The translations under genes and the position numbers were made by a program. Shown here piece by piece: positions 1 to 57,656 of a stretch of 57,656 nucleotides of DNA (its first letter is position 1; each line of letters opens with the position of its first letter). Source of the stretch: a virus; the IMG/VR virus record IMGVR_UViG_3300015371_000042, positions 1-57,656 of that record; one strand, 5' to 3'. Under the pieces are notes generated by a model. That model was given only the letters and a program-made list of their open reading frames with translations. It had not been told where the DNA came from and did no database searches.

Positions 1-304
1 AGGCGTGGCGGCGGGTATCGCGGCCGTCCTCGGGGCCGGGGTGCTGCCAGAGGGTGCCGTAGGGCTTTTCGACGGCGACGAGGCCGACGGTGGCGGGGTC
101 GACGCAGCGGCGGTCTATGCCGAACTTGCCGACGCGGTGCTTGTCGGCTGCGCTGTCGGTGCTGAAGGTTCGGTGGCAGCCCTCGGCGGGGCAGTGGGCG
201 CGGCCGGTGCCGGTCCACCAGGCGCCGCAGGTGTGGGTGATGGCTTGGTACGGGAGTTCGGCGGGCTGGGTGTCGACGGCTTCGGGGGTGACGGTGTCTG
301 TCAC
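1..304 (-). CDS. FDXHR-like zinc-binding protein (3' part cut by window edge)
   Basis: A GTG at 304 preceded by GGAAGGACC opens a frame that runs off the left edge. The visible ~101 residues contain CGAWW, then HCPAEGCHRTF, then HR and RRC. This Cys/His order resembles the small FDXHR-type putative zinc-binding proteins of actinophages. The family has no known biochemical role. It is the most distal gene seen in the early operon. The 90 bases between it and the next gene hold nothing recognisable. Confidence 0.6.
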   Translation of the reverse strand, partial: MTDTVTPEAVDTQPAELPYQAITHTCGAWWTGTGRAHCPAEGCHRTFSTDSAADKHRVGKFGIDRRCVDPATVGLVAVEKPYGTLWQHPGPEDGRDTRRHA

Positions 305-393
305 GGATGGTCCTTCCGGGTCCAGAGGAAATTGGTGGAGCGCTTCGGGGGTTGGATGCGACCGGTCGTCGGGTCGGAGGTCTGTTGCGGCGC

Positions 394-636
394 TCAGGCG
401 GCGGCCCATGCGGGGCGCTGTGGAGGCCTGTACCGCTCCGGCTGCTCCCCGAGGGCGTCGAGAGCGGTTGAGGCCGCCAGCGCGCCACTCAGGGCCTCCC
501 GTGCGGCGTTCACGGGCGCTGCGACCGCCACAACCACCGCGTACACGGCTGTCACTGCTACGGCGGCTGTGAGGACGATCCACGCGAGGAGCGCCCAGCC
601 GAGGGTGAACGCGGTGTCGACGGCATCGGCGATCAC
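394..636 (-). CDS. small membrane protein
   Basis: An 80-residue protein starting at GTG 636, which overlaps the stop of the upstream gene by four bases (GTGA). A single hydrophobic stretch (about residues 8-40, rich in Ala, Val and Leu) should form one long or two short membrane helices. The polar C-terminus ends in Arg/Pro-rich sequence. The function is unknown. The overlap suggests translational coupling to the gene before it. Confidence 0.55.
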   Translation of the reverse strand: MIADAVDTAFTLGWALLAWIVLTAAVAVTAVYAVVVAVAAPVNAAREALSGALAASTALDALGEQPERYRPPQRPAWAAA

Positions 637-1100
637 TCGGACTCCTCGGTGCGCTCGGCCTCGACGATCACCCGGGTCGTGCGGCGGGCGAGCCGGAACA
701 CAACCTCCGGCTGCATGCGGCGGCGCGCGGCTAGCCTCTCCACCACGAACTCCGCGTCGGTGGACGTGCTGCTGCATTGCTCCCAGCTGCCGTCGGGCTG
801 CTGGCCCTGGACGAAGTACTCGACGGTGGTGCGTCGGTCCTCGAAGTCGGCGCTGACGGTCGGGTACAGGTCGGGCATGGCGAGGCAGGCGTCGATCACC
901 AGGGCCATGGTCTGCGAGTCCTTGGGTGCACCTTCGCTGCGGTCGCGCATGAGGCCCTGGACGTAGCCCATAACGGCGGCGTCGTGGAAGAGGCCGCGTT
1001 CGTAGTCGCTGAGGGCGTTAAGGAAGGCGTCGACTTCGGCGGCGCGCTGCTTCTCGCGTGTGGCGAAGTAGGCGAGCAGGGGCTCGGGGATCTCAGCCAC
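633..1100 (-). CDS. hypothetical early protein
   Basis: A 155-residue protein. The GTG start at 1100 lies eight bases inside the end of the upstream gene; longer in-frame extensions upstream are shadow sequence. The N-terminal half is predicted helical (LLAYFATREKQRAAEVDAF region). The C-terminal half looks beta-rich and contains WEQC and two Arg-rich segments. I recognise no domain. Context only says it belongs to the phage early operon. Confidence 0.6.
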   Translation of the reverse strand: MAEIPEPLLAYFATREKQRAAEVDAFLNALSDYERGLFHDAAVMGYVQGLMRDRSEGAPKDSQTMALVIDACLAMPDLYPTVSADFEDRRTTVEYFVQGQQPDGSWEQCSSTSTDAEFVVERLAARRRMQPEVVFRLARRTTRVIVEAERTEESE

Positions 1101-1968
1101 GGCTGATCTCCTCGTCGGTCTGCACGCCAGCAGACGCGGCGGCGGGCCGGTCCCACTTGGCGCGGATCCGGTCGGCCTCGCCCGGATTCCACGGGCGCAC
1201 CGTCCACTCGCCGTCGAACGGGCCCGCGCCATCGACGGGGATCTCCTCGCCGACGTGGTCCCATGCGGGCTGACCGCAGCGGTCGCAGGTCGCGAAGGAC
1301 TGGCCGATCCACCGGAAGCCCTCGCACACCGGCGGCGGTTCGGACTGCGGCTCCGAGGGCTGGGTCTCGGCGGCCATACGGCGCAGAAACCCAACAGCTC
1401 CACGCCATCCGGCCACGGTGCGACTGGTGGGCCCGTGCAGGGCGATGAACTCGGCGAGGTCGTCGGCGGCTTCCCGCAGTACGTCGGCTCGGGTGGTGGT
1501 CGTGTCCTCGGACCCGGCAGGCGCGTCGTCGCCCATGAGGGCGGAGGTGATCAGCCCTCGGTACTCAAGGGCGCTGCGGCCTAGGACGGCCTCCGTCTCC
1601 AGCACCGCGCGGACTCGCTCCATGGCGGCCCCGTCCGCAGACGGCGGCAGCACCCCCAGCACCGCATCAGCCATGTACGCGACTGCGTCGGCTTCGGTCA
1701 TCCCACCGAGCCCGGGACGGCGCGCCTCGTACAGCGCTTGGATGATGCGGTCGCGGTCGGTGCTGGTGGGCGGTACGGCAACCAGCCCGGCAGGAACGGC
1801 GGCAAGCAGCGCCTCCACATCGCCGCGAGTCGGCGCATAGCAGGCGCGGGGCCAGTCCTCGGAGCGGAAATGCTCGCTGTAGGCGATCTCTCCTCCCAGA
1901 GTCTGAGCGGTCGGTAGGAGCCGCAAGTAGGTGCGGATACGGGCAGCGGCGGCCTGCGGGTTGTTCAT
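1093..1968 (-). CDS. hypothetical protein with C-terminal Cys cluster
   Basis: A 291-residue protein. ATG 1968 follows an excellent GGAGGAACC ribosome-binding site, so I prefer it to the longer frame. The N-terminal ~200 residues are helical and acidic and look like a nucleic-acid-modification accessory protein, but match no family I know. Near the C-terminus the motif CDRCGQPAWDH could bind one zinc. It heads a short sub-operon after a ~80-base gap and overlaps the next gene. Confidence 0.6.
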   Translation of the reverse strand: MNNPQAAAARIRTYLRLLPTAQTLGGEIAYSEHFRSEDWPRACYAPTRGDVEALLAAVPAGLVAVPPTSTDRDRIIQALYEARRPGLGGMTEADAVAYMADAVLGVLPPSADGAAMERVRAVLETEAVLGRSALEYRGLITSALMGDDAPAGSEDTTTTRADVLREAADDLAEFIALHGPTSRTVAGWRGAVGFLRRMAAETQPSEPQSEPPPVCEGFRWIGQSFATCDRCGQPAWDHVGEEIPVDGAGPFDGEWTVRPWNPGEADRIRAKWDRPAAASAGVQTDEEISRG

Positions 1969-2049
1969 GGTTCCTCCGGGTCGGGTCGATACGGTGGCGG
2001 GGCCGGCCGGGCGTGTTAGGCGCACGCCCGGCCGGTCCTTCGTGGGTGG

Positions 2050-2814
2050 TCACGCGGCGGGCAGGGTGAGCGCGTCGAGACGACGGGCAGCGGCTTCGCA
2101 GTACTCCTCGCGGGCTTCGATGCCGATCGCGTGCCGGCCGGACTGGCGCGCCGCGTCCAACGTGCTGCCGGAGCCCATGAACGGATCGACGACCAAGCCG
2201 CCTTCGGGGCAGGCGTAGCGGATCAGCGGATCGAGGATGCCGAGCGGCTTCTCCGTCGGGTGAATGCTGCGGCTGTGCATCGACCGGACCCGCTGTACGG
2301 ATCGCGGGATACGCATGCCGTCGTCGTCCCAGCGGTGCACACCGATCTCTCCGGTGTGCGGTGTGGTGGCACGGACAGCGGATCCGCTGCGTTTGGTGGA
2401 GTTGCCGCGTTCGCGCTGGACCTCGTGGTGCACGTCGCGCCAGTCGCCGCGGTACCAGTGGGTGGCGATCTCATGGACGCGCTTGAAGCGGTCGGCGGCG
2501 AAGCCGGAGCCGTTGTGCTTCTCCCAGATGATGTCCTGCGAGAGCTTCCAGCCGGACGCGGCGAACTCCGGGTAGTGGTCCATGAAGGTGCGCATGCTGC
2601 CGAAGCACCACATTGACGGGGCGATGCCGACGATCCATTCGGGCCAGCCCTTGGGCCAGCGGTCCCAGTCGAGGCTGGTCTCCTGGTACGGCGGGTCGGT
2701 GACAATGCAGTCGGCCTGCAGTCCGAGCGCGGGCAGGACTTCCCGCATGTCGCCGTGGTAGATGGCGAGTCCGGCGTCTTCGTCGTGCCAGTAGGGCTCG
2801 GTCATGGCGTTCAC
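2050..2814 (-). CDS. DNA methyltransferase (N4-C/N6-A type, beta order)
   Basis: A 254-residue protein with the catalytic TDPPY motif (residues 39-43) placed before the SAM-binding DPFMGSGST motif (about 210-218). This is the order of beta-class amino-methyltransferases (N6_N4_Mtase family). HPTEKPLGILDPLI and the GIEARE segment are further family signatures. There is no restriction endonuclease next to it, so it is probably a solitary phage modification enzyme that protects or marks phage DNA. The GTG at 2814 overlaps the previous stop (GTGA); ATG 2805 is an alternative. Target specificity cannot be read from sequence. Confidence 0.9.
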   Translation of the reverse strand: MNAMTEPYWHDEDAGLAIYHGDMREVLPALGLQADCIVTDPPYQETSLDWDRWPKGWPEWIVGIAPSMWCFGSMRTFMDHYPEFAASGWKLSQDIIWEKHNGSGFAADRFKRVHEIATHWYRGDWRDVHHEVQRERGNSTKRSGSAVRATTPHTGEIGVHRWDDDGMRIPRSVQRVRSMHSRSIHPTEKPLGILDPLIRYACPEGGLVVDPFMGSGSTLDAARQSGRHAIGIEAREEYCEAAARRLDALTLPAA

Positions 2815-3074
2815 TGGCCCGTCTCGGCCACAGCCGCAACAGCAGCGGGACGGGCGGCCAGGTCGGCGCGGAGCCGCTCGATCGTGGCGCGCATCCGCTT
2901 CATCGCCGTCTCGTCCTCGCGGTGCCAGCGGATCAACTTCTCGACCTCGGCACGGGAGTCCCGGAGCGCGGCGAGCAGCAGCCGCCCCGTCGCGAGGTCG
3001 ATGCGTGCACCGGTTTCGGCGGCGGCGTCGAAGACCGCCTCAACCTCGTCGAGGTCGAGCGGGGTGTGGGTCAT
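2811..3074 (-). CDS. small coiled-coil protein
   Basis: An 87-residue protein starting at ATG 3074 behind AAGGGAACC. It is almost entirely alpha-helical, with heptad-like spacing in residues 38-75 (Glu/Arg/Leu rich), so probably a coiled-coil dimer. It is coupled to the methyltransferase by a GTGA overlap. The function is unknown. The 112 bases upstream of it show no gene. Confidence 0.6.
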   Translation of the reverse strand: MTHTPLDLDEVEAVFDAAAETGARIDLATGRLLLAALRDSRAEVEKLIRWHREDETAMKRMRATIERLRADLAARPAAVAAVAETGQ

Positions 3075-3186
3075 CGGGGTTCCCTTTCGGTAGGTACGCG
3101 GGCGGCGGGTGTAACCCGCTGAGGGGGTGTTGTTTCGGTTGGGTTGCCGGGGGTGCGGTTTTCGGGGCGGCCGGTCGCTGAGCAGG

Positions 3187-3735
3187 TCAGGCGGCGAGGG
3201 CCGTTGCGGGCGTGCGCCGTTCGGCGTCGTCGGTGACGTGGCTGGGCTTGATGCAGCCGTTGTAGCCGCAGTTCGCCACGACCCGGCCTTCCGGGTGACG
3301 GCCGCGGTCTGCGGCGAACAAGATCTGCGCCGGGGTGTACGGCTTGCCGTCGATCTGCGGCCACCGGGGGCCGTCCCAGTCGAGGTGGCCGCCGAAGACG
3401 CGCACGGCGTACCGGTCGGCGTACTCGCGGACCGTGCGCGGCCTCGACGCTGGCCGACCGTTGCGGGCTTGGGCGACTTGGGCCGCGACAGCGTCCTCGG
3501 ACAGGCCGCGGCGGGCGATGGCGCGCTGCAGCGACGCCCGCTCCGCCTCCGTCAGACCGCCACGGATGCCGCCCTGGCCGCTATCGAGGGCGTCTTGCAG
3601 GCAGGCGTCGGCGACGGGGCAGCGACGGCATACGGCCTTCGCCTCCTCGATCACCCGCAGCCCGGCGGAACCGTCGGGGTGGAACAGGTCCGGGTCCTCG
3701 GTGCGGCAGGCGGCGGCATCGGTCCAGGCGTTCAC
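3187..3735 (-). CDS. WhiB-family protein with C-terminal HNH-like domain
   Basis: 182 residues. The first ~80 are a WhiB-like Fe-S domain: C9, then VCRRCPVADAC with the CxxC spacing, then GIRGG, the turn found before the basic tail. WhiB proteins bind a 4Fe-4S cluster and partner with the primary sigma factor; phage copies are known to interfere with host WhiB2. Usual phage WhiB proteins are ~80-110 residues. Here a further ~100 residues contain WDGPRWPQIDG and CGYNGCIKPSHV, resembling an HNH-type zinc or nuclease core. The catalytic HNH triad is not obvious. The start is GTG 3735 in a GTGA overlap. Confidence 0.85.
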   Translation of the reverse strand: MNAWTDAAACRTEDPDLFHPDGSAGLRVIEEAKAVCRRCPVADACLQDALDSGQGGIRGGLTEAERASLQRAIARRGLSEDAVAAQVAQARNGRPASRPRTVREYADRYAVRVFGGHLDWDGPRWPQIDGKPYTPAQILFAADRGRHPEGRVVANCGYNGCIKPSHVTDDAERRTPATALAA

Positions 3736-4487
3736 GCGGCGGTTCCTTCCTGGGGTCGGCGGACGGTGCTGCTGGCAGGGTTGCCGCTATCCGGCTGGCG
3801 GGTCCACTGCTGGAACCGGTCCGGGATCTCAAGGCCGAACGCCCGGTACTCCTCGGTGAGGTAGCCGTTGAACTCGTCCCGGTGGGCTTTGATCAGCCGG
3901 TCGACGGCGAGCTCTCCAGCGTGGACACGGAGCTCCTTCGCCGTCGCGCCCATTGCCGCCGCCGTCTCGGCGTCGCGGCGGCGGGAGTCCTGGCGGCGGG
4001 TCATCTCGACGTGGACTTCGGAGCGGCGCCGGCGGCATTCGGTGATCCGTTTGGTGAGATGTTCGCGGTGGTCGAGGCCACGCTTGCGCCAGTCGACGCC
4101 GGCAAGGGATTTGTCGTCGCGCCGGTCGTGGAGCTGCTGCTCGATGTCGCGGATGAGTTCGCCGAGTTGCCGCTGCCAGCGCTTGAGGTTGCGGGGGTGG
4201 CGGAGCGCGGCCCGCTCATCGCGGTCGCCGTTGTTGCGGACATCTGCGGCGACGATCTCCCGGAAGTCGATGTCGGGGATCGAGTTGAGGCGTTCGATGG
4301 CGGGCTGGCTGGCCGAGGACGGCTCGGGGATGATCTCGGCCGGGGGTTTGGTGAGGTGCCACCAGGTGCAGGCGCATTCGTAGGGGCGCATCGGGAGGCC
4401 GGTGCGCAGGGCGGTGCGGGCCGCGGCGGTCTCGGCTGCGCCCTGGGTCGCGTAGCGGGCCTTCGTCGGGTTCGGGCATGCAGTCAT
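3732..4487 (-). CDS. Cys/His-motif protein with coiled coil
   Basis: A 251-residue protein from ATG 4487 (TGATG overlap with the upstream stop). Near the N-terminus is PYECACTWWHLT, a version of the C-x-C..WHLT motif common in small actinophage proteins. Residues ~95-200 are highly charged and helical (Arg/Glu/Asp rich) and probably form a coiled coil. The role is unknown. It precedes the WhiB gene in an unbroken coupled string. Confidence 0.6.
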   Translation of the reverse strand: MTACPNPTKARYATQGAAETAAARTALRTGLPMRPYECACTWWHLTKPPAEIIPEPSSASQPAIERLNSIPDIDFREIVAADVRNNGDRDERAALRHPRNLKRWQRQLGELIRDIEQQLHDRRDDKSLAGVDWRKRGLDHREHLTKRITECRRRRSEVHVEMTRRQDSRRRDAETAAAMGATAKELRVHAGELAVDRLIKAHRDEFNGYLTEEYRAFGLEIPDRFQQWTRQPDSGNPASSTVRRPQEGTAA

Positions 4488-4702
4488 CAGGCGGCCTCGC
4501 CCTCGATGACGCGGAGCTTCGGCTTGCCGGTGCCGCGGCCTTCGAGCCGGTCCAACTCGGCTTCGAGGGTGGCGAGGTGGGCGGCCTGCTCCTCCGGCGT
4601 CCACATGGGGGCGGGCTCGGCGTTGCGGCGACGGGCGGGGCGCGCGTGGCCGAACGTGCCGGTCGGCAGGGCCTCGGCCATGAGGCGCTCGTAGGCGTTC
4701 AT
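4487..4702 (-). CDS. small hypothetical protein
   Basis: 71 residues from ATG 4702, sharing four bases (ATGA) with the upstream stop. The middle segment EEQAAHLATLEAELDRLEG is a short helix of coiled-coil type; both ends are polar. I do not recognise it. Its reality rests on exact coupling to both neighbours and the strongly biased codon use. Confidence 0.55.
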   Translation of the reverse strand: MNAYERLMAEALPTGTFGHARPARRRNAEPAPMWTPEEQAAHLATLEAELDRLEGRGTGKPKLRVIEGEAA

Positions 4703-5004
4703 GCGGCGGTGACCTCGGCTTCCGTGTAGCGGCGGGCGTGGACGGTGGTGCGGGCGCGCCCGTCTTCGTGGCAGGGCACTCCGGGGGTGACCTGGCACTG
4801 CGGGCAGCAGGCCGTGGCCTCCACCCACGCGGACCGGCGCTGCGGGTGCGGTTCCGTCAGCAGCCGGCCGGAGGTGCGGAGCTTGCACGGCTTGTGCGCG
4901 GCCACCCCGCAGTGCGGGCAAGCGACGGCGCGGGCCGGGTCCTGCTTGGCGCGCATGAAGTGGCGGAGGCTGTCGGGCATCGGGGCGGAGTGGCGGATGG
5001 TCAC
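4699..5004 (-). CDS. two-zinc-finger small protein
   Basis: 101 residues with two consecutive copies of a CPxCxxxxxxPC...H..R pattern: CPHCGVAAHKPC, and later CPQCQVTPGVPC followed by His and Arg. This finger recurs in many Streptomyces phage and host proteins. The two copies suggest two zinc sites and possible nucleic-acid contact, but no function is established to my knowledge. It overlaps the genes on both sides by four bases. Confidence 0.65.
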   Translation of the reverse strand: MTIRHSAPMPDSLRHFMRAKQDPARAVACPHCGVAAHKPCKLRTSGRLLTEPHPQRRSAWVEATACCPQCQVTPGVPCHEDGRARTTVHARRYTEAEVTAA

Positions 5005-5312
5005 TGGTTCTCCTCGTCGAGTTGCTGGCGTTGTTCGATGCGGTAGCGGCGTACCGCTTCGGCCCAGGCTTCGGGCGGCAGGCTGTGTTCCGGTGGTGGG
5101 CCAGGCGGGGAGCTGCCGGTCGGCCAGGCCCCGGGACGGTGACCGGGAGGCTTCGGCGGGGCGGCCGGCTTTGCAGGACCGTCGCGGCGGGACCGGCCGA
5201 TCTGGATCTGCGCCCGCATCAACGCCCGCAACTCCTCACGGCCCTCAGCACGGACCGCCCGCATGTCGGCCACCTGAATGCCGTCGTCCTCGGGGATCGC
5301 CTCACCGGTCAC
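5001..5312 (-). CDS. Pro-rich hypothetical protein
   Basis: 103 residues with GTG 5312 in a GTGA overlap. The N-terminal third is helical and charged, the centre is a Pro/Gly-rich linker, and the last 30 residues are a Glu/Arg/Gln-rich helix (EAWAEAVRRYRIEQRQQ). The layout suggests a small adaptor with a flexible middle. It directly follows the helicase-loader-like gene, so a role in replication is possible but only inferred. Confidence 0.5.
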   Translation of the reverse strand: MTGEAIPEDDGIQVADMRAVRAEGREELRALMRAQIQIGRSRRDGPAKPAAPPKPPGHRPGAWPTGSSPPGPPPEHSLPPEAWAEAVRRYRIEQRQQLDEENQ

Positions 5313-6061
5313 GACGCGGCCTCCTCGTCGACGATCACGGCGTCCGGGATGTCATCGACCTCGCGGGCCAGGTGCAGGGCGGACCGGGCCTTGATCGCCT
5401 GCTCCTGCTCGGCCAACTGCTCCGCGGTCAGCTCCCGCTCACCCGACGCAGCCCGCAGGCGGGCGGTGTGCGGCTTCAGGCGCGGCTTCCCCAACGGCTG
5501 CTTCGCCGTGCCGCCCGAGCCCTTGCACGGCTTGCCTATCGCCGCATGACAGGCCGGGCACTCGACACCCAGCGGGCCAGAACGACGCACCGAGTCCAGC
5601 AGCTCCGCCTCGGCGGTCTCCTCGTCGTCGACCGTCCGATTGCCCTCCCAGCCGCGCGCCTCCAACTCCGCCATGAACTCGCGGGACGGGCCCCCCTCGA
5701 GAGCCAGCCGGCCAGTGGGCGCCGGGGCCCTCCCAGAGGCGATCGCCTGGACCTGGCCCTTGTAGCGGGCCAGGAACTCGGCCGGCGTCTCATCCGGCAG
5801 CGGCTCGTACTGGAAGTTCTCCAGGCGGGCCGACCGGATCTTCGAGCGGAGGGTGCGGACGTGGTGCGGCAGGATCCACAGCTTCGCCTCGGGATCCTTT
5901 GGTGCGGTCGTGTAGTAGCTCGCGACCGCAGCCTTCGCGTCGTTGTCGAGCGGTACGTCGTGCAGGGCGGCAGCCCAGGCGACGGCGGCGGCAGTGGACG
6001 GCTTGCGGTTGTCGAAAGCCGAGCAGTGGCCGAGCAGTTCAGCGGCTTCTTTCGGGTTCAT
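5309..6061 (-). CDS. putative helicase-loader-like replication protein
   Basis: 250 residues from ATG 6061 (ATGA overlap with the initiator stop). The first ~85 residues (EAAELLGHCSAFDNRKPS, then repeated Ala-rich helices, then WILPHHVRTL) follow the pattern of actinophage loader proteins related to the G39P helicase loader/inhibitor fold. A later CPACHAAIGKPC...H finger and an acidic tail follow. Initiator plus loader adjacency is typical of phage replication modules. The assignment is by pattern and position only. Confidence 0.5.
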   Translation of the reverse strand: MNPKEAAELLGHCSAFDNRKPSTAAAVAWAAALHDVPLDNDAKAAVASYYTTAPKDPEAKLWILPHHVRTLRSKIRSARLENFQYEPLPDETPAEFLARYKGQVQAIASGRAPAPTGRLALEGGPSREFMAELEARGWEGNRTVDDEETAEAELLDSVRRSGPLGVECPACHAAIGKPCKGSGGTAKQPLGKPRLKPHTARLRAASGERELTAEQLAEQEQAIKARSALHLAREVDDIPDAVIVDEEAAS

Positions 6062-7209
6062 GAGGCGTCTCCGGTGTCGAGAGCGGCAGCAACGGCAGCC
6101 CAGCCGTTCACGGTTGCGTCGGTGCCGGTGAGGGGCTGACCGGAAGGGAGGGCAAAGACGTTCGAGGCGCTCTCTGCCTGTCGGATCTCCGAGAAGGCGA
6201 ACTGGAGGGTTCCGGGGCTGACGGGCTTCGAAAGGGACCCAAGCCGCTCGAGGGCTCGCCACAGCTCGTTGGAGTCGGAGCCGTTGGCGAGGGTGTCGGC
6301 GATGACCTTGCGCACCTGGCGCTTGTTGTAGGCGTTGCCGCGGGCGTAGCGGTCGAGGAAGGCGTCGGTCATCCGGTCTTCGATGGCCCTCTCGCCCGTC
6401 TGCACGACGGCGGGGCTGCCGGACGACTGCCGGGGGGGAGGGGGGGTTCCCTTCCCTTCCCTGTTCCCTTCCCTTCCCTTCCCTTCCGTCAGTGAATGGT
6501 TCAGTGAAGAAATCTCACCGTCTGCACTCATGGAGGGCTCAGTGTTGGACGGAGAGTCAGATTTGTTCAGTGAGTCATTCACTGAACGGTTCACTGACTC
6601 ATTCAGTGAGTCTTCAAGTCCGGCGAGACCGGCGGGAGGAAAGAACTCCTCCTCCTCGGAGGAGCCGCGCCGGCTTCGCGCACACGTCTGGTGCGTGGCG
6701 CGGACGTTGGAAGGGTGATCGGTGCCCCCCGCGGCCACCGGACGGATGTGGTCGACGACCAGGTTGTGGTCGTCGTTGACGACGATTCGCTGCGGGATCT
6801 CCCCGCCACACAGTTGGCACGTCCACGCGTCGCGACGGGCGTACATCTCGCGCGTCTGCCAGGACCCCAGCGAGGGCGGAGGCAGCTTGCTCTTCTGCGG
6901 CCGGTTGATGCGCTGGTGCTTGCGGAAGTTGACGACTAGCGCCATCTGCTGGCGGGCCACTCCCGCGATGAATGGGAAGACGAGGCCAGCGTCAGCGAGG
7001 CACTGCATGATCTTGCCGACTTCGCTGGGGCCGAGGTCGTCGTCGTACATGAAGGCCTGTGCCTTGATGTACGACGGCGTCCAGCGCAGGATCCCTTCGT
7101 CGTCCGCCATGTTGAAGGTGGCGATGAAGAGCAGCCGGGCGTCGCGCGGCATAACGCCGAGGAGCTCGTCCTCCCAAAACTCGGGCTTCACAGTGCGAAT
7201 GCGCGGCAT
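6058..7209 (-). CDS. phage replication initiator (DnaD/replisome-organiser type) with internal HNH motif
   Basis: 383 residues from ATG 7209 behind GGAAGACC. The N-terminus RIRTVKPEFWEDE with LLFIATFNMADDEGILRW is the winged-helix signature of actinophage replisome organisers that bind the origin. Residues ~125-180 hold an HNH-like motif (CQLCGG ... DHIRPVAAGG ... HQTCARS). The next ~80 residues are low complexity and encoded by origin-like DNA repeats. The C-terminal ~100 residues, with helices like KRQVRKVIADTL, probably contact the helicase or loader. The gene precedes the loader-like gene with a 4-base overlap. Confidence 0.75.
   Translation of the reverse strand: MPRIRTVKPEFWEDELLGVMPRDARLLFIATFNMADDEGILRWTPSYIKAQAFMYDDDLGPSEVGKIMQCLADAGLVFPFIAGVARQQMALVVNFRKHQRINRPQKSKLPPPSLGSWQTREMYARRDAWTCQLCGGEIPQRIVVNDDHNLVVDHIRPVAAGGTDHPSNVRATHQTCARSRRGSSEEEEFFPPAGLAGLEDSLNESVNRSVNDSLNKSDSPSNTEPSMSADGEISSLNHSLTEGKGREGNREGKGTPPPPRQSSGSPAVVQTGERAIEDRMTDAFLDRYARGNAYNKRQVRKVIADTLANGSDSNELWRALERLGSLSKPVSPGTLQFAFSEIRQAESASNVFALPSGQPLTGTDATVNGWAAVAAALDTGDAS
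6447..6610. repeat. iteron cluster and polypyrimidine tract inside the initiator gene: candidate replication origin
   Basis: Positions 6447-6487 are a run of TTCCC units, an almost pure pyrimidine strand. Next come seven copies of a TTCAGTGA-type element in both orientations, at about 6488, 6500, 6538, 6566, 6578 (inverted), 6590 (inverted) and 6602. The last four are spaced exactly 12 bp apart, and the first pair is also 12 bp apart. In the protein this gives a four-residue S-(L/V)-N-x repeat. Lambda O carries its ori iterons inside the O gene in the same way. Confidence 0.65.
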
Positions 7210-7260
7210 GTGACGGTCTTCCTTCGAGCGTTACGGATAGGGTTCCGGCGCGGGATCAGG

Positions 7261-7288
7261 GGTGGGGCTGCCAGCACGCGGCCCCACC
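7261..7288 (-). terminator. hairpin after the ParB-DUF5131 gene
   Basis: Perfect 8-bp arms GGTGGGGC (7261-7268) and GCCCCACC (7281-7288) with a 12-base loop. It lies six bases downstream of the stop of the minus-strand gene. No T-run follows, as is common in high-GC bacteria. It may separate the TcmP/ParB block from the replication genes. Confidence 0.45.
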
Positions 7289-7293
7289 TGCGG

Positions 7294-8748
7294 TTACTGC
7301 TGCGGGTATTCGTCGATTGGCTGCATGCCGGGGCGGCCGTTGAAGAGGTTCGGCTTGAGGTGCACGCGGCATCCGGCTTCGCGGGCCTGGGCGACGATTC
7401 GTGCGACCCACTCGAAGGGCGGGGCGAACGCGGGCACCGTGCCGCCCGGCTGCCGGGTTTCGGTCTGGGCGCCGATGACGACCCAGTCGAACATCGACAG
7501 ATCCGTGAACTCCAAGGGCTCCAGCAGCGGTTCGAGGGACAGCCACTTGACCGCGGCGCCGTCGATCTGCTGGAAGGCTCGCTCGGCGATGCGAACGCGC
7601 TTCTGCTCGTCCACCGACGTGCCCACCCAGGCGCCGGGCGGCATCTCCAGTCCGACGTACCGGTCCGGGAACTTGGTGAGGGTGATGTACTGCCACGCCG
7701 GGTTGGCGCACATGGATGCGTGGATCTGGTCGATCCATTCCTGCGGCACCCACCGGCCGTAGAGGTCGGCCATGGAGCAGACGAACACGCGCTGGTATGC
7801 CGGGTCTTCGCGGTGCGCTGCAGGGATGACGGTGTTGGCCGGAGCGTCGAGGCGTTCGTGGTGGAACAGCGGGGTGAAGCCGGCCGGGAAGCCGGGGCGG
7901 AACCGTTCGTTGGTGGCGATCTCGCGGGCGTAGCAGTAGGTGCAGCCGTGGAGGCATCCGGTGACGGGGTTCCAGGACCAGGCCGCCCAGGAGATGCCGT
8001 CTCCCTTGGACTCGTTGAACGTGGCCTTCGCTGCGGGCTTCGGGTACGGGACCTCGGCGCCGTCGTGGGTTCGGAGCGTCAGCATGACCGGGCCCGGCTT
8101 GGTCACGACTGGCTCGGGCTTGGGCATGGCGGCGATCCGCTGACGGCGCTGCTTGTCTGCGGCGTCGAGGGCGATCTCTCCGGCACGTACCTTCGCGGCC
8201 AGATCCGGCGCGTCACGTTGCACGGCCTTCGCCTGCTGAACGGCGCGGCCGGAGGCGCCCACGACGCGCGCTGCGCGTTCTCGCGACTTCCGCTCCACTG
8301 GCGGTGCCAATTCCGGCCGAGCGTTTGCCGGTGGCAGATCTGCCACAATTACTTCACTGTCCGCGTTTACCGGTCGCGTGGTGTAACCGATAGGGCGACC
8401 GGCATTAGTCGCCTCGCCGTAGAAGCGCTCGTATTCCAGCGCCATCAATGCCCGCTGACCTGGGTTGAGCTGTCGTCGGGCCATGTTCTTCGAAACGATC
8501 AGGTCGAGGATCATGGGCTCGGTGTAGCGCTCCGGGAGCGTCTCGAAGACCGGGTCTGATCCCGCTTCTTCGCATGCCCGCCACCGGTTGCGGCCGTCGA
8601 CGAGGATGGTCCGGTCGTGGTTCAGGATGATGGGTTCGCGAAGCCCGTTGCGCTTGATGTCCCGCACCAACTCGCCGAATTCTTCGCCGTCAATGAGAGG
8701 GAAGGCGTCTGCGAACGGGTGTACTTCGTAGGGGCCGAGCTTGTTCAC
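7294..8748 (-). CDS. ParB/Srx-like domain fused to DUF5131 (Gp37/Gp68, three-Cys motif)
   Basis: 484 residues. GTG 8748 has AAAGGAGAG seven bases ahead, whereas ATG 8766 lies upstream of that site. Residues ~5-95 are a ParB/sulfiredoxin-type domain (HPFADAFPLI, then ILVDGRNRWRACEEAG). A helical segment of KorB type follows. The C-terminal ~225 residues are a phage Gp37/Gp68 (DUF5131) domain: SWNPVTGCLHGCTYCYAR, VFVCSMADLYG, YITLTKFPDRY, WLSLEPLLEPL. The Cys pattern is radical-SAM-like but lacks the exact CxxxCxxC spacing (CLHGCTYC). DUF5131 proteins are normally single-domain and neighbour TcmP proteins, as here. The substrate is unknown. Confidence 0.8.
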   Translation of the reverse strand: MNKLGPYEVHPFADAFPLIDGEEFGELVRDIKRNGLREPIILNHDRTILVDGRNRWRACEEAGSDPVFETLPERYTEPMILDLIVSKNMARRQLNPGQRALMALEYERFYGEATNAGRPIGYTTRPVNADSEVIVADLPPANARPELAPPVERKSRERAARVVGASGRAVQQAKAVQRDAPDLAAKVRAGEIALDAADKQRRQRIAAMPKPEPVVTKPGPVMLTLRTHDGAEVPYPKPAAKATFNESKGDGISWAAWSWNPVTGCLHGCTYCYAREIATNERFRPGFPAGFTPLFHHERLDAPANTVIPAAHREDPAYQRVFVCSMADLYGRWVPQEWIDQIHASMCANPAWQYITLTKFPDRYVGLEMPPGAWVGTSVDEQKRVRIAERAFQQIDGAAVKWLSLEPLLEPLEFTDLSMFDWVVIGAQTETRQPGGTVPAFAPPFEWVARIVAQAREAGCRVHLKPNLFNGRPGMQPIDEYPQQ

Positions 8749-8749
8749 G

Positions 8750-9010
8750 TCAGCTCTCCTTTCCATGGATTTCGCAGTGGCAGCGGTGGCATACCGCCGA
8801 AAGGTTCTCCGGGATGTCGAACGCACCCCACGGCGGATATCGCCAGTGGTGAGGCTCCGTGGGCGGCTGCACCTCGCAGCGCTCGCACTTGCCGCCGGCC
8901 CGCTCGAACGCCGCGGCCCGTGCCGCGAGGAACCGTGGATGCCGCAGGTACTCGCGGTACGTCCGATAAGGGGCGTCCCCTGGCGCTGGCGGCTCGTAGT
9001 GGCGGACCAT
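8750..9010 (-). CDS. HNH endonuclease-like protein
   Basis: 86 residues. CERCEVQPPTEPHHW, then ENLSAVCHRCHCEIHG is a compact HNH fold with two CxxC zinc knuckles and the HH dyad. Small HNH proteins of this size occur as stand-alone nickases or as parts of packaging and modification systems. It sits between the TcmP-like and ParB-DUF5131 genes, with a 1-base overlap upstream and one base of spacing downstream, so it is co-translated with them. Confidence 0.8.
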   Translation of the reverse strand: MVRHYEPPAPGDAPYRTYREYLRHPRFLAARAAAFERAGGKCERCEVQPPTEPHHWRYPPWGAFDIPENLSAVCHRCHCEIHGKES

Positions 9011-9993
9011 CAGGCGACGTCGCCAACGCTGAAGAGGTCCCAGCCGTCCGAGTCGTCGTCAGACTTGGACGCTGCCTGCTCTGGCGGCAGCATCGCGAGT
9101 CGCTCGATGCGCCCCGACGAGATCCACTCCGCCTCACGGCCGACGAGTTTCTGACGTTCCGGCTTCTGCAGGAACAGGCGCAGCTTCTCTTCCTGGAATG
9201 CGTCTGCATCGTCCAGGAACCAGCTCATCGCGGCGCCCTTGCCGATCTTCCTGAAGGCGGTGCCGATGACCTTCTCTGTGGTTGAGCGCCACTTCCTGGC
9301 CGTTCCGATCAGGTACGCCCACTGGGCCTCGTCGCGGGCGATCGACGCGAGGAGTAGATCGCGATGGTCAGGCAGGGCCGCCTGCTGCGATTCCACGGTG
9401 TCGAACCAGTCAATGCGCTCGCCTATCGGCAGCCGCTTGATCCCTGCGACGTTGCAGCCCATCGTCGAGACGGTTCGGAACATCCATGCGGTCCGGGCGA
9501 TCTCGGCGGCGAATGTCGGGCGCATCGCCCACTCCGTGATGGCGTTCGGATCGTTGACAACGAACACCGCATGGTGCTTGGTGATGTGACCGACCGACGC
9601 GGCGTGTCCGCTGCTGTTGTGGGTGCGCAGAGCGACGCGCGAGCCCAAGCTCCAAGTGGTGTCGTCCACTTGCTCGTAGCCAAGCTCGGGCAGGTGTGTG
9701 GCGAGGTTGCCGAGCAGCCGGTCGTAGGTAGCTGCCTGGATCTCGTACAGGTCGATCTCGACGGGCTTGCTCGACTTGGCCGCGTGCCGGGCGAGGATCC
9801 CCGGCGAGCATGCGGTCGCCCAGTCAAGGCCGTCGACGAGGGCGGCGTCACCCGCGGTGAGGTCGATCCAGGAGAGCGCCCTGGCGTCGGCGATCCTGCC
9901 GGCGGCTCCGACTTCCTGGCCGAGCATGCTGCTGAGGAGGTCGTGTTTCGCGGGGGTCCGCCAGCTGCGGCCGACGTTCATGTACTTCGCCAC
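9010..9993 (-). CDS. TcmP-like (three-Cys-motif partner) protein
   Basis: 327 residues from GTG 9993 (AAAGG site); ATG 9981 is possible. The N-terminal pattern KHDLLSSML ... LSWIDLTAGDA ... WATACSPGILARHA matches the layout of three-Cys-motif partner proteins: a Lys-containing helix, then a methyltransferase-like D-x-x-AG loop, then a (G/C)SP motif. A later MSWFLDD segment and an acidic tail are also present. TcmP genes are typically found beside Gp37/Gp68 genes, which supports the call. The biochemical activity of the pair is not established to my knowledge. Confidence 0.6.
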   Translation of the reverse strand: MAKYMNVGRSWRTPAKHDLLSSMLGQEVGAAGRIADARALSWIDLTAGDAALVDGLDWATACSPGILARHAAKSSKPVEIDLYEIQAATYDRLLGNLATHLPELGYEQVDDTTWSLGSRVALRTHNSSGHAASVGHITKHHAVFVVNDPNAITEWAMRPTFAAEIARTAWMFRTVSTMGCNVAGIKRLPIGERIDWFDTVESQQAALPDHRDLLLASIARDEAQWAYLIGTARKWRSTTEKVIGTAFRKIGKGAAMSWFLDDADAFQEEKLRLFLQKPERQKLVGREAEWISSGRIERLAMLPPEQAASKSDDDSDGWDLFSVGDVA

Positions 9994-10107
9994 GGTGGGC
10001 CTTTCTGTATGCGAGGGCAGGTGTGAGTGATGCGAAGGCGGTGCCGATCTCGCTCCGCCATGCTACTTTAAAGATTGGAAAGGTTGAACAGATTGGAGAA
10101 GGTGGAA

Positions 10108-10431
10108 ATGACTTACACTCTGGCCATGGCTGCTGACCAGGGCATTCAGATCGCGAAGGACGGCACCCCGGAGGTGTCGATGACGAGCGCCCGGGCGCAC
10201 CTGACGGCGTTCATCCGCGAAGTGCGCTGGGGTAAGCGGGTGTCCGTGTTCACCGAGCGCGGGGAGCGCACCGCCTACGTCATCCCGCCCGAGCGCTTCG
10301 AGCAGGCCGAGTCCGACCGGCGAAAGGTCGCCGCTTTCGAAGCGGCGCTGGGTGAGCTGCCGCCGGACGACAAGCCGCAAAGGTTCCTTGAGCTCTACGT
10401 TGCGAAGCTCGCAGCGTTCGACGACGACTGA
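10108..10431 (+). CDS. Phd/YefM-type antitoxin, apparently without toxin
   Basis: 107 residues from ATG 10108 behind GGAGAAGGTGG. The core EVSMTSARAHLTAFIREV ... RVSVFTERGERTAYVIPPE is the DNA-binding dimer fold of Phd/YefM antitoxins, which repress their own promoter and wrap a RelE/Doc toxin with the C-terminus. It is the only + strand gene in the leftward early operon, divergent from the TcmP-like gene and followed by a terminator. No RelE-, YoeB- or Doc-like gene is adjacent. It may be an anti-defence antitoxin or a simple regulator. Confidence 0.75.
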   Translation: MTYTLAMAADQGIQIAKDGTPEVSMTSARAHLTAFIREVRWGKRVSVFTERGERTAYVIPPERFEQAESDRRKVAAFEAALGELPPDDKPQRFLELYVAKLAAFDDD

Positions 10432-10459
10432 CCTCATCCCGCCCTCCCTCCTTCCTCCT

Positions 10460-10481
10460 CGGCCCCGCTTCTGCGGGGCCG
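10460..10481. terminator. bidirectional terminator between convergent genes
   Basis: Nine-bp perfect stem (CGGCCCCGC with GCGGGGCCG, loop TTCT), then a TTGT stretch. It lies between the + strand antitoxin gene (ends 10431) and the minus-strand gene ending at 10495. Confidence 0.8.
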
Positions 10482-10494
10482 TTGTCGTGTGCGT

Positions 10495-10644
10495 TCAGCC
10501 CCGCGGCGTGCGGTTGACGTGCCATCCCCCGCAGCTGCCGCATTCGCGGGTGTGCCGGTCGGGGTTGCGCTGCTGCTGGATGGTGAGGGCGGATTGGGCG
10601 GCGACCTGGTCGCGGTAGCGGGGCTCACCCGTCGGGCAGCTCAT
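10495..10644 (-). CDS. 49-residue CxxCxxWH protein
   Basis: A very small protein from ATG 10644, overlapping the previous stop (ATGA). It ends with CGSCGGWHVNRTPRG, a shortened form of the C-x2-C-x2-WH motif seen in several other products here. A single CxxC plus His suggests zinc binding as a dimer or with a partner. It is too short for homology-based function. Confidence 0.55.
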   Translation of the reverse strand: MSCPTGEPRYRDQVAAQSALTIQQQRNPDRHTRECGSCGGWHVNRTPRG

Positions 10645-11510
10645 GCGGCGGCCTCCATGTCGTCCTGCTGCCGGGTCGTTTCCTCCGGGTGGCGCAGGAG
10701 TTCTTGGTAGAGGTGGGCTTTGGTGACGCCGAGGCGTTCTGCGGCCTGCTCGGTGGTGATCCCGTAGCGGAAGAGTTCGCGGGCGTCGGCGGCGAGGAGT
10801 TCGCCGCGGGTGACGCCATACATGGGCTCGAAGTGCGGGTCGTCGATGACGTCCATGCGGCCGGCCCAGTACTTGGGCGGCGGCCACCGGTTGTCTTTGG
10901 CCCGCTGCCGGGCGATGGCGGCGTGGCCGGGTTCGATGCCGTACCGGGTGGGCTTTCGGTTCTTCATCCGCTCGTAGCCGTGGGCGACCTTCTCTGCGGT
11001 GGCAGCGAATACGGGTCGGCCCTTCTGGCGGCCTGAGACGAGGTCACCGATGTACGTGTCGTTGAGCCCGAGGTGTTCGGAGAGGCGACGCAGGGGCCAG
11101 CCGTTGGCGGCGAGGGCTTGGATGCGGCGCCGGGTGCCGGTGCCGTCGACGTAGGCGGTGGTGGCGGCTTCGATGGTGACGGCGAGGATCTTCGCGGCGA
11201 TCTCGGGTGTGGTGCGGTGCTTGCGGGCGCGGCGTCCTTCGCTGGACGGCATGAATGCGCGGACGGTCCAGTCGTCGATTCCGGCTTCGTGCGCGACGCG
11301 GTAGGTGCTGATCCCGGCTGAGTGCAGGCGGATGAGGTGCCGGCGGACGGGGGTGGCGTCGACGAGGACGGGCTGGCCTTCGCGGTGCTTGCGGCGGGTT
11401 TCGATCTGCCAGAGGCGGCGGCGTTCGACGCATTCGGGGAGACGGCAGCCGTAGTCGGTGTAGCAGGTGAGCTTGTTGTGGTGGGGCGGTTCGCCGGTGC
11501 GCTTCGGCAT
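10641..11510 (-). CDS. multi-HTH DNA-binding protein
   Basis: 289 residues from ATG 11510; longer extensions look like shadow sequence. The N-terminus has a possible zinc site (CYTDYGCRLPEC). At least three helix-turn-helix-like segments follow: GISTYRVAHEAGIDDWTVRA (~75-95), PLRRLSEHLGLNDTYIGDLV (~142-162), and ITTEQAAERLGVTKAHLYQE near the C-terminus. Such multi-HTH proteins with a GCRxxxC start are frequent in actinophage early regions. They are probably sequence-specific regulators or DNA organisers. The target is unknown. Confidence 0.65.
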   Translation of the reverse strand: MPKRTGEPPHHNKLTCYTDYGCRLPECVERRRLWQIETRRKHREGQPVLVDATPVRRHLIRLHSAGISTYRVAHEAGIDDWTVRAFMPSSEGRRARKHRTTPEIAAKILAVTIEAATTAYVDGTGTRRRIQALAANGWPLRRLSEHLGLNDTYIGDLVSGRQKGRPVFAATAEKVAHGYERMKNRKPTRYGIEPGHAAIARQRAKDNRWPPPKYWAGRMDVIDDPHFEPMYGVTRGELLAADARELFRYGITTEQAAERLGVTKAHLYQELLRHPEETTRQQDDMEAAA

Positions 11511-11803
11511 CAGTCCTCCTTCCGGGCGAGGTCGGGGCAGAGCTGGCGGCAGGCGGCGAGGAGTTCGTCGTCGCTGCCGGGCACGCCGGGTTCGGGCCGG
11601 GGTTCGCATGTGGCGCGCTGGGCGGCGGTGCGGTCGTTGCGGGTGCGGTAGTCGTCGCCGCGGAGGGCCCAGCACACGACCAGCAGGACGGCGGCGGCGA
11701 GGGCGAAGATCGGCACACAGGCGCCGTCGCCAGCCAGCCACGCCCCGACTGACTGCAGGTTGTCGCCCGCGGTTAGCCAGGCGGCGTACAGGTCGTCGCT
11801 CAC
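11510..11803 (-). CDS. single-pass membrane protein
   Basis: 97 residues from GTG 11803 (GTGA overlap). One clear membrane helix (CVPIFALAAAVLLVVCWAL, about residues 33-51) is followed by Arg and acidic residues, then a Cys-containing tail. No signal-peptide cleavage site is seen. It could be a superinfection-exclusion or membrane-tethering protein, but nothing in the sequence proves this. Confidence 0.6.
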   Translation of the reverse strand: MSDDLYAAWLTAGDNLQSVGAWLAGDGACVPIFALAAAVLLVVCWALRGDDYRTRNDRTAAQRATCEPRPEPGVPGSDDELLAACRQLCPDLARKED

Positions 11804-13332
11804 GCGGCACCCCCGAACAAGTCGGTCATGTACGGCTTGTTGAGGCGGATGCGGCAGAGTTCGGCGTGCGCTGGCTCCTTCTCGATGCCGATGGACTGGA
11901 GGCTTTCGAGGCGGCAGGCCTCGAGGGTTGCTCCGGATCCGGCGAATGGGTCGAGGACGGTACCGCCGGGCGGGGTGACGAGCCGGACCAGCCACCGCAT
12001 GAGGGCGAGCGGCTTGACGGTGGTGTGCGCCGTTCCGTCAGCGAGCCGGGGCCGCTCCGACGCGGGCGCCTTGGCCTCGTAGCGGAAGACGGGGAAGAAG
12101 CGGGATGCTCCGCCGCTGTCCCCAAGGCCGCCCGCATTAGCGCCTGCGCTTTGGTCGAAGCTGCCGTACACGCTTTGGCCAGGACGCCCGGAGAGGGAGC
12201 CAGAGCCCCCGGACGACCGGGTCACGCCGCTCTGACGGTCCATCTCCGCGACGGGGCATCCGGGTTGGCAGTCGCCGCCGTCGGCACAGTCGGCGCCGTG
12301 GCCAAGGAGGATGTTCGTGGGCCACCGGCCGGCCGCGTGTGCGGAGTCTTCCCGGGTGCCGGTCCACTCGCCGTAGGCGTCCCCGTTGCGGTTGCTGTCG
12401 AGGCCGACGACGGAGGCGCACTTGTTGCGGTAGTCCTGGCCGGCCGCGGTGCGGCAGCCGTCGATGTTGAGGGCTCCGGTGCCGTGGCGAAGAACGTTGG
12501 CGACGGTGGTGTCGAAGCCGGTGGACTTGCGGGCCAGCACAATCGGCTCGTGGGCCGGCTTGAGTGCCGTGTTCCAGCCTTTCCACTGGCGGGCCGCTTC
12601 CGAGGCGGGTTCGGTGAGGTCGTAGGCGCCGCCGCTGAGCCCGGCCAACTGGACGTCAGACTCGCGTCGGACGCGGAAGCCTTGCCCGATCACCTCGCGC
12701 TGCGCCCAGGACTCGCCGAGGGTTCCGCGTCGGGCATTCAACTCGGCGACCAGCGGGAGGATCTCCGTGTCGTCGAAGCCGAGCTGTTCCCGCAGGCGGT
12801 CCCACTGCTCCGGGGTCGGCACGGAGGCGGCTTTGTTGGTCGTCGCCGTCCAGTGGCTGGCCATGCCGTTGAAGCCGAACAGTGCGTCGATCTGCTTGGT
12901 GCTCCATCCGGCCGCGTCCCGGGCGGCCTTCAGCCAGGCGGTCACCCGCAGGACTTCGGCGTGGTCGTCGCGCCGTCGGTCGATGGACTTGGCGATGTCC
13001 TGCCCTTTGGGGAAGCCGCTGCCGTAGATCCAGTGGAGGCTGTCGCGGATCTCGAATCCGGCGTCCTCGATGGCGACGGTCATGCGGTGGTAGGTGCGGG
13101 TACCGCCGAAGGCGAGGAGGTGCCCGCCGGGCTTGAGGATCCGCCAGCACTGGCGCCACAGGTCGACGTTGTAGGCGATTCCGGAGGCATCCCACGCCTT
13201 GCCCATGAAGCCGAGCTCGTAGGGCGGGTCGCAGACGACGGCGTCGACGGATGCGTCGGGGAGCGTCGGCAGGACGTCAAGGCAGTCGCCGAGGTGCAGC
13301 TGGACGGTGTCGTCCTCGTAGTAGGCGTCCAT
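11800..13332 (-). CDS. large DNA methyltransferase (N4/N6, beta order)
   Basis: 510 residues from ATG 13332, sharing one base with the upstream TAA. Catalytic CDPPYELGFMGKAWD is at ~34-48 and SAM motif DPFAGSGAT at ~461-469, so it is beta-class. The long middle (about 130-430) holds LHWIYGSGFPKG and WKGWNTALKPAHEPIVLARK, typical of large actinobacterial phage methylases, plus an inserted Cys segment (CADGGDCQPGC). It is twice the size of the other methyltransferase here. No cognate nuclease is nearby. A role in anti-restriction modification is likely. Confidence 0.9.
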   Translation of the reverse strand: MDAYYEDDTVQLHLGDCLDVLPTLPDASVDAVVCDPPYELGFMGKAWDASGIAYNVDLWRQCWRILKPGGHLLAFGGTRTYHRMTVAIEDAGFEIRDSLHWIYGSGFPKGQDIAKSIDRRRDDHAEVLRVTAWLKAARDAAGWSTKQIDALFGFNGMASHWTATTNKAASVPTPEQWDRLREQLGFDDTEILPLVAELNARRGTLGESWAQREVIGQGFRVRRESDVQLAGLSGGAYDLTEPASEAARQWKGWNTALKPAHEPIVLARKSTGFDTTVANVLRHGTGALNIDGCRTAAGQDYRNKCASVVGLDSNRNGDAYGEWTGTREDSAHAAGRWPTNILLGHGADCADGGDCQPGCPVAEMDRQSGVTRSSGGSGSLSGRPGQSVYGSFDQSAGANAGGLGDSGGASRFFPVFRYEAKAPASERPRLADGTAHTTVKPLALMRWLVRLVTPPGGTVLDPFAGSGATLEACRLESLQSIGIEKEPAHAELCRIRLNKPYMTDLFGGAA

Positions 13333-13703
13333 TACGCGGCCCTCTTCTCGTCGCGTGCGGCGCGGCGCTGGGCGGCGATATGGCGGCCTTTCGGGGTGAG
13401 CTCCCAGACGGCGATGCGGTGGGCGTGGGTGTTGGCCTGCGTGGACGGCACGGAGCGCCCGGTGTGGGCGATGACCCCGGCGGATCGCAGGCTGTTGATT
13501 GCGGCGCCGAGGAAGCCCTCCCCGAGGTCGGGGAGGACGTCGCGGAAGTCGTTGCAGCTGAACTCGGTGACGTTGGCCCCGAAGTGGAGGACTGCCTGCT
13601 CGACGAGGAATCGGTCCCACTGGGAGTGCTTGGCGATGTCGTCGAGGAGGGCGTCCTTCTCGGTGGACGCGAGCCGTTCGGCGACAGACAGACGACGGGT
13701 CAT
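13332..13703 (-). CDS. winged-helix-like hypothetical protein
   Basis: 123 residues from ATG 13703 with AAGGACATC ahead. The middle looks like a winged helix (FSCNDFRDVLPDLGEGFLGAAINSLRSAGVI, then a hairpin and WELTPKGRHIAAQ), the pattern of proteins that read two ends of a duplex. The C-terminus is basic. It lies between recombination genes and the methyltransferase and may assist either. No family is recognised with certainty. Confidence 0.55.
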   Translation of the reverse strand: MTRRLSVAERLASTEKDALLDDIAKHSQWDRFLVEQAVLHFGANVTEFSCNDFRDVLPDLGEGFLGAAINSLRSAGVIAHTGRSVPSTQANTHAHRIAVWELTPKGRHIAAQRRAARDEKRAA

Positions 13704-13721
13704 GTGATGTCCTTGGGTGAG

Positions 13722-13758
13722 CCGGGGCCCCGCTTGTTTGCGGCGAGCGGGACCCCGG
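13722..13758 (-). terminator. hairpin downstream of the RecT gene
   Basis: Arms of 13 bp with one mismatch: CCGGGGCCCCGCT (13722-13734) and AGCGGGACCCCGG (13746-13758). It fills most of the short gap between the RecT stop and the next start, so it is probably a partial terminator within the operon. Confidence 0.55.
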
Positions 13759-13769
13759 AAGGCGGTTGG

Positions 13770-14576
13770 CTAGTCGACGAGCTCGGCCTCGATGGGGCCC
13801 TCGTCGTTGTTGAAGTCCTCGGGCGAGGCGGGCTCGCGGTAGGCAGGCTCTGCGGCGGGTGCGGCGGCGATGACGGCGGGCCCGGTCTGTTCGGCGGCGA
13901 CCTCGCGGGCGGCGCGCAGCTGTTCCTTGCGCCACTCGGTGGAGGAGGGCACCCAGGGCTCAAGGCGGCGGGCGACGGTCTTGAGGACCATCTGGTCTTC
14001 CCACTTAACCCACGGACTGGAGGGGCTGTTGCTGCCCCTGGACTCCTTCTTGACCTTGTCGATGTAGGCGCGGTTGATGACGACGACCTTCGAGGTGGAG
14101 CCGTCCTGGAAGACGCCGTAGGCGTAGGCGCCGACGATGGGGCCGCGGTCGCCGAAGTAGTCCGGCTTGTGTACGGGCCGGTCCATGTCGGGGCTGTACT
14201 CGAAGTGGTCGCCTTCGTGGACGACTTCGGCCTTGACCGCCTTGACGGCACCGGCCCGGTAGATGCGCTCGACGACTCCGCGGTAGCCCTCGATGCCCTG
14301 GACTTCGTTGCCGAAGGGGACGAGGTAGTAGGACTCGGTGCCGGGTTCGTGGCCGAGGCGGGCGCACTCCTGGAGGGCGGTCATGAGGCTGCCGGGGTTG
14401 CGGGTGGCGACCTTGAGGAGCTGTTCGTTGGAGCGGAGGGCGCCGTAGGCGAGGCGCATCCACGTCTCGCCCTTGACGTGGGAGGGGAGGACGAGGGTGA
14501 GGTCTTCCTTGTGCTGGCGGACGATGGCCTCTGGGCCGTTGTCGCGGGTGGCGATGGCGTTGCCGATCTGGCTCAC
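13770..14576 (-). CDS. recT: RecT-family single-strand annealing protein
   Basis: 268 residues from GTG 14576 (GTGA overlap). The RecT signatures are SLMTALQECARLGHEPGTE-type helix, YYLVPFGN, then EVQGIEGYRGVVERIYRAGAV and the late SSPWVKWEDQMVLKTVARRL segment. RecT coats ssDNA made by a partner exonuclease and promotes annealing and strand invasion. Here it lies one small gene downstream of a YqaJ-type exonuclease, a classic phage recombination pair. The C-terminal ~40 residues are acidic and Ala/Pro-rich, probably a contact tail. Confidence 0.92.
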   Translation of the reverse strand: MSQIGNAIATRDNGPEAIVRQHKEDLTLVLPSHVKGETWMRLAYGALRSNEQLLKVATRNPGSLMTALQECARLGHEPGTESYYLVPFGNEVQGIEGYRGVVERIYRAGAVKAVKAEVVHEGDHFEYSPDMDRPVHKPDYFGDRGPIVGAYAYGVFQDGSTSKVVVINRAYIDKVKKESRGSNSPSSPWVKWEDQMVLKTVARRLEPWVPSSTEWRKEQLRAAREVAAEQTGPAVIAAAPAAEPAYREPASPEDFNNDEGPIEAELVD

Positions 14577-14815
14577 TTGAAGTCTCCGAGGTGGGTGCGG
14601 GCGAGGTCGTGGGCGTGTTCGATGAGGGCTTCGGATGCGCCGGTCGCCTTGATGGATCCGGCGCGGGCGGTGATTCGGCCGCACGTTTCGATGAAGTGGG
14701 CGAGGACGCGGACGACCTCAGCCGGCATCTCGACTGGGCGCTGGAACTGCTTGGCGAGCTCGGCCTGCTGGTTGAGGTCCGCCGCCGTGATGAGCAGCTG
14801 CTCGGCTTCGGTCAT
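14573..14815 (-). CDS. small protein between exonuclease and RecT
   Basis: 80 residues from ATG 14815 (TGATG overlap). It is almost wholly helical (MTEAEQLLITAADLNQQ, then VVRVLAHFIETCGRITAR). Tight coupling on both sides to exonuclease and RecT suggests that it acts in, or is regulated with, the recombination module. No recognised family. Confidence 0.6.
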   Translation of the reverse strand: MTEAEQLLITAADLNQQAELAKQFQRPVEMPAEVVRVLAHFIETCGRITARAGSIKATGASEALIEHAHDLARTHLGDFK

Positions 14816-15771
14816 CAGGCGGCGTCTTTCTGCTGGTAGGGGTTGAGGGACTTGGTGGTGCCGTCCGGCTTCGGGATGCGGTAGGCGATGCGGCGGCCGT
14901 TGGCGACAGCTCGCCGGCCGGTGCCGATGCGGTCCAGGACGAGGCCCCTCGCGGTGGTGAGCTCGGTCTTCGCGGCGGCCATCTGCTCTTGGGCGAGCTC
15001 GTAGCGGGCGGCGTCCTCAAGGGGGATCTCGACGTCGACGTCGTCGAAGCCGTCGGGCTGGACGCGGATCGTCTTGTACGTGTCGTCGGCGCCGTCGATG
15101 GGCGGGCGGATCCCGTCGCGGACTTCGTCGAGGAACTTCACGGCCGCGTCGCGGAGGATCTGCGCCTCGGCCTCGTCGTACTCGACGGTGTATTCGCGGT
15201 AGTCGTGGCCGGAGATGAGGACGCCGAAGCGGGTGCGGGTGCGCAGGCCGAGGGTGTCCATCTGCCACATGGCCTGGCAGCGGTACCAGATGGGCACGCC
15301 GTCGTCGGCGCCGTCCGGACCCCAGTCGTCACCGAACGGGCTCGTCTTCACTTCAAGCAGTTCTTCGGCCTGGTCGGGGACCTCGAACTCGCCGGCGGGC
15401 TGCGGGTAGACGAGCCGGTCGGGGGTGGCGCGCTGCCACTCCCGCTCCTGGTGCTGCCAGGTGCCGGCCGGTGCGGCGAGGAAGCCGGGGTGCTCCTCCT
15501 GCCACTTCAACGCGACCGCGTCCTCCAGCCGCACCCCCCATTCGATCGGCGAGCTCATCTCGAAGGGGGCGACGCGCAGGCCGGTCTTCTTGTGCCACAG
15601 CGTGAAGCGGGACATCCACGGGCTGAGGCCGACGACGGCGGCGATCTCAGTCGCGGTGATCGTGAGGCCGGTACGGGCCTCCTCCCACGCCTCCGTGCCC
15701 GGCGTCAGGTGCCCGATCAGAACCCCCTCCGGCACGGTGTAAGGGTGTTCTGCGGTGCTGTTGGTGCTCAT
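14815..15771 (-). CDS. YqaJ/lambda-exonuclease-like nuclease
   Basis: 318 residues from ATG 15771. Catalytic-core features are GLTITATEIAAVVGLSPW (entry helix), IEWGVRLEDAV (metal-binding Glu region), RATPDRLV (Asp) and ELLEVKTSPFGDDW (ExK). IPIWYRCQAMWQMD-type Gln follows. These match YqaJ viral recombinases, which digest 5' strands processively to give ssDNA for RecT. The C-terminal ~70 residues are a helical region ending in a small beta domain. The start codon overlaps the stop of a 26-residue leader frame produced by a tandem duplication. Confidence 0.88.
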   Translation of the reverse strand: MSTNSTAEHPYTVPEGVLIGHLTPGTEAWEEARTGLTITATEIAAVVGLSPWMSRFTLWHKKTGLRVAPFEMSSPIEWGVRLEDAVALKWQEEHPGFLAAPAGTWQHQEREWQRATPDRLVYPQPAGEFEVPDQAEELLEVKTSPFGDDWGPDGADDGVPIWYRCQAMWQMDTLGLRTRTRFGVLISGHDYREYTVEYDEAEAQILRDAAVKFLDEVRDGIRPPIDGADDTYKTIRVQPDGFDDVDVEIPLEDAARYELAQEQMAAAKTELTTARGLVLDRIGTGRRAVANGRRIAYRIPKPDGTTKSLNPYQQKDAA

Positions 15772-15896
15772 GAGACCTGCTTTCGAGTAGGGGTTGCCGG
15801 GCCCCGCCCGCCAGGGGGAGGGTGTTCTGCGGTGCTGTTGGTGCTCATGAGACCTGCTTTCGAGTAGGGGTTGCCGGGCCCCGCCCAGCCGGGGGG
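15743..15896. repeat. 77-bp tandem duplication covering the exonuclease start
   Basis: Positions 15743-15819 and 15820-15896 are two head-to-tail copies of one unit. The first 67 bp are identical, and the last ~10 differ by small changes. Each copy carries the ribosome-binding region, the ATG and the first ~10 codons of the exonuclease. Confidence 0.95.
15768..15848 (-). CDS. 26-codon leader ORF created by duplication
   Basis: It starts at the duplicated ATG (15848) with the same upstream sequence as the exonuclease gene and shares its first 10 residues (MSTNSTAEHP). It then reads out of phase into the leader, and its TGA overlaps the real exonuclease ATG as ATGA. It is therefore a coupled upstream ORF that could tune exonuclease translation. 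It may also be a neutral by-product of the duplication. Confidence 0.5.
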   Translation of the reverse strand: MSTNSTAEHPPPGGRGPATPTRKQVS

Positions 15897-15911
15897 AGGG
15901 AGGGCGGGGCC
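15877..15911 (-). terminator. hairpin downstream of the clamp-like gene
   Basis: Perfect 10-bp arms GGCCCCGCCC (15877-15886) and GGGCGGGGCC (15902-15911). It lies between the clamp-like gene (ends 15973) and the exonuclease. One arm was copied with the 77-bp duplication, but the copy has no partner. Confidence 0.55.
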
Positions 15912-15972
15912 TCGGCTGCCGCGGAACGCTTGGGGGAAGTGCGCTCGACGCGGCGGTATGGGTGGCTGTCGG

Positions 15973-16614
15973 TCAGGCGGCGACCGGCTCGGCGGCCTCG
16001 ACGGGCTTGGCGGACAGCCAGGCATCCAGTTCGCGGCGCGTCGTCAAGTCCTGGCCTTCCGCGGTGCGCACCGGCATCTGCAGGCCGATGAAGTCGGAGG
16101 CGAGGATCAGCGTCGGCTTCATCGCACCGACCGACCACATCTGCACCGGGGCTGGCAGGTCCTTCCAGGCGCCGAAGAACTTCGGGGTCATCGCCATGTC
16201 GGCGACGGCCGCCTTCTTCTCCAGCAGCGGCAGCAGGAACTTGCGCCAGGACAGCGGCTCCTTGTCGGGCTGCGACAGGTTGATGGCGATGCGGCTGCCG
16301 GATTCGCCGGACAGGACGAGCTGGGTGTCGGTGCGCTGCAGGTCGATCGGCTTGGAGTCGAGGAGCCGAATGGCGGCGACCAGTTCCGGTACCTGCATGC
16401 GGTGCACGACGGCGGTCCACGGCTTGTCGTCGCCGCCGGTGACCTGGGTGCGGGAGACGGCCATGGTGAACCGGTTGGTGGCCATGGCGTACAGGTAGGT
16501 GCCGTCGTGGTCGAAGGCGATGGACTGCAGGGTTTCCGGGTCGTCTTTGCCGGCCATGTGCGGGCGGGCCTGGGCGACGAGGCGGCTGAGGGTGTGGTCG
16601 GCGATGGTGATCAC
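15973..16614 (-). CDS. sliding-clamp-like paralogue (short)
   Basis: 213 residues from GTG 16614 (AGGAGAACC ahead). The first ~60 residues follow a beta-clamp strand pattern (IAFDHDGTYLYAMATNRFTMAV). The C-terminal part PTLILASDFIGLQMPVR closely resembles the closing strand of DnaN, where the true clamp next door has its own VCMPVRLK ending. At 213 residues it can hold only two of the three clamp domains. It could be a partial or modified clamp, or a clamp-interacting mimic. It lies directly downstream of dnaN, separated by a hairpin. Confidence 0.5.
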   Translation of the reverse strand: MITIADHTLSRLVAQARPHMAGKDDPETLQSIAFDHDGTYLYAMATNRFTMAVSRTQVTGGDDKPWTAVVHRMQVPELVAAIRLLDSKPIDLQRTDTQLVLSGESGSRIAINLSQPDKEPLSWRKFLLPLLEKKAAVADMAMTPKFFGAWKDLPAPVQMWSVGAMKPTLILASDFIGLQMPVRTAEGQDLTTRRELDAWLSAKPVEAAEPVAA

Positions 16615-16644
16615 AGCGGGTTCTCCTGGGATGCTGGGTGGGGT

Positions 16645-16671
16645 GCCCCGCCGGATTCCGCCCGGCGGGGC
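16645..16671 (-). terminator. hairpin between dnaN and the clamp-like gene
   Basis: Perfect 10-bp arms GCCCCGCCGG and CCGGCGGGGC around a 7-base loop, just after the dnaN stop. It may reduce expression of the downstream clamp-like gene. Confidence 0.65.
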
Positions 16672-16677
16672 GTTCGG

Positions 16678-17787
16678 CTACTTGAGGCGGACGGGCATGC
16701 ACACGGCCCGGTAGGTGGCGTCGTCGACCGGCTCGATCAGCACGGGCTTGCTGGGCGTGTACAGCCAGATCCGCGCCGCCCCCTCGATGGGGGCCAGCAG
16801 CGAGGCGAGATAGTGCGGGTTGAAGGCGATGGTGAAGTCGTCGACGTCGCTGTCGGCTTCGACCTCGCTGCTGCCGCGCTGGCCTCCGCCGCCGCCCTGC
16901 ACCGTGGCCTTGCCGGCGCTGAACGAGACACGGATCGGGTTCTTCTCTTCGATGACCAGTGCGGCCCGCTTCACTGCGGCCACCAGTTCGGCGGCGTCCA
17001 CCAGCGCGGAGCCTGCCGCGGCTTCCGGCTTGGGGAAGAAGCCGCTGATGTCGGGAAACTTCCCGGCGATGGTGCGGCTGGTCACCGACAAGGAGTCGGT
17101 GGAGAGGGATGCCACCGATCCGTCCGCGTCGGCGAATCCGATGCGCACGGCGTGTCCAGCGGTCTGCTTGACGGTGGCCGCGAACTCGGCTGCCGGGATG
17201 AGCAGTTCGCCTGCCCTGTCGCTGCTGGGCTGCCACGGAATGGTGCGGCGCACGATGCGGTACCGGTCCGAGGCGGACACTACGAGCTGGTCGCCGTCGG
17301 CGAGGACGTGCACGCCGGCGAAGCCGATGAGGCTGCCAGCGGCCTCGGCCATGGGCAGGGTGCACTGTGCGGCGTGCCCGACTGCGGCGGCCAGAAGGTC
17401 GCCGTCGACGGTGCCGGCAACGCCGGGCGGTTCCGGAAGCGCCGGGTAGTCGGCGACGTCCATTGTCGGCAGGGCGAATGTGGTGCCCGGCGCGGACACG
17501 GTCACCTCGTGCTCGTCGGCGACCACATCCACCAGCCCGGCCGGGAAGGTTGCGGACACGTCGGCCAGGAGCCGGCCGGACACTAGGGCCCGGCCCGGTT
17601 CCAGCGTCTCGGCATCCAGGGTGGTTCGGGTGCTGGTCTCGTAGTCGAAGCCGGACAGTGTGACCGTGTCCACGGTGGCTTCGATGAGGAGTCCGGAGAG
17701 GACGGGTGCGAGCGGGTTGTTGGGGAGCCGGCGGTGGGCGCCGCGTGCGGCCTCCGCCAACTGCTTCTGGTCGATGCGGAGTTTCAC
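16678..17787 (-). CDS. dnaN: DNA polymerase III beta sliding clamp
   Basis: 369 residues, a full-length clamp with three domains: MKLRIDQKQLAEAARGA...LPNNPLAPVLSGLLIEA (domain 1), a middle with ASDRYRIVRRTIPW (domain 2), and FTIAFNPHYLASLLAPI ... YTPSKPVLIEPVDDATYRAVCMPVRLK (domain 3). Clamps encircle DNA and hold polymerase and repair factors. A phage-encoded DnaN would recruit the host replicase or phage factors to phage DNA. No phage DNA polymerase is in the window. The start is GTG 17787, overlapping a 40-residue upstream gene. Confidence 0.92.
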   Translation of the reverse strand: MKLRIDQKQLAEAARGAHRRLPNNPLAPVLSGLLIEATVDTVTLSGFDYETSTRTTLDAETLEPGRALVSGRLLADVSATFPAGLVDVVADEHEVTVSAPGTTFALPTMDVADYPALPEPPGVAGTVDGDLLAAAVGHAAQCTLPMAEAAGSLIGFAGVHVLADGDQLVVSASDRYRIVRRTIPWQPSSDRAGELLIPAAEFAATVKQTAGHAVRIGFADADGSVASLSTDSLSVTSRTIAGKFPDISGFFPKPEAAAGSALVDAAELVAAVKRAALVIEEKNPIRVSFSAGKATVQGGGGGQRGSSEVEADSDVDDFTIAFNPHYLASLLAPIEGAARIWLYTPSKPVLIEPVDDATYRAVCMPVRLK

Positions 17788-17906
17788 GCCGCCTCCGCCT
17801 CGGAGTCGGCCTCGGCCTCGTCGACGGCGGTGTCGTCGTCGCGGGGCTCGGCCTGGGCGTAGCCCTCGGTCTTCAGGGCGGACAGCGGGAACAGGGGCTG
17901 GTCCAT
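17784..17906 (-). CDS. 40-residue acidic peptide coupled to dnaN
   Basis: ATG 17906 has GGAGATCCC ahead, and the TGA overlaps the dnaN GTG. The N-terminus is MDQPLFPLSALK; the remainder is strongly acidic (repeated Asp/Glu/Ala). It may simply couple dnaN translation. The Gln-x-Leu-Phe start loosely recalls clamp-binding peptides but does not fit the consensus spacing. Confidence 0.5.
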   Translation of the reverse strand: MDQPLFPLSALKTEGYAQAEPRDDDTAVDEAEADSEAEAA

Positions 17907-17932
17907 CGGGATCTCCTAGACTGGATTCGAGT

Positions 17933-17957
17933 CCCCGCCCGCTAACCCCGGGCGGGG
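17933..17957 (-). terminator. GC-rich hairpin upstream of the dnaN pair
   Basis: Perfect 9-bp stem CCCCGCCCG with CGGGCGGGG, loop CTAACCC. It is placed between the stop at 18013 and the small gene start at 17906. It could terminate or attenuate read-through into dnaN. Confidence 0.5.
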
Positions 17958-18012
17958 GTTCTTGCGTTGAGCGCCGCTCGCGCCGGCCGGTGGCATCCGG
18001 CGCGGCGGCGGT

Positions 18013-18219
18013 CTATGTCTCCGCCTTGGCGGTGGTGGAGAAGTTGGTTTGCGTGCGGTGGTGGGCTCCGTCGCGGCACCCCATGCAGCCGTCGCGGTAG
18101 TACACGGACCGGCCTCGAACCGCGGTGACCGTGCCGGTGACGGAGGTGCCGCACCGGCTGTCGACGATCTGGTCGCCGACCTCGAAGTCGATGGGCTCGC
18201 TGCGGAGAGAGATCGCCAT
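18013..18219 (-). CDS. small beta-rich protein
   Basis: 68 residues, ATG 18219 directly after the previous TAG. The sequence alternates beta-strand-like segments (DFEVGDQIVDSRCGTSVTGTV, SVYYRDGC), suggesting an SH3-like barrel, with three Cys (C..C..C) that could bind metal. The function is unknown. Confidence 0.5.
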   Translation of the reverse strand: MAISLRSEPIDFEVGDQIVDSRCGTSVTGTVTAVRGRSVYYRDGCMGCRDGAHHRTQTNFSTTAKAET

Positions 18220-18669
18220 CTACGCCACCCGCCCGGGGTCGAGAACGGGCCCGAGGAGTCCGGCCGCGGCGGCTTCTTGCAGTGGCCGGACGTAGATCGG
18301 CCCGGTCGCCTGGTCTTCGATCGCCGTGGTGTCGCGGACCATCGGGGGCACGGTCACCGCGGCGGCGTTGGCTTCGGCGGCGAGCTGCGCGCCGAACCGG
18401 GCGCGGAACATGAGGACTTCGTCCAGCAGCCCGTCCCGCTCGGTGGTCAGGTCGTCGATGTCAGCTAGCTGCTTGACGACGATCTCCTCCGCCTCGGCCT
18501 GCTTGGCGCGGGCCTCGGCGAGTGCCTGGTGCAGGAGCGCGAAGGCGTCGTCGGCGCCGGCGACGATGGTGAGGAGTCGCCGGTTCTCGTCGCGGAGTTC
18601 GTCCACCTTGTCGACGGCGCGCCTGCGGCCGGGGCCTTTCAGTGCGGGGATCAGGTCGGTGAGGGTCAC
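18220..18669 (-). CDS. coiled-coil protein
   Basis: 149 residues, GTG 18669 in a GTGA overlap. Residues ~15-95 are a long Glu/Arg/Ala/Leu helix with heptad character (DELRDENRRLLTI, ERDGLLDEVLMFRARF). The C-terminal third is less ordered. It is probably an oligomeric scaffold-like early protein; no family recognised. Confidence 0.55.
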   Translation of the reverse strand: MTLTDLIPALKGPGRRRAVDKVDELRDENRRLLTIVAGADDAFALLHQALAEARAKQAEAEEIVVKQLADIDDLTTERDGLLDEVLMFRARFGAQLAAEANAAAVTVPPMVRDTTAIEDQATGPIYVRPLQEAAAAGLLGPVLDPGRVA

Positions 18670-18887
18670 GGCGTCTCCTTGCGGTGTGCGGCTTCGATGG
18701 CTGCGCGGGCTTTGAGGACGCGCAGCTGCTGGGCTGTGGCGGGGAGGCCGAGAACGTCGAGGAGTTCCAGCAGTTCGGCCGGGTCCTGGCCGAATCGGCG
18801 GGCGATGTGCCGGACCGCAGCGAGGGCCTGCGATGCGTCGACCGTCACGTTGCCGAGGTTGCGTAGCTCCAGGTCCCGGCCGCCCAT
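18666..18887 (-). CDS. small helical protein
   Basis: 73 residues from ATG 18887 (TGATG overlap). It consists of three helical segments (AVRHIARRFGQ, AELLELLDVLG, QQLRVLKARAAIEAAH). The size and helix pattern could fit a small DNA-binding or adaptor protein, but no recognisable motif supports that. Confidence 0.5.
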   Translation of the reverse strand: MGGRDLELRNLGNVTVDASQALAAVRHIARRFGQDPAELLELLDVLGLPATAQQLRVLKARAAIEAAHRKETP

Positions 18888-19066
18888 CAGGCGTCTGCCT
18901 TGCTGATGCGTTCGCAGTACGCCTCGAACGACTCGGTGAAGCCGCCGTCGATGGAGGCCTGGAAGTCGGGGTCGGTGCGCTTCTTGATGCCGAGCGCGGT
19001 GAGCAGGCCGGGCAGGATCACCGGGTCGGCCGAGTCCGGCATCTGCGGCAGGTCGAGGATGGTCAT
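18887..19066 (-). CDS. small hypothetical protein
   Basis: 59 residues from ATG 19066; the longer frame upstream is shadow of the neighbouring gene. It contains PVILPGLLTALGIKKRTDPD and an acidic helical end. It shares one base (TGATG) with the preceding stop. No family recognised. Confidence 0.5.
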   Translation of the reverse strand: MTILDLPQMPDSADPVILPGLLTALGIKKRTDPDFQASIDGGFTESFEAYCERISKADA

Positions 19067-19236
19067 CACGCCACCACCGCGGGGTCCATGCGGGCGGCGT
19101 CGAGGCGCAGCTCGTACTCGCGGATCTGCCCGTCCGTCCACTGGCGTTCGTCGGGGCCGAACTCGCGGTGAGCTGCCGTCCACACCCGGATGAGGGCGTC
19201 CTCGATAACGTCGGCGATGCGCGTCGGTGTCGCCAT
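19066..19236 (-). CDS. 56-residue hypothetical protein
   Basis: ATG 19236 starts one base after the preceding stop, and TGA overlaps the next ATG. The product begins MATPTRIADVIEDAL and has two charged amphipathic helices around WTDGQIREYELRLDAA. It is real by its exact packing between neighbours. The function is unknown. Confidence 0.5.
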   Translation of the reverse strand: MATPTRIADVIEDALIRVWTAAHREFGPDERQWTDGQIREYELRLDAARMDPAVVA

Positions 19237-19237
19237 G

Positions 19238-19462
19238 TCAGCTCACCGCCTTGAGGCTGCTGGCCCGCTTGTCGGCGGCGGCCTGCGCGGTGAGGGTGGC
19301 GAGCTTGTCGAGGACGGCTTGGTCGGCGAGGCTGAGGCAGATCGCCGCGTCCTTGCCGAGGACGAGGCTGGTGTGCCCGTCATGGACGTCGAGGACGATG
19401 TCGTCGACGGTGCCGCCGAGGAGAATCACGGACTGGATGACACGGGTCTGGCTGGCGTTCAC
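19238..19462 (-). CDS. small hypothetical protein
   Basis: 74 residues, GTG 19462 (GTGA overlap). Beta strands in the first half (SVILLGGTVDDIVLDVHDG, TSLVLGKD) and a C-terminal helix (DQAVLDKLATLTAQAAADK). No family recognised. Confidence 0.5.
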   Translation of the reverse strand: MNASQTRVIQSVILLGGTVDDIVLDVHDGHTSLVLGKDAAICLSLADQAVLDKLATLTAQAAADKRASSLKAVS

Positions 19463-19887
19463 GCGATCTCCTCGGGCGTGCTGTCGGCGGCCTTACGCTG
19501 CTCGCCGGGGTGGGTGAGGTTGCGGACGGGCTTCCATGGGGGCTTGCCGGTGCCGGGGCAGGGCTTGGACCAGCGGAAGGTGCGGGACCCCACGTAGTCG
19601 CGGCCACTCCAGTGGTGGCGGCCCATCACGCCGTCTGCGGTCATGGCCCGGTCCTGCATGCAGTGCTTGCACCAGCCGCGCGGGCGGACAGGCTCGGGGA
19701 CGGCCGGGTAGACGATGCGGTAGGTCGGATGGTCGGCCGCGATGCGCTTCTCGCCGTCGACGCGGAAGGCGAGGTACGGGCCGCGCGTTCCGACGATCGT
19801 GGCGGGCTGGCCGTCGTACTCGATACGCATGCCGTGCCGGGCGGGCACGTCGTAGGTGCGGCGGACCCACTCCATCGAGCTGGTCAC
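19459..19887 (-). CDS. hypothetical protein with Cys/His cluster
   Basis: 142 residues from GTG 19887 (GTGA overlap). The first half is a small beta-barrel-like region (GMRIEYDGQPATIVGTRGPY, FRVDGEKRIAADHPTYRI). The second holds WCKHC, HHW and a further Cys, a plausible zinc site. Such proteins are frequent in Streptomyces phages but uncharacterised. Confidence 0.55.
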   Translation of the reverse strand: MTSSMEWVRRTYDVPARHGMRIEYDGQPATIVGTRGPYLAFRVDGEKRIAADHPTYRIVYPAVPEPVRPRGWCKHCMQDRAMTADGVMGRHHWSGRDYVGSRTFRWSKPCPGTGKPPWKPVRNLTHPGEQRKAADSTPEEIA

Positions 19888-20486
19888 GCGGCCACCTGCT
19901 TCCGGGCGGCGGCGTACAGGTCGACGCCGTGACGGATCGCGTGGCAGCAGTGCAGGAAGCCCGGCGTGTAGTCGCTGAAGTCCCACTCCGGCAGATCGCC
20001 GAAGTCCCAGCCGTCGTAGCGGAAGTCCGCCAACGCCGCGCGAGCGCCCGCCTCGTGGCTGATGTCGCCCAGCTCGAAAATCTCGCGGGTGACCTCAGCA
20101 CCAATGCCGCGCGGAGCGTCGCCCTCTCGGATGGAATGGACGACGTACCGCTTGACCTGCTGCTCGAACAGCTCCAGGTCGAAGCCCTCGACCTCATCGC
20201 GCCCGGCCCGGACCTTCTCCGACCAATAGCCAGGGTTGATCTCGCCGCTGAAGGCGGTCTTCCGGAACAGGTCGAACATGTCGGGGGTGGCGTCGATGTC
20301 GAAGTGGAACGTCCAGCCCGCCTTGACGACGAGGTTGTACGGCCACGTGATCAGCTCGAACGGGTAGCGGCCGAACGGGGAGTCCGCGTCGCCCTCGAAG
20401 CGCAGGTGCCGGTACAGGCCGTCCTCGTGCAGCACGCTCACCGTGTGACCGGCGAAGCGGGCCGCGATCTCCGGGTAGTCGCTCAT
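19884..20486 (-). CDS. conserved-looking actinophage protein
   Basis: 200 residues from ATG 20486 (ATGA overlap). A mixed alpha/beta, aromatic-rich sequence: VSVLHEDGLYRHLRFEG, PFELITWPYNLVVKAGWTFHFDID, GWDFGDLPEWDFSDYTPGFLHCCHAI. The pattern is that of a globular enzyme-like fold, but no catalytic motif is obvious. Early expression is inferred from its place in the operon. Confidence 0.6.
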   Translation of the reverse strand: MSDYPEIAARFAGHTVSVLHEDGLYRHLRFEGDADSPFGRYPFELITWPYNLVVKAGWTFHFDIDATPDMFDLFRKTAFSGEINPGYWSEKVRAGRDEVEGFDLELFEQQVKRYVVHSIREGDAPRGIGAEVTREIFELGDISHEAGARAALADFRYDGWDFGDLPEWDFSDYTPGFLHCCHAIRHGVDLYAAARKQVAA

Positions 20487-20704
20487 CGCTTCTCCTGCGG
20501 GTGGCGGTAGGTGGGCTGGGCGGCGAGAGCGGCAGCCCACGCGGGGTAGTTGGCGTCACAGCTGCACGCCGTCGGGCAGGCGCAGGCCAGGGCGGCGAAC
20601 GCGGCATCAGCCGGGTCGAGTTGGTGCGCCTGCTCCCGCAGACCCGCGATACGGGCCTCCAGCACCGGCAGCGGCACGTCCACGGCGGCGATCGGGCGGG
20701 TCAT
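20483..20704 (-). CDS. small hypothetical protein
   Basis: 73 residues from ATG 20704 (ATGA overlap with the antirepressor stop). An N-terminal helix (PLPVLEARIAGLREQAHQL) is followed by an unusual Cys-rich stretch (LACACPTACSCDANYPAW) that could bind metal. No family recognised. Confidence 0.5.
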   Translation of the reverse strand: MTRPIAAVDVPLPVLEARIAGLREQAHQLDPADAAFAALACACPTACSCDANYPAWAAALAAQPTYRHPQEKR

Positions 20705-21516
20705 CGGGCACCGCCTTCGATCGCGGCGCGCATGGCGGCCTGACGCTTACCGATCCGCATCTGGATGAAGGACAGCCCGCGCGGGGTGACGTGCAGCGTG
20801 TAGTGGGCGCAGTGCCCCCACGAGTGCTCGACGACCTTCTCGACCGAGTTGAAGCAGTCCGCGTGCGACGCGTAGAAGTCGTACTCCCAGCCGCCGCACG
20901 TCCGCTGGCGCCGGTAGATCAGCTTCTCGTCGAGGAGGAACCCGCGAAGGTCCGTCTCCTTCCAGCCCAGTTCCTTCGCCGCCTGGCGGACCAGACGGTC
21001 GCCGTCCTGGGCGGCCATCAGCGTGTCGTGTACGAGAGCCTTCGGCTCCAACTCGGCGACCCGCGACGTCAGCTCGACCTCGCGCTCCGTCGACTCCAGC
21101 AGCATCCGCGCCACAGCCACACGGCCCTGCGGGGTGGCCATGTCCGGCAGGGCCGGCACGGCGGGGGTGAGCGAGTAGGAGCCGGTCCGGCGAATGGAGG
21201 GGATGACCTCGTGGGTGATCCAGCGCTTGAAGGTCTTCGCCTGCGGCTTGCGTGAGCGGAGGATCAGTGAGTAGAGGCCGGGCTCGTTGACGATGACCAA
21301 GTTCTGGGTGCCGCCAGGGGTCTCCACACTGTGGACCCCCTTCTCGTCCTCATCGAGGAGGGCGAGGGAGCTGTGCATGTTGCCGAGTTCGAGGACGTCG
21401 GCGACGTCGCGGGCGAGCCACCACGGCTCGGCGTCGATCATCACAGACCGCACGTGTTGCGCGGTCTCCGGGAAGGTGAACACCAGCGGGGTGCTCGCGA
21501 ATGGAACAATGGACAC
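20701..21516 (-). CDS. phage antirepressor (BRO-N plus KilAC-type)
   Basis: 271 residues from GTG 21516 (GAGAGGGACC). The N-terminal BRO domain reads MIDAEPWWLARDVADVLELGN, then NEPGLYSLILRSRKPQAKTFKRWITHEVIPSIRRTGSY-type (residues ~25-115). A linker helix and a C-terminal KilAC-like region follow (LGWKETDLRGFLLDEKLIYRR, then HVTPRGLSFIQ). Antirepressors of this class inactivate or titrate the lysogeny repressor. Placement just downstream of the immunity region agrees with such a role. Confidence 0.85.
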   Translation of the reverse strand: MSIVPFASTPLVFTFPETAQHVRSVMIDAEPWWLARDVADVLELGNMHSSLALLDEDEKGVHSVETPGGTQNLVIVNEPGLYSLILRSRKPQAKTFKRWITHEVIPSIRRTGSYSLTPAVPALPDMATPQGRVAVARMLLESTEREVELTSRVAELEPKALVHDTLMAAQDGDRLVRQAAKELGWKETDLRGFLLDEKLIYRRQRTCGGWEYDFYASHADCFNSVEKVVEHSWGHCAHYTLHVTPRGLSFIQMRIGKRQAAMRAAIEGGAR

Positions 21517-21601
21517 AGTGGTCCCTCTCGTTCAGAGCGTTCTGGTAGGGATCCGAGGTCGTCCCTGGCTTGGCAGTGAGGGGCGGCCTCTTCGTTTGCC
21601 G

Positions 21602-21895
21602 TCAGGCGGCGGCGCGCTCGGCCTTGCTGAACGGCTTGACGATGTAGCGCTCGTTCAGGGCGGCGATCTGCCGGCCGGTGAGGTAGTTGTCGCGGCCGTT
21701 GGAGACGAACTCGATCTCGCGGAGCCGGATCATTTCCATGAGCTTCCGGCCGCCGAACGGCGTCCACGGGGCCGCCTCGAAGGGCGTGTAGTGGAAGAGC
21801 TCGCCCTCGGGGGTGTTCGGGGCGGGGAGTCCTTGGCGGATCTTGGGGGCGGGGCGCTTGCGGGGCGCGGACTTCGTGGCCTGGGGGGCGGTCAC
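21602..21895 (-). CDS. small HTH protein, possible excisionase
   Basis: 97 residues from GTG 21895 (AGGAGTAGCC). After a basic N-tail (APRKRPAPKIRQ), the C-terminal half has an excisionase/MerR-like pattern: TPFGGRKLMEMIRLREIEFVS then DNYLTGRQIAALNERYIV. Its place between the Cro-like gene and the antirepressor fits a DNA-architecture or excision role. It could equally be a generic regulator; there is no direct proof of Xis function. Confidence 0.5.
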   Translation of the reverse strand: MTAPQATKSAPRKRPAPKIRQGLPAPNTPEGELFHYTPFEAAPWTPFGGRKLMEMIRLREIEFVSNGRDNYLTGRQIAALNERYIVKPFSKAERAAA

Positions 21896-21897
21896 GG

Positions 21898-22098
21898 CTA
21901 CTCCTGGTGGGTGATGTCGTTGGGGGTGACACCCAGCACGTCCGCGACCTTTTCGATGTTCTTGTCGCCCAGTCCGGCGAGTCCTCGTTCGACTCGGGAG
22001 AGGTGCGACCGGTGGATCCCCGTCTTTGCGGAGAGCGTGCGCAGGCTCATATTGAGAGCCCTCCTTCTGAAGCGGATGGCGCTGGAGTGCGGTCTCAC
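21898..22098 (-). CDS. Cro-like XRE-family regulator
   Basis: 66 residues, essentially one HTH domain (IRFRRRALNMSLRTLSAKTG, then HRSHLSRVERG, then VADVLGVTPNDI). It starts at GTG 22098, seven bases after a good -10 box, so it is probably translated from a leaderless mRNA. It is divergent to the + strand XRE repressor at 22303, which gives a typical CI/Cro-type switch. It is the first gene of the leftward early operon. Confidence 0.8.
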   Translation of the reverse strand: MRPHSSAIRFRRRALNMSLRTLSAKTGIHRSHLSRVERGLAGLGDKNIEKVADVLGVTPNDITHQE

Positions 22099-22105
22099 GC
22101 CTCAA

Positions 22106-22134
22106 AAACTAGCCCCTCGGTGCGCGTCAGGCAA
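22106..22134 (-). promoter_or_regulatory. early leftward promoter (leaderless for cro-like gene)
   Basis: On the minus strand TTGCCT (-35, 22134-22129), a 17-bp spacer, then TAGTTT (-10, 22111-22106). The GTG follows seven bases later, so transcript and coding start should coincide. A 10-bp palindrome GCACTAGTGC overlaps the -35 upstream edge and may be an operator. Confidence 0.65.
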
Positions 22135-22181
22135 GCACTAGTGCGCTTTTTTATAGCTCTCATCAAGCGGCGTGCCCGCTA

Positions 22182-22193
22182 CCTACCGGTAGG
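22182..22193. promoter_or_regulatory. 12-bp palindrome in the immunity intergenic region
   Basis: CCTACCGGTAGG is perfectly self-complementary. It lies between the divergent Cro-like and repressor genes, in a 204-base gap with no ORF, so it is a plausible operator. No second exact copy was found nearby. Confidence 0.4.
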
Positions 22194-22302
22194 CGACGTG
22201 CGCCCCATGCAACCCAAACGCTCTGTTTGCGAGCCTTCACGCAGGTCAAACGGCTCAATCACCGCTAGGTGGTTGCATGGAAGTAGTGCATGATGGAGAG
22301 CC

Positions 22303-22821
22303 ATGGAGCGAGATTGGGAACGGCTCGGCAGGGCATTCGCAAAGGCCCGGACCGCGGCAGGCCTCACCCAGGAGCAGGTCGCGGAGCAGCTGCATGTCAG
22401 CCGCACCCCTATCCAGGCCATCGAGCGCGGACGGCAGCCCAACGGCAGAACCTTCGCGAAGGTCACCGCAACCATGCGCTCCTACGCCCGGCTCGTCGGC
22501 TGGACCGAAGCGTCCCCCGACCTAATCGTCGACGGGCAGGAACCAGAACCGGCCACCCAACCCGTTTCCACCTCGGCCGGCGACTCTCAGCCTGGCCCGC
22601 CGTCGGCCGTCGCCCGTGAACTGCGCTCCGGGAAGACCCTCGATCACGCCGTCGTCCACCTCGGCACCACCGACGACGATGACACCCGGCTCATCGTCGT
22701 ACTTCAGGGTGCGGAGGACATGAGCGAGGAAGAGATCGACGCGGCGTGGCAGAAGTGGCGTCAGACTCGACGTCGACTTCAGGCAATCCCCGGCGAAACA
22801 GACAACCCACAGGAGTCTTAG
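22303..22821 (+). CDS. XRE-family lysogeny repressor candidate
   Basis: 172 residues from ATG 22303 (GGAGAGCC ahead). The N-terminal HTH reads LGRAFAKARTAAGLTQEQVA, then HVSRTPIQAIERG. A long Pro/Ser linker follows, and a C-terminal helix-rich region with EEIDAAWQKWRQTRRRLQ. There is no LexA/CI-type Ser-Lys protease motif, so RecA-triggered cleavage is not predicted; the antirepressor nearby could instead control it. It is divergent from the Cro-like gene. Confidence 0.75.
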   Translation: MERDWERLGRAFAKARTAAGLTQEQVAEQLHVSRTPIQAIERGRQPNGRTFAKVTATMRSYARLVGWTEASPDLIVDGQEPEPATQPVSTSAGDSQPGPPSAVARELRSGKTLDHAVVHLGTTDDDDTRLIVVLQGAEDMSEEEIDAAWQKWRQTRRRLQAIPGETDNPQES

Positions 22822-22915
22822 GGCTTTTCCGGCCCCAGGCGATCGACTGTGACTCAAAAGTGTGCTTCGATCTACGGACCGTCACCGAGGGGGGGCACTG
22901 CTCGGATCGGGGTAA

Positions 22916-23326
22916 ATGCGCATGTGGGTCATGCATGTTGAGCGCGTCCAGGGTGACTACAGAGAGCCCGAGATCATCGATCTCGATGACGGATGCCTGT
23001 TCCGGCTGCACGAGTCAGACATCAGCGAGCGCGGCACGAAGATGCTCGCCGACCTCCTCACCGAACAGGCCCAGTGCTGGGCTCCCCGTCCGGCCGGCTC
23101 GCCTCCAGGCCCGGTAATCCCGGTCAAGTGGAACTGCGTTGCCGATCTGCCGGATCCTTTCGCCATAGGAGTCGAGGACGGGCCCGACGCGATCACGTAC
23201 ACCGTCGACTCGTCAATTCTCAACCAGCGCGCAGGCGACTATCTCGGCCGACTCGACACGGAGCGATCTCCGTACTGGCAGCGTGTACCCAAGGGCTACC
23301 ACGACGACGCCACAGACGCCGAGTAG
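22916..23326 (+). CDS. hypothetical protein upstream of integrase
   Basis: 136 residues from ATG 22916; ATG 22931 is an alternative, and the ribosome-binding site is weak for both. Acidic, with DDGCLFRLHESDISERGTKMLADLL and a late DYLGRLDTERSPYWQRVP. It sits between repressor and integrase on the same strand, a spot often used by immunity or integration accessory genes. No family recognised. The 94-base gap upstream shows nothing clear. Confidence 0.55.
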   Translation: MRMWVMHVERVQGDYREPEIIDLDDGCLFRLHESDISERGTKMLADLLTEQAQCWAPRPAGSPPGPVIPVKWNCVADLPDPFAIGVEDGPDAITYTVDSSILNQRAGDYLGRLDTERSPYWQRVPKGYHDDATDAE

Positions 23327-23347
23327 CCGGACAGCAAGGGGTGCGCA

Positions 23348-24691
23348 GTGGCCTACGCCGAGAAGGTCTACAAGGTCAAGAACGGCAAGCAGACAAAGCA
23401 GTACACGTGGCGGGTCAAGTACAAGAAGCCGGACGGCAAGTACGGGACCGAGTCCGGGTTCCCCACGAAGAACCTGGCTGAGCAGTGGGGCGATCAGCAG
23501 GAAGCCTCGATGCGGGCCGGAACGTGGATCGCGCCGGACAAGCTGCAGACGCCGTTCGGCGAGTGGGTGACGATCTGGAAGACCGCGAACAAGAAGCGCG
23601 CCCGCACCCAGAGCGATCGCGCCTACCTGCTGGACAAACTGCTGCTTCCCGAGTGGGAGTTCACGCCGCTGATGGAGGTGAACAACGTGTTCGCGGTGAA
23701 GTCGTGGGTGACTCGCATGGCGAAGCCTCACGGCCGACACGACCCCAACACGGTGGCGCGGGCCCGCAGTCTGCTCTCCACGATCCTGTCCGGCGCCGAG
23801 GATGCCGGCTACATCCACGCGAACAAGCTGTACGGGCGCCGCATCCTCGTGGGCACGGACCATCACGAGGAGGAAGAGGAGGTCTGGGCGCAACCGGACG
23901 AGGCTTACAGGCTGTACGACCGTCTCGGCGGCGTGCACGGGCTGATGGTTGTGGCGGACTGCTATCTGGGGCCGCGGTGGGGGGAGCTGGCGGGGCTGCA
24001 CCGGGACAACTGTCTCCTCAAGCGAGAGGACAGGATCAACGGGCGGCCGTTCGTTCGGCACGTCATCCGCATCGACCCGAAGATCGGCTCCCTGCACGAG
24101 GATCCGGTCGAGCTCGACGAGGAGGGGCTTGCCGCCTGGCTCAAGGCGGAGGATGAGCGCCTCGAGGAGTGCCGGGCCAAGGGGTGGAAGGCGACGCGGC
24201 GCAAGCCGCCGAAGAGCACCGTGGAGCTGTACCTGGGGCCGCCCAAGAACAAGTACAGCGCCCGCGAGGTGGACGTGCCGGAGTTCCTGGTGCGGCTGCT
24301 CGAGGAGCACATCGAGGCGTGGCCGCACGAGCATCCGTTCTCGACGCCGGGCGGGCAGTTCTGGCGGCGGGGCAACTTCACCCGCGGGCACCTGCGGCCG
24401 GCGGCCGACGGGCGGGAGGCGATTGTCCGTAAGCGCGGGTTCGCCGGCCGGGGTGCGTGGGATCCGATCGTGCCCGGGTTCACGATGCGCGGGGCGCGGC
24501 ATACGCACGACACGTGGATGAAGGACGACGGGGTGGACCGGGCCTTGCGGTTCTTGACGATGGGCTGGGTGCCGAAGGATATTGAGGGCACGTATGAGCA
24601 TGTGACGCCGGAGATGCGCAGGCATCGGCTGGAGCGTCTTGAGGCTCGTTGGGAGCGTGGGCAGCGGGTTGCGCTGCGGGGCGTGGGGTGA
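23348..24691 (+). CDS. int: tyrosine integrase
   Basis: 447 residues from GTG 23348 (AAGGGG ahead). N-terminal arm-binding domain (~1-60), core-binding domain (~65-160), catalytic domain from ~180. Catalytic residues visible are R210 in GPRWGEL, Lys near 300-302 in PPKNKYSAREVDVP, R384-H385 in RGARHTH, W407 in MGW and the nucleophile Y416 in GTYEHV. The first His of the usual HxxR box is replaced by R381. It directly precedes a terminator and the tRNA-Val-derived attP, so it is the phage integrase. Confidence 0.93.
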   Translation: MAYAEKVYKVKNGKQTKQYTWRVKYKKPDGKYGTESGFPTKNLAEQWGDQQEASMRAGTWIAPDKLQTPFGEWVTIWKTANKKRARTQSDRAYLLDKLLLPEWEFTPLMEVNNVFAVKSWVTRMAKPHGRHDPNTVARARSLLSTILSGAEDAGYIHANKLYGRRILVGTDHHEEEEEVWAQPDEAYRLYDRLGGVHGLMVVADCYLGPRWGELAGLHRDNCLLKREDRINGRPFVRHVIRIDPKIGSLHEDPVELDEEGLAAWLKAEDERLEECRAKGWKATRRKPPKSTVELYLGPPKNKYSAREVDVPEFLVRLLEEHIEAWPHEHPFSTPGGQFWRRGNFTRGHLRPAADGREAIVRKRGFAGRGAWDPIVPGFTMRGARHTHDTWMKDDGVDRALRFLTMGWVPKDIEGTYEHVTPEMRRHRLERLEARWERGQRVALRGVG

Positions 24692-24735
24692 GATCTCCGG
24701 GGAGTTGATCTCCCAAGAATCTCCTAAATGACCGA

Positions 24736-24773
24736 ACCGGAGCCCTCTACCGATCAAGGTAGGGGGCTCCGGT
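24736..24773 (+). terminator. integrase terminator
   Basis: 16-bp stem with one G:T pair: ACCGGAGCCCTCTACC (24736-24751), loop GATCAA, GGTAGGGGGCTCCGGT (24758-24773). It lies 45 bases after the integrase stop and just before the attP core. Confidence 0.8.
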
Positions 24774-24785
24774 GCTGGTCAGACA

Positions 24786-24829
24786 TGGTGGGCGCGGACG
24801 GTTTCGAACCGCCGACATCCTGCTTGTAA
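24786..24829 (-). other. attP core: 3' part of tRNA-Val(UAC)
   Basis: On the minus strand the 44 bases end in CGCGCCC ACCA with a complete T arm (loop TTCGAAA). They begin at the anticodon loop TTACAAG, matching the 3' half of a tRNA-Val with UAC anticodon. Upstream of TTACAAG the 5' side of the anticodon stem no longer pairs, and there is no D arm, so it is a fragment and not a working tRNA. This is the usual crossover region for tRNA-targeting integrases and restores the host tRNA upon integration. Confidence 0.8.
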
Positions 24830-25428
24830 GAGCGGATGTCCTTGGAATGCGCCGCCGGGAAGCGATGCAACCACCTGCGATGACGAGGCAGAAAGCGCAG
24901 TTCAGAGGCTCGTCCGCAAGATCTGGCCCAACTTGCGGCCCGCCAGTGCCACACCGGTGCGCGTTAGTGCGCGCGGGTGCCGCAAGGCCTAGTCTCCTAA
25001 AAATCTCCTAACCGATCATGTAGTCACCGCAGGTCGGCGTCGGTAGAAGCGAGCGGGCGGCCCCCCGCCCCCGCACGTTCGGCGGGGTGCGAGGGGCCGC
25101 CCTAGTGCCGGTCCCCCGTCATCGAGGGGGGGCTGCCGCTTGACGACGGGGCCGACACGTTCTGGGGGCTTCAAGCCTGCGCCTTTCCTAATGACGCAGG
25201 TCGATGCCTTGATTCACTCGATCGTGTGAACATGCGTTCGATTGTGGACACTACCTGCCGCCCTACGGCGTCTGCCAGTCCGTAGGGCTCGCCATTGGGG
25301 GGTGGCGGTGGTGGTGCTGTGCTTGTTCTACGGCGACAGGGTGGCGGTCCGTCGCACGGATTTGAAGATCACAAAGGGCAGCAAATCTGCTGCTGACTTA
25401 TGATCATGGTCGGTATTCGGTTGGTCGC
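24830..25428. other. 600-base non-coding region right of attP
   Basis: No convincing gene. It contains the right arm-type repeats, a large inverted repeat (GGGCGGCCCC at 25055-25064 with GGGGCCGCCC at 25093-25102), a CCTGCG/CGCAGG pair around 25175-25200, and a short palindrome GCAGCA-AATC-TGCTGC (25378-25393) just upstream of a TATGAT box at about 25400. The latter two probably control the XRE gene at 25429. Confidence 0.5.
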
Positions 25429-25659
25429 GTGCCAGCCGATCAGCCCGAGTGGGTCCTCGACGCCCGCCGCACTGTCGGCGACCGCATTCGCGTGCGCAGA
25501 CTCCGCCAAAACATGACCCAGGAGTCCCTTGCCTACGCGAGCGGCCTGGACCGGTCGACGATCCAGCGGATGGAGGCCGGTGCGGAGATGAAACTCGGGC
25601 ATCTTCTCCTCGTGGCACATGCGCTGAGGCTGCATGTGACTGACCTCCTTCACGGATAG
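25429..25659 (+). CDS. small XRE-family regulator
   Basis: 76 residues from GTG 25429, one HTH domain: RIRVRRLRQNMTQESLAYAS, then LDRSTIQRMEAG, then VAHALRLHVTDLLHG. This resembles host-type single-domain XRE proteins. A 16-bp palindrome and a TATGAT box lie ~25-50 bases upstream, so autoregulation is likely. It is the first gene on the far side of attP. Confidence 0.7.
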   Translation: MPADQPEWVLDARRTVGDRIRVRRLRQNMTQESLAYASGLDRSTIQRMEAGAEMKLGHLLLVAHALRLHVTDLLHG

Positions 25660-25662
25660 CAG

Positions 25663-25695
25663 GCCAACCAGCAGCTTTCGGCCTGGCTGATTGGC
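25663..25695 (+). terminator. terminator after XRE gene
   Basis: GCCAACCAG (25663-25671) pairs with CTGATTGGC (25687-25695) with one G:T pair, followed by TTTG. It lies just after the stop at 25659. The ~175 bases after it contain only repeated CCGTG/GTGTGAA words and no gene. Confidence 0.5.
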
Positions 25696-25870
25696 TTTGA
25701 GTCAACATCACGTGTGCCCAGCACGCACCACAGCCGACGCATATATGCGTGTGAACTCCGTGATCTCCGTGTGAAGTTGTAACCCCCGGATGATCCCTTG
25801 GCCTGGGGTTAGGTCGGGCTGAGTGAACGTTCCTGCAAGTAACCCGGTAAACGAACCCCGGGCGGGTTGG

Positions 25871-26146
25871 TCACAGGTCTTCGCCGGCGAGCTTCCGGTA
25901 GGCCTGGTCGCTGATCTGGTGGTAGTCCCGCCAGAGTTGTTCGCCTTCGCGGCAGCGTCCGCGGTCGACGTCGGTGCATGCAGAGCAGCCGAGGGCGTGG
26001 CGTGTGTAGCCGCCGTAGGCCTCTTGCATGGGGCTGAGGCGGGTGGCTGAGGCTATGAGGGCGGGCCGGGTTGTGGCGCCGGTCTGGTGCTGGGCGGGTG
26101 GGTCCGTAGGCTGATCCATGTCGGCGCTGCTCCGTTCGTCGGCCAT
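25871..26146 (-). CDS. Streptomyces-type small Cys protein
   Basis: 91 residues from ATG 26146, with ATG 26119 possible. The C-terminal half YTRHALGCSACTDVDRGRC then EGEQLWRDYHQISDQAYRKLAG has the CxxC..C and terminal helix found in many small host-like Streptomyces proteins of unknown role. It points away from the GntR gene, with a 136-base gap between them. Confidence 0.55.
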   Translation of the reverse strand: MADERSSADMDQPTDPPAQHQTGATTRPALIASATRLSPMQEAYGGYTRHALGCSACTDVDRGRCREGEQLWRDYHQISDQAYRKLAGEDL

Positions 26147-26282
26147 GCCCCCGGGCCGTGACAGCGGCTGCGGGGGTCCTGCAATTTCACGGTACCGTTT
26201 CCGACTGCTTCATACCGCTGTATAGCGCAGTGTGCCGCTACCTGCCGTCGCACGGGGTACTGGGCCGCTTCACGATTGACGC

Positions 26283-26543
26283 ATGGGTGATCAAGAGCCG
26301 GTGGTGGATGCGTCGCGGCCGGTCTACGTGTGGCGGCAGGTCGCCGACTGGCTCGCCCATCGCATCGACACAGGCGAGCTGCAGCCGGGGGCACGGTTAG
26401 AGGGTGAGCGGGAGCTCGCCGAGCAGCTGGGTGTCGCCGTGGGCAGCGTGCGGCGGGCAGTGAAGGAACTACGGGAAGCCGGAGTCCTCGTCACGCTCGC
26501 CGCGAAGGGGACCTACGTGGCCGAGCGGGCGGGCGACAGCTGA
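26283..26543 (+). CDS. GntR-family regulator (DNA-binding domain only)
   Basis: 86 residues covering just the winged helix: VYVWRQVADWLAHRIDTGEL, then PGARLEGERELAEQLGVAVG, then VRRAVKELREAGVLVTLAAKGTYV. It lacks an effector domain, as in many integrative-plasmid (KorSA-like) and phage regulators. ATG 26283 lies six bases after CACGAT, a weak -10 box, so it may be leaderless. Confidence 0.8.
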   Translation: MGDQEPVVDASRPVYVWRQVADWLAHRIDTGELQPGARLEGERELAEQLGVAVGSVRRAVKELREAGVLVTLAAKGTYVAERAGDS

Positions 26544-26551
26544 CATGTCGA

Positions 26552-26573
26552 AGCCCCGCGCGGTGGCGGGGCT
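26552..26573. terminator. bidirectional terminator
   Basis: Perfect 8-bp arms AGCCCCGC and GCGGGGCT, loop GCGGTG, between the convergent GntR (+) and WhiB (-) genes. Confidence 0.75.
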
Positions 26574-26579
26574 GATCGC

Positions 26580-26849
26580 TCAGGCGACACATGACCTCCT
26601 GCCGCAGCTCATAGACCACCGCTCTCGCGGCGTGGTGCCGCCCCAGATACCTTGCCGGTCGGTGACGCCGACACCGCCCTCCATTTGCAGCGCCCAGGCA
26701 AGGCAGGCTGTAGCGACTGGGCATCGGCGGCAGACGGCCTTCGCCTGGTCGATCTGCGTTCGGTAGCGGGCCGATTCGCCGCAGGGATCGAAGAGTTTCG
26801 GATCCTCGCGGCGGCATGCGGCTTCGGCGTGCCAGGAGGTTGCAGACAC
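26580..26849 (-). CDS. second WhiB-family protein
   Basis: 89 residues from GTG 26849 (AGGA four bases ahead). A standard WhiB pattern: WHAEAACRREDPKLFDP, then AVCRRCPVATAC, then GIWGG and a basic tail. Four Cys would bind 4Fe-4S. Unlike the WhiB protein at 3187, it has no extra domain. Phage WhiB proteins can repress host whi genes and affect superinfection. It follows the 26863 gene on the same strand. Confidence 0.85.
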   Translation of the reverse strand: MSATSWHAEAACRREDPKLFDPCGESARYRTQIDQAKAVCRRCPVATACLAWALQMEGGVGVTDRQGIWGGTTPRERWSMSCGRRSCVA

Positions 26850-26862
26850 GATCCTGGCCAGT

Positions 26863-27345
26863 TCAGATGTCGCGGGCGAGGGCGCGGAGCTGGCGAGCTG
26901 CGCGGCTGGCATTGCGCTCGGCGTCACGAAGCACGCGGTCGGCCTGGGCGCGGAGGGCTTCGGCAACGGCGGGCTTCATGGCCTTCGCGTCGACCTTGGC
27001 GTCACACAGCTCGACGAGCGCGTTGCGGACTTCGGTGAAGAGGCCGATCATCTGGCTCTGCCATGCGATCTGGCCCGCGCGGGACTTCGGGGCGGTGGAC
27101 GCCTTGAGTGCGTTGTACGCCTTGGTGAGCCGCTTGTCGGCGGTCTGGACGCGGGCATCCTTGCGGCGGTCGGCGGTCGAGTAGAGGGCGCCCCACAGGT
27201 AGTTCTGGTTGGCGGAGTCGACGTAGCGGCTGCCGTCTGTGTCGATGCGGATCATCCGCTGCCACTGAGTGTCGAGCGCGCGGACGTCGTCGTCGGTTGC
27301 TTTGACCTTGGCTGCGATGTCACTGACGAGAACCTTAGTACCCAT
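26863..27345 (-). CDS. hypothetical helical protein
   Basis: 160 residues. ATG 27345 is preferred because GGGGAG sits six bases before it, while ATG 27351 abuts that site. Mostly helical and basic at the C-terminus (EALRAQADRVLRDAERNASRAARQLRAL). It contains YVDSANQNYLWGALYSTADRRKD. It is divergent from a ribbon-helix-helix gene and shares a promoter region carrying paired TGTTWAACA sites. The function is unknown. Confidence 0.6.
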   Translation of the reverse strand: MGTKVLVSDIAAKVKATDDDVRALDTQWQRMIRIDTDGSRYVDSANQNYLWGALYSTADRRKDARVQTADKRLTKAYNALKASTAPKSRAGQIAWQSQMIGLFTEVRNALVELCDAKVDAKAMKPAVAEALRAQADRVLRDAERNASRAARQLRALARDI

Positions 27346-27374
27346 TTTCATCTCCCCTGCCTGCGGCTCGTTTA

Positions 27375-27449
27375 TGTTTAACAAGAATGGCGCACACCTC
27401 ACCCCTTGTCAACTCGTCACACCAGATGGATGCTAGATTCTGTTAAACA
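27375..27449. promoter_or_regulatory. paired TGTTWAACA operators and divergent promoters
   Basis: TGTTTAACA (27375-27383) and its reverse complement TGTTAAACA (27441-27449) lie 66 bp apart in the gap between divergent genes. On the minus strand a perfect TTGACA (27413-27408) is followed after 17 bp by CATTCT, putting one operator at the start of transcription. TAGATT at 27434 may be the + strand -10. The adjacent ribbon-helix-helix protein is the natural candidate ligand. Confidence 0.6.
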
Positions 27450-27466
27450 CTTACCGAGGGGGAACG

Positions 27467-27652
27467 ATGGGGCGACCCGCCACCGGCAAGACCAAGGTCA
27501 TGGGCTTCCGGCCGCCCAAGCCGCTCCGCGACAGGTTCGAGCAACTCGCCGAAGCTGAGGAGCGGACGCCCTCCGACGCGCTCGTCGAGGCCATGCACGA
27601 CTGGGTCAAGAAGAAGGAACGCGAACAGGGAACGCAGCCGCCCTCGCCATGA
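27467..27652 (+). CDS. ribbon-helix-helix-like small protein
   Basis: 61 residues from ATG 27467 (GAGGGGGAACG). VMGFRPPKPLRDRFEQLAEAE, then TPSDALVEAMHDWVKK follows the strand-helix-helix pattern of CopG/Arc-type repressors. It probably binds the paired TGTTWAACA sites in its own promoter and so also controls the divergent gene. Confidence 0.65.
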   Translation: MGRPATGKTKVMGFRPPKPLRDRFEQLAEAEERTPSDALVEAMHDWVKKKEREQGTQPPSP

Positions 27653-27673
27653 GTCTCTGACAGTGCCCGTCGA

Positions 27674-27679
27674 TAGAAT
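27674..27679 (+). promoter_or_regulatory. -10 box of leaderless gene
   Basis: TAGAAT ends exactly six bases before GTG 27686, and no ribosome-binding site is present. No clear -35 is seen. Confidence 0.55.
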
Positions 27680-27685
27680 CAGGGC

Positions 27686-27886
27686 GTGCCCCCCACTTCT
27701 TCCGAGCGTCCTCCGCTGTGCTCGGCCGCCGAGTATGCGGCCGAGCTCAACGAGCGCATTCGCGCCCTGTGGTCCGGGCGCGGGTATCCGGCGCCGCCGC
27801 TGTCGGAGGCGCAGCGGAAGGAGTACCAGTGGCTGCTCGCCGAGATTGAGCGGGTGAAGCGGGGCGACGTCACCACGGCGGCCTAG
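27686..27886 (+). CDS. small leaderless-type protein
   Basis: 66 residues from GTG 27686. Helical, charged, with CSAAEYAAELNERIRALW and EAQRKEYQWLLAEIERVKRG. It is a common type of small Streptomyces protein without known role. A -10 box six bases upstream and absence of a Shine-Dalgarno site suggest a leaderless message. Confidence 0.55.
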   Translation: MPPTSSERPPLCSAAEYAAELNERIRALWSGRGYPAPPLSEAQRKEYQWLLAEIERVKRGDVTTAA

Positions 27887-27889
27887 CAT
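27884..27889 (+). promoter_or_regulatory. -10 box of leaderless gene
   Basis: TAGCAT overlaps the stop of the upstream gene and ends six bases before ATG 27896. There is no Shine-Dalgarno and no clear -35. Confidence 0.5.
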
Positions 27890-27895
27890 GGCTGC

Positions 27896-28216
27896 ATGGA
27901 CGAGAAGCCGCTGCCTGCCGGAATGATCCGCTGCGTATTCGTCGGCGGCCCCCTCGACGGCAAGACCACAGACGTCGACGCCTACCTGTCGTGGCAGACC
28001 CCGCCCGAGCAGATCACGGCAGCCCATCCCCTGGAGTCCCCCGGCTTCGAGCACATCTACGTGAAGGACGGCGACGTCGAGGACCGCCCCGGCGTCGGAC
28101 GTCACCTGCGGATGCGGTACGACCGGAAGCGGCCCGTTCCTCCACCAAGCACCCAGAGTGCGCGCGCCCCGATCAGCAGGCAGTATCAGGCGGACATCCG
28201 GGCGTACTGGCCTTAA
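27896..28216 (+). CDS. hypothetical protein with VGGPxDG motif
   Basis: 106 residues from ATG 27896. The first ~90 residues (MIRCVFVGGPLDGKTTDVD, HIYVKDGD, MRYDRKR) share the VGGP-x-DG start and the final (F/M)RYDR of the 28456 protein on the opposite strand. This suggests two divergent members of one small beta-rich family common in Streptomyces and its phages. Function unknown. Confidence 0.6.
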   Translation: MDEKPLPAGMIRCVFVGGPLDGKTTDVDAYLSWQTPPEQITAAHPLESPGFEHIYVKDGDVEDRPGVGRHLRMRYDRKRPVPPPSTQSARAPISRQYQADIRAYWP

Positions 28217-28240
28217 GCGCGGGGGAACTGGTGAACGATC

Positions 28241-28246
28241 TATGAT
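28241..28246 (+). promoter_or_regulatory. -10 box of leaderless gene
   Basis: TATGAT ends six bases before GTG 28253. No Shine-Dalgarno is visible. Confidence 0.6.
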
Positions 28247-28252
28247 CCCCCG

Positions 28253-28459
28253 GTGGCTGACATCGACTTCCCCCAGGATCTGATCGCGTTGGAGACGACC
28301 GCCTGGGAGGAGATCCAGGCCGGTGCGCTCACCGTCGACACGGCGGCGAAGGTACAGGAGCGGCTCACCGCGTTCGCGGCCGACAAGGGCATCGACCGGC
28401 ATGCCGCCGAGATGGGGCTCAAGCGGGTCGTGCGGCACGGGGCACCCGTCGAGGACTAG
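28253..28459 (+). CDS. small hypothetical protein
   Basis: 68 residues from GTG 28253. Fully helical and acidic (DLIALETTAWEEIQAGALTV, KVQERLTAFAADKG), ending in basic VVRHG. It ends in a 4-base convergent overlap with the minus-strand gene at 28456. Host-like small protein, function unknown. Confidence 0.55.
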   Translation: MADIDFPQDLIALETTAWEEIQAGALTVDTAAKVQERLTAFAADKGIDRHAAEMGLKRVVRHGAPVED

Positions 28460-28959
28460 CGCTCCCTGTCGTAGCGGAAGCGCCAAGCCCCGTCGTCCGC
28501 CCGGCTGAAGTGGCCCTCGTCGTCGACGATCGGCACATAGTGCAGGTGGCGGGTTGGCTCAAGGATTCCGTCGGCGGCATCGAACAGGTCCGCCAGGGAC
28601 GGCTCTCGCGGTAGGAGCACCAGCAGGCCCGGGTGGGCGCGGTTCAGCTTCACGCGGGATCCGTCACGCGGTCCGCCGACACAGACGACCTCGCACACGG
28701 CGGGCACGGCAGGCGGCTCGGGATCGACGTCGGGGTCCCTGACGGCCACGGGGAGACCGGCCACCAGGGCGTCTTCCAGGCGCACGCCGGTCTCGGCGAG
28801 GACTACTGAGACCAGTTCCTCCCGGACCTTCTGGATGAGGAACTCGCGGGCCTCGCCGCTCTCCCAGATCTCGCGGGCGACCGGCATCTTCACCCAGGCC
28901 TCGCCCGTGGTGAGCAGCACCGAGCAGACGAGGTCGATCGTCGGTGACGGCGGCTTCAC
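28456..28959 (-). CDS. VGGPxDG-family hypothetical protein
   Basis: 167 residues from GTG 28959 (GGAGGG ahead). The N-terminal ~60 residues are a helical domain (EIWESGEAREFLIQKVREELV). The C-terminal ~80 contain CEVVCVGGPRDGSRV, HYVPIVDDEGHFSRADDGAWRFRYDRER. The latter resembles the 27896 protein and a family widespread in actinobacteria. Function unknown. Confidence 0.6.
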   Translation of the reverse strand: MKPPSPTIDLVCSVLLTTGEAWVKMPVAREIWESGEAREFLIQKVREELVSVVLAETGVRLEDALVAGLPVAVRDPDVDPEPPAVPAVCEVVCVGGPRDGSRVKLNRAHPGLLVLLPREPSLADLFDAADGILEPTRHLHYVPIVDDEGHFSRADDGAWRFRYDRER

Positions 28960-28990
28960 AGGCCCTCCAAAGGGTGCGGTACGGGGAAGG

Positions 28991-29332
28991 CTAGGGCCGT
29001 CGTTCCATCTCGGCGTCCAGGTCGAACGTCATGTCGGCGAAGGCCATGCCGCCAGGACCGCCAAGGCTGATCGGCAGCATCAGCACGAACACGTCGCCCT
29101 TCGCGAACTGGTAGCCGCGACCGGGGATGGTGAGCCAGTAGCGGGTGACGAGCCGCCGCTCCGGATCGAAGATGGAGACGACGTCGCCGTCCTCGACAGA
29201 CCCATCCGTCGGCATCGTGGCCCGCGCCTCAACGTGCAGGGCGCCGTTCTTGAACTCGATCTGCGTCACGTCGAGGCGGTGGTCGATGTCCTGCCGGGCG
29301 TCGTGCACCGTCACGGTTCCGAGCTTCACCAC
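28991..29332 (-). CDS. hypothetical beta-rich protein
   Basis: 113 residues, start GTG 29332 (a second GTG is three bases later). A run of beta strands (GTVTVHDARQDIDHRLDVTQIEFKNG-type, VVSIFDPERRLVTRYWLTI, DVFVLMLPI) suggests a compact barrel or immunoglobulin-like fold. No family recognised. Confidence 0.5.
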   Translation of the reverse strand: MVKLGTVTVHDARQDIDHRLDVTQIEFKNGALHVEARATMPTDGSVEDGDVVSIFDPERRLVTRYWLTIPGRGYQFAKGDVFVLMLPISLGGPGGMAFADMTFDLDAEMERRP

Positions 29333-29350
29333 GAGGGCCCCCTAGAGCGG

Positions 29351-29388
29351 CGCCCCCTTGCCGGGGTTCCACGCTCGGCAAGGGGGCG
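29351..29388 (-). terminator. 13-bp inverted repeat
   Basis: CGCCCCCTTGCCG (29351-29363) and CGGCAAGGGGGCG (29376-29388) are perfectly complementary. It lies between minus-strand genes ending at 29440 and starting at 29332, so it should separate two transcription units. Confidence 0.75.
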
Positions 29389-29439
29389 GCAGCAGCAGCA
29401 ACCCGACTGGACTTGATGCTGTCGGTTGTTCCGATCAGT

Positions 29440-29706
29440 TTACGAGCCGTCGCCGACAATGCTCGGGCGTGTCGACAGGAGGTAGGTGTCGACCTCGTAG
29501 CTCTGCGCCCTGCTCGCGGCCAACGGGCAGTCGTCGTCGCATGTGGATTCCTGGCAGAGCGGGCAGCACATGCCGTCCCGGTCCGTCTCGACCTGGTCGC
29601 CCACCCGCTGGAGCTCTTCGCGGTCGACATCGCAGCGGAGTTGTTCCGCGGCCTTGCGCAAGGTTGCGGCGATCAGGGAGACCTCGGGGGGCGGCGGAGT
29701 CGTCAT
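29440..29706 (-). CDS. Cys-cluster hypothetical protein
   Basis: 88 residues from ATG 29706 (ATGA overlap). An N-terminal helix (SLIAATLRKAAEQLRCDVDREELQRVG) is followed by CCPLCQESTCDDDC, a dense metal-binding-type cluster. It is a typical small actinobacterial protein of unknown role. Confidence 0.5.
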   Translation of the reverse strand: MTTPPPPEVSLIAATLRKAAEQLRCDVDREELQRVGDQVETDRDGMCCPLCQESTCDDDCPLAASRAQSYEVDTYLLSTRPSIVGDGS

Positions 29707-29924
29707 GCTCGCCAGGATCGCAGACGGCACGCCTCGTCCGGCCACGTCGTCAACATGGTGCCGGTCTCCTCGTCGACGAGGGTGATGCGGGCGTCCGGCA
29801 GTGATCCCCACGACCCCACCCACACCGGCAGCTGGTCGCGGGCCGTGGACTCCAGCGGCCACCAGCCGTGCATCACCGGCTCGCCGTCGACGAACAGCGT
29901 GAGGTGGTACCGGTCCGGGTTCAC
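29703..29924 (-). CDS. small hypothetical protein
   Basis: 73 residues from GTG 29924 (GTGA overlap with the LexA-like gene). Aromatic beta-rich sequence (YHLTLFVDGEPVMHGWWPLES, ARITLVDEETGTMLTTWPDEA). It looks like a host-type Streptomyces protein. Function unknown. Confidence 0.5.
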   Translation of the reverse strand: MNPDRYHLTLFVDGEPVMHGWWPLESTARDQLPVWVGSWGSLPDARITLVDEETGTMLTTWPDEACRLRSWRA

Positions 29925-30142
29925 GTGAGCCGTATTCCGCGCGGCCGGCCCGGCTCACGGACGATGGCCGCCTTCGCCTCCAGCTCCCGCAGTTGGTAGT
30001 GGACGCCGCCCGCGCTCAGCCCGAGCTCGGCCCGCAGCTCTGCGACGGTCGGGGATTCGCCGTCCTCGACGATGCGGCGTCGGATCGCGGCGAGGATGCG
30101 GGACTGGACGTCGGTGAGGTGGTCGACTTTGTGCTGAGCCAT
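29921..30142 (-). CDS. LexA-type winged-helix DNA-binding protein
   Basis: 73 residues from ATG 30142, only the LexA N-terminal domain: LTDVQSRILAAIRRRIVEDG, then SPTVAELRAELGLSAGGVHYQLRELEAKA, then GRPRGIRL. There is no protease domain, so it is not self-cleaving. TCTAAT (30154-30149) ends six bases before the ATG, suggesting a leaderless message. It is divergent from the DUF6233-like gene and first in a three-gene string. Confidence 0.75.
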   Translation of the reverse strand: MAQHKVDHLTDVQSRILAAIRRRIVEDGESPTVAELRAELGLSAGGVHYQLRELEAKAAIVREPGRPRGIRLT

Positions 30143-30187
30143 ACCCAGATTAGAGCGCGTGTTCGATTTTTGGTGCAAGCTGGAGTG

Positions 30188-30526
30188 GTGACCGATCTCC
30201 CGCCCGACCTGCCCAGACTCCGCACCCTGGAGACCTGGCTACAGCTCACCCTCGACGAGGTGCGGGCAGCGATCGCGGCAGCCGAGCAGCGGGAAGCCGA
30301 ACGGCAGCGGGGCATCGAGCGTCGGCCGCCCGCGCCCGACTGGCTGCTCGAGGTCGGCCTCAACCGCGACAGTCCACCCGTACAGGTCCACGTCGGCGGC
30401 TGCTGGGATGCCGGGAAGCGCACCCGCGGCATCGACCGAGGTGAGGCGCTGCGGGCCCTCGCCGACGGAGTGAAGGCCTGCGGAGTCTGCCGGCCGGACA
30501 GTGAGCTCGGGTTTCTCGACGGGTGA
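30188..30526 (+). CDS. DUF6233-like protein
   Basis: 112 residues from GTG 30188 (GGAG just ahead; GTG 30185 also possible). LPPDLPRLRTLETWLQLTLD, AAIAAAEQREAERQRG, PPAPDWLLEVGL, VQVHVGGCWDAGKRTRGIDR, ALADGVKACGVCRPDSELG matches what I remember of DUF6233, a Streptomyces family of unknown function. Two Cys and the GGCW motif could bind a metal. It is followed by a strong terminator. Confidence 0.75.
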   Translation: MTDLPPDLPRLRTLETWLQLTLDEVRAAIAAAEQREAERQRGIERRPPAPDWLLEVGLNRDSPPVQVHVGGCWDAGKRTRGIDRGEALRALADGVKACGVCRPDSELGFLDG

Positions 30527-30534
30527 CACGACGG

Positions 30535-30572
30535 CGCCCGCCTCGACGACGGGGGTGACTACGAGGCGGGCG
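30535..30572. terminator. terminator between convergent genes
   Basis: Perfect 11-bp arms CGCCCGCCTCG (30535-30545) and CGAGGCGGGCG (30562-30572), between the DUF6233-like gene (+) and the recombinase gene (-). The next ~120 bases show no gene. Confidence 0.7.
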
Positions 30573-30696
30573 TGCGGCCAGTGTTGCACGGCGGACTGAC
30601 TGGACGGGCGCCTTCCGTCTACCGTGTCGGGGCGGCCTGTCTCGTTCGCAGCGACCCTTCGGGGCGTGGGGAGTACCCCGCTGGCAGGCCGCACCT

Positions 30697-31746
30697 CTAT
30701 GCCCCCTCCGCCTCCACTGCTCGCATTGCCGCGGCAATCTGGTCCTGCATCTTGTAGGACGGCGAGCGGTCCAGGGCGCCGGCGGCCCGGTCGTACCTGC
30801 GGGTGGTTCGAGGGTCGGCATGCCCCATCGCATCCTGTACATCCGCCAGCGGAACGCCCTTGCCCAGGAGTGCCGTGGCGTAGGAGTGGCGCAGCGAGTG
30901 AGGCGACAAGAGGTCTGCGTGCGGGATCCCGGCAGCCTTCGCAACACGTCGGACGAGGCGGAAGGCGGCCGGCTCATCCATCGGCTGCCCCGTGCTCGTC
31001 GCGAACAGCGGCTTCTCGGGGCCCGGCCCATCCCGCTCGGCGAGAAGCGCCTCCACGGCCGCGACTGCCATGGGTACGAGGACGAAGCGCTTCTTGTGGT
31101 CGCGTTTCGTCGTGAGGTCGATGACGCGGTGGCCCTGGTCGTGGCCGATATCTCCGACGCGGGCGTTGAGGACGGACCCGATTCGCGCGGCGGTCACGGA
31201 GAGCAGAACGAGGAGAGCGTAGGTGCGGGCCGTCTCGTGCTTGCGGGCATAGGTGAGGACTTGCGCCAGCTGCGCTGCCGTCATGCCGCGGGTGGGCGAG
31301 TCGTCGGCGGAGACTGACGGGCGCTCCATCCCGAAGAACGGGTTGCGCTCGGCCGCTTCGGCGCGGACGAGGTAGGCGTACCAGCTGGATGCTGCGGCGA
31401 GGCGGCGGGCCCGGGTCGACTTCGCAAGCTCGGCGTCGGTGAGTGCGGCGGCGTACTGGTCGGCTTGCAGTGGCCTGGCGAGTGCCGGGTTGGTTTCGCT
31501 GGCTGCGCACCAGGCGAGCCACCACGATGCGTCCTTGGCGTAGGCGGTACGACTGTGGATCGACTTGCGGCGAGCGAGCCATGTCGCCGTCGCCTCGACG
31601 ACGTTGGCCGCGGCGCCGGCATTTCGGAGGAGCGCCAGGAGGGTCTCAGGTGAGGAGGCGGGCGGGGCGCCCCGCAGGGAAAGCGTTGGAGTGGCGGTCG
31701 GCTCGAGGAACACCGGCCGTTCGGGCAGTGCGGGAAGGTCGGCCAT
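30697..31746 (-). CDS. XerC/XerD-like tyrosine recombinase
   Basis: 349 residues from ATG 31746. N-terminal SAM-like core-binding domain (~45-135), catalytic domain from ~150. R188 in TAARIGS, Lys near 214-219, H283-x-x-R286 in SPHSLRH, H309 in MGHAD and Y318 in TTRRYDRA give a complete catalytic set. The C-terminal MGHADPRTTRRYD pattern is of Xer type and differs from the integrase at 23348. TATCCT ends six bases before the ATG, so it may be leaderless. An almost perfect dif-like inverted repeat sits immediately upstream. Confidence 0.88.
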   Translation of the reverse strand: MADLPALPERPVFLEPTATPTLSLRGAPPASSPETLLALLRNAGAAANVVEATATWLARRKSIHSRTAYAKDASWWLAWCAASETNPALARPLQADQYAAALTDAELAKSTRARRLAAASSWYAYLVRAEAAERNPFFGMERPSVSADDSPTRGMTAAQLAQVLTYARKHETARTYALLVLLSVTAARIGSVLNARVGDIGHDQGHRVIDLTTKRDHKKRFVLVPMAVAAVEALLAERDGPGPEKPLFATSTGQPMDEPAAFRLVRRVAKAAGIPHADLLSPHSLRHSYATALLGKGVPLADVQDAMGHADPRTTRRYDRAAGALDRSPSYKMQDQIAAAMRAVEAEGA

Positions 31747-31747
31747 G

Positions 31748-31777
31748 GCTACAGGATAACGGTCATTATTCTGTAGC
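31748..31777. repeat. dif-like inverted repeat at recombinase start
   Basis: Left arm GCTACAGGATAA (31748-31759), spacer CGGTCA, right arm TTATTCTGTAGC (31766-31777). Arms match 11 of 12. The ATAA-N6-TTAT centre is the arrangement of bacterial dif sites (XerC arm, 6-bp crossover, XerD arm). The left arm also includes the putative -10 box of the recombinase gene, so it could double as an operator. Confidence 0.6.
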
Positions 31778-31817
31778 GGTGGGGATCATGATGACTGGTC
31801 AGGAAGCCGTGCTCCCC

Positions 31818-31835
31818 CGCCGCCGTGAGGCGGCG
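31818..31835 (-). terminator. end of the late operon
   Basis: Perfect 7-bp stem CGCCGCC with GGCGGCG and a GTGA loop, just downstream of the last small late gene (ends 31852). Confidence 0.6.
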
Positions 31836-31851
31836 AAGGGAAGGGGCGTCG

Positions 31852-31944
31852 TCACTCGGTCTCGTCGTCGGGCGGCGGTAGGGGTGGCGGCTCCCGGAAC
31901 GGGTGCGGTGACAGCCAGAACGGCGGGTCGGTGTCGGCGTCCAC
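31852..31944 (-). CDS. 30-residue Pro-rich protein at end of late operon
   Basis: GTG 31944 is preceded by GGAGACCACC. The product begins VDADTDPPFWLSPHPF and continues with Pro/acidic residues to TGA. It follows the 31955 gene by 10 bases and precedes the terminator. It is too short for a functional call. Confidence 0.5.
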   Translation of the reverse strand: MDADTDPPFWLSPHPFREPPPLPPPDDETE

Positions 31945-31954
31945 GGTGGTCTCC

Positions 31955-32236
31955 TCAACGGTTGCTGATGGTGAGGTAGATCGACCGTTCGTCGATCAGC
32001 CCCCCAGTGGTGGTGATCTGGCAGACCATCCGGTAGGCGTCGTCGACGGTGCCGCCCTCGATCCGCTGGGTGACGTCGGTGTCGGTGACGACGGGCTGCC
32101 CGACGGCGGTGAGTCCGTCAGGCACGGTGACTGTGGCGGAGCTGATGGTGTCGTCGATGTCGGCGAGCCAGTCGGTCCAGCCCCAGGTGTAGTCGAGGCG
32201 GGCCGCCGGGTCCTTGGTGTAGCTGTCGTCGGCCAT
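31955..32236 (-). CDS. small virion-associated protein
   Basis: 93 residues from ATG 32236. KDPAARLDYTWGWTDWLADIDDTISSATVTVPDGL, then VTQRIEGGTVDDAYRMVCQITTTGGLIDERSIYLTI is a pattern often found in phage tail or decoration proteins (Ig-like, sometimes called tail-associated). It is probably a virion accessory, exact role unknown. Confidence 0.55.
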   Translation of the reverse strand: MADDSYTKDPAARLDYTWGWTDWLADIDDTISSATVTVPDGLTAVGQPVVTDTDVTQRIEGGTVDDAYRMVCQITTTGGLIDERSIYLTISNR

Positions 32237-32241
32237 GCGGC

Positions 32242-33546
32242 CTACCTCCGGATTGTCAAAGTGCGGTGTTCGGCGGCCACGTTGAGGCGGCGGGTTTCGG
32301 CGGCCACGGTGAGGCGTCGGCGCTCGGCAGGGATCCTGAAGGTGCGCTCCGGGCTGGGCACGGTGGTGGTCGGCGCAGTGAGCGGGTGCGCCGTGTCGGC
32401 TTCAACTGCGGTCCCGAGCGCGGCGGTTTTGTGGCCGGTGAGCGGCATCGCCGTCTCGACGGCGGTGGCTGTGCCGAGCATGTTCGGGGCGACGCCGGTG
32501 AGAGGCTGTGCGTCCTCGACGGCAGTCGCAACGCCGAGCGTGCCCGCCTTCACCCCGTCGAGGGCCTGGGCGGTGTCCTCTTCGACGGCTGGCGCGAGGG
32601 TGGCCGTCTTGGTCCCGGTGAGGGCCTGGGCGGATTCGGTGGTGCCGGCGGCATCGAGGGTGGCCGTCTTGACCCCGGCGATGTCCTGCGCCGCGTCCTG
32701 CTCGAGGGCCGGGGTGAGGGCAGCGACTTTGGCGCCGGTGAGGGGTTGCGCGGCGGCCGTCTCTGCGGCGACGCCGAGCGTGGCCGCCTTGGACCCTATG
32801 AGCAGTTGGGCCGTGTCGGAGGCGCTGGCGGCGCCGAGGGCACTCGTCTTGGATCCGGTGAGGGCCTGTGCCGTGTTCGCCTCGGCAGATGGGGGGAGCG
32901 CTACAGTCTTGGCGCCAACGAGGGCTTGCGCGCCGCCGGTTTCGGTGGCGACACCGAGGGTGGCCGCCTTCGCGCCGACGAGCGACTGGGAGGTCTCGAC
33001 TGCGGACGCGATGCCGAGGGTTGCGCCTGCGGACACGTCTGCGGCGGTGAAACTGTCGAAGCGCAACGCGGTGTTGGCTTCCGCGCGGATGCCGACGGTC
33101 GTGCCCGTGGTGACGGCGCCGTTGGTGACGGAGATGCGCGACACGCCGTTGATGTAGACGGTGATCGTGGATCCGACGGCCTGGATTTTCACGACGTCGC
33201 CTGGCGCTGCTGCGGCACTGTAGGTGCCGATGCTGGTGAAGCCTCCGGATACGACGGAGAAGAGCGCCCAGTTGCTGCCGTTGTTGCGCACCGCGTAGCC
33301 GGAGGTGAGGTCCGCGTTGCCGCGGCACCACACGCCGTGGCTGACTGCGGTGGTGGCGGCGATGGTGACCTGGGCGTAGTTGTCGTCGCTGGCCATCGCG
33401 GTGGCGGCGCGCAGGAGGATCGTCCCGCCCGTGGTGCCGGTGGAGAGCTGGTTGGAGATGATCGACCAGTCGCCGGACACCTCGACCCAGCCGGCGCCGA
33501 GACTGCTGGAGTCGGCCCTGTTGAAGTCGTCGCTGAAACTCGTCAC
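32242..33546 (-). CDS. LamG-like protein with eleven 20-residue repeats
   Basis: 434 residues from GTG 33546, two bases after the previous stop. Residues ~1-170 form a jelly-roll, concanavalin-like domain (SDDFNRADSSSLGAGWVEVS, WSIISNQL, ALRFDSFTAADV). Residues ~175-395 are eleven tandem 20-residue units with consensus xxExxAQxLTGxKxAxLGxA. The ~45-residue end has three RR(L/T)xVAA-type units. The likely role is a surface fibre or decoration that binds host glycans, but this is inferred. Confidence 0.65.
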   Translation of the reverse strand: MTSFSDDFNRADSSSLGAGWVEVSGDWSIISNQLSTGTTGGTILLRAATAMASDDNYAQVTIAATTAVSHGVWCRGNADLTSGYAVRNNGSNWALFSVVSGGFTSIGTYSAAAAPGDVVKIQAVGSTITVYINGVSRISVTNGAVTTGTTVGIRAEANTALRFDSFTAADVSAGATLGIASAVETSQSLVGAKAATLGVATETGGAQALVGAKTVALPPSAEANTAQALTGSKTSALGAASASDTAQLLIGSKAATLGVAAETAAAQPLTGAKVAALTPALEQDAAQDIAGVKTATLDAAGTTESAQALTGTKTATLAPAVEEDTAQALDGVKAGTLGVATAVEDAQPLTGVAPNMLGTATAVETAMPLTGHKTAALGTAVEADTAHPLTAPTTTVPSPERTFRIPAERRRLTVAAETRRLNVAAEHRTLTIRR

Positions 33547-33548
33547 GG

Positions 33549-33998
33549 CTATGCGGTGGAGCTGGCCCGGAAGAAGTCGGTGACGGTCAACGTGAAGTTG
33601 TTGCCGTCTGGGGTGAGCGACAGGTCGTGGAGGGTCAGCGGCACGATGCTGGAGTCGGTGCCGGTGGTGGTGTCCGGGTCGAAGCAGATCAGCAGCTTCG
33701 AGATCGCGTTACCTGTGGGCGCCGTCCAGGTCTGGTCGGCGAAGTCCAGGGCTACGCGGTCGTTGGTGTCGTCGACGGTGACGGTGCAGGCGGTGACCGT
33801 CTTCCTGCCCATGGTCGTCTGCTCGTTGGTGGTGCCCGACAGGAACGCTGCGAGGTCGTCCTTGTCGCGCAGGACGGAGTCCGCTTCCAGGCCCGAGGTT
33901 TCGATGGGGACAAGGATGAGTGCGGCGTTTCCGGTGCCGACTTGTTCGGCGTACCGCTTCATGTAGCCGAGGGCGATGTTCAGGACGAGGTTGGCCAT
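33549..33998 (-). CDS. minor tail/virion protein
   Basis: 149 residues from ATG 33998. MANLVLNIALGYMKRYAEQVG, then TSGLEADSVLRDKDDLAAFLSG, TVDDTNDRVALDFADQTWTAPTGNAISKLLICFDPDT. This is a recurrent actinophage virion protein type located near tail fibre genes; I know no assigned function beyond structural. It is close to and before the LamG-like repeat protein. Confidence 0.6.
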   Translation of the reverse strand: MANLVLNIALGYMKRYAEQVGTGNAALILVPIETSGLEADSVLRDKDDLAAFLSGTTNEQTTMGRKTVTACTVTVDDTNDRVALDFADQTWTAPTGNAISKLLICFDPDTTTGTDSSIVPLTLHDLSLTPDGNNFTLTVTDFFRASSTA

Positions 33999-34007
33999 TT
34001 CGATCTC

Positions 34008-34757
34008 CTATGTGGGGTTGTCAGGCTGCCGCGCGGGCCTTCCTGACGTGGTGCGTCGGCTGAGCAGGTTGAGTGGCAGCAGTCCCGTCGACTGGGTGTC
34101 GTTCTGGGAGGGCTTCTGGTCGCCCGGGGAGGGCTTTGGGTCGCTGGAAGTGGGTGACGGGTCTGGGCTGGACGTCGGCTCGGACGTGCGGGTGCACTGG
34201 TAGCGGGGGTTGTCGGGGTCGAAGTCGTCGACCGGAACGCACCGGTACTCGGCGCCGTCCTGGTCCGTGTACGTCCACTGCGACGGCGGGGCCCCGTTCT
34301 GCCCGTCGGTACCGTCCTTGCCGTCCTGGCCGGCCGCGCCATCGGCTCCGTTCGCACCGGCAGGCCCGGTCGGGCCGGGGATGGTGGAGTCGGATCCGGG
34401 GGCGCCCGATGGTCCTGTCGGCCCCGGTGGCCCCGGGCTGGGGGTGATGGTGGGAGCGTCCTTGCCCGGTGCGCCAGCAGGTCCGGGCGGACCCGAGGGG
34501 CCGCGCGCCCCGACCACGGTCTCGCCTGGCTTGCCTGGGCTTCCGGATGGTCCGGCTACCGGCGTTCCGCCGAGGCCTTCAACCTGCCGGGCGAGAGCAT
34601 TGCCGCGGGCCGTCTCGTAGCGCAACTGCTGGGCCTGGTCGACGAAGAGGACCGTCAGGCCGGCGAACAGACCGAGCGCGAGCAGCGCGGTCACCAGCCC
34701 GAGCCACTCGGCGCGCGGCAGTCTGCGCGTGTGCGGCTTCTTACGAACGCCGGTCAC
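34008..34757 (-). CDS. membrane-anchored collagen-like protein
   Basis: 249 residues from GTG 34757 (GTGA overlap). Residues ~18-40 (WLGLVTALLALGLFAGLTVLF) form one membrane helix with an N-terminal basic side, so the rest faces outward. A short helix precedes a collagen-like stretch (~68-157) of Gly-x-y triplets such as GPP, GPA, GPT, GKD, broken once by APTITPS. The C-terminus is Ser/Pro/Asp-rich with two Cys. It lies between holin-like and virion genes. It may be a cell-envelope or lysis accessory, or a virion collagen fibre. Confidence 0.75.
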   Translation of the reverse strand: MTGVRKKPHTRRLPRAEWLGLVTALLALGLFAGLTVLFVDQAQQLRYETARGNALARQVEGLGGTPVAGPSGSPGKPGETVVGARGPSGPPGPAGAPGKDAPTITPSPGPPGPTGPSGAPGSDSTIPGPTGPAGANGADGAAGQDGKDGTDGQNGAPPSQWTYTDQDGAEYRCVPVDDFDPDNPRYQCTRTSEPTSSPDPSPTSSDPKPSPGDQKPSQNDTQSTGLLPLNLLSRRTTSGRPARQPDNPT

Positions 34758-35104
34758 TTTGCCACCACCGCCCAGATCGCGATCGCGCTGGACACCACGG
34801 CCACCAGGACGGGGATGATCGCCGAGTAGAGGCGCTGTTGCCGGTCCCGTTCTCGCCGGTCTCGTTCATCGCGCTGGTACTGCTCGAACGAGTTCTCGAG
34901 GGCGGCGTTCGCGTCCCGTTCCTTCTGCAGATCCTGAGCAAGGGCGTTGATCCGCTGGTCGGTGTACGCGCTCTGTAGCGCGTACACCTCGGTGGAGACC
35001 ACTTTGTCGAGGCGGGAGTTGATGCCCTGGCCCATGGCCTGGATTTCATGGCGAAGGGCGTTGACGGTGCGCCCGAGTTCGCCGACAGACAGCTCATCGG
35101 GCAC
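34754..35104 (-). CDS. coiled coil with C-terminal membrane helix
   Basis: 116 residues from GTG 35104. Residues ~45-90 are a charged coiled coil (QDLQKERDANAALENSFEQY, then RDERDRRERDRQQ). Residues ~92-115 form a hydrophobic helix (YSAIIPVLVAVVSSAIAIWAVV). Position after the holin suggests a lysis accessory such as a spanin-like or second holin, without direct proof. Confidence 0.6.
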   Translation of the reverse strand: MPDELSVGELGRTVNALRHEIQAMGQGINSRLDKVVSTEVYALQSAYTDQRINALAQDLQKERDANAALENSFEQYQRDERDRRERDRQQRLYSAIIPVLVAVVSSAIAIWAVVAK

Positions 35105-35116
35105 TCGTGCTCCTGG

Positions 35117-35485
35117 CTAGAGGACCGGCTTCGCGGGCTGCGAGGCGGTCGCGGTCGGGCTGGCCGGGGAAACCTGGCCGCGGGTCAGGAAGACGAGGAT
35201 CGCGACGACGAGGGCGTTCAGTGAGCCGACGGTCTCGGGCGCCACGTTGAAGTGGAACGTGGCCAGCAGGGCGACGACGACGGTGACGAGGCCGGTGAAC
35301 GCCGACGGGGTCACGGGCCGGGTGATGGCGGCGGTGATGGCGGCGAATACGCCGGAGATGACGGCGACGATCGCGCCCGCCTGCTCGCTGGACAGGCCGA
35401 CGTTGAATGTGACGGCGAGAGACAGGGCGGCGGAGACGATGCCGAGGACGACAGCAGGCTCACGGCCGAAGATACGAAGGGGCAT
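35117..35485 (-). CDS. holin
   Basis: 122 residues from ATG 35485. Two or three membrane segments: AVVLGIVSAALSLAVTFNVGL, AGAIVAVISGVFAAITAAI and FTGLVTVVVALLATFHF, plus NALVVAILVFLT. There is a short charged C-tail. Size, hydrophobic layout and direct position after the endolysin (16 bases) fit an actinophage holin that permeabilises the membrane for the amidase. Confidence 0.8.
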   Translation of the reverse strand: MPLRIFGREPAVVLGIVSAALSLAVTFNVGLSSEQAGAIVAVISGVFAAITAAITRPVTPSAFTGLVTVVVALLATFHFNVAPETVGSLNALVVAILVFLTRGQVSPASPTATASQPAKPVL

Positions 35486-35501
35486 GGCGGGTTCCTTCTG
35501 G

Positions 35502-36419
35502 TCAGGCGATCACGTCGAAGCCGTACTTGGCCCCGAGCTTGGTGAGTGAGGTCGGGCCGGGGATGCCGTTGGCGTCGGCGCCGGTGTAGCCGAGGTGGCG
35601 CTGCCACTTGGCGTATGCGGCGACGGTGGTGGTGCCGAAGGAGCCGTCGCCGGCGTAGGTCTTGCTGAGGTAGCCGAGTTTGACCAGGGCGGCCTCAACG
35701 AGGTTGGCGCCGGCCATGTACGTGACGTGGCCTTGGCGCGCGCCCGGGTCGGTCTTCGCCGCGGTGACGAGGCGGGACAGGTCCACGCGCGGCTTCGACG
35801 GCGTCGGCCGCGGGGTCACCGGCTTCCCACCCACCGCCAGCTGCCGCTTCACGTCCGCACGGAAGACGTCCATGTCGAAGCTGGGGTCGATCTTCCCGGG
35901 CTGGCATTCCTTGTGCCCGGCGACGGACTTCTCGGTCCAGCCGTGCGCCCGGCAGATGGCGGCTGCCCACAGCACGGCTTGCGTGTACTGGCTGACCGGG
36001 TAGGGGTCTCGGCTGTCGCCCCGGTTTTCGATCTCCAGGCCGTACAGGCAGTCGTTGCCGTCGTAGTTGGCTTGGTCGTCCTTGGGGAGCGGCGAGGATT
36101 CGGCGGTGAGTGCGTGGATCACGTCCAGGTCGACGAGTCCGGCGTGGTTGGCGCGCCCGTTGCCGATCATCCACAGTCCGGCGGTCTTCCCGAGCCAGGA
36201 GTGGCAGAGCGGGCCGGGCAGATCTGAGCGGCCGTTGTAGCAGACCTCGCGATCGTTCTGCCCGGCTGTGTGGTGGATGAGCACGCCGACAACGGGCCCG
36301 AAGGCTTTGCCGGTTGCGGCTTCGCGGTTGTGGGTTGCCCAGCCGGTGTGCTCGTGGACGGTGAGGCCCTCGGCTTTGAGTGCGGCGAGCATTTTTGCGG
36401 GAGTGAGTGGTGTGGCCAT
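35502..36419 (-). CDS. endolysin: N-acetylmuramoyl-L-alanine amidase with peptidoglycan-binding domain
   Basis: 305 residues from ATG 36419. An amidase_2 domain (~22-185): VVGVLIHHTAGQ with first zinc His, WMIGNGRANHAG, YGLEIENRGD and KSVAGHKECQPGKIDPSFDMD with the last His and catalytic Lys. A linker of Pro/Arg follows, then a C-terminal PG-binding-type domain (~235-300: VEAALVKLGYLSKT, GSFGTTTVAAYAKWQ). It cleaves MurNAc-L-Ala bonds. No signal peptide is evident, so release should need the neighbouring holin. Confidence 0.92.
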   Translation of the reverse strand: MATPLTPAKMLAALKAEGLTVHEHTGWATHNREAATGKAFGPVVGVLIHHTAGQNDREVCYNGRSDLPGPLCHSWLGKTAGLWMIGNGRANHAGLVDLDVIHALTAESSPLPKDDQANYDGNDCLYGLEIENRGDSRDPYPVSQYTQAVLWAAAICRAHGWTEKSVAGHKECQPGKIDPSFDMDVFRADVKRQLAVGGKPVTPRPTPSKPRVDLSRLVTAAKTDPGARQGHVTYMAGANLVEAALVKLGYLSKTYAGDGSFGTTTVAAYAKWQRHLGYTGADANGIPGPTSLTKLGAKYGFDVIA

Positions 36420-36486
36420 GCGGGTCTCCTCTTATCACGCCGTCACCTTCGAATCGTAGCCTGAACCCCGCCTTTCACCTACGAAT

Positions 36487-36501
36487 CACAGGTATCCTGT
36501 G
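36487..36501. promoter_or_regulatory. palindrome in divergent promoter region
   Basis: CACAGG-TAT-CCTGTG, perfect 6-bp arms around TAT, which includes a TATCCT box readable on the + strand. It lies between the endolysin (-) and the first gene of the + strand cluster, and is a candidate operator for that cluster. Confidence 0.45.
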
Positions 36502-36525
36502 GTCAGGTTCTGCTCAGAGGACCAG

Positions 36526-36563
36526 TGGCAGGGGCGCGGCCGTGCGGGGCTACGCCCCTGCCA
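36526..36563 (+). terminator. hairpin in leader of + strand cluster
   Basis: Perfect 11-bp arms TGGCAGGGGCG (36526-36536) and CGCCCCTGCCA (36553-36563), upstream of ATG 36614. It could act as an attenuator for the cluster. The rest of the 36420-36613 gap shows no gene. Confidence 0.5.
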
Positions 36564-36613
36564 CACCAAAACCCGCACCCCACCCGCACCAACCCGCACC
36601 CAGGAGTTGCCGC

Positions 36614-37318
36614 ATGGCTCGCTTGCAGATCCTCGAACTCCCCCAAGGCGCCAACGACGACCGGCCGCCATTCCTGCTCGTCGTCGACCAAGCGGCCGAT
36701 GACGTCGCGGCCAGCCTCAACGCCCCTGATGGCAGCCTGCGCGAGGGGCTCGCTGAAGAGATCGGCGCCCGCTCCATCCTCGTCTTCCGAGAGTCCGTCG
36801 AGATCCCCGCCAACGGCCCGTCACCGGACGCGGATGAGGCCGAGGTCAGCGAATCCGACTTCACGGAGATGGCTACCGCCGTCCGCCGCGCCCTCGGCAT
36901 CGACATGACCGAGGCCGGGGTTGAGCCGGACATCGCAGGCTGGCTGCTCGCGGCCTGCCGGGAGTTGGAGAAGTCTGAGGCCGCACGGAGGCACCTCCGT
37001 GAGGAGCGGGTCGAGGCCCGCCAGTGGGCCCGTCACGGCTACGAGATCGGGCAGAAGCACTGCGGCTGGTCCGACCACGGCGTCGCACCCGACTGGCTCA
37101 CCGAAGGCTGGCCCCCGCACATCGACTCCTGTGAGCACCTGGAGCAGATGGCCGAGTTCGACGAGGCGTTGACCCGCGTGCGGGGCCTGTCGACGGAGCC
37201 CGAGGTCATGAACTCCGAGCAGGAGCACCCGAACGTCTGGCTGCACGGCTACAAGTGCGGGGTCCTCGCCGCGAAGGCCGCCGCCCGGCCTCAGGCCGAG
37301 GAAGCGAGGGAGTCATGA
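36614..37318 (+). CDS. first gene of + strand cluster, unknown function
   Basis: 234 residues from ATG 36614 (AGGAGTTGCC). The first ~60 residues are beta/alpha (RLQILELPQGANDDRPPFLLVVDQ, EEIGARSILVFRESVEI). A charged helical centre follows, then GYEIGQKHCGWSDHGVAPDW, PPHIDSCEHL and NVWLHGYKCGVLAAKAAARP. Conserved-looking Cys and His suggest a metal site. I do not recognise the family. Confidence 0.6.
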   Translation: MARLQILELPQGANDDRPPFLLVVDQAADDVAASLNAPDGSLREGLAEEIGARSILVFRESVEIPANGPSPDADEAEVSESDFTEMATAVRRALGIDMTEAGVEPDIAGWLLAACRELEKSEAARRHLREERVEARQWARHGYEIGQKHCGWSDHGVAPDWLTEGWPPHIDSCEHLEQMAEFDEALTRVRGLSTEPEVMNSEQEHPNVWLHGYKCGVLAAKAAARPQAEEARES

Positions 37319-37422
37319 CGGTCATCTGTCACGCGTTGGGCCTGCTGTTCGCGTTCACCGTCCTCGCCCCATACGCGCCCGTCACCTACGACTACCAGCA
37401 CGTCGTCTGGAGTGCGCGATGA
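37315..37422 (+). CDS. 35-residue membrane peptide
   Basis: ATG 37315 in a 4-base ATGA overlap with the previous stop; the end overlaps the next ATG the same way. The product MTVICHALGLLFAFTVLAPY is hydrophobic followed by a short polar tail with three Tyr. It is real by tight coupling and could be a small membrane anchor. Confidence 0.5.
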   Translation: MTVICHALGLLFAFTVLAPYAPVTYDYQHVVWSAR

Positions 37423-37718
37423 GCGGCGGCAGCTTCAACTACCTGTGCAACACCTGGGACCTCGACGGCCTACTCACCAAAATGGGCGACCTCGAAGCCA
37501 TGTCCCAGGCGCTCGCCGCACTCGGCTACGCCAAAGACGCCGCCCGCGAGACCGAGGAACTCCTCGTCATCCTCCGCCAGTGGCAGGTGCAGACCGAGGT
37601 CCGGCTGGAACGGCTGACCCCGGTCTGGAAGGCAATGGAGTGGTGGCGGTCCTCCGACTGGAGCGAGGACGACCTCCGTGAAGAGCTCGCGAAGTACCGG
37701 GGAGAGGAGGCGCCGTGA
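37419..37718 (+). CDS. hypothetical protein
   Basis: 99 residues from ATG 37419 (ATGA overlap). It starts MSGGSFNYLCNTWDLDGLL, then long helices (EETEELLVILRQWQVQTEVRL) and aromatic WKAMEWWRSSDWSEDDLREEL. The MSGGSFNYLC start recurs in small actinophage proteins. Function unknown. Confidence 0.55.
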   Translation: MSGGSFNYLCNTWDLDGLLTKMGDLEAMSQALAALGYAKDAARETEELLVILRQWQVQTEVRLERLTPVWKAMEWWRSSDWSEDDLREELAKYRGEEAP

Positions 37719-37864
37719 ACACCGCGATCGCCATCACGCTGATCATCGCCGCCGCCCTCCTCCTCAACTCGGCGATCGTCGCCGCCCGCGACACCGCGAA
37801 GGCCAAACACCGTGCCAGGCACTGCGACGGCTGCACCTGCGGCAACAGCAAGGAGACGCCGTGA
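37715..37864 (+). CDS. 49-residue membrane protein with Cys tail
   Basis: GTG 37715 in a GTGA overlap. One membrane helix (AIAITLIIAAALLLNSAIVAA) then a basic segment and HCDGCTCGNSKETP. CxxCxC may bind metal on the cytoplasmic side. Coupled to the following glycosyltransferase, so it could tether or assist it; that is inference. Confidence 0.5.
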   Translation: MNTAIAITLIIAAALLLNSAIVAARDTAKAKHRARHCDGCTCGNSKETP

Positions 37865-38934
37865 CGCAGACCGTCGAACCCGCGCACCCCGCCTACGCCA
37901 TCCCTGCCGCCCTACGCGGCCCCGACTGGCGCGACCCCTACAACCACATCCCGCCCCTCGACGTGTTCGCATGGTCCGCCGACAAAAACGGCTGCGGCTA
38001 CTACCGCACCCAACTCCCCATGCAGGGCCTCGCCGCACTCGGCTACGCCACCCACCACGCCACCCGGCTCCCCCAACCCGTCCGCCACAACCGGGACGTC
38101 ACCGTCATCGGGCAGCGCGTCTGCGACCCCAACCCCAGCATCATGTGGCAGCAGCTCGCATCTGAGGGCCGCCACCTCATCTACGAAGTCGACGACGACC
38201 TGTTCACCGTCGACCACCGCTCCCCCGCCGCCCACCAGTACTACGGGCGGCCCGAAGTGCGCGACAACATCCGCCGCAACATCGAAGTCGCCGCCGCGGT
38301 AACGGTGACGACGGAGCCGCTCGCCGACATCGTCCGCCAGTGGAACCCGAACGTGCACGTCATCCCCAACGCCGTCCCCGACTGGCTCATCGACCACCAG
38401 ATCCCGCAGCCCGACGACGGCACGATCACCATCGGCTGGGGCGGATCCGCCACCCACGGCATGGACTGGGACCACACCGGCCAGCAGATACGGCGCCTCC
38501 TCCAACGCGAACCAAGCACCGTGCTGCACTGCATCGGCAACGACTACGGCGCCCTGCTCAAAGCCCCGCGCCGCAGGTTCACGCCGTGGCAGCAGAGCGT
38601 CGAGGACTACTACCGGGCCATCGACTACACCATCGGCGTGATCCCCCTCCTGCCGCACGTCTTCAACGTCGCCAAGAGCGCGATCAAGGCAACCGAGGCC
38701 GCGGCCCTCGGCATCCCCGTCGTCGCCAGTGCCGTCCGGCCCTACGAGGACTTCGTCCAAGACGGCACCACCGGCTACCTCGTGCGCCGCGACCACGAAT
38801 GGGCCACCGCCCTACGCACCCTCATCCACGAACCCGACATGCGCGCCGAGATGGGCCTCGCCGCCCGCGAACAAGCCCGCCGCTACACGCTCAGCGCCAT
38901 CGCGCCCCTCTGGGAGAAAGCCCTCACCGCATGA
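37861..38934 (+). CDS. GT-B glycosyltransferase (GT4-like)
   Basis: 357 residues from GTG 37861 (GTGA overlap). The Rossmann-like N-half has YYRTQLPMQGLAALGY and IYEVDDDLFTVD. The C-half has VIPNAVPDW, TIGWGGSATHGMDW, AKSAIKATEAAALGIPVVASAVRPYEDFVQDGTTGYLV (donor-binding E-x7-E type region) and a final helix. This is a retaining GT4 fold that uses nucleotide sugars. Two GT-A enzymes, an oxygenase and a methyltransferase follow, so a glycan-building role is likely. The acceptor is unknown. Confidence 0.85.
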   Translation: MTQTVEPAHPAYAIPAALRGPDWRDPYNHIPPLDVFAWSADKNGCGYYRTQLPMQGLAALGYATHHATRLPQPVRHNRDVTVIGQRVCDPNPSIMWQQLASEGRHLIYEVDDDLFTVDHRSPAAHQYYGRPEVRDNIRRNIEVAAAVTVTTEPLADIVRQWNPNVHVIPNAVPDWLIDHQIPQPDDGTITIGWGGSATHGMDWDHTGQQIRRLLQREPSTVLHCIGNDYGALLKAPRRRFTPWQQSVEDYYRAIDYTIGVIPLLPHVFNVAKSAIKATEAAALGIPVVASAVRPYEDFVQDGTTGYLVRRDHEWATALRTLIHEPDMRAEMGLAAREQARRYTLSAIAPLWEKALTA

Positions 38935-39128
38935 GCGCCCCGCTGAACCTGACCGCGGAGCAACTCCGCAAGCTCGGCGCCGTCCTCGACGAGCTGACCG
39001 AGATCACCAAGAGCCACGGAGTCAGCTTCACCCCGCACACCCGACTCGAGCTCGGGCTGGACGACAACGTGCTGACGGCGTCCTGGGACGGCAGCGCCTA
39101 CGTCATCGACGACCGCAACGGAGACTGA
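38931..39128 (+). CDS. small hypothetical protein
   Basis: 65 residues from ATG 38931 (ATGA overlap). A helix (TAEQLRKLGAVLDELTEITK) then beta strands (VSFTPHTRLELGLDDNVLTASW, YVIDDRNGD). It lies between the GT4 and the oxygenase. Function unknown. Confidence 0.55.
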   Translation: MSAPLNLTAEQLRKLGAVLDELTEITKSHGVSFTPHTRLELGLDDNVLTASWDGSAYVIDDRNGD

Positions 39129-39134
39129 CCGCCC

Positions 39135-39785
39135 ATGAACCTCACCATCCCGGCCGCCGGGCGCGCCGCCTTCCAGAACGCGGCCCCGTTCCCCCACGCC
39201 GTACTCGACGACCTGTGGGACCCCGACCAGCTGCGCGGGTGCGCCGCAGAGTTCCCGCCCGGCCACGACCCCCGCTGGACCACCTACCCGGATCCGAAGG
39301 AGTACGGCAAGCGCGCCGGCGACTCCCGCATGTGGGGGCCGGCCACGAAGCAGTTCTTCGAGCAGGCCCGCTCCGCCGCCGTCTGCAGGCAGCTGGAGGA
39401 GTGGACGGGGATCGCCCCGCTGACTGCGGACGATCTCGGCGGCGGGATGCACATGACGGGCGAGGGCGGCCGGCTCGCGATGCACCGGGACTTCAACCGG
39501 CACCCCACGCTGCCGCTCGAGCGGCGACTGAACCTGCTCGTGTTCCTCAACGAGGAGTGGGAGCGGGAGTGGGGCGGCGTCCTCTACCTGGGCGCGGAGC
39601 GGGAGGTTGAGGTGCTGCCGCTATTCAACCGCACCGTGCTGTTCGCGTGTGGCCCGGAGTCGTGGCACGGCCATCCGGAGCCGATCGTCGGCGAGCACTG
39701 GCGGCGGAGTCTCGCGGTGTACTACTACGCGCCTCTGCGCGAGGAGACCGCGCCGGGGCACACCACGATCTGGAGCGGGCAGTGA
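39135..39785 (+). CDS. 2OG-Fe(II) oxygenase, prolyl-4-hydroxylase-like
   Basis: 216 residues from ATG 39135. The double-stranded beta-helix facial triad is visible: H117 and D119 in LAMHRDF, H178 in ESWHGH, and R190/R191 (RRSLAVYYY) for 2-oxoglutarate. LNLLVFLNEEWEREWGGVLYLG and TVLFACG fill the core strands as in P4H-type enzymes. These hydroxylate Pro, Lys, Asp or small molecules. It lies inside the glycosyltransferase cluster and ~4.4 kb from a collagen-like gene. The substrate is not known. Confidence 0.85.
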   Translation: MNLTIPAAGRAAFQNAAPFPHAVLDDLWDPDQLRGCAAEFPPGHDPRWTTYPDPKEYGKRAGDSRMWGPATKQFFEQARSAAVCRQLEEWTGIAPLTADDLGGGMHMTGEGGRLAMHRDFNRHPTLPLERRLNLLVFLNEEWEREWGGVLYLGAEREVEVLPLFNRTVLFACGPESWHGHPEPIVGEHWRRSLAVYYYAPLREETAPGHTTIWSGQ

Positions 39786-40474
39786 GGCGCCTTTGGCGCG
39801 TGGCCGTGATCCCGGCCCGTGACCGGCACGAGATGCTAGCCGACTGCGTGGACTCGATCGCCCCGCAGGTCGACACCGTGTTCATCCTCGACAACCAGTC
39901 TGATCCACCGATCGCCACGGCCCGTTGGCCTGTCCAGATGGAGAGCGGCTGGGTGGTGTCCAAGCAGGTCGAGATGGACCCGCCCAACATCAGCCGCCTG
40001 TGGAACATCGGCATCAACGAAGCAGGTCGCGACGCCTTCTGTCGGAACCTGCACGAGTGGGACGTCATCGTCCTCAACTCCGACGTCATAGTCCCGCCCG
40101 GCTGGGTGGACGCACTGTCGTCGGCGATGCGGGCCACGACCGCGGTGCTCGCTTACCCCGATCAGTGCGGCGGGCGGCAGCAGGTTTTGCACACCACGGC
40201 CGAGCCGGTGGATCTGCGGCAGCGGATCACCGGATACGCCTACCTGTTGCGCGGTGAGAGCGATCTGCGTCTCGACGAGTCGATGGCCTGGTGGTACAGC
40301 GACGACGACCTTGACTGGCGTGCCCGCATCTCCGGCGGCGCGCTCCTCGTCCCGGGCCTGGCGGTGGAGCATCGGGCGCCGAACGTGTCGACGGAGGAGC
40401 GTCCTGAGCTTGCCGAGCAGGCGGGCCGGGATCGGCAGACGTTCATCACCAAGTGGGGAAAGGCGCCGCACTGA
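39782..40474 (+). CDS. GT-A family glycosyltransferase (GT2-like)
   Basis: 230 residues from GTG 39782 (GTGA overlap). RVAVIPARDRHEMLADCVDSI (donor-binding start), DTVFILDNQSDPP, NISRLWNIGINEAG, WDVIVLNSDVIVPPGWVDAL (an acidic N-S-D in place of the classical DxD) and AWWYSDDDLDWRARISGG match a GT-A fold. It is the second transferase of the cluster and shares overlaps with the oxygenase and methyltransferase genes. Confidence 0.82.
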   Translation: MRRLWRVAVIPARDRHEMLADCVDSIAPQVDTVFILDNQSDPPIATARWPVQMESGWVVSKQVEMDPPNISRLWNIGINEAGRDAFCRNLHEWDVIVLNSDVIVPPGWVDALSSAMRATTAVLAYPDQCGGRQQVLHTTAEPVDLRQRITGYAYLLRGESDLRLDESMAWWYSDDDLDWRARISGGALLVPGLAVEHRAPNVSTEERPELAEQAGRDRQTFITKWGKAPH

Positions 40475-40998
40475 TGCATGTGGAAGCGCGTGACGGGCTT
40501 GCCCGACAGTTGGACGCGTCCTGCTTGGACTTGGGGGCGCCGTGGCGGGTGCTCGACCTCGGGGGCCGGGACATCAACGGGTCGATCCGGGACCTGCTCC
40601 CGGCAGCGAAGTGGGTCGGTCTGGATATCGAGTCGGGCCCGGGTGTGGATCTGGTCCACGATGCGACGACGCCGTGGCCTGCGGGCTTCGAGCGCTTCGA
40701 CATCGTGGTCTGCACGGAAGTCCTGGAGCACGTCGAACGGTGGGGTTCTGTGCTGCGGACGGCGTCGGAGGCGTTGGAGCCGGGCGGCCCGGAGGCCTTG
40801 TTTGTGACGTGCGCGTCGACGGGTCGCCCGGAGCATGGGGCGTCGGGCGGCCCGCGTCCGCTGCCGGGCGAGTGGTACGGCAACGTGTCCCCTGCCGCGC
40901 TCCGTGACGCGCTGGTGGGCCTGTTCCGGTACTCGCACGTCGAGTACCGGGCGAACCCTGGGGACGCGTATGCGTGGGCTCAGGGGGTGCTGCGGTGA
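40474..40998 (+). CDS. class I SAM methyltransferase
   Basis: 174 residues from ATG 40474 (TGATG overlap with the GT stop). VLDLGGRDINGSIRDLL (SAM loop), WVGLDIESGPGVDLVHDAT (acidic ribose residue), FDIVVCTEVLEHVERW are classic small-molecule/sugar methyltransferase motifs. In this cluster it could methylate the sugar being added, as in O-methylated glycans. Specificity is unknown. Confidence 0.85.
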   Translation: MHVEARDGLARQLDASCLDLGAPWRVLDLGGRDINGSIRDLLPAAKWVGLDIESGPGVDLVHDATTPWPAGFERFDIVVCTEVLEHVERWGSVLRTASEALEPGGPEALFVTCASTGRPEHGASGGPRPLPGEWYGNVSPAALRDALVGLFRYSHVEYRANPGDAYAWAQGVLR

Positions 40999-41417
40999 GC
41001 GACATCGTCGAGTTCCTGCGGGCGCGATACGCCGAGCGGCGGGCCATCGCTGAGGCGGCGGCTGGGCTGCAATGCGACCCGGAGAACGGCTGGGGCATCA
41101 CGGACTCCAGCATCTATGACCCGGCAGAGAAGCGCCGCTGGATCTCTCCGCACATCGGCATGCTTCACGAGTCCGAGTCTGCCGAGCACGTCGTCGCCAA
41201 CAACCCTGCCGTCGTACTCGCGGACCTGGACGCCAAGCTCGCCATCCTCGACGAGCACCAGAACGTCAACGACGGCAGCTGCGGGACCTGCGTCGACGGC
41301 GGTTGGGGCTATCCCACTCACGGCGGGAGCGTTCCTCAGGGATACCCGTGCCGGACGCTCCGCCTCCTCGCGGTGCCGTTCGCCGCGCACCCGGACGACG
41401 AAAGGTGGCGGCCGTGA
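40995..41417 (+). CDS. DUF6221-like protein
   Basis: 140 residues from GTG 40995 (GTGA overlap). DIVEFLRARYAERRAIAEAA, SSIYDPAEKRRW, HVVANNPAVVLADLDAKLAIL, CGTCVDGGW and YPCRTLRLLAVPFAAHPDDERWRP follow the DUF6221 pattern I remember from Streptomyces. The role is unknown. The 64 bases after it hold a strong ribosome-binding site for the next gene. Confidence 0.7.
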   Translation: MSDIVEFLRARYAERRAIAEAAAGLQCDPENGWGITDSSIYDPAEKRRWISPHIGMLHESESAEHVVANNPAVVLADLDAKLAILDEHQNVNDGSCGTCVDGGWGYPTHGGSVPQGYPCRTLRLLAVPFAAHPDDERWRP

Positions 41418-41481
41418 GCCCCGTGCGCGACCATGCCGCGCGTGAGATCCTGACAGGTTCCCCACCCAGAAGGAGCCACCC

Positions 41482-41667
41482 ATGACCAGCAACCCCACCC
41501 CGGACCGCGAGACCGCCGTCCGCAACCTCGAAGCCCTCATCGCCAAGCAGGGCGACCCGCCCCACTACCTCGAAGACGAAACCGGCTACCTGGACGGCCT
41601 CAAAGACGCCCTGCGGATCCTCAACGGCGAACCGCCAGCCAACGACCGAAGCGAGAGCTGCGCGTGA
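41482..41667 (+). CDS. small hypothetical protein
   Basis: 61 residues from ATG 41482 behind AGAAGGAGCC. DRETAVRNLEALIAKQGDPP and ETGYLDGLKDALRILNG give two helices; a common small phage type. It ends in a 4-base overlap with the next glycosyltransferase. Confidence 0.55.
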   Translation: MTSNPTPDRETAVRNLEALIAKQGDPPHYLEDETGYLDGLKDALRILNGEPPANDRSESCA

Positions 41668-42293
41668 CCAAGAAGCTTGACATCACCGTCGCCATCCCTG
41701 CTCACGCCGCCCGCGTGGAGAAGGGGATGCTCGACCGGGCTGTGAAGTCGGTCGAGAACCAAATTCATCCGGCCGCCGACATCAGCATCGCCATCGACGA
41801 GAACGGTGACGGCGCGGCCGTGACCCGGCAGCGGGCGCTGGACGCGGTGAAGACGGAGTGGGTCGCGTTCCTCGACTCGGACGACTGGTTCTACCCGGAG
41901 CATCTGAAGGTGCTGGCGGCCGGGGCGAGGATCTTCAACGCCTCCTACGTCTTCAGCTACTACATGGTCCACTTCCCCGACGGGAAGCCCTGGCCCGCCA
42001 ACGATCCGTTGGGTCACTTCGGCAAGAGCTTCAACCCCCAGGCTCCGCACCAGACGACGATCACCACGCTCGTGCGGACAGAGCTCGCCAAGAAGATCGG
42101 ATTTCAGGACCCGCCAGAAGGTGCGGAGATCGGTGGGCACCGGGGCGGCGAGGACTGGTTCTTCACCGTGGGCTGCGCACAAGCCGGGGCGAAGATGGTC
42201 CACATTCCGAGGCGCACGTGGGCCTGGGTTCATCATGGCGCGAACAGCTCCGGCATCCCCGGGCGCGGCGACGCGGCAGCGAGGCGGCTATGA
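41664..42293 (+). CDS. GT-A glycosyltransferase (GT2-like)
   Basis: 209 residues from GTG 41664 (GTGA overlap). ITVAIPAHAARVEKGMLDRA, DISIAIDENGDGAAVTRQRALDAV, VAFLDSDDWFYPEHL (DSDD metal-binding motif), later HRGGEDWFFTVGCAQAG and HIPRRTWAWVHHG are all typical of family 2 enzymes. It is the third transferase of the cluster and probably extends the same glycan or uses a second acceptor. Confidence 0.85.
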   Translation: MTKKLDITVAIPAHAARVEKGMLDRAVKSVENQIHPAADISIAIDENGDGAAVTRQRALDAVKTEWVAFLDSDDWFYPEHLKVLAAGARIFNASYVFSYYMVHFPDGKPWPANDPLGHFGKSFNPQAPHQTTITTLVRTELAKKIGFQDPPEGAEIGGHRGGEDWFFTVGCAQAGAKMVHIPRRTWAWVHHGANSSGIPGRGDAAARRL

Positions 42294-42619
42294 CCGGGCA
42301 GCCGCAGCCAGCTCTCCGTTACGTCGACGGTCGACACATGCAATGCAAGGACATCCCCGACGACGTCCTCGTCGGCGCCATCCGCCGCACCACGCCCGTC
42401 ACCGCCAGCGGCTGGCGGATGCTGTGGCACGTCCGCGACGAGCTGGAGGCGACCATCGGCTGGGTGCCCCGCAACCTGCTGATGGCGAAGCTGCGGAAGG
42501 TCTGCAGTACGGGGAAGGTCGGCGGCTGCCCGTGTGGATGCCGTGGCGACTTCCATCTGCCAGAAGACTGCGACGACCCGAGTTGCTGCCCTCAGAACTC
42601 CACCAAGGGTGCAGCGTGA
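42290..42619 (+). CDS. Cys-rich hypothetical protein
   Basis: 109 residues from ATG 42290 (ATGA overlap). The first 75 residues look like a small winged-helix-type fold (DVLVGAIRRTTPVTASGWRM, VPRNLLMAKLRKV). The C-terminus CPCGCRGDFHLPEDCDDPSCC is dense in Cys and should bind metal. It may be regulatory for the cluster; not proven. Confidence 0.55.
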   Translation: MTGQPQPALRYVDGRHMQCKDIPDDVLVGAIRRTTPVTASGWRMLWHVRDELEATIGWVPRNLLMAKLRKVCSTGKVGGCPCGCRGDFHLPEDCDDPSCCPQNSTKGAA

Positions 42620-42825
42620 ACGGCCCGTACCACTACCGCAAGGGCGAACGCCTTCTCGCCGAATCCGAGGACACCAGCGCCGCCTTCAAGGCAGACGAGG
42701 CCCGCGCTCTGGCGGCGCAGGCCAGCGCCCACTTTCTCGCCGCCCTCACCGCCAGCCACGCCACCAGCGCCCACCCACGCAGCACCAGCTGGGACCGCGC
42801 CATCAACGCACAGGAGCAGCCGTGA
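42616..42825 (+). CDS. small helical protein
   Basis: 69 residues from GTG 42616 (GTGA overlap). HYRKGERLLAESEDT then AADEARALAAQASAHFLAALTAS-type Ala-rich helix. A frequent small phage protein with N-terminal YRxxExLL; unknown role. Confidence 0.5.
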   Translation: MNGPYHYRKGERLLAESEDTSAAFKADEARALAAQASAHFLAALTASHATSAHPRSTSWDRAINAQEQP

Positions 42826-43016
42826 CCCACCGCGACGACGCCGAAGCCAACCTCACGGCCGTTCAAAACACCCTCGCCGAGATCCAAGGCGTCCCCACCG
42901 CCGCGGACGTCTCCATCGCCAACGCCACCCGCGCCCAAGCGATTGCGACGGCAGCCGTGGCCCAAGCCATCCTCGCCCTCGACGACACCCTCAACCGGCA
43001 GGAGCCTCGGCCGTGA
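42822..43016 (+). CDS. small helical protein
   Basis: 64 residues from GTG 42822 (GTGA overlap). Ala/Gln-rich helix (ATRAQAIATAAVAQAILAL) with short polar start. It resembles its upstream neighbour in composition and may be a duplicated or paired small protein. Function unknown. Confidence 0.45.
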   Translation: MTHRDDAEANLTAVQNTLAEIQGVPTAADVSIANATRAQAIATAAVAQAILALDDTLNRQEPRP

Positions 43017-43234
43017 CCCAGATCAGCATGGAAGCCGCGTTCCCCACCTTCCAGAAGAAGACTGTCGAACTCTTCGAAGCGAACATGCTGCTCCAGGCGC
43101 AGCTCGACGTGCAGGAGCGCGAACTCGTCGCCTTGCGTGAGGAGAACGAACGCCTCAAGCAGAACGGCCCGGAGCACGCCTCCAGCCCGGACTCCGACCT
43201 CGCACCGCTGCGATCGGTCGGCGAGGAGGGCTAG
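43013..43234 (+). CDS. coiled-coil protein, last of the + strand cluster
   Basis: 73 residues from GTG 43013. A leucine-zipper-like helix (ELFEANMLLQAQLDVQERELVALREENERL). It ends in a 4-base convergent overlap with the tail fibre gene on the minus strand, and no terminator separates them. Confidence 0.55.
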   Translation: MTQISMEAAFPTFQKKTVELFEANMLLQAQLDVQERELVALREENERLKQNGPEHASSPDSDLAPLRSVGEEG

Positions 43235-44136
43235 GCGACCCGCTCGCCGGCGAACCCGCGGCAGGTGATGGTGTTCGACGACGAGGCGGCGCTCCATGTG
43301 GCGCACAGGACCATGTCGTTGGCGATGGTTGTGTCCCGGGTGACGGGCGCCGCGGTGATGGGCCCGACGGGGGTGTAGGTCGTCACCGACGTCAGGAAGT
43401 TGTGCGTGTACTTCGCCATCGGCGCCCACGTTCCGGATCCGCCCGTGGTCGCGCACGCGAGGTAGAACTCGGCCTCCCAGAAGCCGTCGGTCGCCCCGGA
43501 GCGGACGGTGACCGCGGGGAACGTCACCATCGTCGCCCCGCCCGTGCCGCCCAGCTTGCACACGAACGTGATCGTCGGCGTGCCCGTCACGCCCAACGTG
43601 CCCCACGCTTTGATCCGGTACACGGCGCCGGCGACCGCATCGGAGGCGGGGATGGTGTGGGTGGCGATCGCTGTCTGCGTCGTCGTGTTCGCGACCGTGG
43701 TTGCTGCGGACAGGAGGGGCCGTGTGGTGGCGGATCCGATGGTGAAGTTGCCGTCGACGATGAAGGCGTCGTTGGTGCGGAGGACGTTGGCGGCGTTGCG
43801 GAACAGGTTGCAGTCGGCGCCGATGACGAGCTGCGCGGTGGAGGCGAGCTTCAGGTTGGAGGCGAACGTCGAGCTGCTGTTGGGGATTTCCACCCAGGAC
43901 GCGGAGGCGGGGGCGGTGCCGTTGGAGAAGAACGTCGAGTAGTTGGTGTCGGACTGGGCGATCGGCTTGCCCGAGTAGGGGGATGACGGCCTGGTGGATG
44001 AGGTGACGACCTGGAAGCCGGCTGCGGCGTCGACACGATCCCAGTTCTGGCCTAGGTCTTGGGTGTAGTTGACGAGCTCCGACCCGTCCGACTTGGACTT
44101 GTAGAGCGCGAGCCTGGTGGTGGACGGATCAGGCAC
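43231..44136 (-). CDS. tail fibre / minor tail protein
   Basis: 301 residues from GTG 44136 (GGAGGTCCC). STTRLALYKSKSDGSELVNYTQDLGQNWDRVD is a common start of actinophage tail fibre proteins, followed by beta-rich sequence (VIGADCNLFRNAANVLRTND, ATTVANTTTQTAIATHTI) and a C-terminal beta-sandwich-like half. It may form the host-binding fibre. It is the last gene of the tail block before the opposed cluster. Confidence 0.7.
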   Translation of the reverse strand: MPDPSTTRLALYKSKSDGSELVNYTQDLGQNWDRVDAAAGFQVVTSSTRPSSPYSGKPIAQSDTNYSTFFSNGTAPASASWVEIPNSSSTFASNLKLASTAQLVIGADCNLFRNAANVLRTNDAFIVDGNFTIGSATTRPLLSAATTVANTTTQTAIATHTIPASDAVAGAVYRIKAWGTLGVTGTPTITFVCKLGGTGGATMVTFPAVTVRSGATDGFWEAEFYLACATTGGSGTWAPMAKYTHNFLTSVTTYTPVGPITAAPVTRDTTIANDMVLCATWSAASSSNTITCRGFAGERVA

Positions 44137-44671
44137 GGGGGACCTCCAGGTCGATGGTCACGGGTACAGGCAGGGCTCCGTAGAGGCGGATCCAGCGGTG
44201 GACGTCGACGGCTTCGCGCTTGGCGCGGACACGGTCGGGGTCCATGCCGTGGTTGCGGTAGATGTGCGGCAGCAGGCCGTCCGGGTCGGTGACCCGAACC
44301 CGGTCCGTCTTCACGGAGGCGATGCGGGAGCGGTGCGCGTCCCGGGCGGAGGTCGTGGATGTGGCCTGCTGAAGGGTCGGCCCGTGCCGGTCCTGCGCCT
44401 TGGCGGCCACTGGAGCCTTCACGGGGCGCGCCTTCACAGACGGAGGCAATGTGGGCGCGTCGGTCTCCTGGTAGGGCTCGTGGAGGATGACGTCGAGGAT
44501 CTCGGCCGGGTCGGTCAGCCCGTACTCGGCGGCCCGCCATTCGAAGACCCCGCTGGGGAACGTGTGCTGCCAGCGGTGGCCGTCGGGGCGGAGTGTGACG
44601 ACGCTCCAACCGGCGACGCCAGGGGTGATTTCGCCCGCCAGAACGTCGACGATCTCGTGTTGTTCAGCCAT
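44129..44671 (-). CDS. minor tail/virion protein
   Basis: 180 residues from ATG 44671 (GGAGGATG). EIVDVLAGEITPGVAGWSVVTL, GHRWQHTFPSGVFEWRAAEYGL, then a Pro/Ala linker and a basic region VDVHRWIRLYGALPV. Placement between tail tip and fibre genes suggests a tip or fibre adaptor. No family known to me. Confidence 0.55.
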   Translation of the reverse strand: MAEQHEIVDVLAGEITPGVAGWSVVTLRPDGHRWQHTFPSGVFEWRAAEYGLTDPAEILDVILHEPYQETDAPTLPPSVKARPVKAPVAAKAQDRHGPTLQQATSTTSARDAHRSRIASVKTDRVRVTDPDGLLPHIYRNHGMDPDRVRAKREAVDVHRWIRLYGALPVPVTIDLEVPRA

Positions 44672-44672
44672 T

Positions 44673-47546
44673 TCACATCCTCCAGCACCAGAAGTGCACG
44701 GCCGACCCTCCGGTCGTGGCGATTGCGAAATCCAGGACGGCACTCGTTGTGGAAGGGGTCGCCGACTCGTACACGTAGTTGGCGGGGCTGTCGCGGAGCA
44801 TGGCCACCGGATACATGGGGCTGTCGAGGGTGGCGCCCCAGGTGATCGTTAGTCCGCCAATTGAGGTGGCGGTGGAGATGGTCCCGGTGAAAATGCCCTG
44901 CTTGCTGTCGGCGGAGATGTAGTTGGCCCACTTGCCGTAGTGGGTGGTCTGGCCGCCGACAAAGTCGATGAACTGGCCGTTGCTGTCGTTGGGGTTCCAT
45001 CCGAACCGGCCGCGTATGACGTCTGCGTAGTAGTAGCCGCCGTCGACCCCGCCGCTGTCGAAGCCGCAATACATGTGGCCGGGGTGGGCCTCGATGTAGC
45101 CGCCGCGGCGCTCCGAGGTGACGTCCGCCTTGACGACTTCGAGGCGTGCGCCGCTACCGGCGGTGAGGTAGGTCCGGGAGATGACCTGCGTGCCGCCGCC
45201 GTCGTCGTAGGGCGAGGAGTTCATGCCGAGACCGACGTCGACGCCTGAGGAGACGGCGTTGATGTAGCCGTAGTCGGTGCCCGTGTTGGGGTACCAGCGG
45301 ATCTCCGGCAGGAGCGTGCTGGTCGGGTTGATCTCGATGCGCTTGCCGCTGGTGCCCGACTTGAGCTGGCCGACGATGGAGACGGAGCCGTCCGCCCCGG
45401 CGATCGCCACGGTCTGCGTGCCTGCCGCATTCCAGGCGCCGATGCCGCCGCTGTTGAGTTCGACGCGTGCCCCGGTGTCGGCGGTTTTGATGCGGGCGCC
45501 GATGATCCAGTCAGCGTTGATCTGCCCTGCGGTGACCTTGGAAACGGTCAGGTCGGAGATGTGCGCGTCGTCGATGAGGAGCGCGGTCGCTGAGGCGGCG
45601 TCGCTGGGGCCGCTCTTGTTGCCGGTCTTGTCGACGGCGACGACACGCACGTAGCGGGCGGAGGTCTCCTCGATCTGCGCGGTGAACACGACGGGGATCT
45701 GCGCCTGGATCATGCCCGCGTTCGCGACCGCCTTCCCCTTCAGCGTGGTCGTATCAGGGGTGAAGCCGGGCTCGTAGCTCACATGGACTTCGAGGTGGTC
45801 GAGATCGCTTTCGAGGTTGAACGTCCCACCGCTCGACTTGCCCAGCTCGTGCGTGACCTGCACCGCGATCCGCGAACCGGCAACCGACGGGGCGGCCGGG
45901 GTGCTCGGCGGGATGTTGTCGGTCGACGCGACGAACGTCGTCGTGCCCGACCAGGCGCCCGTGTTGCCGGTCTTGTCGACGGCGCGGATCTGAATGTCGT
46001 AGCCGATGCCCGGCGACAGATCCTGCAGCTGGGCGGTGGTCGTATCCCAGTTGACGACCATGGTCTGCCATTTGCCGTCCGGGGCGGCGAACGGCTGCGC
46101 CCAGATCTGCAGATCCTGCCAGCGCACCTGCGACACGGCCGCCCACGTCGCCGGGTAGATCATGTCGGTGTCGACGGCGTACCGGATCTCGTAATGGTCC
46201 CCGTCGAGGATCGTGCTGCCGTCGATGTTGTTGGGGGCGTTCCACGACAGGACGACGCGGGCCCGGGTGAAGCCCCGGTTGTCGAGGTAGGCGACCCCAG
46301 TGAACGGCTCAACGAAGGTGGGCTGGCCCGGCGTGCTGGTGTCGGCATTCGGCCGCGACCCGACAGGCTCCGTACCCGCACTGGTCAGCTGGCGGGCGAA
46401 ATCCCCTACCGTCACCGTGCTGGTCGAGTCGGTCTCCCACTCGACGTACTGCGTGAGGTCCACCCACACGCCGGCGGCCGTGCGGTAGGCGACCGTGTAC
46501 TGGTCGGTGACCGCCCACTGGGTTTCGGTGACTTGGAGTTTGATCGGGTTGATGCGCTGCCCGCGGAAGGTGATCTCCGTGGTGGTGTCGATGAGGCCGG
46601 AGTCTGGGTCGTACACCCACACCCGGTCGCCGACTTGGAAGGTGCCGTGGACGTCGTAGTCCGAGGTGGACAGTTGGAGGGCGTTGCGTGTCGACGTGAA
46701 CTGCGACAGCGCCAACTGCGCCCGCGTCTCCGCGTTTGCCGTCGCCGTATCCGACTCGGAGACCAGCCGGGTGAGCGTGAGGGCGTTGCCGTGGATGTCC
46801 TTGTACGAGGTCGCCGGCGAGATGTCCGCGGCCCCGGTGGCGATGCTCGTGCCCTCACCCTCGGCGAGGAGGACGACGCGTGTGCTGTAGTCCTCGACGT
46901 CCCGGGTGACGTCCACCGACCCGGGCAGGGCCCTCATCGCCATGTCCTCGCCGGCGTCCTTCGTCGTGATGACGCACGTCGGGGTGGTGACGAACAGGCT
47001 GGAGTCCGGGCCGGCGTCCAGCGTTCCGTTGCCGTTGACGCGCCAGGAGACGGGGACCGACGTGGTGGACATGGTGTCGCACACGTAGGTGATCGCAGAG
47101 CGGGGCGATTCGTACTGGTGGTGGCCGGTGTACTGGCCGGTGACGCTGTAGAGGGTGCCTGCGGTGACGGCTCCGGACGCGGGCAGCAGCATGGTGACCG
47201 CGTCGGCGAACGATGCGGAGGCGGGTTCGACGGCGTTCTCGTAGACGGAGCCCTTGCCGTCTTCGTCGCCGAGCCAGAACGCCATGCCCACGCCGCCGAC
47301 GGAGAGGTCGTCTTGGGGGGCGTTGGTGCGGCCGTCGTCGCCGATCGTCTTCGTGCGGAGGACACCGACGTAGCGGGCGACATCGCGGGCAAGAAGGTTG
47401 TCGCCGTATTGGGCGGGGTTCAGCCGTCCGGGGACGATCGCGACGTGGCCGAAGTAGTCGAGGGCATCGAGGACATCGCGGGGGGTCTGAGGCAGGAGTT
47501 TGATCTCCCACGAGCCGAGGGCTTTGAGGACTTCCTGAACGGCCAC
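44673..47546 (-). CDS. large tail tip protein (central fibre type)
   Basis: 957 residues from GTG 47546 (GGAGGTAGG). The N-terminal ~380 residues resemble siphophage baseplate hub or tail-lysin-like proteins (DALDYFGHVAIVPGRLNPAQYGDNLL, VGDRVWVYDPDSGLID). At ~420-650 are fibronectin-III-like units (ARVVLSWNAPNNIDGSTIL, SPGIGYDIQIRAVDKTGNTGAW, RYVRVVAVDKTGNKSGPSD). The C-terminus is beta-rich (Gly and Ser rich). It probably forms the tip that contacts the cell. Confidence 0.8.
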   Translation of the reverse strand: MAVQEVLKALGSWEIKLLPQTPRDVLDALDYFGHVAIVPGRLNPAQYGDNLLARDVARYVGVLRTKTIGDDGRTNAPQDDLSVGGVGMAFWLGDEDGKGSVYENAVEPASASFADAVTMLLPASGAVTAGTLYSVTGQYTGHHQYESPRSAITYVCDTMSTTSVPVSWRVNGNGTLDAGPDSSLFVTTPTCVITTKDAGEDMAMRALPGSVDVTRDVEDYSTRVVLLAEGEGTSIATGAADISPATSYKDIHGNALTLTRLVSESDTATANAETRAQLALSQFTSTRNALQLSTSDYDVHGTFQVGDRVWVYDPDSGLIDTTTEITFRGQRINPIKLQVTETQWAVTDQYTVAYRTAAGVWVDLTQYVEWETDSTSTVTVGDFARQLTSAGTEPVGSRPNADTSTPGQPTFVEPFTGVAYLDNRGFTRARVVLSWNAPNNIDGSTILDGDHYEIRYAVDTDMIYPATWAAVSQVRWQDLQIWAQPFAAPDGKWQTMVVNWDTTTAQLQDLSPGIGYDIQIRAVDKTGNTGAWSGTTTFVASTDNIPPSTPAAPSVAGSRIAVQVTHELGKSSGGTFNLESDLDHLEVHVSYEPGFTPDTTTLKGKAVANAGMIQAQIPVVFTAQIEETSARYVRVVAVDKTGNKSGPSDAASATALLIDDAHISDLTVSKVTAGQINADWIIGARIKTADTGARVELNSGGIGAWNAAGTQTVAIAGADGSVSIVGQLKSGTSGKRIEINPTSTLLPEIRWYPNTGTDYGYINAVSSGVDVGLGMNSSPYDDGGGTQVISRTYLTAGSGARLEVVKADVTSERRGGYIEAHPGHMYCGFDSGGVDGGYYYADVIRGRFGWNPNDSNGQFIDFVGGQTTHYGKWANYISADSKQGIFTGTISTATSIGGLTITWGATLDSPMYPVAMLRDSPANYVYESATPSTTSAVLDFAIATTGGSAVHFWCWRM

Positions 47547-47552
47547 AGGCGC

Positions 47553-48764
47553 CTACCTCCGGACTCCATAGACGGCTTCCGGCATCGCAGCCGCGTACTG
47601 GTCCCGCAGGTCTATGGCCGCATCCCCTGAGACTGCGCTGCCGCCCCCGGCGACGACGCCGAGGAAGAAGTCCATCGACGCGGCGGCGAAGCGCTCCACG
47701 CCGCCGTTGGCGTGTCCGGTGAAGGTGCGCGCGGATCCGGCGACGAAGCGATTCCCGTCCGCGTCGTTGTTGGTGGCGGTGACGTATCCGGACGCGGCGA
47801 GGGATGTGTTGTTGGTCTCTGCCGTGTTCAGCCGCACCTTGAGCTCGTCGGGGGCGGTGTTGCGCTGCATGAATCCTTCGACGAAGCGGGAGCCGCGCCG
47901 CAGGGTCAGGTCGAGAGTGAGGCGGCCTGGGGACAGGCTCTTCAGGAGGCGGAGGATGACCATCTCCGGGTCGTTGCGCAGCAGGGTCGCCCCGTCCCAG
48001 GCGACGATTTCAAGGGATGAGGAGGCGAACACCCCCCAGAGTTTCGAGTGGTATGCGCCGCTGGTGTAGGCCTGGACATCGAGGCGGCCTCCAGCGCCGA
48101 GAGTGACGTTGACGAACCCGTTCGACAGGGCCCACCCCGTTGCGGCGAGGGGCACGTCGACGCCGTACACCTCCTGCGATCCGGTGGTGGTGGCCTTGAC
48201 GCGGCCGGTCAGGTAGGAGGCGGGCGGGCAGCCCCAGCGCGGGGAGGTGTTGGCGGGGACGCCACGGTAGACGGTCATTGCCCCGTCCGCGCCCGTGCGG
48301 GTCATCGTGGTCGGGTTCGTGGCGCCGGTGGTGTAGCCGTAGTGGCCGATCGGCGGGGCGTGCCAGCGCTCCCCTGTCAGGGAGAAGTCGTTCAGCCGGA
48401 CGGCGCCGGTGAGCCGGGACTGGAGGTCGGTTTCGGCGTCGGAGCCGACCCTGTCCAGGCTGACCTTCCAGTCCGAGGTGACACGCTCGTTGAGATGCTC
48501 GCTGTACGTCGCGCTGCTGCTCTTCACCGTGTAGTAGCCGGACCGTTCGGGCTTGTCCGTGAACGTGACCGCGATGACCTGGCCAGCGATGAGCGAGTTG
48601 ATCCCGTCATGGCGTGCGATCACCTGGGCGCGGGTCAGCGGCGGATACGACTCCTGCCCCTCCAGGTCCAGGCCGCGGCCGTCCCCGCCGGACTCGCTGA
48701 CGGTGAACGTCTCCCGCAGCGGGATCCGCCCGAGCGTGACGTCGCCCCACCCGTATGCGGCCAT
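47553..48764 (-). CDS. distal-tail-like protein
   Basis: 403 residues from ATG 48764 (TGATG overlap with the tape measure stop). N-terminus MAAYGWGDVTLGRIPLRETFTV, then PPLTRAQVIARHDGINSLIAGQVIAVTFTDKPERSGYYTV; a mid beta-sandwich; C-terminus with LLKSLSPGRLTLDLTLRRGSRF. Position right after the tape measure is that of Dit proteins in siphophages. The Dit call is positional. Confidence 0.65.
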   Translation of the reverse strand: MAAYGWGDVTLGRIPLRETFTVSESGGDGRGLDLEGQESYPPLTRAQVIARHDGINSLIAGQVIAVTFTDKPERSGYYTVKSSSATYSEHLNERVTSDWKVSLDRVGSDAETDLQSRLTGAVRLNDFSLTGERWHAPPIGHYGYTTGATNPTTMTRTGADGAMTVYRGVPANTSPRWGCPPASYLTGRVKATTTGSQEVYGVDVPLAATGWALSNGFVNVTLGAGGRLDVQAYTSGAYHSKLWGVFASSSLEIVAWDGATLLRNDPEMVILRLLKSLSPGRLTLDLTLRRGSRFVEGFMQRNTAPDELKVRLNTAETNNTSLAASGYVTATNNDADGNRFVAGSARTFTGHANGGVERFAAASMDFFLGVVAGGGSAVSGDAAIDLRDQYAAAMPEAVYGVRR

Positions 48765-51700
48765 CAGATGCGGCTCTTGTTCCGCTTGCGCAGTGCTTCG
48801 TTCATCTCGTCCACCAGTGCGTAGGCCGCGGCCCGCCGGTCAGCAGGGCTGGAAAAGTCGAAGGTCCCGGAGACGGTGATGTTTTCGATCGTCACGGAGC
48901 CGCCCGCGCCGGCCCCGGAGACGAGCTGCTCGAAGAGGGCGGTCTGCTGCGGGTCGAGGATCCGCTCGGGCCGCCCGGTCTTGTTGATCGCCATCGTTGC
49001 GCCGGGCTGGAGGAGGCCGCCTGAGTCGTACTTCGCGGCGGGCGCGAAACCCCACCTCGACGTGAACATGGAGTCGTTGTAGCCGCGGGCGGACTTGCCC
49101 ATGTGGACACCTCGGCCGCCGGACGATTCGACGTTCATCCCGGCGAGGGTGCCCGCAGTGTGACCGACGCCCGCGTTCGTGATGCCGATCATGAACGGGG
49201 AGTTCAGGTTGCGTACCCAGCCGGCGGGCCCGTTGTTCCCGACGAAGGAGCCGGTCGCCCATCGGCGGTGCGGCTTTTGGCCCCTAATAACCGACTCAAT
49301 TGCGGACATCAGACCCGAACAGTCCCAGCTAGGATTCCCATTTCCAGCCCACTGATAGGGCAGCCCGTTCTGCGTCTTCACCCAGGACAGGGCTCGCTGC
49401 ACTGCCGGGCCGCCGACGGCTTTCTTGTCCTCGTTGCCGAGCCAGCCGAGCATCCCGTCGACGGCTCGGTTGGACAGGCCTTTCAGGAGGCCGCCGATGC
49501 CTGCGTTGCCGCCGGGGATCTGGTTGATGAGGGGCCGCACCAGCGAGGACAGGGCCTTCTGTGCGGCGGCCTTCAGTCCGCCGACGACGACGTCCTTGGC
49601 CCAGGATGCGACGGACCCGACCGCGCCGCCGATGGCTCCGGTCACTTTGCCGACGATGCCGCCGGAGGCGAAGTGGGGGGTGGCCTGGTAGCGGCGCTTC
49701 TCATCCTGCCGGGAGGGGTTGCCGCCGGTTTTGGTGGGCTGGTCCTTGCCGAGCATGGCGTCGATGCCGCGGTGTCCGCCGAGGGCTGTGACTTGCTCGT
49801 TGGAGAGGATGCGTTCGCCGGGGGTGAGCATGGCGGGCACGGTGTCGCTGTTCCCGGTGCCGGGGACGACGCCGCCCTTGTTGAAGCCCAGCGAGATCGC
49901 GGGCAGGGAGATCTTGCTGTTGATTTTCCCGGCGATGCTGTTCCACATTTTCCGCAGGCCGCCGTTGTACACGTGCGAGATGACCCATTTCACGGGGCCC
50001 GCGAACTTGCTCTGGATGCCGGACCAGAGGCTGCCGATGCCGTCCCGCAGGGCCTTCACGGAGTTGAGCATCGACGTCTTGAAGTCGGAGATCTTGCTGC
50101 GGAGGGTGGTGAAGATGCTCGTCACCTTCGACACTGCGCTGGTCCACATCGACGACCACGTGTTCGTGAACGACGTCTTCAGCCCGGACACCCAGTTCAC
50201 GATGGAGGTCTTCGCGTTGCCCAGCGCGGTACGCAGCCCGTTCCAGAAGCTGCTCCACCGATCGGAGACGGCCTTCCACAGGGCGTTCCAGCGGTCAACG
50301 ATCCCGTTCTTCAGCTGAGTGAAGATCTCCTTTGCCCGCGTCCACAGCTGCGTGAACCAGCCGATGATGGCCTTGACCATGTCGGGGATGATGCTGTGCC
50401 CGACGAGCACGTCGTACAGGTGCTGGAACTTGTCGACGATCCACTTCACGACCGACGTGACCGCGTCTGCAAGCTTCGTGATCCAGCCGATCACCGTCGT
50501 GATCACCGGCACCAGAATGCCGACCGCGGTCGCCAAAGTCCCGGCCATGAGCGTTGCCAGCTGGGCAATCAGCGGAAGCAGCGGGCCGATCACCTGGAAC
50601 GCCAGATTCAGCAGCGCAACGACGAGTTCGGAGACGGCAGGCAGCAGCGGGACCAGCGCCAGCACGACCCCGGTCAGCGCAGGCGCCATCTGGCCGATGA
50701 ACTGCCCGAGCTGAGTCACGATCGGGATCAGCGCCACCACCACCGGCATCAGCCCCTGCACAAGCGCGGCCACCACAGGGATCAGTGCGGCGCCTACAGC
50801 GCTGATGACGGGGGCGAGCGCCGTAACGACTGCTCCCAGTAGGTCGCCGATCGGCTTGAGCAGCGGCATGACCGCCTGCACCAGGCCGACGATCAGGTCG
50901 CCGACATCGGAGAGGACGGGAAGCAGCGCATCCATGATCGGCATCAGGGCTTTGCCGAGCGCGCTCGCAAGGTCGGCCAGGAGCGGGCCGAACTTGGTTG
51001 CCAGTTCCGTCACCACAGGTGCGAGAGCGGCCAGCAGCGGCAGCACCGCCTCAATGACCGCGCCCAGGGTGCCCGCGAACAGCTTCGCGATCGCGTTGAC
51101 CGCCTGGAAGATGCTCGTGAGGGCCTTCTGGACCTCCGGCATCGCCGTGATCCGGCGCAGCTCCGCGAACACCGCACTGAGCGACCCCAGCGCATCCCCG
51201 CCGCCGGCCGCCGCAGCCTTCAGGATGTTCCCGACGGTGCCGCCGATATCGGCCAGCAGGGTGCCGAACTGCTTCGCCACGTCGACAGCGCCGTTGATCG
51301 CGTTCTCCAGCGCGCCTGATTTGAACGCGCCCGCCAGCCGCTCCGCGATCCGGTCCGCTGCCCCGCCGGCAGCCGCTGTCAGCCGGGCGAACGCCGGTGA
51401 GGCGGCGATGGAAATCTGAGTGAGACCGGTGATGATCTGGCCGGGGATTCGGTTGAGGTTGCCGACGCCGGCGTTGATGCCGTCGAACATCTGCCGGAGC
51501 TGGCCGGTCTTCGAGAGTTGGATGACGGCGTTCGCGGCGTTCTTGGCGACGGTGTTGAGGTTGTCGGCCATGCCGCCGAGACCAGCCCTCAGCGGGGGGA
51601 TGACGGCGGTGGACAGCTGGGTGAACTTGCTGCCGAGTCCGGCCATCAGCCGGTCCTGGACGTCCAGCTTGAGGGCCCGCCAGGCGGCGCCCTGTGCGAG

Positions 51701-53374
51701 GACTGCGTTCACGAACTCGCGGGCGTTCGGGCTGAGCTTCGCCATGGCGTCGCCGAGCTTGTTCGCCGCTACAGCTCCGGCGGTGTGCGCGTCGGCGAGA
51801 GCGCGCGCCGCGTCAGCTACCGCGTCCTGGGCGTCCTTGATGTCCCGCGCCCCGTCGACCGCGGCCTTCCGGGCCGCCTCCCGGGCATCAGCGACGTCCC
51901 GCTCGGCGAGCATGACCCGCTGCAGGCCGTCCTGCGTGGTGCGGGCCTGCTCCAGCTCGGCATCCTTCAACGCCTGCGTCTTGTCGATGGCGGCCTGGTT
52001 GGCGTCGACGACGCCCTGCTTGGCGTCGGCGACCGTCTTCGAGCCCTCGACGCCGGCCTTGTTCGCGTCGGTGGTCTGCTGCTCGAGGCGGGCCGTCTCG
52101 GTCTGCTGCTCTTCCAGGGCCTGCACTGCGCGGTCGTACTGGAGTTGGGCCTTGTCGTACTCCTCCTGCCCGGCTTTGCCACCCTTCGCCTTGACGGCGG
52201 CGAGTTCCTGCTCGGCGTCCTGGAGGTCCAACACTTTCTGCCGCTGGTCGAGCTGGGCGTCTTCGAGCCGGTTGTTGAGGTCTTGGAGTTCTTCGGCGGC
52301 TTCCTTGCGGGCGTCGGTGAGGTCGCGCTGGGCTTGCCGTGCGGCGCGTTGCGCGTCGGCGAGGTCCCGTTCGGCTCCGGCGACCTGCTGGGCTGCGCGC
52401 CGGTTGGCGTCGGCGACGTCCTGGACGGTGTTCTTCAGGTCCCGCTGCGCGTCCTCGATCTGGCGCGCGGCCTGCACGCGGGCTTCCGCGGCCCGGACTT
52501 CGGCGTCCTTCACGCCCTGCTGGGCTTTCGCCAGGGAGCGTTGGGCGTTCTCCAGCGTCCTCGTCGACTTCGTCGCGGCACCCGCCGAGGAGGTGGCTGG
52601 CGCGAACGCAGCCTTGAAAGCATCCCCGATCCCGCTGGTCCCGACCTTGACCGCGGCGAACGCCGTCGCCAGCGACAGCACCGCAGGGGCGGCCACGGCA
52701 GCGGCCGGCCCCATCTGGATCAGCGCCTGACCGAGGGACGCCAGCGTCGGCAGTGCGCCAACGGCGAGCGCGGCAAGGCTAGACAGGCTGGAAGCGAGAC
52801 GGCTGACACCGCCAGCGGACCCGCTCGCACTGCCGCCGAGCCCCGCGAGCCCGCCGAGACCGCCGATGGTACGGGTGCGAATGTTGACGGTGCGGTCGCG
52901 GGTGAGAGCGTCGAGGCGAGTGCGGGCCGCGGTCGTGTCCGCATCGGCCTGCACCGTCATCGTCCGCCGACGCGTCAGGTTCGCCAGCGAGTCCGCAGCG
53001 ACGCGCGTGTCGACGTCGATGCCGATGCGGACTTGGCGCCGCTGCACCAGGTTGCGGATCTCCTGGGCTGCGACACGGGTGTCGACGGAGGCGCGGATAT
53101 TGACGACGCGGTCGGCGGTCAGCCGGTCGAGCTGCTGGGTGACGCGCCGCTTGGATGCCTCGTTGAGGTCGGCGTCGATGACCGCCTTGAGCACGGTGCG
53201 GGAGTGCTCGTCGGCGAAGCGGCGGAGCTTGGCGAGGGCCGCAGTGTCGTCGATGTCGAGGGTGATGGTCGCCTTGTTCTTCGACTGCCGCAGCCGCTGC
53301 ATGGCGCGGTCGTAGCCGGACTCGTCAGCCGTGACCTCGACATAGCCCTCGGCGATGCGGAACGCGCCTGCCAT
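48764..53374 (-). CDS. tape measure protein with embedded NlpC/P60 domain
   Basis: 1536 residues from ATG 53374. N-terminal repeated VDTRVAA(A/D)-type segments, long coiled coils (about 260-530), then several hydrophobic helices (~780-960) typical of tape measures that set tail length and enter the membrane. Near the C-terminus, GLPYQWAGNGNPSWDCSGL carries a catalytic Cys (~1351), with VGHTAGTLAG His (~1405), as in NlpC/P60 peptidases. It may cut peptidoglycan peptides during DNA entry. 53.4-48.8 kb is the longest gene here. Confidence 0.9.
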   Translation of the reverse strand: MAGAFRIAEGYVEVTADESGYDRAMQRLRQSKNKATITLDIDDTAALAKLRRFADEHSRTVLKAVIDADLNEASKRRVTQQLDRLTADRVVNIRASVDTRVAAQEIRNLVQRRQVRIGIDVDTRVAADSLANLTRRRTMTVQADADTTAARTRLDALTRDRTVNIRTRTIGGLGGLAGLGGSASGSAGGVSRLASSLSSLAALAVGALPTLASLGQALIQMGPAAAVAAPAVLSLATAFAAVKVGTSGIGDAFKAAFAPATSSAGAATKSTRTLENAQRSLAKAQQGVKDAEVRAAEARVQAARQIEDAQRDLKNTVQDVADANRRAAQQVAGAERDLADAQRAARQAQRDLTDARKEAAEELQDLNNRLEDAQLDQRQKVLDLQDAEQELAAVKAKGGKAGQEEYDKAQLQYDRAVQALEEQQTETARLEQQTTDANKAGVEGSKTVADAKQGVVDANQAAIDKTQALKDAELEQARTTQDGLQRVMLAERDVADAREAARKAAVDGARDIKDAQDAVADAARALADAHTAGAVAANKLGDAMAKLSPNAREFVNAVLAQGAAWRALKLDVQDRLMAGLGSKFTQLSTAVIPPLRAGLGGMADNLNTVAKNAANAVIQLSKTGQLRQMFDGINAGVGNLNRIPGQIITGLTQISIAASPAFARLTAAAGGAADRIAERLAGAFKSGALENAINGAVDVAKQFGTLLADIGGTVGNILKAAAAGGGDALGSLSAVFAELRRITAMPEVQKALTSIFQAVNAIAKLFAGTLGAVIEAVLPLLAALAPVVTELATKFGPLLADLASALGKALMPIMDALLPVLSDVGDLIVGLVQAVMPLLKPIGDLLGAVVTALAPVISAVGAALIPVVAALVQGLMPVVVALIPIVTQLGQFIGQMAPALTGVVLALVPLLPAVSELVVALLNLAFQVIGPLLPLIAQLATLMAGTLATAVGILVPVITTVIGWITKLADAVTSVVKWIVDKFQHLYDVLVGHSIIPDMVKAIIGWFTQLWTRAKEIFTQLKNGIVDRWNALWKAVSDRWSSFWNGLRTALGNAKTSIVNWVSGLKTSFTNTWSSMWTSAVSKVTSIFTTLRSKISDFKTSMLNSVKALRDGIGSLWSGIQSKFAGPVKWVISHVYNGGLRKMWNSIAGKINSKISLPAISLGFNKGGVVPGTGNSDTVPAMLTPGERILSNEQVTALGGHRGIDAMLGKDQPTKTGGNPSRQDEKRRYQATPHFASGGIVGKVTGAIGGAVGSVASWAKDVVVGGLKAAAQKALSSLVRPLINQIPGGNAGIGGLLKGLSNRAVDGMLGWLGNEDKKAVGGPAVQRALSWVKTQNGLPYQWAGNGNPSWDCSGLMSAIESVIRGQKPHRRWATGSFVGNNGPAGWVRNLNSPFMIGITNAGVGHTAGTLAGMNVESSGGRGVHMGKSARGYNDSMFTSRWGFAPAAKYDSGGLLQPGATMAINKTGRPERILDPQQTALFEQLVSGAGAGGSVTIENITVSGTFDFSSPADRRAAAYALVDEMNEALRKRNKSRI

Positions 53375-54162
53375 CTACCCTCCCTGCGCGACGGTGACCC
53401 ACCCCGGGAACTGGGCCCGGAATTGGGTAAGTGAGACCTCCGTGGCCTCGCCGTTGCCCTGCCGTGCGGGCGGGGCGGTGGTGCTCGTGCGGGTTGGGGT
53501 GCTGCTGCTCGGGCGTTCTTCGCGTTTCTCTTCAGCGACCGCTGCCATCACGCCGCTGTAGGCGGTCAGCCGGTAGGCGAGGGCGAAGTAGCGGCGGGCA
53601 CTGATATCGACTTGCTCAAGGTCGATGCCGTAGATGGCCAGGAAGTCGGCGTCCAGATCATCGAGGTGGTCGAGGACCCAGATGGTCTGTGCGGTCCGTT
53701 CCTCGATCGTCTCCAGCCAGGCCGTGTCGTACAGCCCTTCACGGAGGCGGGTCAGCCACGCCGGGCTACTTTTCCCTTCTCTTCCTCCTGCCTACCGAGG
53801 GCCTGGCCGACGATGATTTCGACGATCGCCTCAAGCTGTTCGTCCTCCAGCGCCTTGGACTGTTCCAGCGCCTCGTAGGCGTCCTCGCCGAGCACGCGGA
53901 TCAGCAGGGGTGCGGTGGCCAGCTCGTGACCGCGTTCGCCTGCCTGCCGCAAGTACTGGAGGGCCACACCTTTCGGGATGTGCTTGGGGATCGTGTACTC
54001 GGTGTCGCCGATGTAGAAGAGCGGGACGCGCTCCTCAACAACGTCGTCGTCAGCGGCGATTCGGATGGGCTCGAAGGCGACGTCGGCGCCGCCGTTGGTG
54101 GTCTTGGCCGCGGCGCGCTTGCGGGCGGCTGCGGCGGTGGACTGGCGGGTGGTGGATGCCAT
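53375..54162 (-). CDS. tail assembly chaperone fusion made by -1 frameshift
   Basis: Read as 54162-53770, then -1 slip at GGGAAAA and 53770-53375. The downstream frame (SSPAWLTRLREGLYDTAWLE, then TIWVLDHLDDLDADFLAIYG, AYRLTAYSGVMAAVAEEKRE) has no start of its own, ends in TAG touching the tape measure ATG, and yields a ~262-residue product. This is the G/GT arrangement of lambda-like siphophages, in which the minor fusion protein loads the tape measure. Confidence 0.88.
53752..54162 (-). CDS. tail assembly chaperone (short form)
   Basis: 136 residues from ATG 54162 (GAGGAGCACC). The N-terminal basic tail (RKRAAAKTT) is followed by the chaperone fold: VPLFYIGDTEYTIPKHIPKGVALQYLRQAGE, LLIRVLGEDAYEALEQ, EQLEAIVEIIVGQALG. 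Normal termination gives this form. Ribosomes that slip at 53776-53770 give the longer fusion. It lies between the major tail protein and the tape measure, the standard place. Confidence 0.85.
   Translation of the reverse strand: MASTTRQSTAAAARKRAAAKTTNGGADVAFEPIRIAADDDVVEERVPLFYIGDTEYTIPKHIPKGVALQYLRQAGERGHELATAPLLIRVLGEDAYEALEQSKALEDEQLEAIVEIIVGQALGRQEEEKGKVARRG
53770..53776 (-). other. GGGAAAA slippery heptamer
   Basis: GGGAAAA in the zero frame as G-GGA-AAA, followed by GTAGCC. It fits X-XXY-YYZ. The upstream AAG GGA AAA codons make tandem -1 slippage favourable. It lies five codons before the zero-frame stop. Confidence 0.9.
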
Positions 54163-54203
54163 GGTGGTGCTCCTCGGGACGGGCAGGGACGGGGGGGTGC
54201 CGG

Positions 54204-54779
54204 TCAGCTCGTGGCGTCGGCGATGTGGACCGGGCCGATCGACTGGGACACGTAGTGGGCTGCGAACTTCGCCGGGATGAGCGTTTGCTTGTCTTTCGTG
54301 TACGCGAGGTCGACGCTGTCGACGTTGAGCATCTTCCGGCCGATGATCCGGCGCCTGAACTGGCCGGGCGCGTAGCCGTCGAGGATGACCGCGAAGTAGT
54401 TCGGCTGCGTGGCGCTCGACGTGACGTTGGGCTCGAACGTCTTGTAGCCCGTCCCCGACGCCGACGTGCCGCCGTTGAGGGTGAGCGACAGGTTCTCCAA
54501 CGTCGCCTCGGCGAGGCTCGTCTCGATGGTGAAGTCCTGCTTCGTCAGCCGGGATCCCACGCGCATGGTGATCTGGTCGACCTCCAGCTCGCCGTAGGTC
54601 TGGTCGCCGCCGAACTTCACGCCGTCCTGCGTACCGCCGAGGTCCGTCCACGCCGAGGCGGGCGGCGTCGCGTTGATGGCGACGTTGGTGTCCGCCGGCT
54701 CGGCCGCGCCGAACGCACCCCTGTAGAGAGTCGCCGGGCCCTGAATCAAATTGTCCGTGTTGACCCCGATGGGACTCAC
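54204..54779 (-). CDS. major tail (tube) protein
   Basis: 191 residues from GTG 54779 (GTGA overlap with the HNH gene). GPATLYRGAFGAAEPAD, AWTDLGGTQDGVKFGGDQTYGELEVDQ, RLTKQDFTIETSLAEATLENL, YFAVILDGYAPGQFRRRIIGRKMLNVDSVDLAYTKD. The early SPIGVNTDNLIQGP start and the beta-sandwich pattern, plus the position before the tail chaperones, fit a siphophage tube protein. It should be the most abundant tail protein. Confidence 0.82.
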   Translation of the reverse strand: MSPIGVNTDNLIQGPATLYRGAFGAAEPADTNVAINATPPASAWTDLGGTQDGVKFGGDQTYGELEVDQITMRVGSRLTKQDFTIETSLAEATLENLSLTLNGGTSASGTGYKTFEPNVTSSATQPNYFAVILDGYAPGQFRRRIIGRKMLNVDSVDLAYTKDKQTLIPAKFAAHYVSQSIGPVHIADATS

Positions 54780-55477
54780 ATCCTTTGGTTGGTGGCCGCT
54801 TCGGGCCGGTAGTCGATGGTGTTGGTCCCCTTGGACGAGTTGCAGGGGCCGCAGAGGGGCTGGACGTTGTCAGCCATGTTGGGTCCGCCCTTAGAGACAG
54901 GGATGACGTGGTCGATGGTGAGAGCGCCGTCGATTCCGCAGGCGAGGCACCGGTGCTCGTACTTGTCGAGGATCTGGAGCCATTCGGCGGCGGTGAGTAC
55001 ACCTGCGGCGCGGCGGCGCTGCTTCTTCAACCGTGCAGTGAGCGCGGCCCGCTCGGGGTTGTCCCTGGCCCACTGAACTGCGCCCGCGACGAGCCGTTCA
55101 CGGTTGCGCTCGTAGTACGCCCGCTGCTCAGCAACACGCTTCGCCTTGTGCCGCTCGAACGACTCCATGACGCGCTGCCTACGGCAGGTCTTGCACTGCC
55201 GGTTGCCCTTGTAGAGGTAGGTGTTCTCCTCGGTGTACGGGTGCCCCTGAGCGCAGGCCTCCTTGCGGGCGTTCGCGTTCCCCTTGAGGCCACCCTTGTA
55301 CTTCCGCATGCGCTCCCTGCATGCCGCACGCGACTCTTCCAGGTTGGCCGCGTACCGCTCGCGGGCTCGCATGTTTCTGCACTCGCGGCAGGCGGTCCCT
55401 GCCCCGTTCTTCGCGGTGTTCTCGGGCGACTTGGGGTGGCCGCATCGGAAGGTGTCCACGCGCAGGCTCCTATTCAT
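54776..55477 (-). CDS. HNH homing-type endonuclease inserted in late operon
   Basis: 233 residues from ATG 55477; longer frames read through a palindrome and are unlikely. The N-half has CGHPKSPENTAKNGAGTACRECRN and CAQGHPYTEENTYLYKGNRQCKTC, two Cys/His knuckles of DNA-binding type, then a long basic helix. The C-terminus holds the HNH core CLACGIDGALTIDHVIPVSKGG ... NVQPLCGPCNSSKG. Such genes act as mobile homing endonucleases. It separates the connector genes from the major tail protein. Confidence 0.85.
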   Translation of the reverse strand: MNRSLRVDTFRCGHPKSPENTAKNGAGTACRECRNMRARERYAANLEESRAACRERMRKYKGGLKGNANARKEACAQGHPYTEENTYLYKGNRQCKTCRRQRVMESFERHKAKRVAEQRAYYERNRERLVAGAVQWARDNPERAALTARLKKQRRRAAGVLTAAEWLQILDKYEHRCLACGIDGALTIDHVIPVSKGGPNMADNVQPLCGPCNSSKGTNTIDYRPEAATNQRM

Positions 55478-55492
55478 AGTGACTATGAATAG
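55470..55492. promoter_or_regulatory. 23-bp palindrome at HNH start
   Basis: CTATTCATAG, TGA, CTATGAATAG: perfect 10-bp arms. It spans the HNH ATG on the minus strand and lies between it and the + strand HTH gene, so it is a likely operator. GTGACTATGAA from its right part recurs at about 55511, at the HTH gene start. Confidence 0.65.
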
Positions 55493-55507
55493 TCTATCGC
55501 CCTTATC

Positions 55508-55717
55508 GTGGTGACTATGAACATCGAAGGGTTCCTGAGTACTGCCCAAGCCGCCGAGCGGCTGGGCGTGAAGGTCGAGTCGGTCTACACCTTTGCGCGC
55601 CGGCTGGACGGCTTCCCGCAGCCCACCAAAGTGGGGCGCACACTGCTGTGGCCCGAAGAGGCGATCGACGAATGGCGCGCCAAGCACCCGGCCCGCAAGC
55701 GGCAGGCTCGGGAGTAG
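55508..55717 (+). CDS. excisionase/MerR-like HTH protein, opposite strand
   Basis: 69 residues from GTG 55508 (ATG 55517 also possible). NIEGFLSTAQAAERLGVKVE, SVYTFARRLDGFPQPTKVGR, TLLWPEEAIDEWRAKHP is a typical helix-turn-helix_17-type domain that binds operators or acts as Xis. It is the sole + strand gene in this part of the late operon, divergent from the HNH gene across the palindrome. It probably represses the HNH unit. Confidence 0.75.
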   Translation: MVTMNIEGFLSTAQAAERLGVKVESVYTFARRLDGFPQPTKVGRTLLWPEEAIDEWRAKHPARKRQARE

Positions 55718-55741
55718 CGGTGCCATAGCGCCGATCACTGG

Positions 55742-55927
55742 TCAGCTCTCCTTGCTTCCGGTCGGCCCGGAGGTGGTCTTCTTGGCAGGTGCAGCCGAGG
55801 CCGCGGCCGTTGCCTCGGGCGTCTGGTCCTCCTCGACGAGGAGGCCGTCCGCCTTCAGTTGGGCGTACTCGGTGTCGTCGACCTCAAGCGGCTGGTCGGG
55901 CCGGATGGTCGTGCGGATGGTCGGCAT
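55742..55927 (-). CDS. small connector-region protein
   Basis: 61 residues from ATG 55927 (TGATG overlap). PTIRTTIRPDQPLEVDDTEYAQLKADGLLV then an Ala/Thr/Ser tail. A common short protein between tail-completion and tail-tube genes in actinophages; perhaps assembly-related. The role is unproven. Confidence 0.6.
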   Translation of the reverse strand: MPTIRTTIRPDQPLEVDDTEYAQLKADGLLVEEDQTPEATAAASAAPAKKTTSGPTGSKES

Positions 55928-56151
55928 CAGCGGTAGGCCTCTCTCTGAAGCGGGAACTGGTGGTGGGCGTAGTTCGGGTGGAAGCGGAGCTCCAGGCAGT
56001 CCTCGGCGCGGAGGCTCGGCGGGCACGGGATGAACCGGAGCGGCCCGGTGAGGAGGAACTCCAGCTCCGCGCGCGAGTTGTGCACGAGGGTCTTGCCGCC
56101 GTAGGAGAGGAGCTGCCCGTGCGGGGTGTCCTCCTGGATCGCCCACATCAT
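55927..56151 (-). CDS. small hypothetical late protein
   Basis: 74 residues; ATG 56151 (GGAGGTCCC ahead), with a second ATG immediately after. WAIQEDTPHGQLLSYGGKTL then HNSRAELEFLLTGPLRFIPC and LELRFHPNYAHHQFPLQREA. A compact protein of unknown function inside the head-tail block. Confidence 0.55.
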   Translation of the reverse strand: MMWAIQEDTPHGQLLSYGGKTLVHNSRAELEFLLTGPLRFIPCPPSLRAEDCLELRFHPNYAHHQFPLQREAYR

Positions 56152-56597
56152 GAGGGGACCTCCGTCCATGCGATGACCAGGCCGGGGATGCTGTAGCGGG
56201 CATACGACGAGGCGTCGTCGTTGACCCTGCGGTGCTCCCCTGTCGTGTACGCCGACAGCACCTGCGCCTGCGAATAGCCCGTCGGGAGGGTGAGCCGCTG
56301 CGGGATGGCCGGGTGGTCGTAGCAAGCGGCCTGGATCGCCTCAGCGAGGGCGGCAGCCTTGTTCCACGGCGGTTTCTGGCTGTCGGGGTTGACGGCCCAG
56401 CAGTCCACGCCGACTGCAGGCTCACGCAGCGGGACATACAGGTTGGGGGTGCCGCCTGCGACGACGAGGGTGCAGAACCCGGACGCTGCCCAACTGCTGT
56501 TGTCCTTGGGGAGAGTCGTGGCGACGCGGTCGCCGACGACGGTCTTCAGCCAGGCGGTGGCGACGAGTTCGGGTGTGGCCCGCAGTTGGAGGCTCAC
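56148..56597 (-). CDS. tail-terminator-like protein
   Basis: 149 residues from GTG 56597. LQLRATPELVATAWLKTVVG, SGFCTLVVAGGTPNLYVPLREPAVGVDCWAV, KAAALAEAIQAACYDHP. The mix of N-terminal helix, beta-strands and a mid helix and the place between the HK97-gp10-like protein and the tube protein fit a tail terminator. The call is by position and pattern. Confidence 0.65.
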   Translation of the reverse strand: MSLQLRATPELVATAWLKTVVGDRVATTLPKDNSSWAASGFCTLVVAGGTPNLYVPLREPAVGVDCWAVNPDSQKPPWNKAAALAEAIQAACYDHPAIPQRLTLPTGYSQAQVLSAYTTGEHRRVNDDASSYARYSIPGLVIAWTEVPS

Positions 56598-56965
56598 GGT
56601 GTCCTCCGCTGGAAAAGAGCAGGCCGCAAAAACGGCTGGGCTGCACGGGCCGGGAGGTTGACCTTCTTCACCGGGTGATCGGCGCCCTCCCAGAACAAGG
56701 CCAGCTTGTGCTTCGGGAAGATGGTCATAGCAGGCAGGCCCATCTCGATGGCCTCGCAGTAGTTCACGTCCAGGGAGCCGACCCGGAGCACCTTCGCGTG
56801 GACCTCCGCACGCAGCGAGTCATGGAGGCGGCTCGATGCCTTGGGGACGAACTCCTTGGCGTCGGACAGGATGGCGTCGCCAATGACGTCCTGCATCCAG
56901 GCATTGATCGCCGCATCAACGTGCGCCCGCCCTGCGGGGTCGATCCGCACACCGGATCGCGTCAT
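56594..56965 (-). CDS. HK97 gp10-like head-tail joining protein
   Basis: 123 residues from ATG 56965. HVDAAINAWMQDVIGDAILSDAKEFVPKASSRLHDSLRAEVHAK, then YCEAIEMGLPAM and a late KVNLPARAAQPFLRPAL is the pattern of gp10-type neck/tail completion proteins. A ~100-base gap with a CTTCGGGA/TCCCGAAG palindrome (57047-57064) separates it from the previous gene. Confidence 0.75.
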   Translation of the reverse strand: MTRSGVRIDPAGRAHVDAAINAWMQDVIGDAILSDAKEFVPKASSRLHDSLRAEVHAKVLRVGSLDVNYCEAIEMGLPAMTIFPKHKLALFWEGADHPVKKVNLPARAAQPFLRPALFQRRTP

Positions 56966-57067
56966 GGCCGCCTCCTCTCCGAAGCCGGTCTCGTACTCGT
57001 GGCCGCCCGGTCTCCCCGGGCTGGTGGCCTGTTCGGTTGTCCATCACTTCGGGAGATCCCGAAGCGA

Positions 57068-57397
57068 TCAGGTGGTACGTCGTAGGTCCAGCCGGCGGTC
57101 CACCTGGATCGCTGGGTTCGTCATGCCGGAGACGGCGTCGACGATGTAGACCGCGCCGGTGCGTTCGTCGCGCACCCGGTCCTGGTCGGTGACGTCGGTC
57201 CGGGCCGGGACCCGGGCGACGGCGTAGCGGACGATCCGCGGCGTCGGATCGTCGCGGGTGGTGACCCGGCGGGACTGCTCGATGAGGCTCGCCGGGATAC
57301 CGGTCGCGTGCGGCGTGTCGGTGTCCTGCTCGTCGCCGTAGCCGTCGGTTGTAGTACCGCGCAGGACGGCGAGCGTGGTGGTGGCGACCGCCTGCAT
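57068..57397 (-). CDS. head closure/stopper-like protein
   Basis: 109 residues from ATG 57397 (TGATG overlap). TTTLAVLRGTTTDGYGDEQDT, GIPASLIEQSRRVTTRDD, IVRYAVARVPARTDVTDQDRVRDERTGAVYIVDAV is a beta-barrel type typical of connector stoppers such as SPP1 gp16 relatives. Position between the connector C-terminus and the gp10-like protein supports it. Confidence 0.65.
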   Translation of the reverse strand: MQAVATTTLAVLRGTTTDGYGDEQDTDTPHATGIPASLIEQSRRVTTRDDPTPRIVRYAVARVPARTDVTDQDRVRDERTGAVYIVDAVSGMTNPAIQVDRRLDLRRTT

Positions 57398-57656
57398 CAC
57401 GCACCCCCAGACAGAGGCGTCCACGCCTGCTGAGCGTCGGAGGCATCCGCAAGCGGGCTCACAAACGACCCGGCCGACTCGAATGCGCTGCGAATGTGCA
57501 CGATCCGGGACCGCATCCACGACACCCGGCGCAGTGCGCGGGCGGCCATGGGTGCGAGGACCAGGCCGTCACCCTGGAGGCTGGTGGAGACCTGGTCTTG
57601 CTGGATCTGCGTGGCATCCAGCCGCGTCTCCAGCCCGAACTGGCCTGCCAGCCATG
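57397..57656 (-). CDS. head-tail connector (5' part beyond window)
   Basis: The last ~86 residues are visible, entering from the right edge: FGLETRLDATQIQQDQVSTS, VLAPMAARALRRVSWMRSRI, HIRSAFESAGSFVSPLADAS, ending GGA then TGA. The helical pattern fits a gp6/gp15-type connector adaptor that sits under the portal. Portal and capsid genes should lie further right. Confidence 0.6.
   Translation of the reverse strand, partial: WLAGQFGLETRLDATQIQQDQVSTSLQGDGLVLAPMAARALRRVSWMRSRIVHIRSAFESAGSFVSPLADASDAQQAWTPLSGGA

Follow-up and report, generated by a model that had tools for sequence, protein, structure and literature searches.

An Xer-like recombinase gene and its adjacent dif-like site in a putative Streptomyces phage, with related pairs on actinobacterial phages and plasmids

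Why should a phage that possesses a tRNA-Val integrase encode a second, Xer-like tyrosine recombinase whose gene starts directly beside a dif-like inverted repeat? The stretch of DNA analysed here (the window, 57,656 nt) represents a temperate siphophage, the host of which is most likely a Streptomyces. Its nearest tape-measure relatives belong to the Streptomyces phages Zuko, Kromp and KimJongPhill, and window positions 1-25000 yielded no nucleotide match to a known phage. The recombinase gene has the tail/endolysin region on one side and the integrase region on the other, in a genome that also codes for a RecE-like exonuclease, a sliding clamp, a BRO antirepressor and an endolysin. Within 15973-17787, the sliding clamp gene (16678-17787) precedes a shorter clamp-like gene of the same orientation (15973-16614, a weak match), and moron-like glycosyltransferase and 2OG-Fe(II) oxygenase genes are present in the late region (37678-39785). 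Two further inverted repeats in the window are perfect, one of 12 bp with a 4-bp gap (34961-34988, GGTGTACGCGCT/AGCGCGTACACC) and one of 11 bp with a 1-bp gap (55470-55492, CTATTCATAGT/ACTATGAATAG), the latter being AT-rich inside a GC-rich phage.

Table 1. Position of the recombinase gene, its dif-like site and the separate integration system in the window
Feature	Position	Strand	Basis or remark
Xer-like tyrosine recombinase, 349 aa	30697..31746	-	Pfam PF00589 (1.9e-26); catalytic residues; predicted fold
30-bp inverted repeat, putative private dif-like site	31748..31777	-	28-bp form at 31749-31776
6-bp non-palindromic centre, TGACCG gene-ward	31760..31765	-	presumed strand-exchange region; cleavage positions putative
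TATCCT, candidate -10 of a leaderless promoter in the gene-proximal arm	31753..31758	-	suggested by fixed spacing
Tyrosine-type integrase P0002, tRNA-Val integration; outside the module	23348..24691	+	PHROG_1 integrase (2.2e-31)
attP core of P0002	about 24786..24834		matches 3' part of tRNA-Val(UAC)

A preliminary description of this DNA had placed the repeat one base from the start of a XerC/D-like gene, and both positions were confirmed, with the repeat at 31748-31777 and the ATG at 31746-31744. As written on the window, the repeat reads GCTACAGGATAA-CGGTCA-TTATTCTGTAGC. Its 12-bp arms match at 11 of 12 positions, enclose the 6-bp centre and form an ATAA-N6-TTAT core. Read towards the gene, the 28-bp form is CTACAGAATAA TGACCG TTATCCTGTAG, which displays the 11-6-11 layout of dif with arms agreeing at 10/11 positions. 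Shuffles of the window contained the repeat pattern zero times.

The encoded protein harbors the complete catalytic set of tyrosine recombinases, R-K-H-R-H-Y (R188, K214, H283, R286, H309 and Y318), and R188, K214, H283, H309 and Y318 are invariant in an alignment of 30 rows. Its best NCBIfam matches are XerD (117.7 bits, cut-off 329.6) and XerC (109.6 bits, cut-off 335.15). Both scores lie under the equivalog cut-offs, and the protein is thus neither a housekeeping-grade XerD nor a housekeeping-grade XerC. The AF2 model (pLDDT 85.6, pTM 0.58) has XerA, XerH and Cre as Foldseek neighbours. The alignment additionally revealed that the second catalytic arginine (HxxR) is replaced by lysine in Streptomyces plasmid clades (L016, L017, L024, L032, L072 and L092), which is unusual among tyrosine recombinases.

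Relatives of the recombinase with 67-89% identity are encoded on six other IMG/VR contigs. In all seven phages the 24-bp core ACAGAATAATGACCGTTATCCTGT is exactly identical, the TGACCG centre is invariant and 2 bp separate the 28-bp site from the recombinase start codon. The adjoining 60 bp upstream, by contrast, agree at a mean of 36% in an aligned set of nine. When the seven contigs (475,870 bp) were scanned with the pattern TAA-N6-TTA and flanking arms matching at no fewer than 7/11 positions (at least 7/11), seven sites were obtained, each beside the recombinase gene and none elsewhere. The repeat is hence present beside every close homologue, as expected of the private recombinase/dif-like pair that had been proposed, and by sequence comparison the pairing of site and recombinase is beyond chance. 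Since the spacing to the start codon is fixed, the site may also carry a promoter. The earlier proposal that the arm includes the -10 box of the gene is plausible in that class-1 relatives have exactly 6 nt between the end of TATCCT and the ATG; a sigma-70 scan returned no promoter. The arrangement suggests that the dif-like site may double as a promoter and that the recombinase may regulate itself. About 50-60 bp upstream from the site, L002, L005 and L010 have in common a motif, TAGCGCATAACG, which resembles a dif half-site.

The existence of a separate tRNA-Val integrase with its attP was borne out. P0002 is 38% identical to a sequence of actinophage RP3, and the attP core matches tRNA-Val(UAC) genes over 43-45 bp at 100% in several Streptomyces genomes. 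An integrase is visible in four of the seven phage contigs, and a search for ParA by PF13614 only found none in the seven contigs, some of which are possibly incomplete. Positive support for a phage-plasmid stage was not obtained.

Actinobacterial plasmids and genomes encode more distant relatives of the recombinase (27-54% identity). A maximum-likelihood tree sets the 34 rows of the family apart from four host XerC/D proteins as well as from two Gordonia phage integrases. The layout N7-ATAA-TKACNG-TTAT-N7 recurs in most of these relatives with arms that are specific to the clade, e.g. ATGCGTG in a Kocuria plasmid, CCCAGTG in Micromonospora and ATGGTGG in one Streptomyces group. All of the 28 sites tabulated have ATAA and TTAT, and the centre is mostly T-G/T-A-C-N-G, in line with a TNACNG-like centre in most of the wider family. 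The 2-bp spacing of the 28-bp site to the start codon is likewise kept in many members from several clades. Elsewhere in the family the upstream distance grows to 190-1,050 bp or cargo genes intervene, and L013 has its site downstream of the gene. An intact canonical site was not found at L070, L083, L085 and L095, and two plasmid members deviate from the canonical form, L087 with a 7-bp centre and L091 with half a site. In one Streptomyces plasmid clade (L021, L026, L027, L033, L034, L035, L084 and L090), other genes lie between site and recombinase, among them a recurring LDFPPVRNG-type protein without Pfam match and HTH_31 regulators; several of these loci keep a short MLTPDQ-like start-codon leader after the site. 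Many member plasmids are recorded as circular, with sizes of 4.4 kb (pKPAL3) to 116 kb and larger, and two plasmid records with related recombinases (104.8 and 413.8 kb) are listed as linear. The Streptomyces plasmid NBC_01220 groups with phage contig L010 inside the phage clade, and its site matches the phage core at 23/24 positions, differing in one base. The 26,964-bp record of this plasmid (L012, NZ_CP108534.1), which carries the module, consists of two exact 13,482-bp copies joined head to tail; this may reflect either assembly or incomplete resolution.

We also analyzed whether host genomes contain copies of the site. In a collection-wide scan of GTDB, 19 loci matched a loosened form of the site pattern. 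Seventeen of them are actinobacterial, and all 17 have a homologous recombinase near the site (including the truncated L029 once it was settled); the other two, in a Chitinophaga and an archaeal MAG, are without a recombinase and chance-like. Among 394 Streptomyces genomes, six possess the site, one per replicon and always with the cognate recombinase within about 3 kb. Neither the GTDB scan nor the 394 Streptomyces genomes contained an orphan, attB-like copy at this level of similarity, which a diverged attB could escape. Three candidate orphan sites (L073, L077 and L078) were rejected because longer flanks contained the cognate recombinase, and an apparent double site in G107 was traced to a single site in a 37,165-bp circle whose contig ends overlap.

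The preliminary description had envisaged integration at host dif as one possible role, which was not supported. Compared with the published dif of Frankia alni, CACGCCGATAATGCACATTATGTCAAGT (PMC3025954), the phage site differs in its symmetric arms and its TGACCG centre. A Frankia-like dif pattern, ATAATGNNCATTATGTCAA, was absent from the few Streptomyces genomes tested with this one pattern and present once in two other Actinobacteria. At E<=1e-50, the XerD model matched 0/199 Streptomyces genomes and 34/35 Frankiaceae genomes; the XerC model at E<=1e-40 matched 6/101 Streptomyces genomes with 143-180 bits, far under its cut-off. Judging from these gene surveys, host Xer recombination is probably not available to a circular element in Streptomyces. 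Since family members are also found in hosts having XerC/D (Frankia and an Actinomycetales MAG), the absence of host XerC/D accounts for only part of the distribution of the family.

We consider it likely that the locus constitutes a single-recombinase Xer/dif module of the Cre/lox kind, which would resolve circular multimers or tandem prophages and whose site would additionally have a promoter or autoregulatory role. Binding, cleavage, resolution and autoregulation by the recombinase at this site are what we infer from the comparisons above. Such a module, consisting of one Xer-like recombinase and one dif-like site, would be compact, mobile and self-sufficient. Because the two 11-bp arms are near-identical, a single protein could occupy both of them, as in Cre/lox, XerH/difH and XerS and unlike the XerC plus XerD pair. 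The substrate would be two copies of the element in one molecule, originating from tandem prophages or from circular dimers that recombination or replication produces in the infected cell; in the case of an integrating phage, these would be circular dimers present before integration or, again, tandem prophages. The recombinase would pair the two sites and exchange strands around the 6-bp centre to release monomers, and since this centre is non-palindromic it would give the site a polarity that favors resolution of direct repeats. As the site is situated just upstream of the start codon, recombinase bound there would limit its own transcription. An element in a Streptomyces host without XerC/XerD-grade recombinases could not borrow a host system, and would for this reason bring its own recombinase.

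Multimer resolution is preferred over integration because there is one site per element, orphan host copies are absent and the family is present on circular plasmids. Of the earlier suggestion that the pair resolves multimers of a circular phage-plasmid stage, resolution is thus retained as the best-supported role, while the plasmid stage lacks positive support, no ParA having been found by PF13614 and an integrase being visible in four of seven contigs. Dimer resolution is a less evident requirement here than in a plasmid, because the phage uses tRNA-Val for integration and no ParA was found in it. Several observations count against resolution: no recombination product or junction at the site was seen, the two linear plasmid records should have no need of it, NBC_01220 is recorded as an exact dimer, and L083, L085, L087, L091 and L095 are without a recognisable intact canonical site. 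A wider proposal, which we regard as unlikely, holds that actinobacterial phages and plasmids share a family of single-recombinase Xer/dif cassettes in which dif is the leaderless promoter of the recombinase and which replace the XerC/D absent in Streptomyces, the identical sites also letting unrelated phages and plasmids fuse in a site-specific manner.

The repeat might alternatively be an operator alone, at which a dimeric regulator or the recombinase controls the recombinase gene and no recombination takes place. That many members of several clades keep 2 bp between site and start codon, and that a candidate leaderless -10 lies inside the arm, would fit this explanation, but an operator would not account for the exact dif geometry or for a 6-bp centre conserved as strongly as the arms; the site lies 190-1,050 bp upstream, behind cargo genes or downstream of the gene (L013) in other members, and none of the seven phages has a second operator-like copy. 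The operator role that had been considered before could therefore exist alongside recombination at the site but is improbable as its sole function. Another reading, according to which the main effect of the module is to join phages and plasmids that share a cell and thereby to drive module exchange, could draw on the 24-bp core that is identical in seven phages and retained at 23/24 in NBC_01220, on the nesting of this plasmid within the phage clade, and on the orientation of the recombinase gene relative to the tail genes, which varies between phages. Recognition by the recombinase also explains the conservation, however, and neither a fused element nor a site-precise switch of flanks was seen, which makes fusion as the main role quite improbable. 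Very improbable is a second integration system for which host dif, or some other copy of the site in the chromosome, would be the target of the phage: tyrosine recombinases often integrate, and CTXphi-type phages enter dif via host XerC/D (PMC4246890), but the genome scans yielded no orphan site, arms and centre are unlike published actinobacterial dif, none of the 199 Streptomyces has an XerD-grade gene and the phage already has its tRNA-Val integrase and attP.

The tie between gene and site across phages and plasmids makes the role of the module directly testable. This matters since precedents exist whose role is unexplained, namely second tyrosine recombinases of actinophages (PMC5559632) and a phage Xer-like gene with an 11-6-11 repeat (PMC9703825), and the absence of XerD-grade genes in the sampled Streptomyces suggests why circular elements there would carry their own recombinase. 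The family provides new, apparently self-sufficient recombinase/site pairs with differing arm specificities, which could become Cre-like tools for high-GC Actinobacteria.

When compared to characterized systems, the module resembles XerCD/dif in its 11-6-11 site, its ATAA-N6-TTAT core and its best family-model matches. It differs in being element-borne, in having one recombinase that scores far under the XerC/D cut-offs, and in its other arms and centre; the asymmetric arms that serve two recombinases in XerCD/dif are replaced by near-symmetric ones (10/11, or 11/12 with the outer base). A single recombinase is shared with XerH/difH, XerS/difSL and archaeal XerA, of which XerS is genetically linked to its site (PMC2731167) and XerA and XerH are nearest in fold. 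These systems are chromosomal, whereas the present family resides on phages and plasmids. P1 Cre/lox likewise combines one phage-encoded tyrosine recombinase with a dedicated site, and the predicted fold is similar; the layout of lox is 13-8-13. Cre/lox keeps the P1 plasmid monomeric (PMC2409434), P1 being a plasmid prophage with ParA/ParB, in contrast to the phage described here with its tRNA-Val integrase and no ParA found. Xer-family genes do occur in plasmid prophages (PMC8026635).

The nearest phage precedent in form is gp50 of the Bacillus Tyrovirus, a Xer-like recombinase with adjacent 11-bp inverted repeats around a 6-bp core that are conserved among relatives and whose role is unexplained (PMC9703825). 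The likeness is one of published site layout alone, and gp50 differs in its Bacillus hosts and in a site downstream of the gene. MrpA of the Streptomyces plasmid SCP2 is a plasmid-encoded tyrosine recombinase that resolves multimers (cited in PMC3218068). No dif-like site was found on SCP2, and a common origin with MrpA was rejected (BLASTP E 0.017, no convincing similarity). Gordonia phages with two tyrosine integrases, e.g. Howe gp36 and Culver gp60, have been described, the role of the second one being unsettled (PMC5559632). These second integrases are distant homologues (about 30%), located in several phages beside another integrase, and no dif-like site was found near the two Gordonia phage examples examined. 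The literature searched, mostly non-subscription papers, contained no description of the present phage/plasmid family. Hence, while modules of this kind are known from P1 Cre/lox, Tyrovirus gp50 and SCP2 MrpA, the family and its setting appear to be new.
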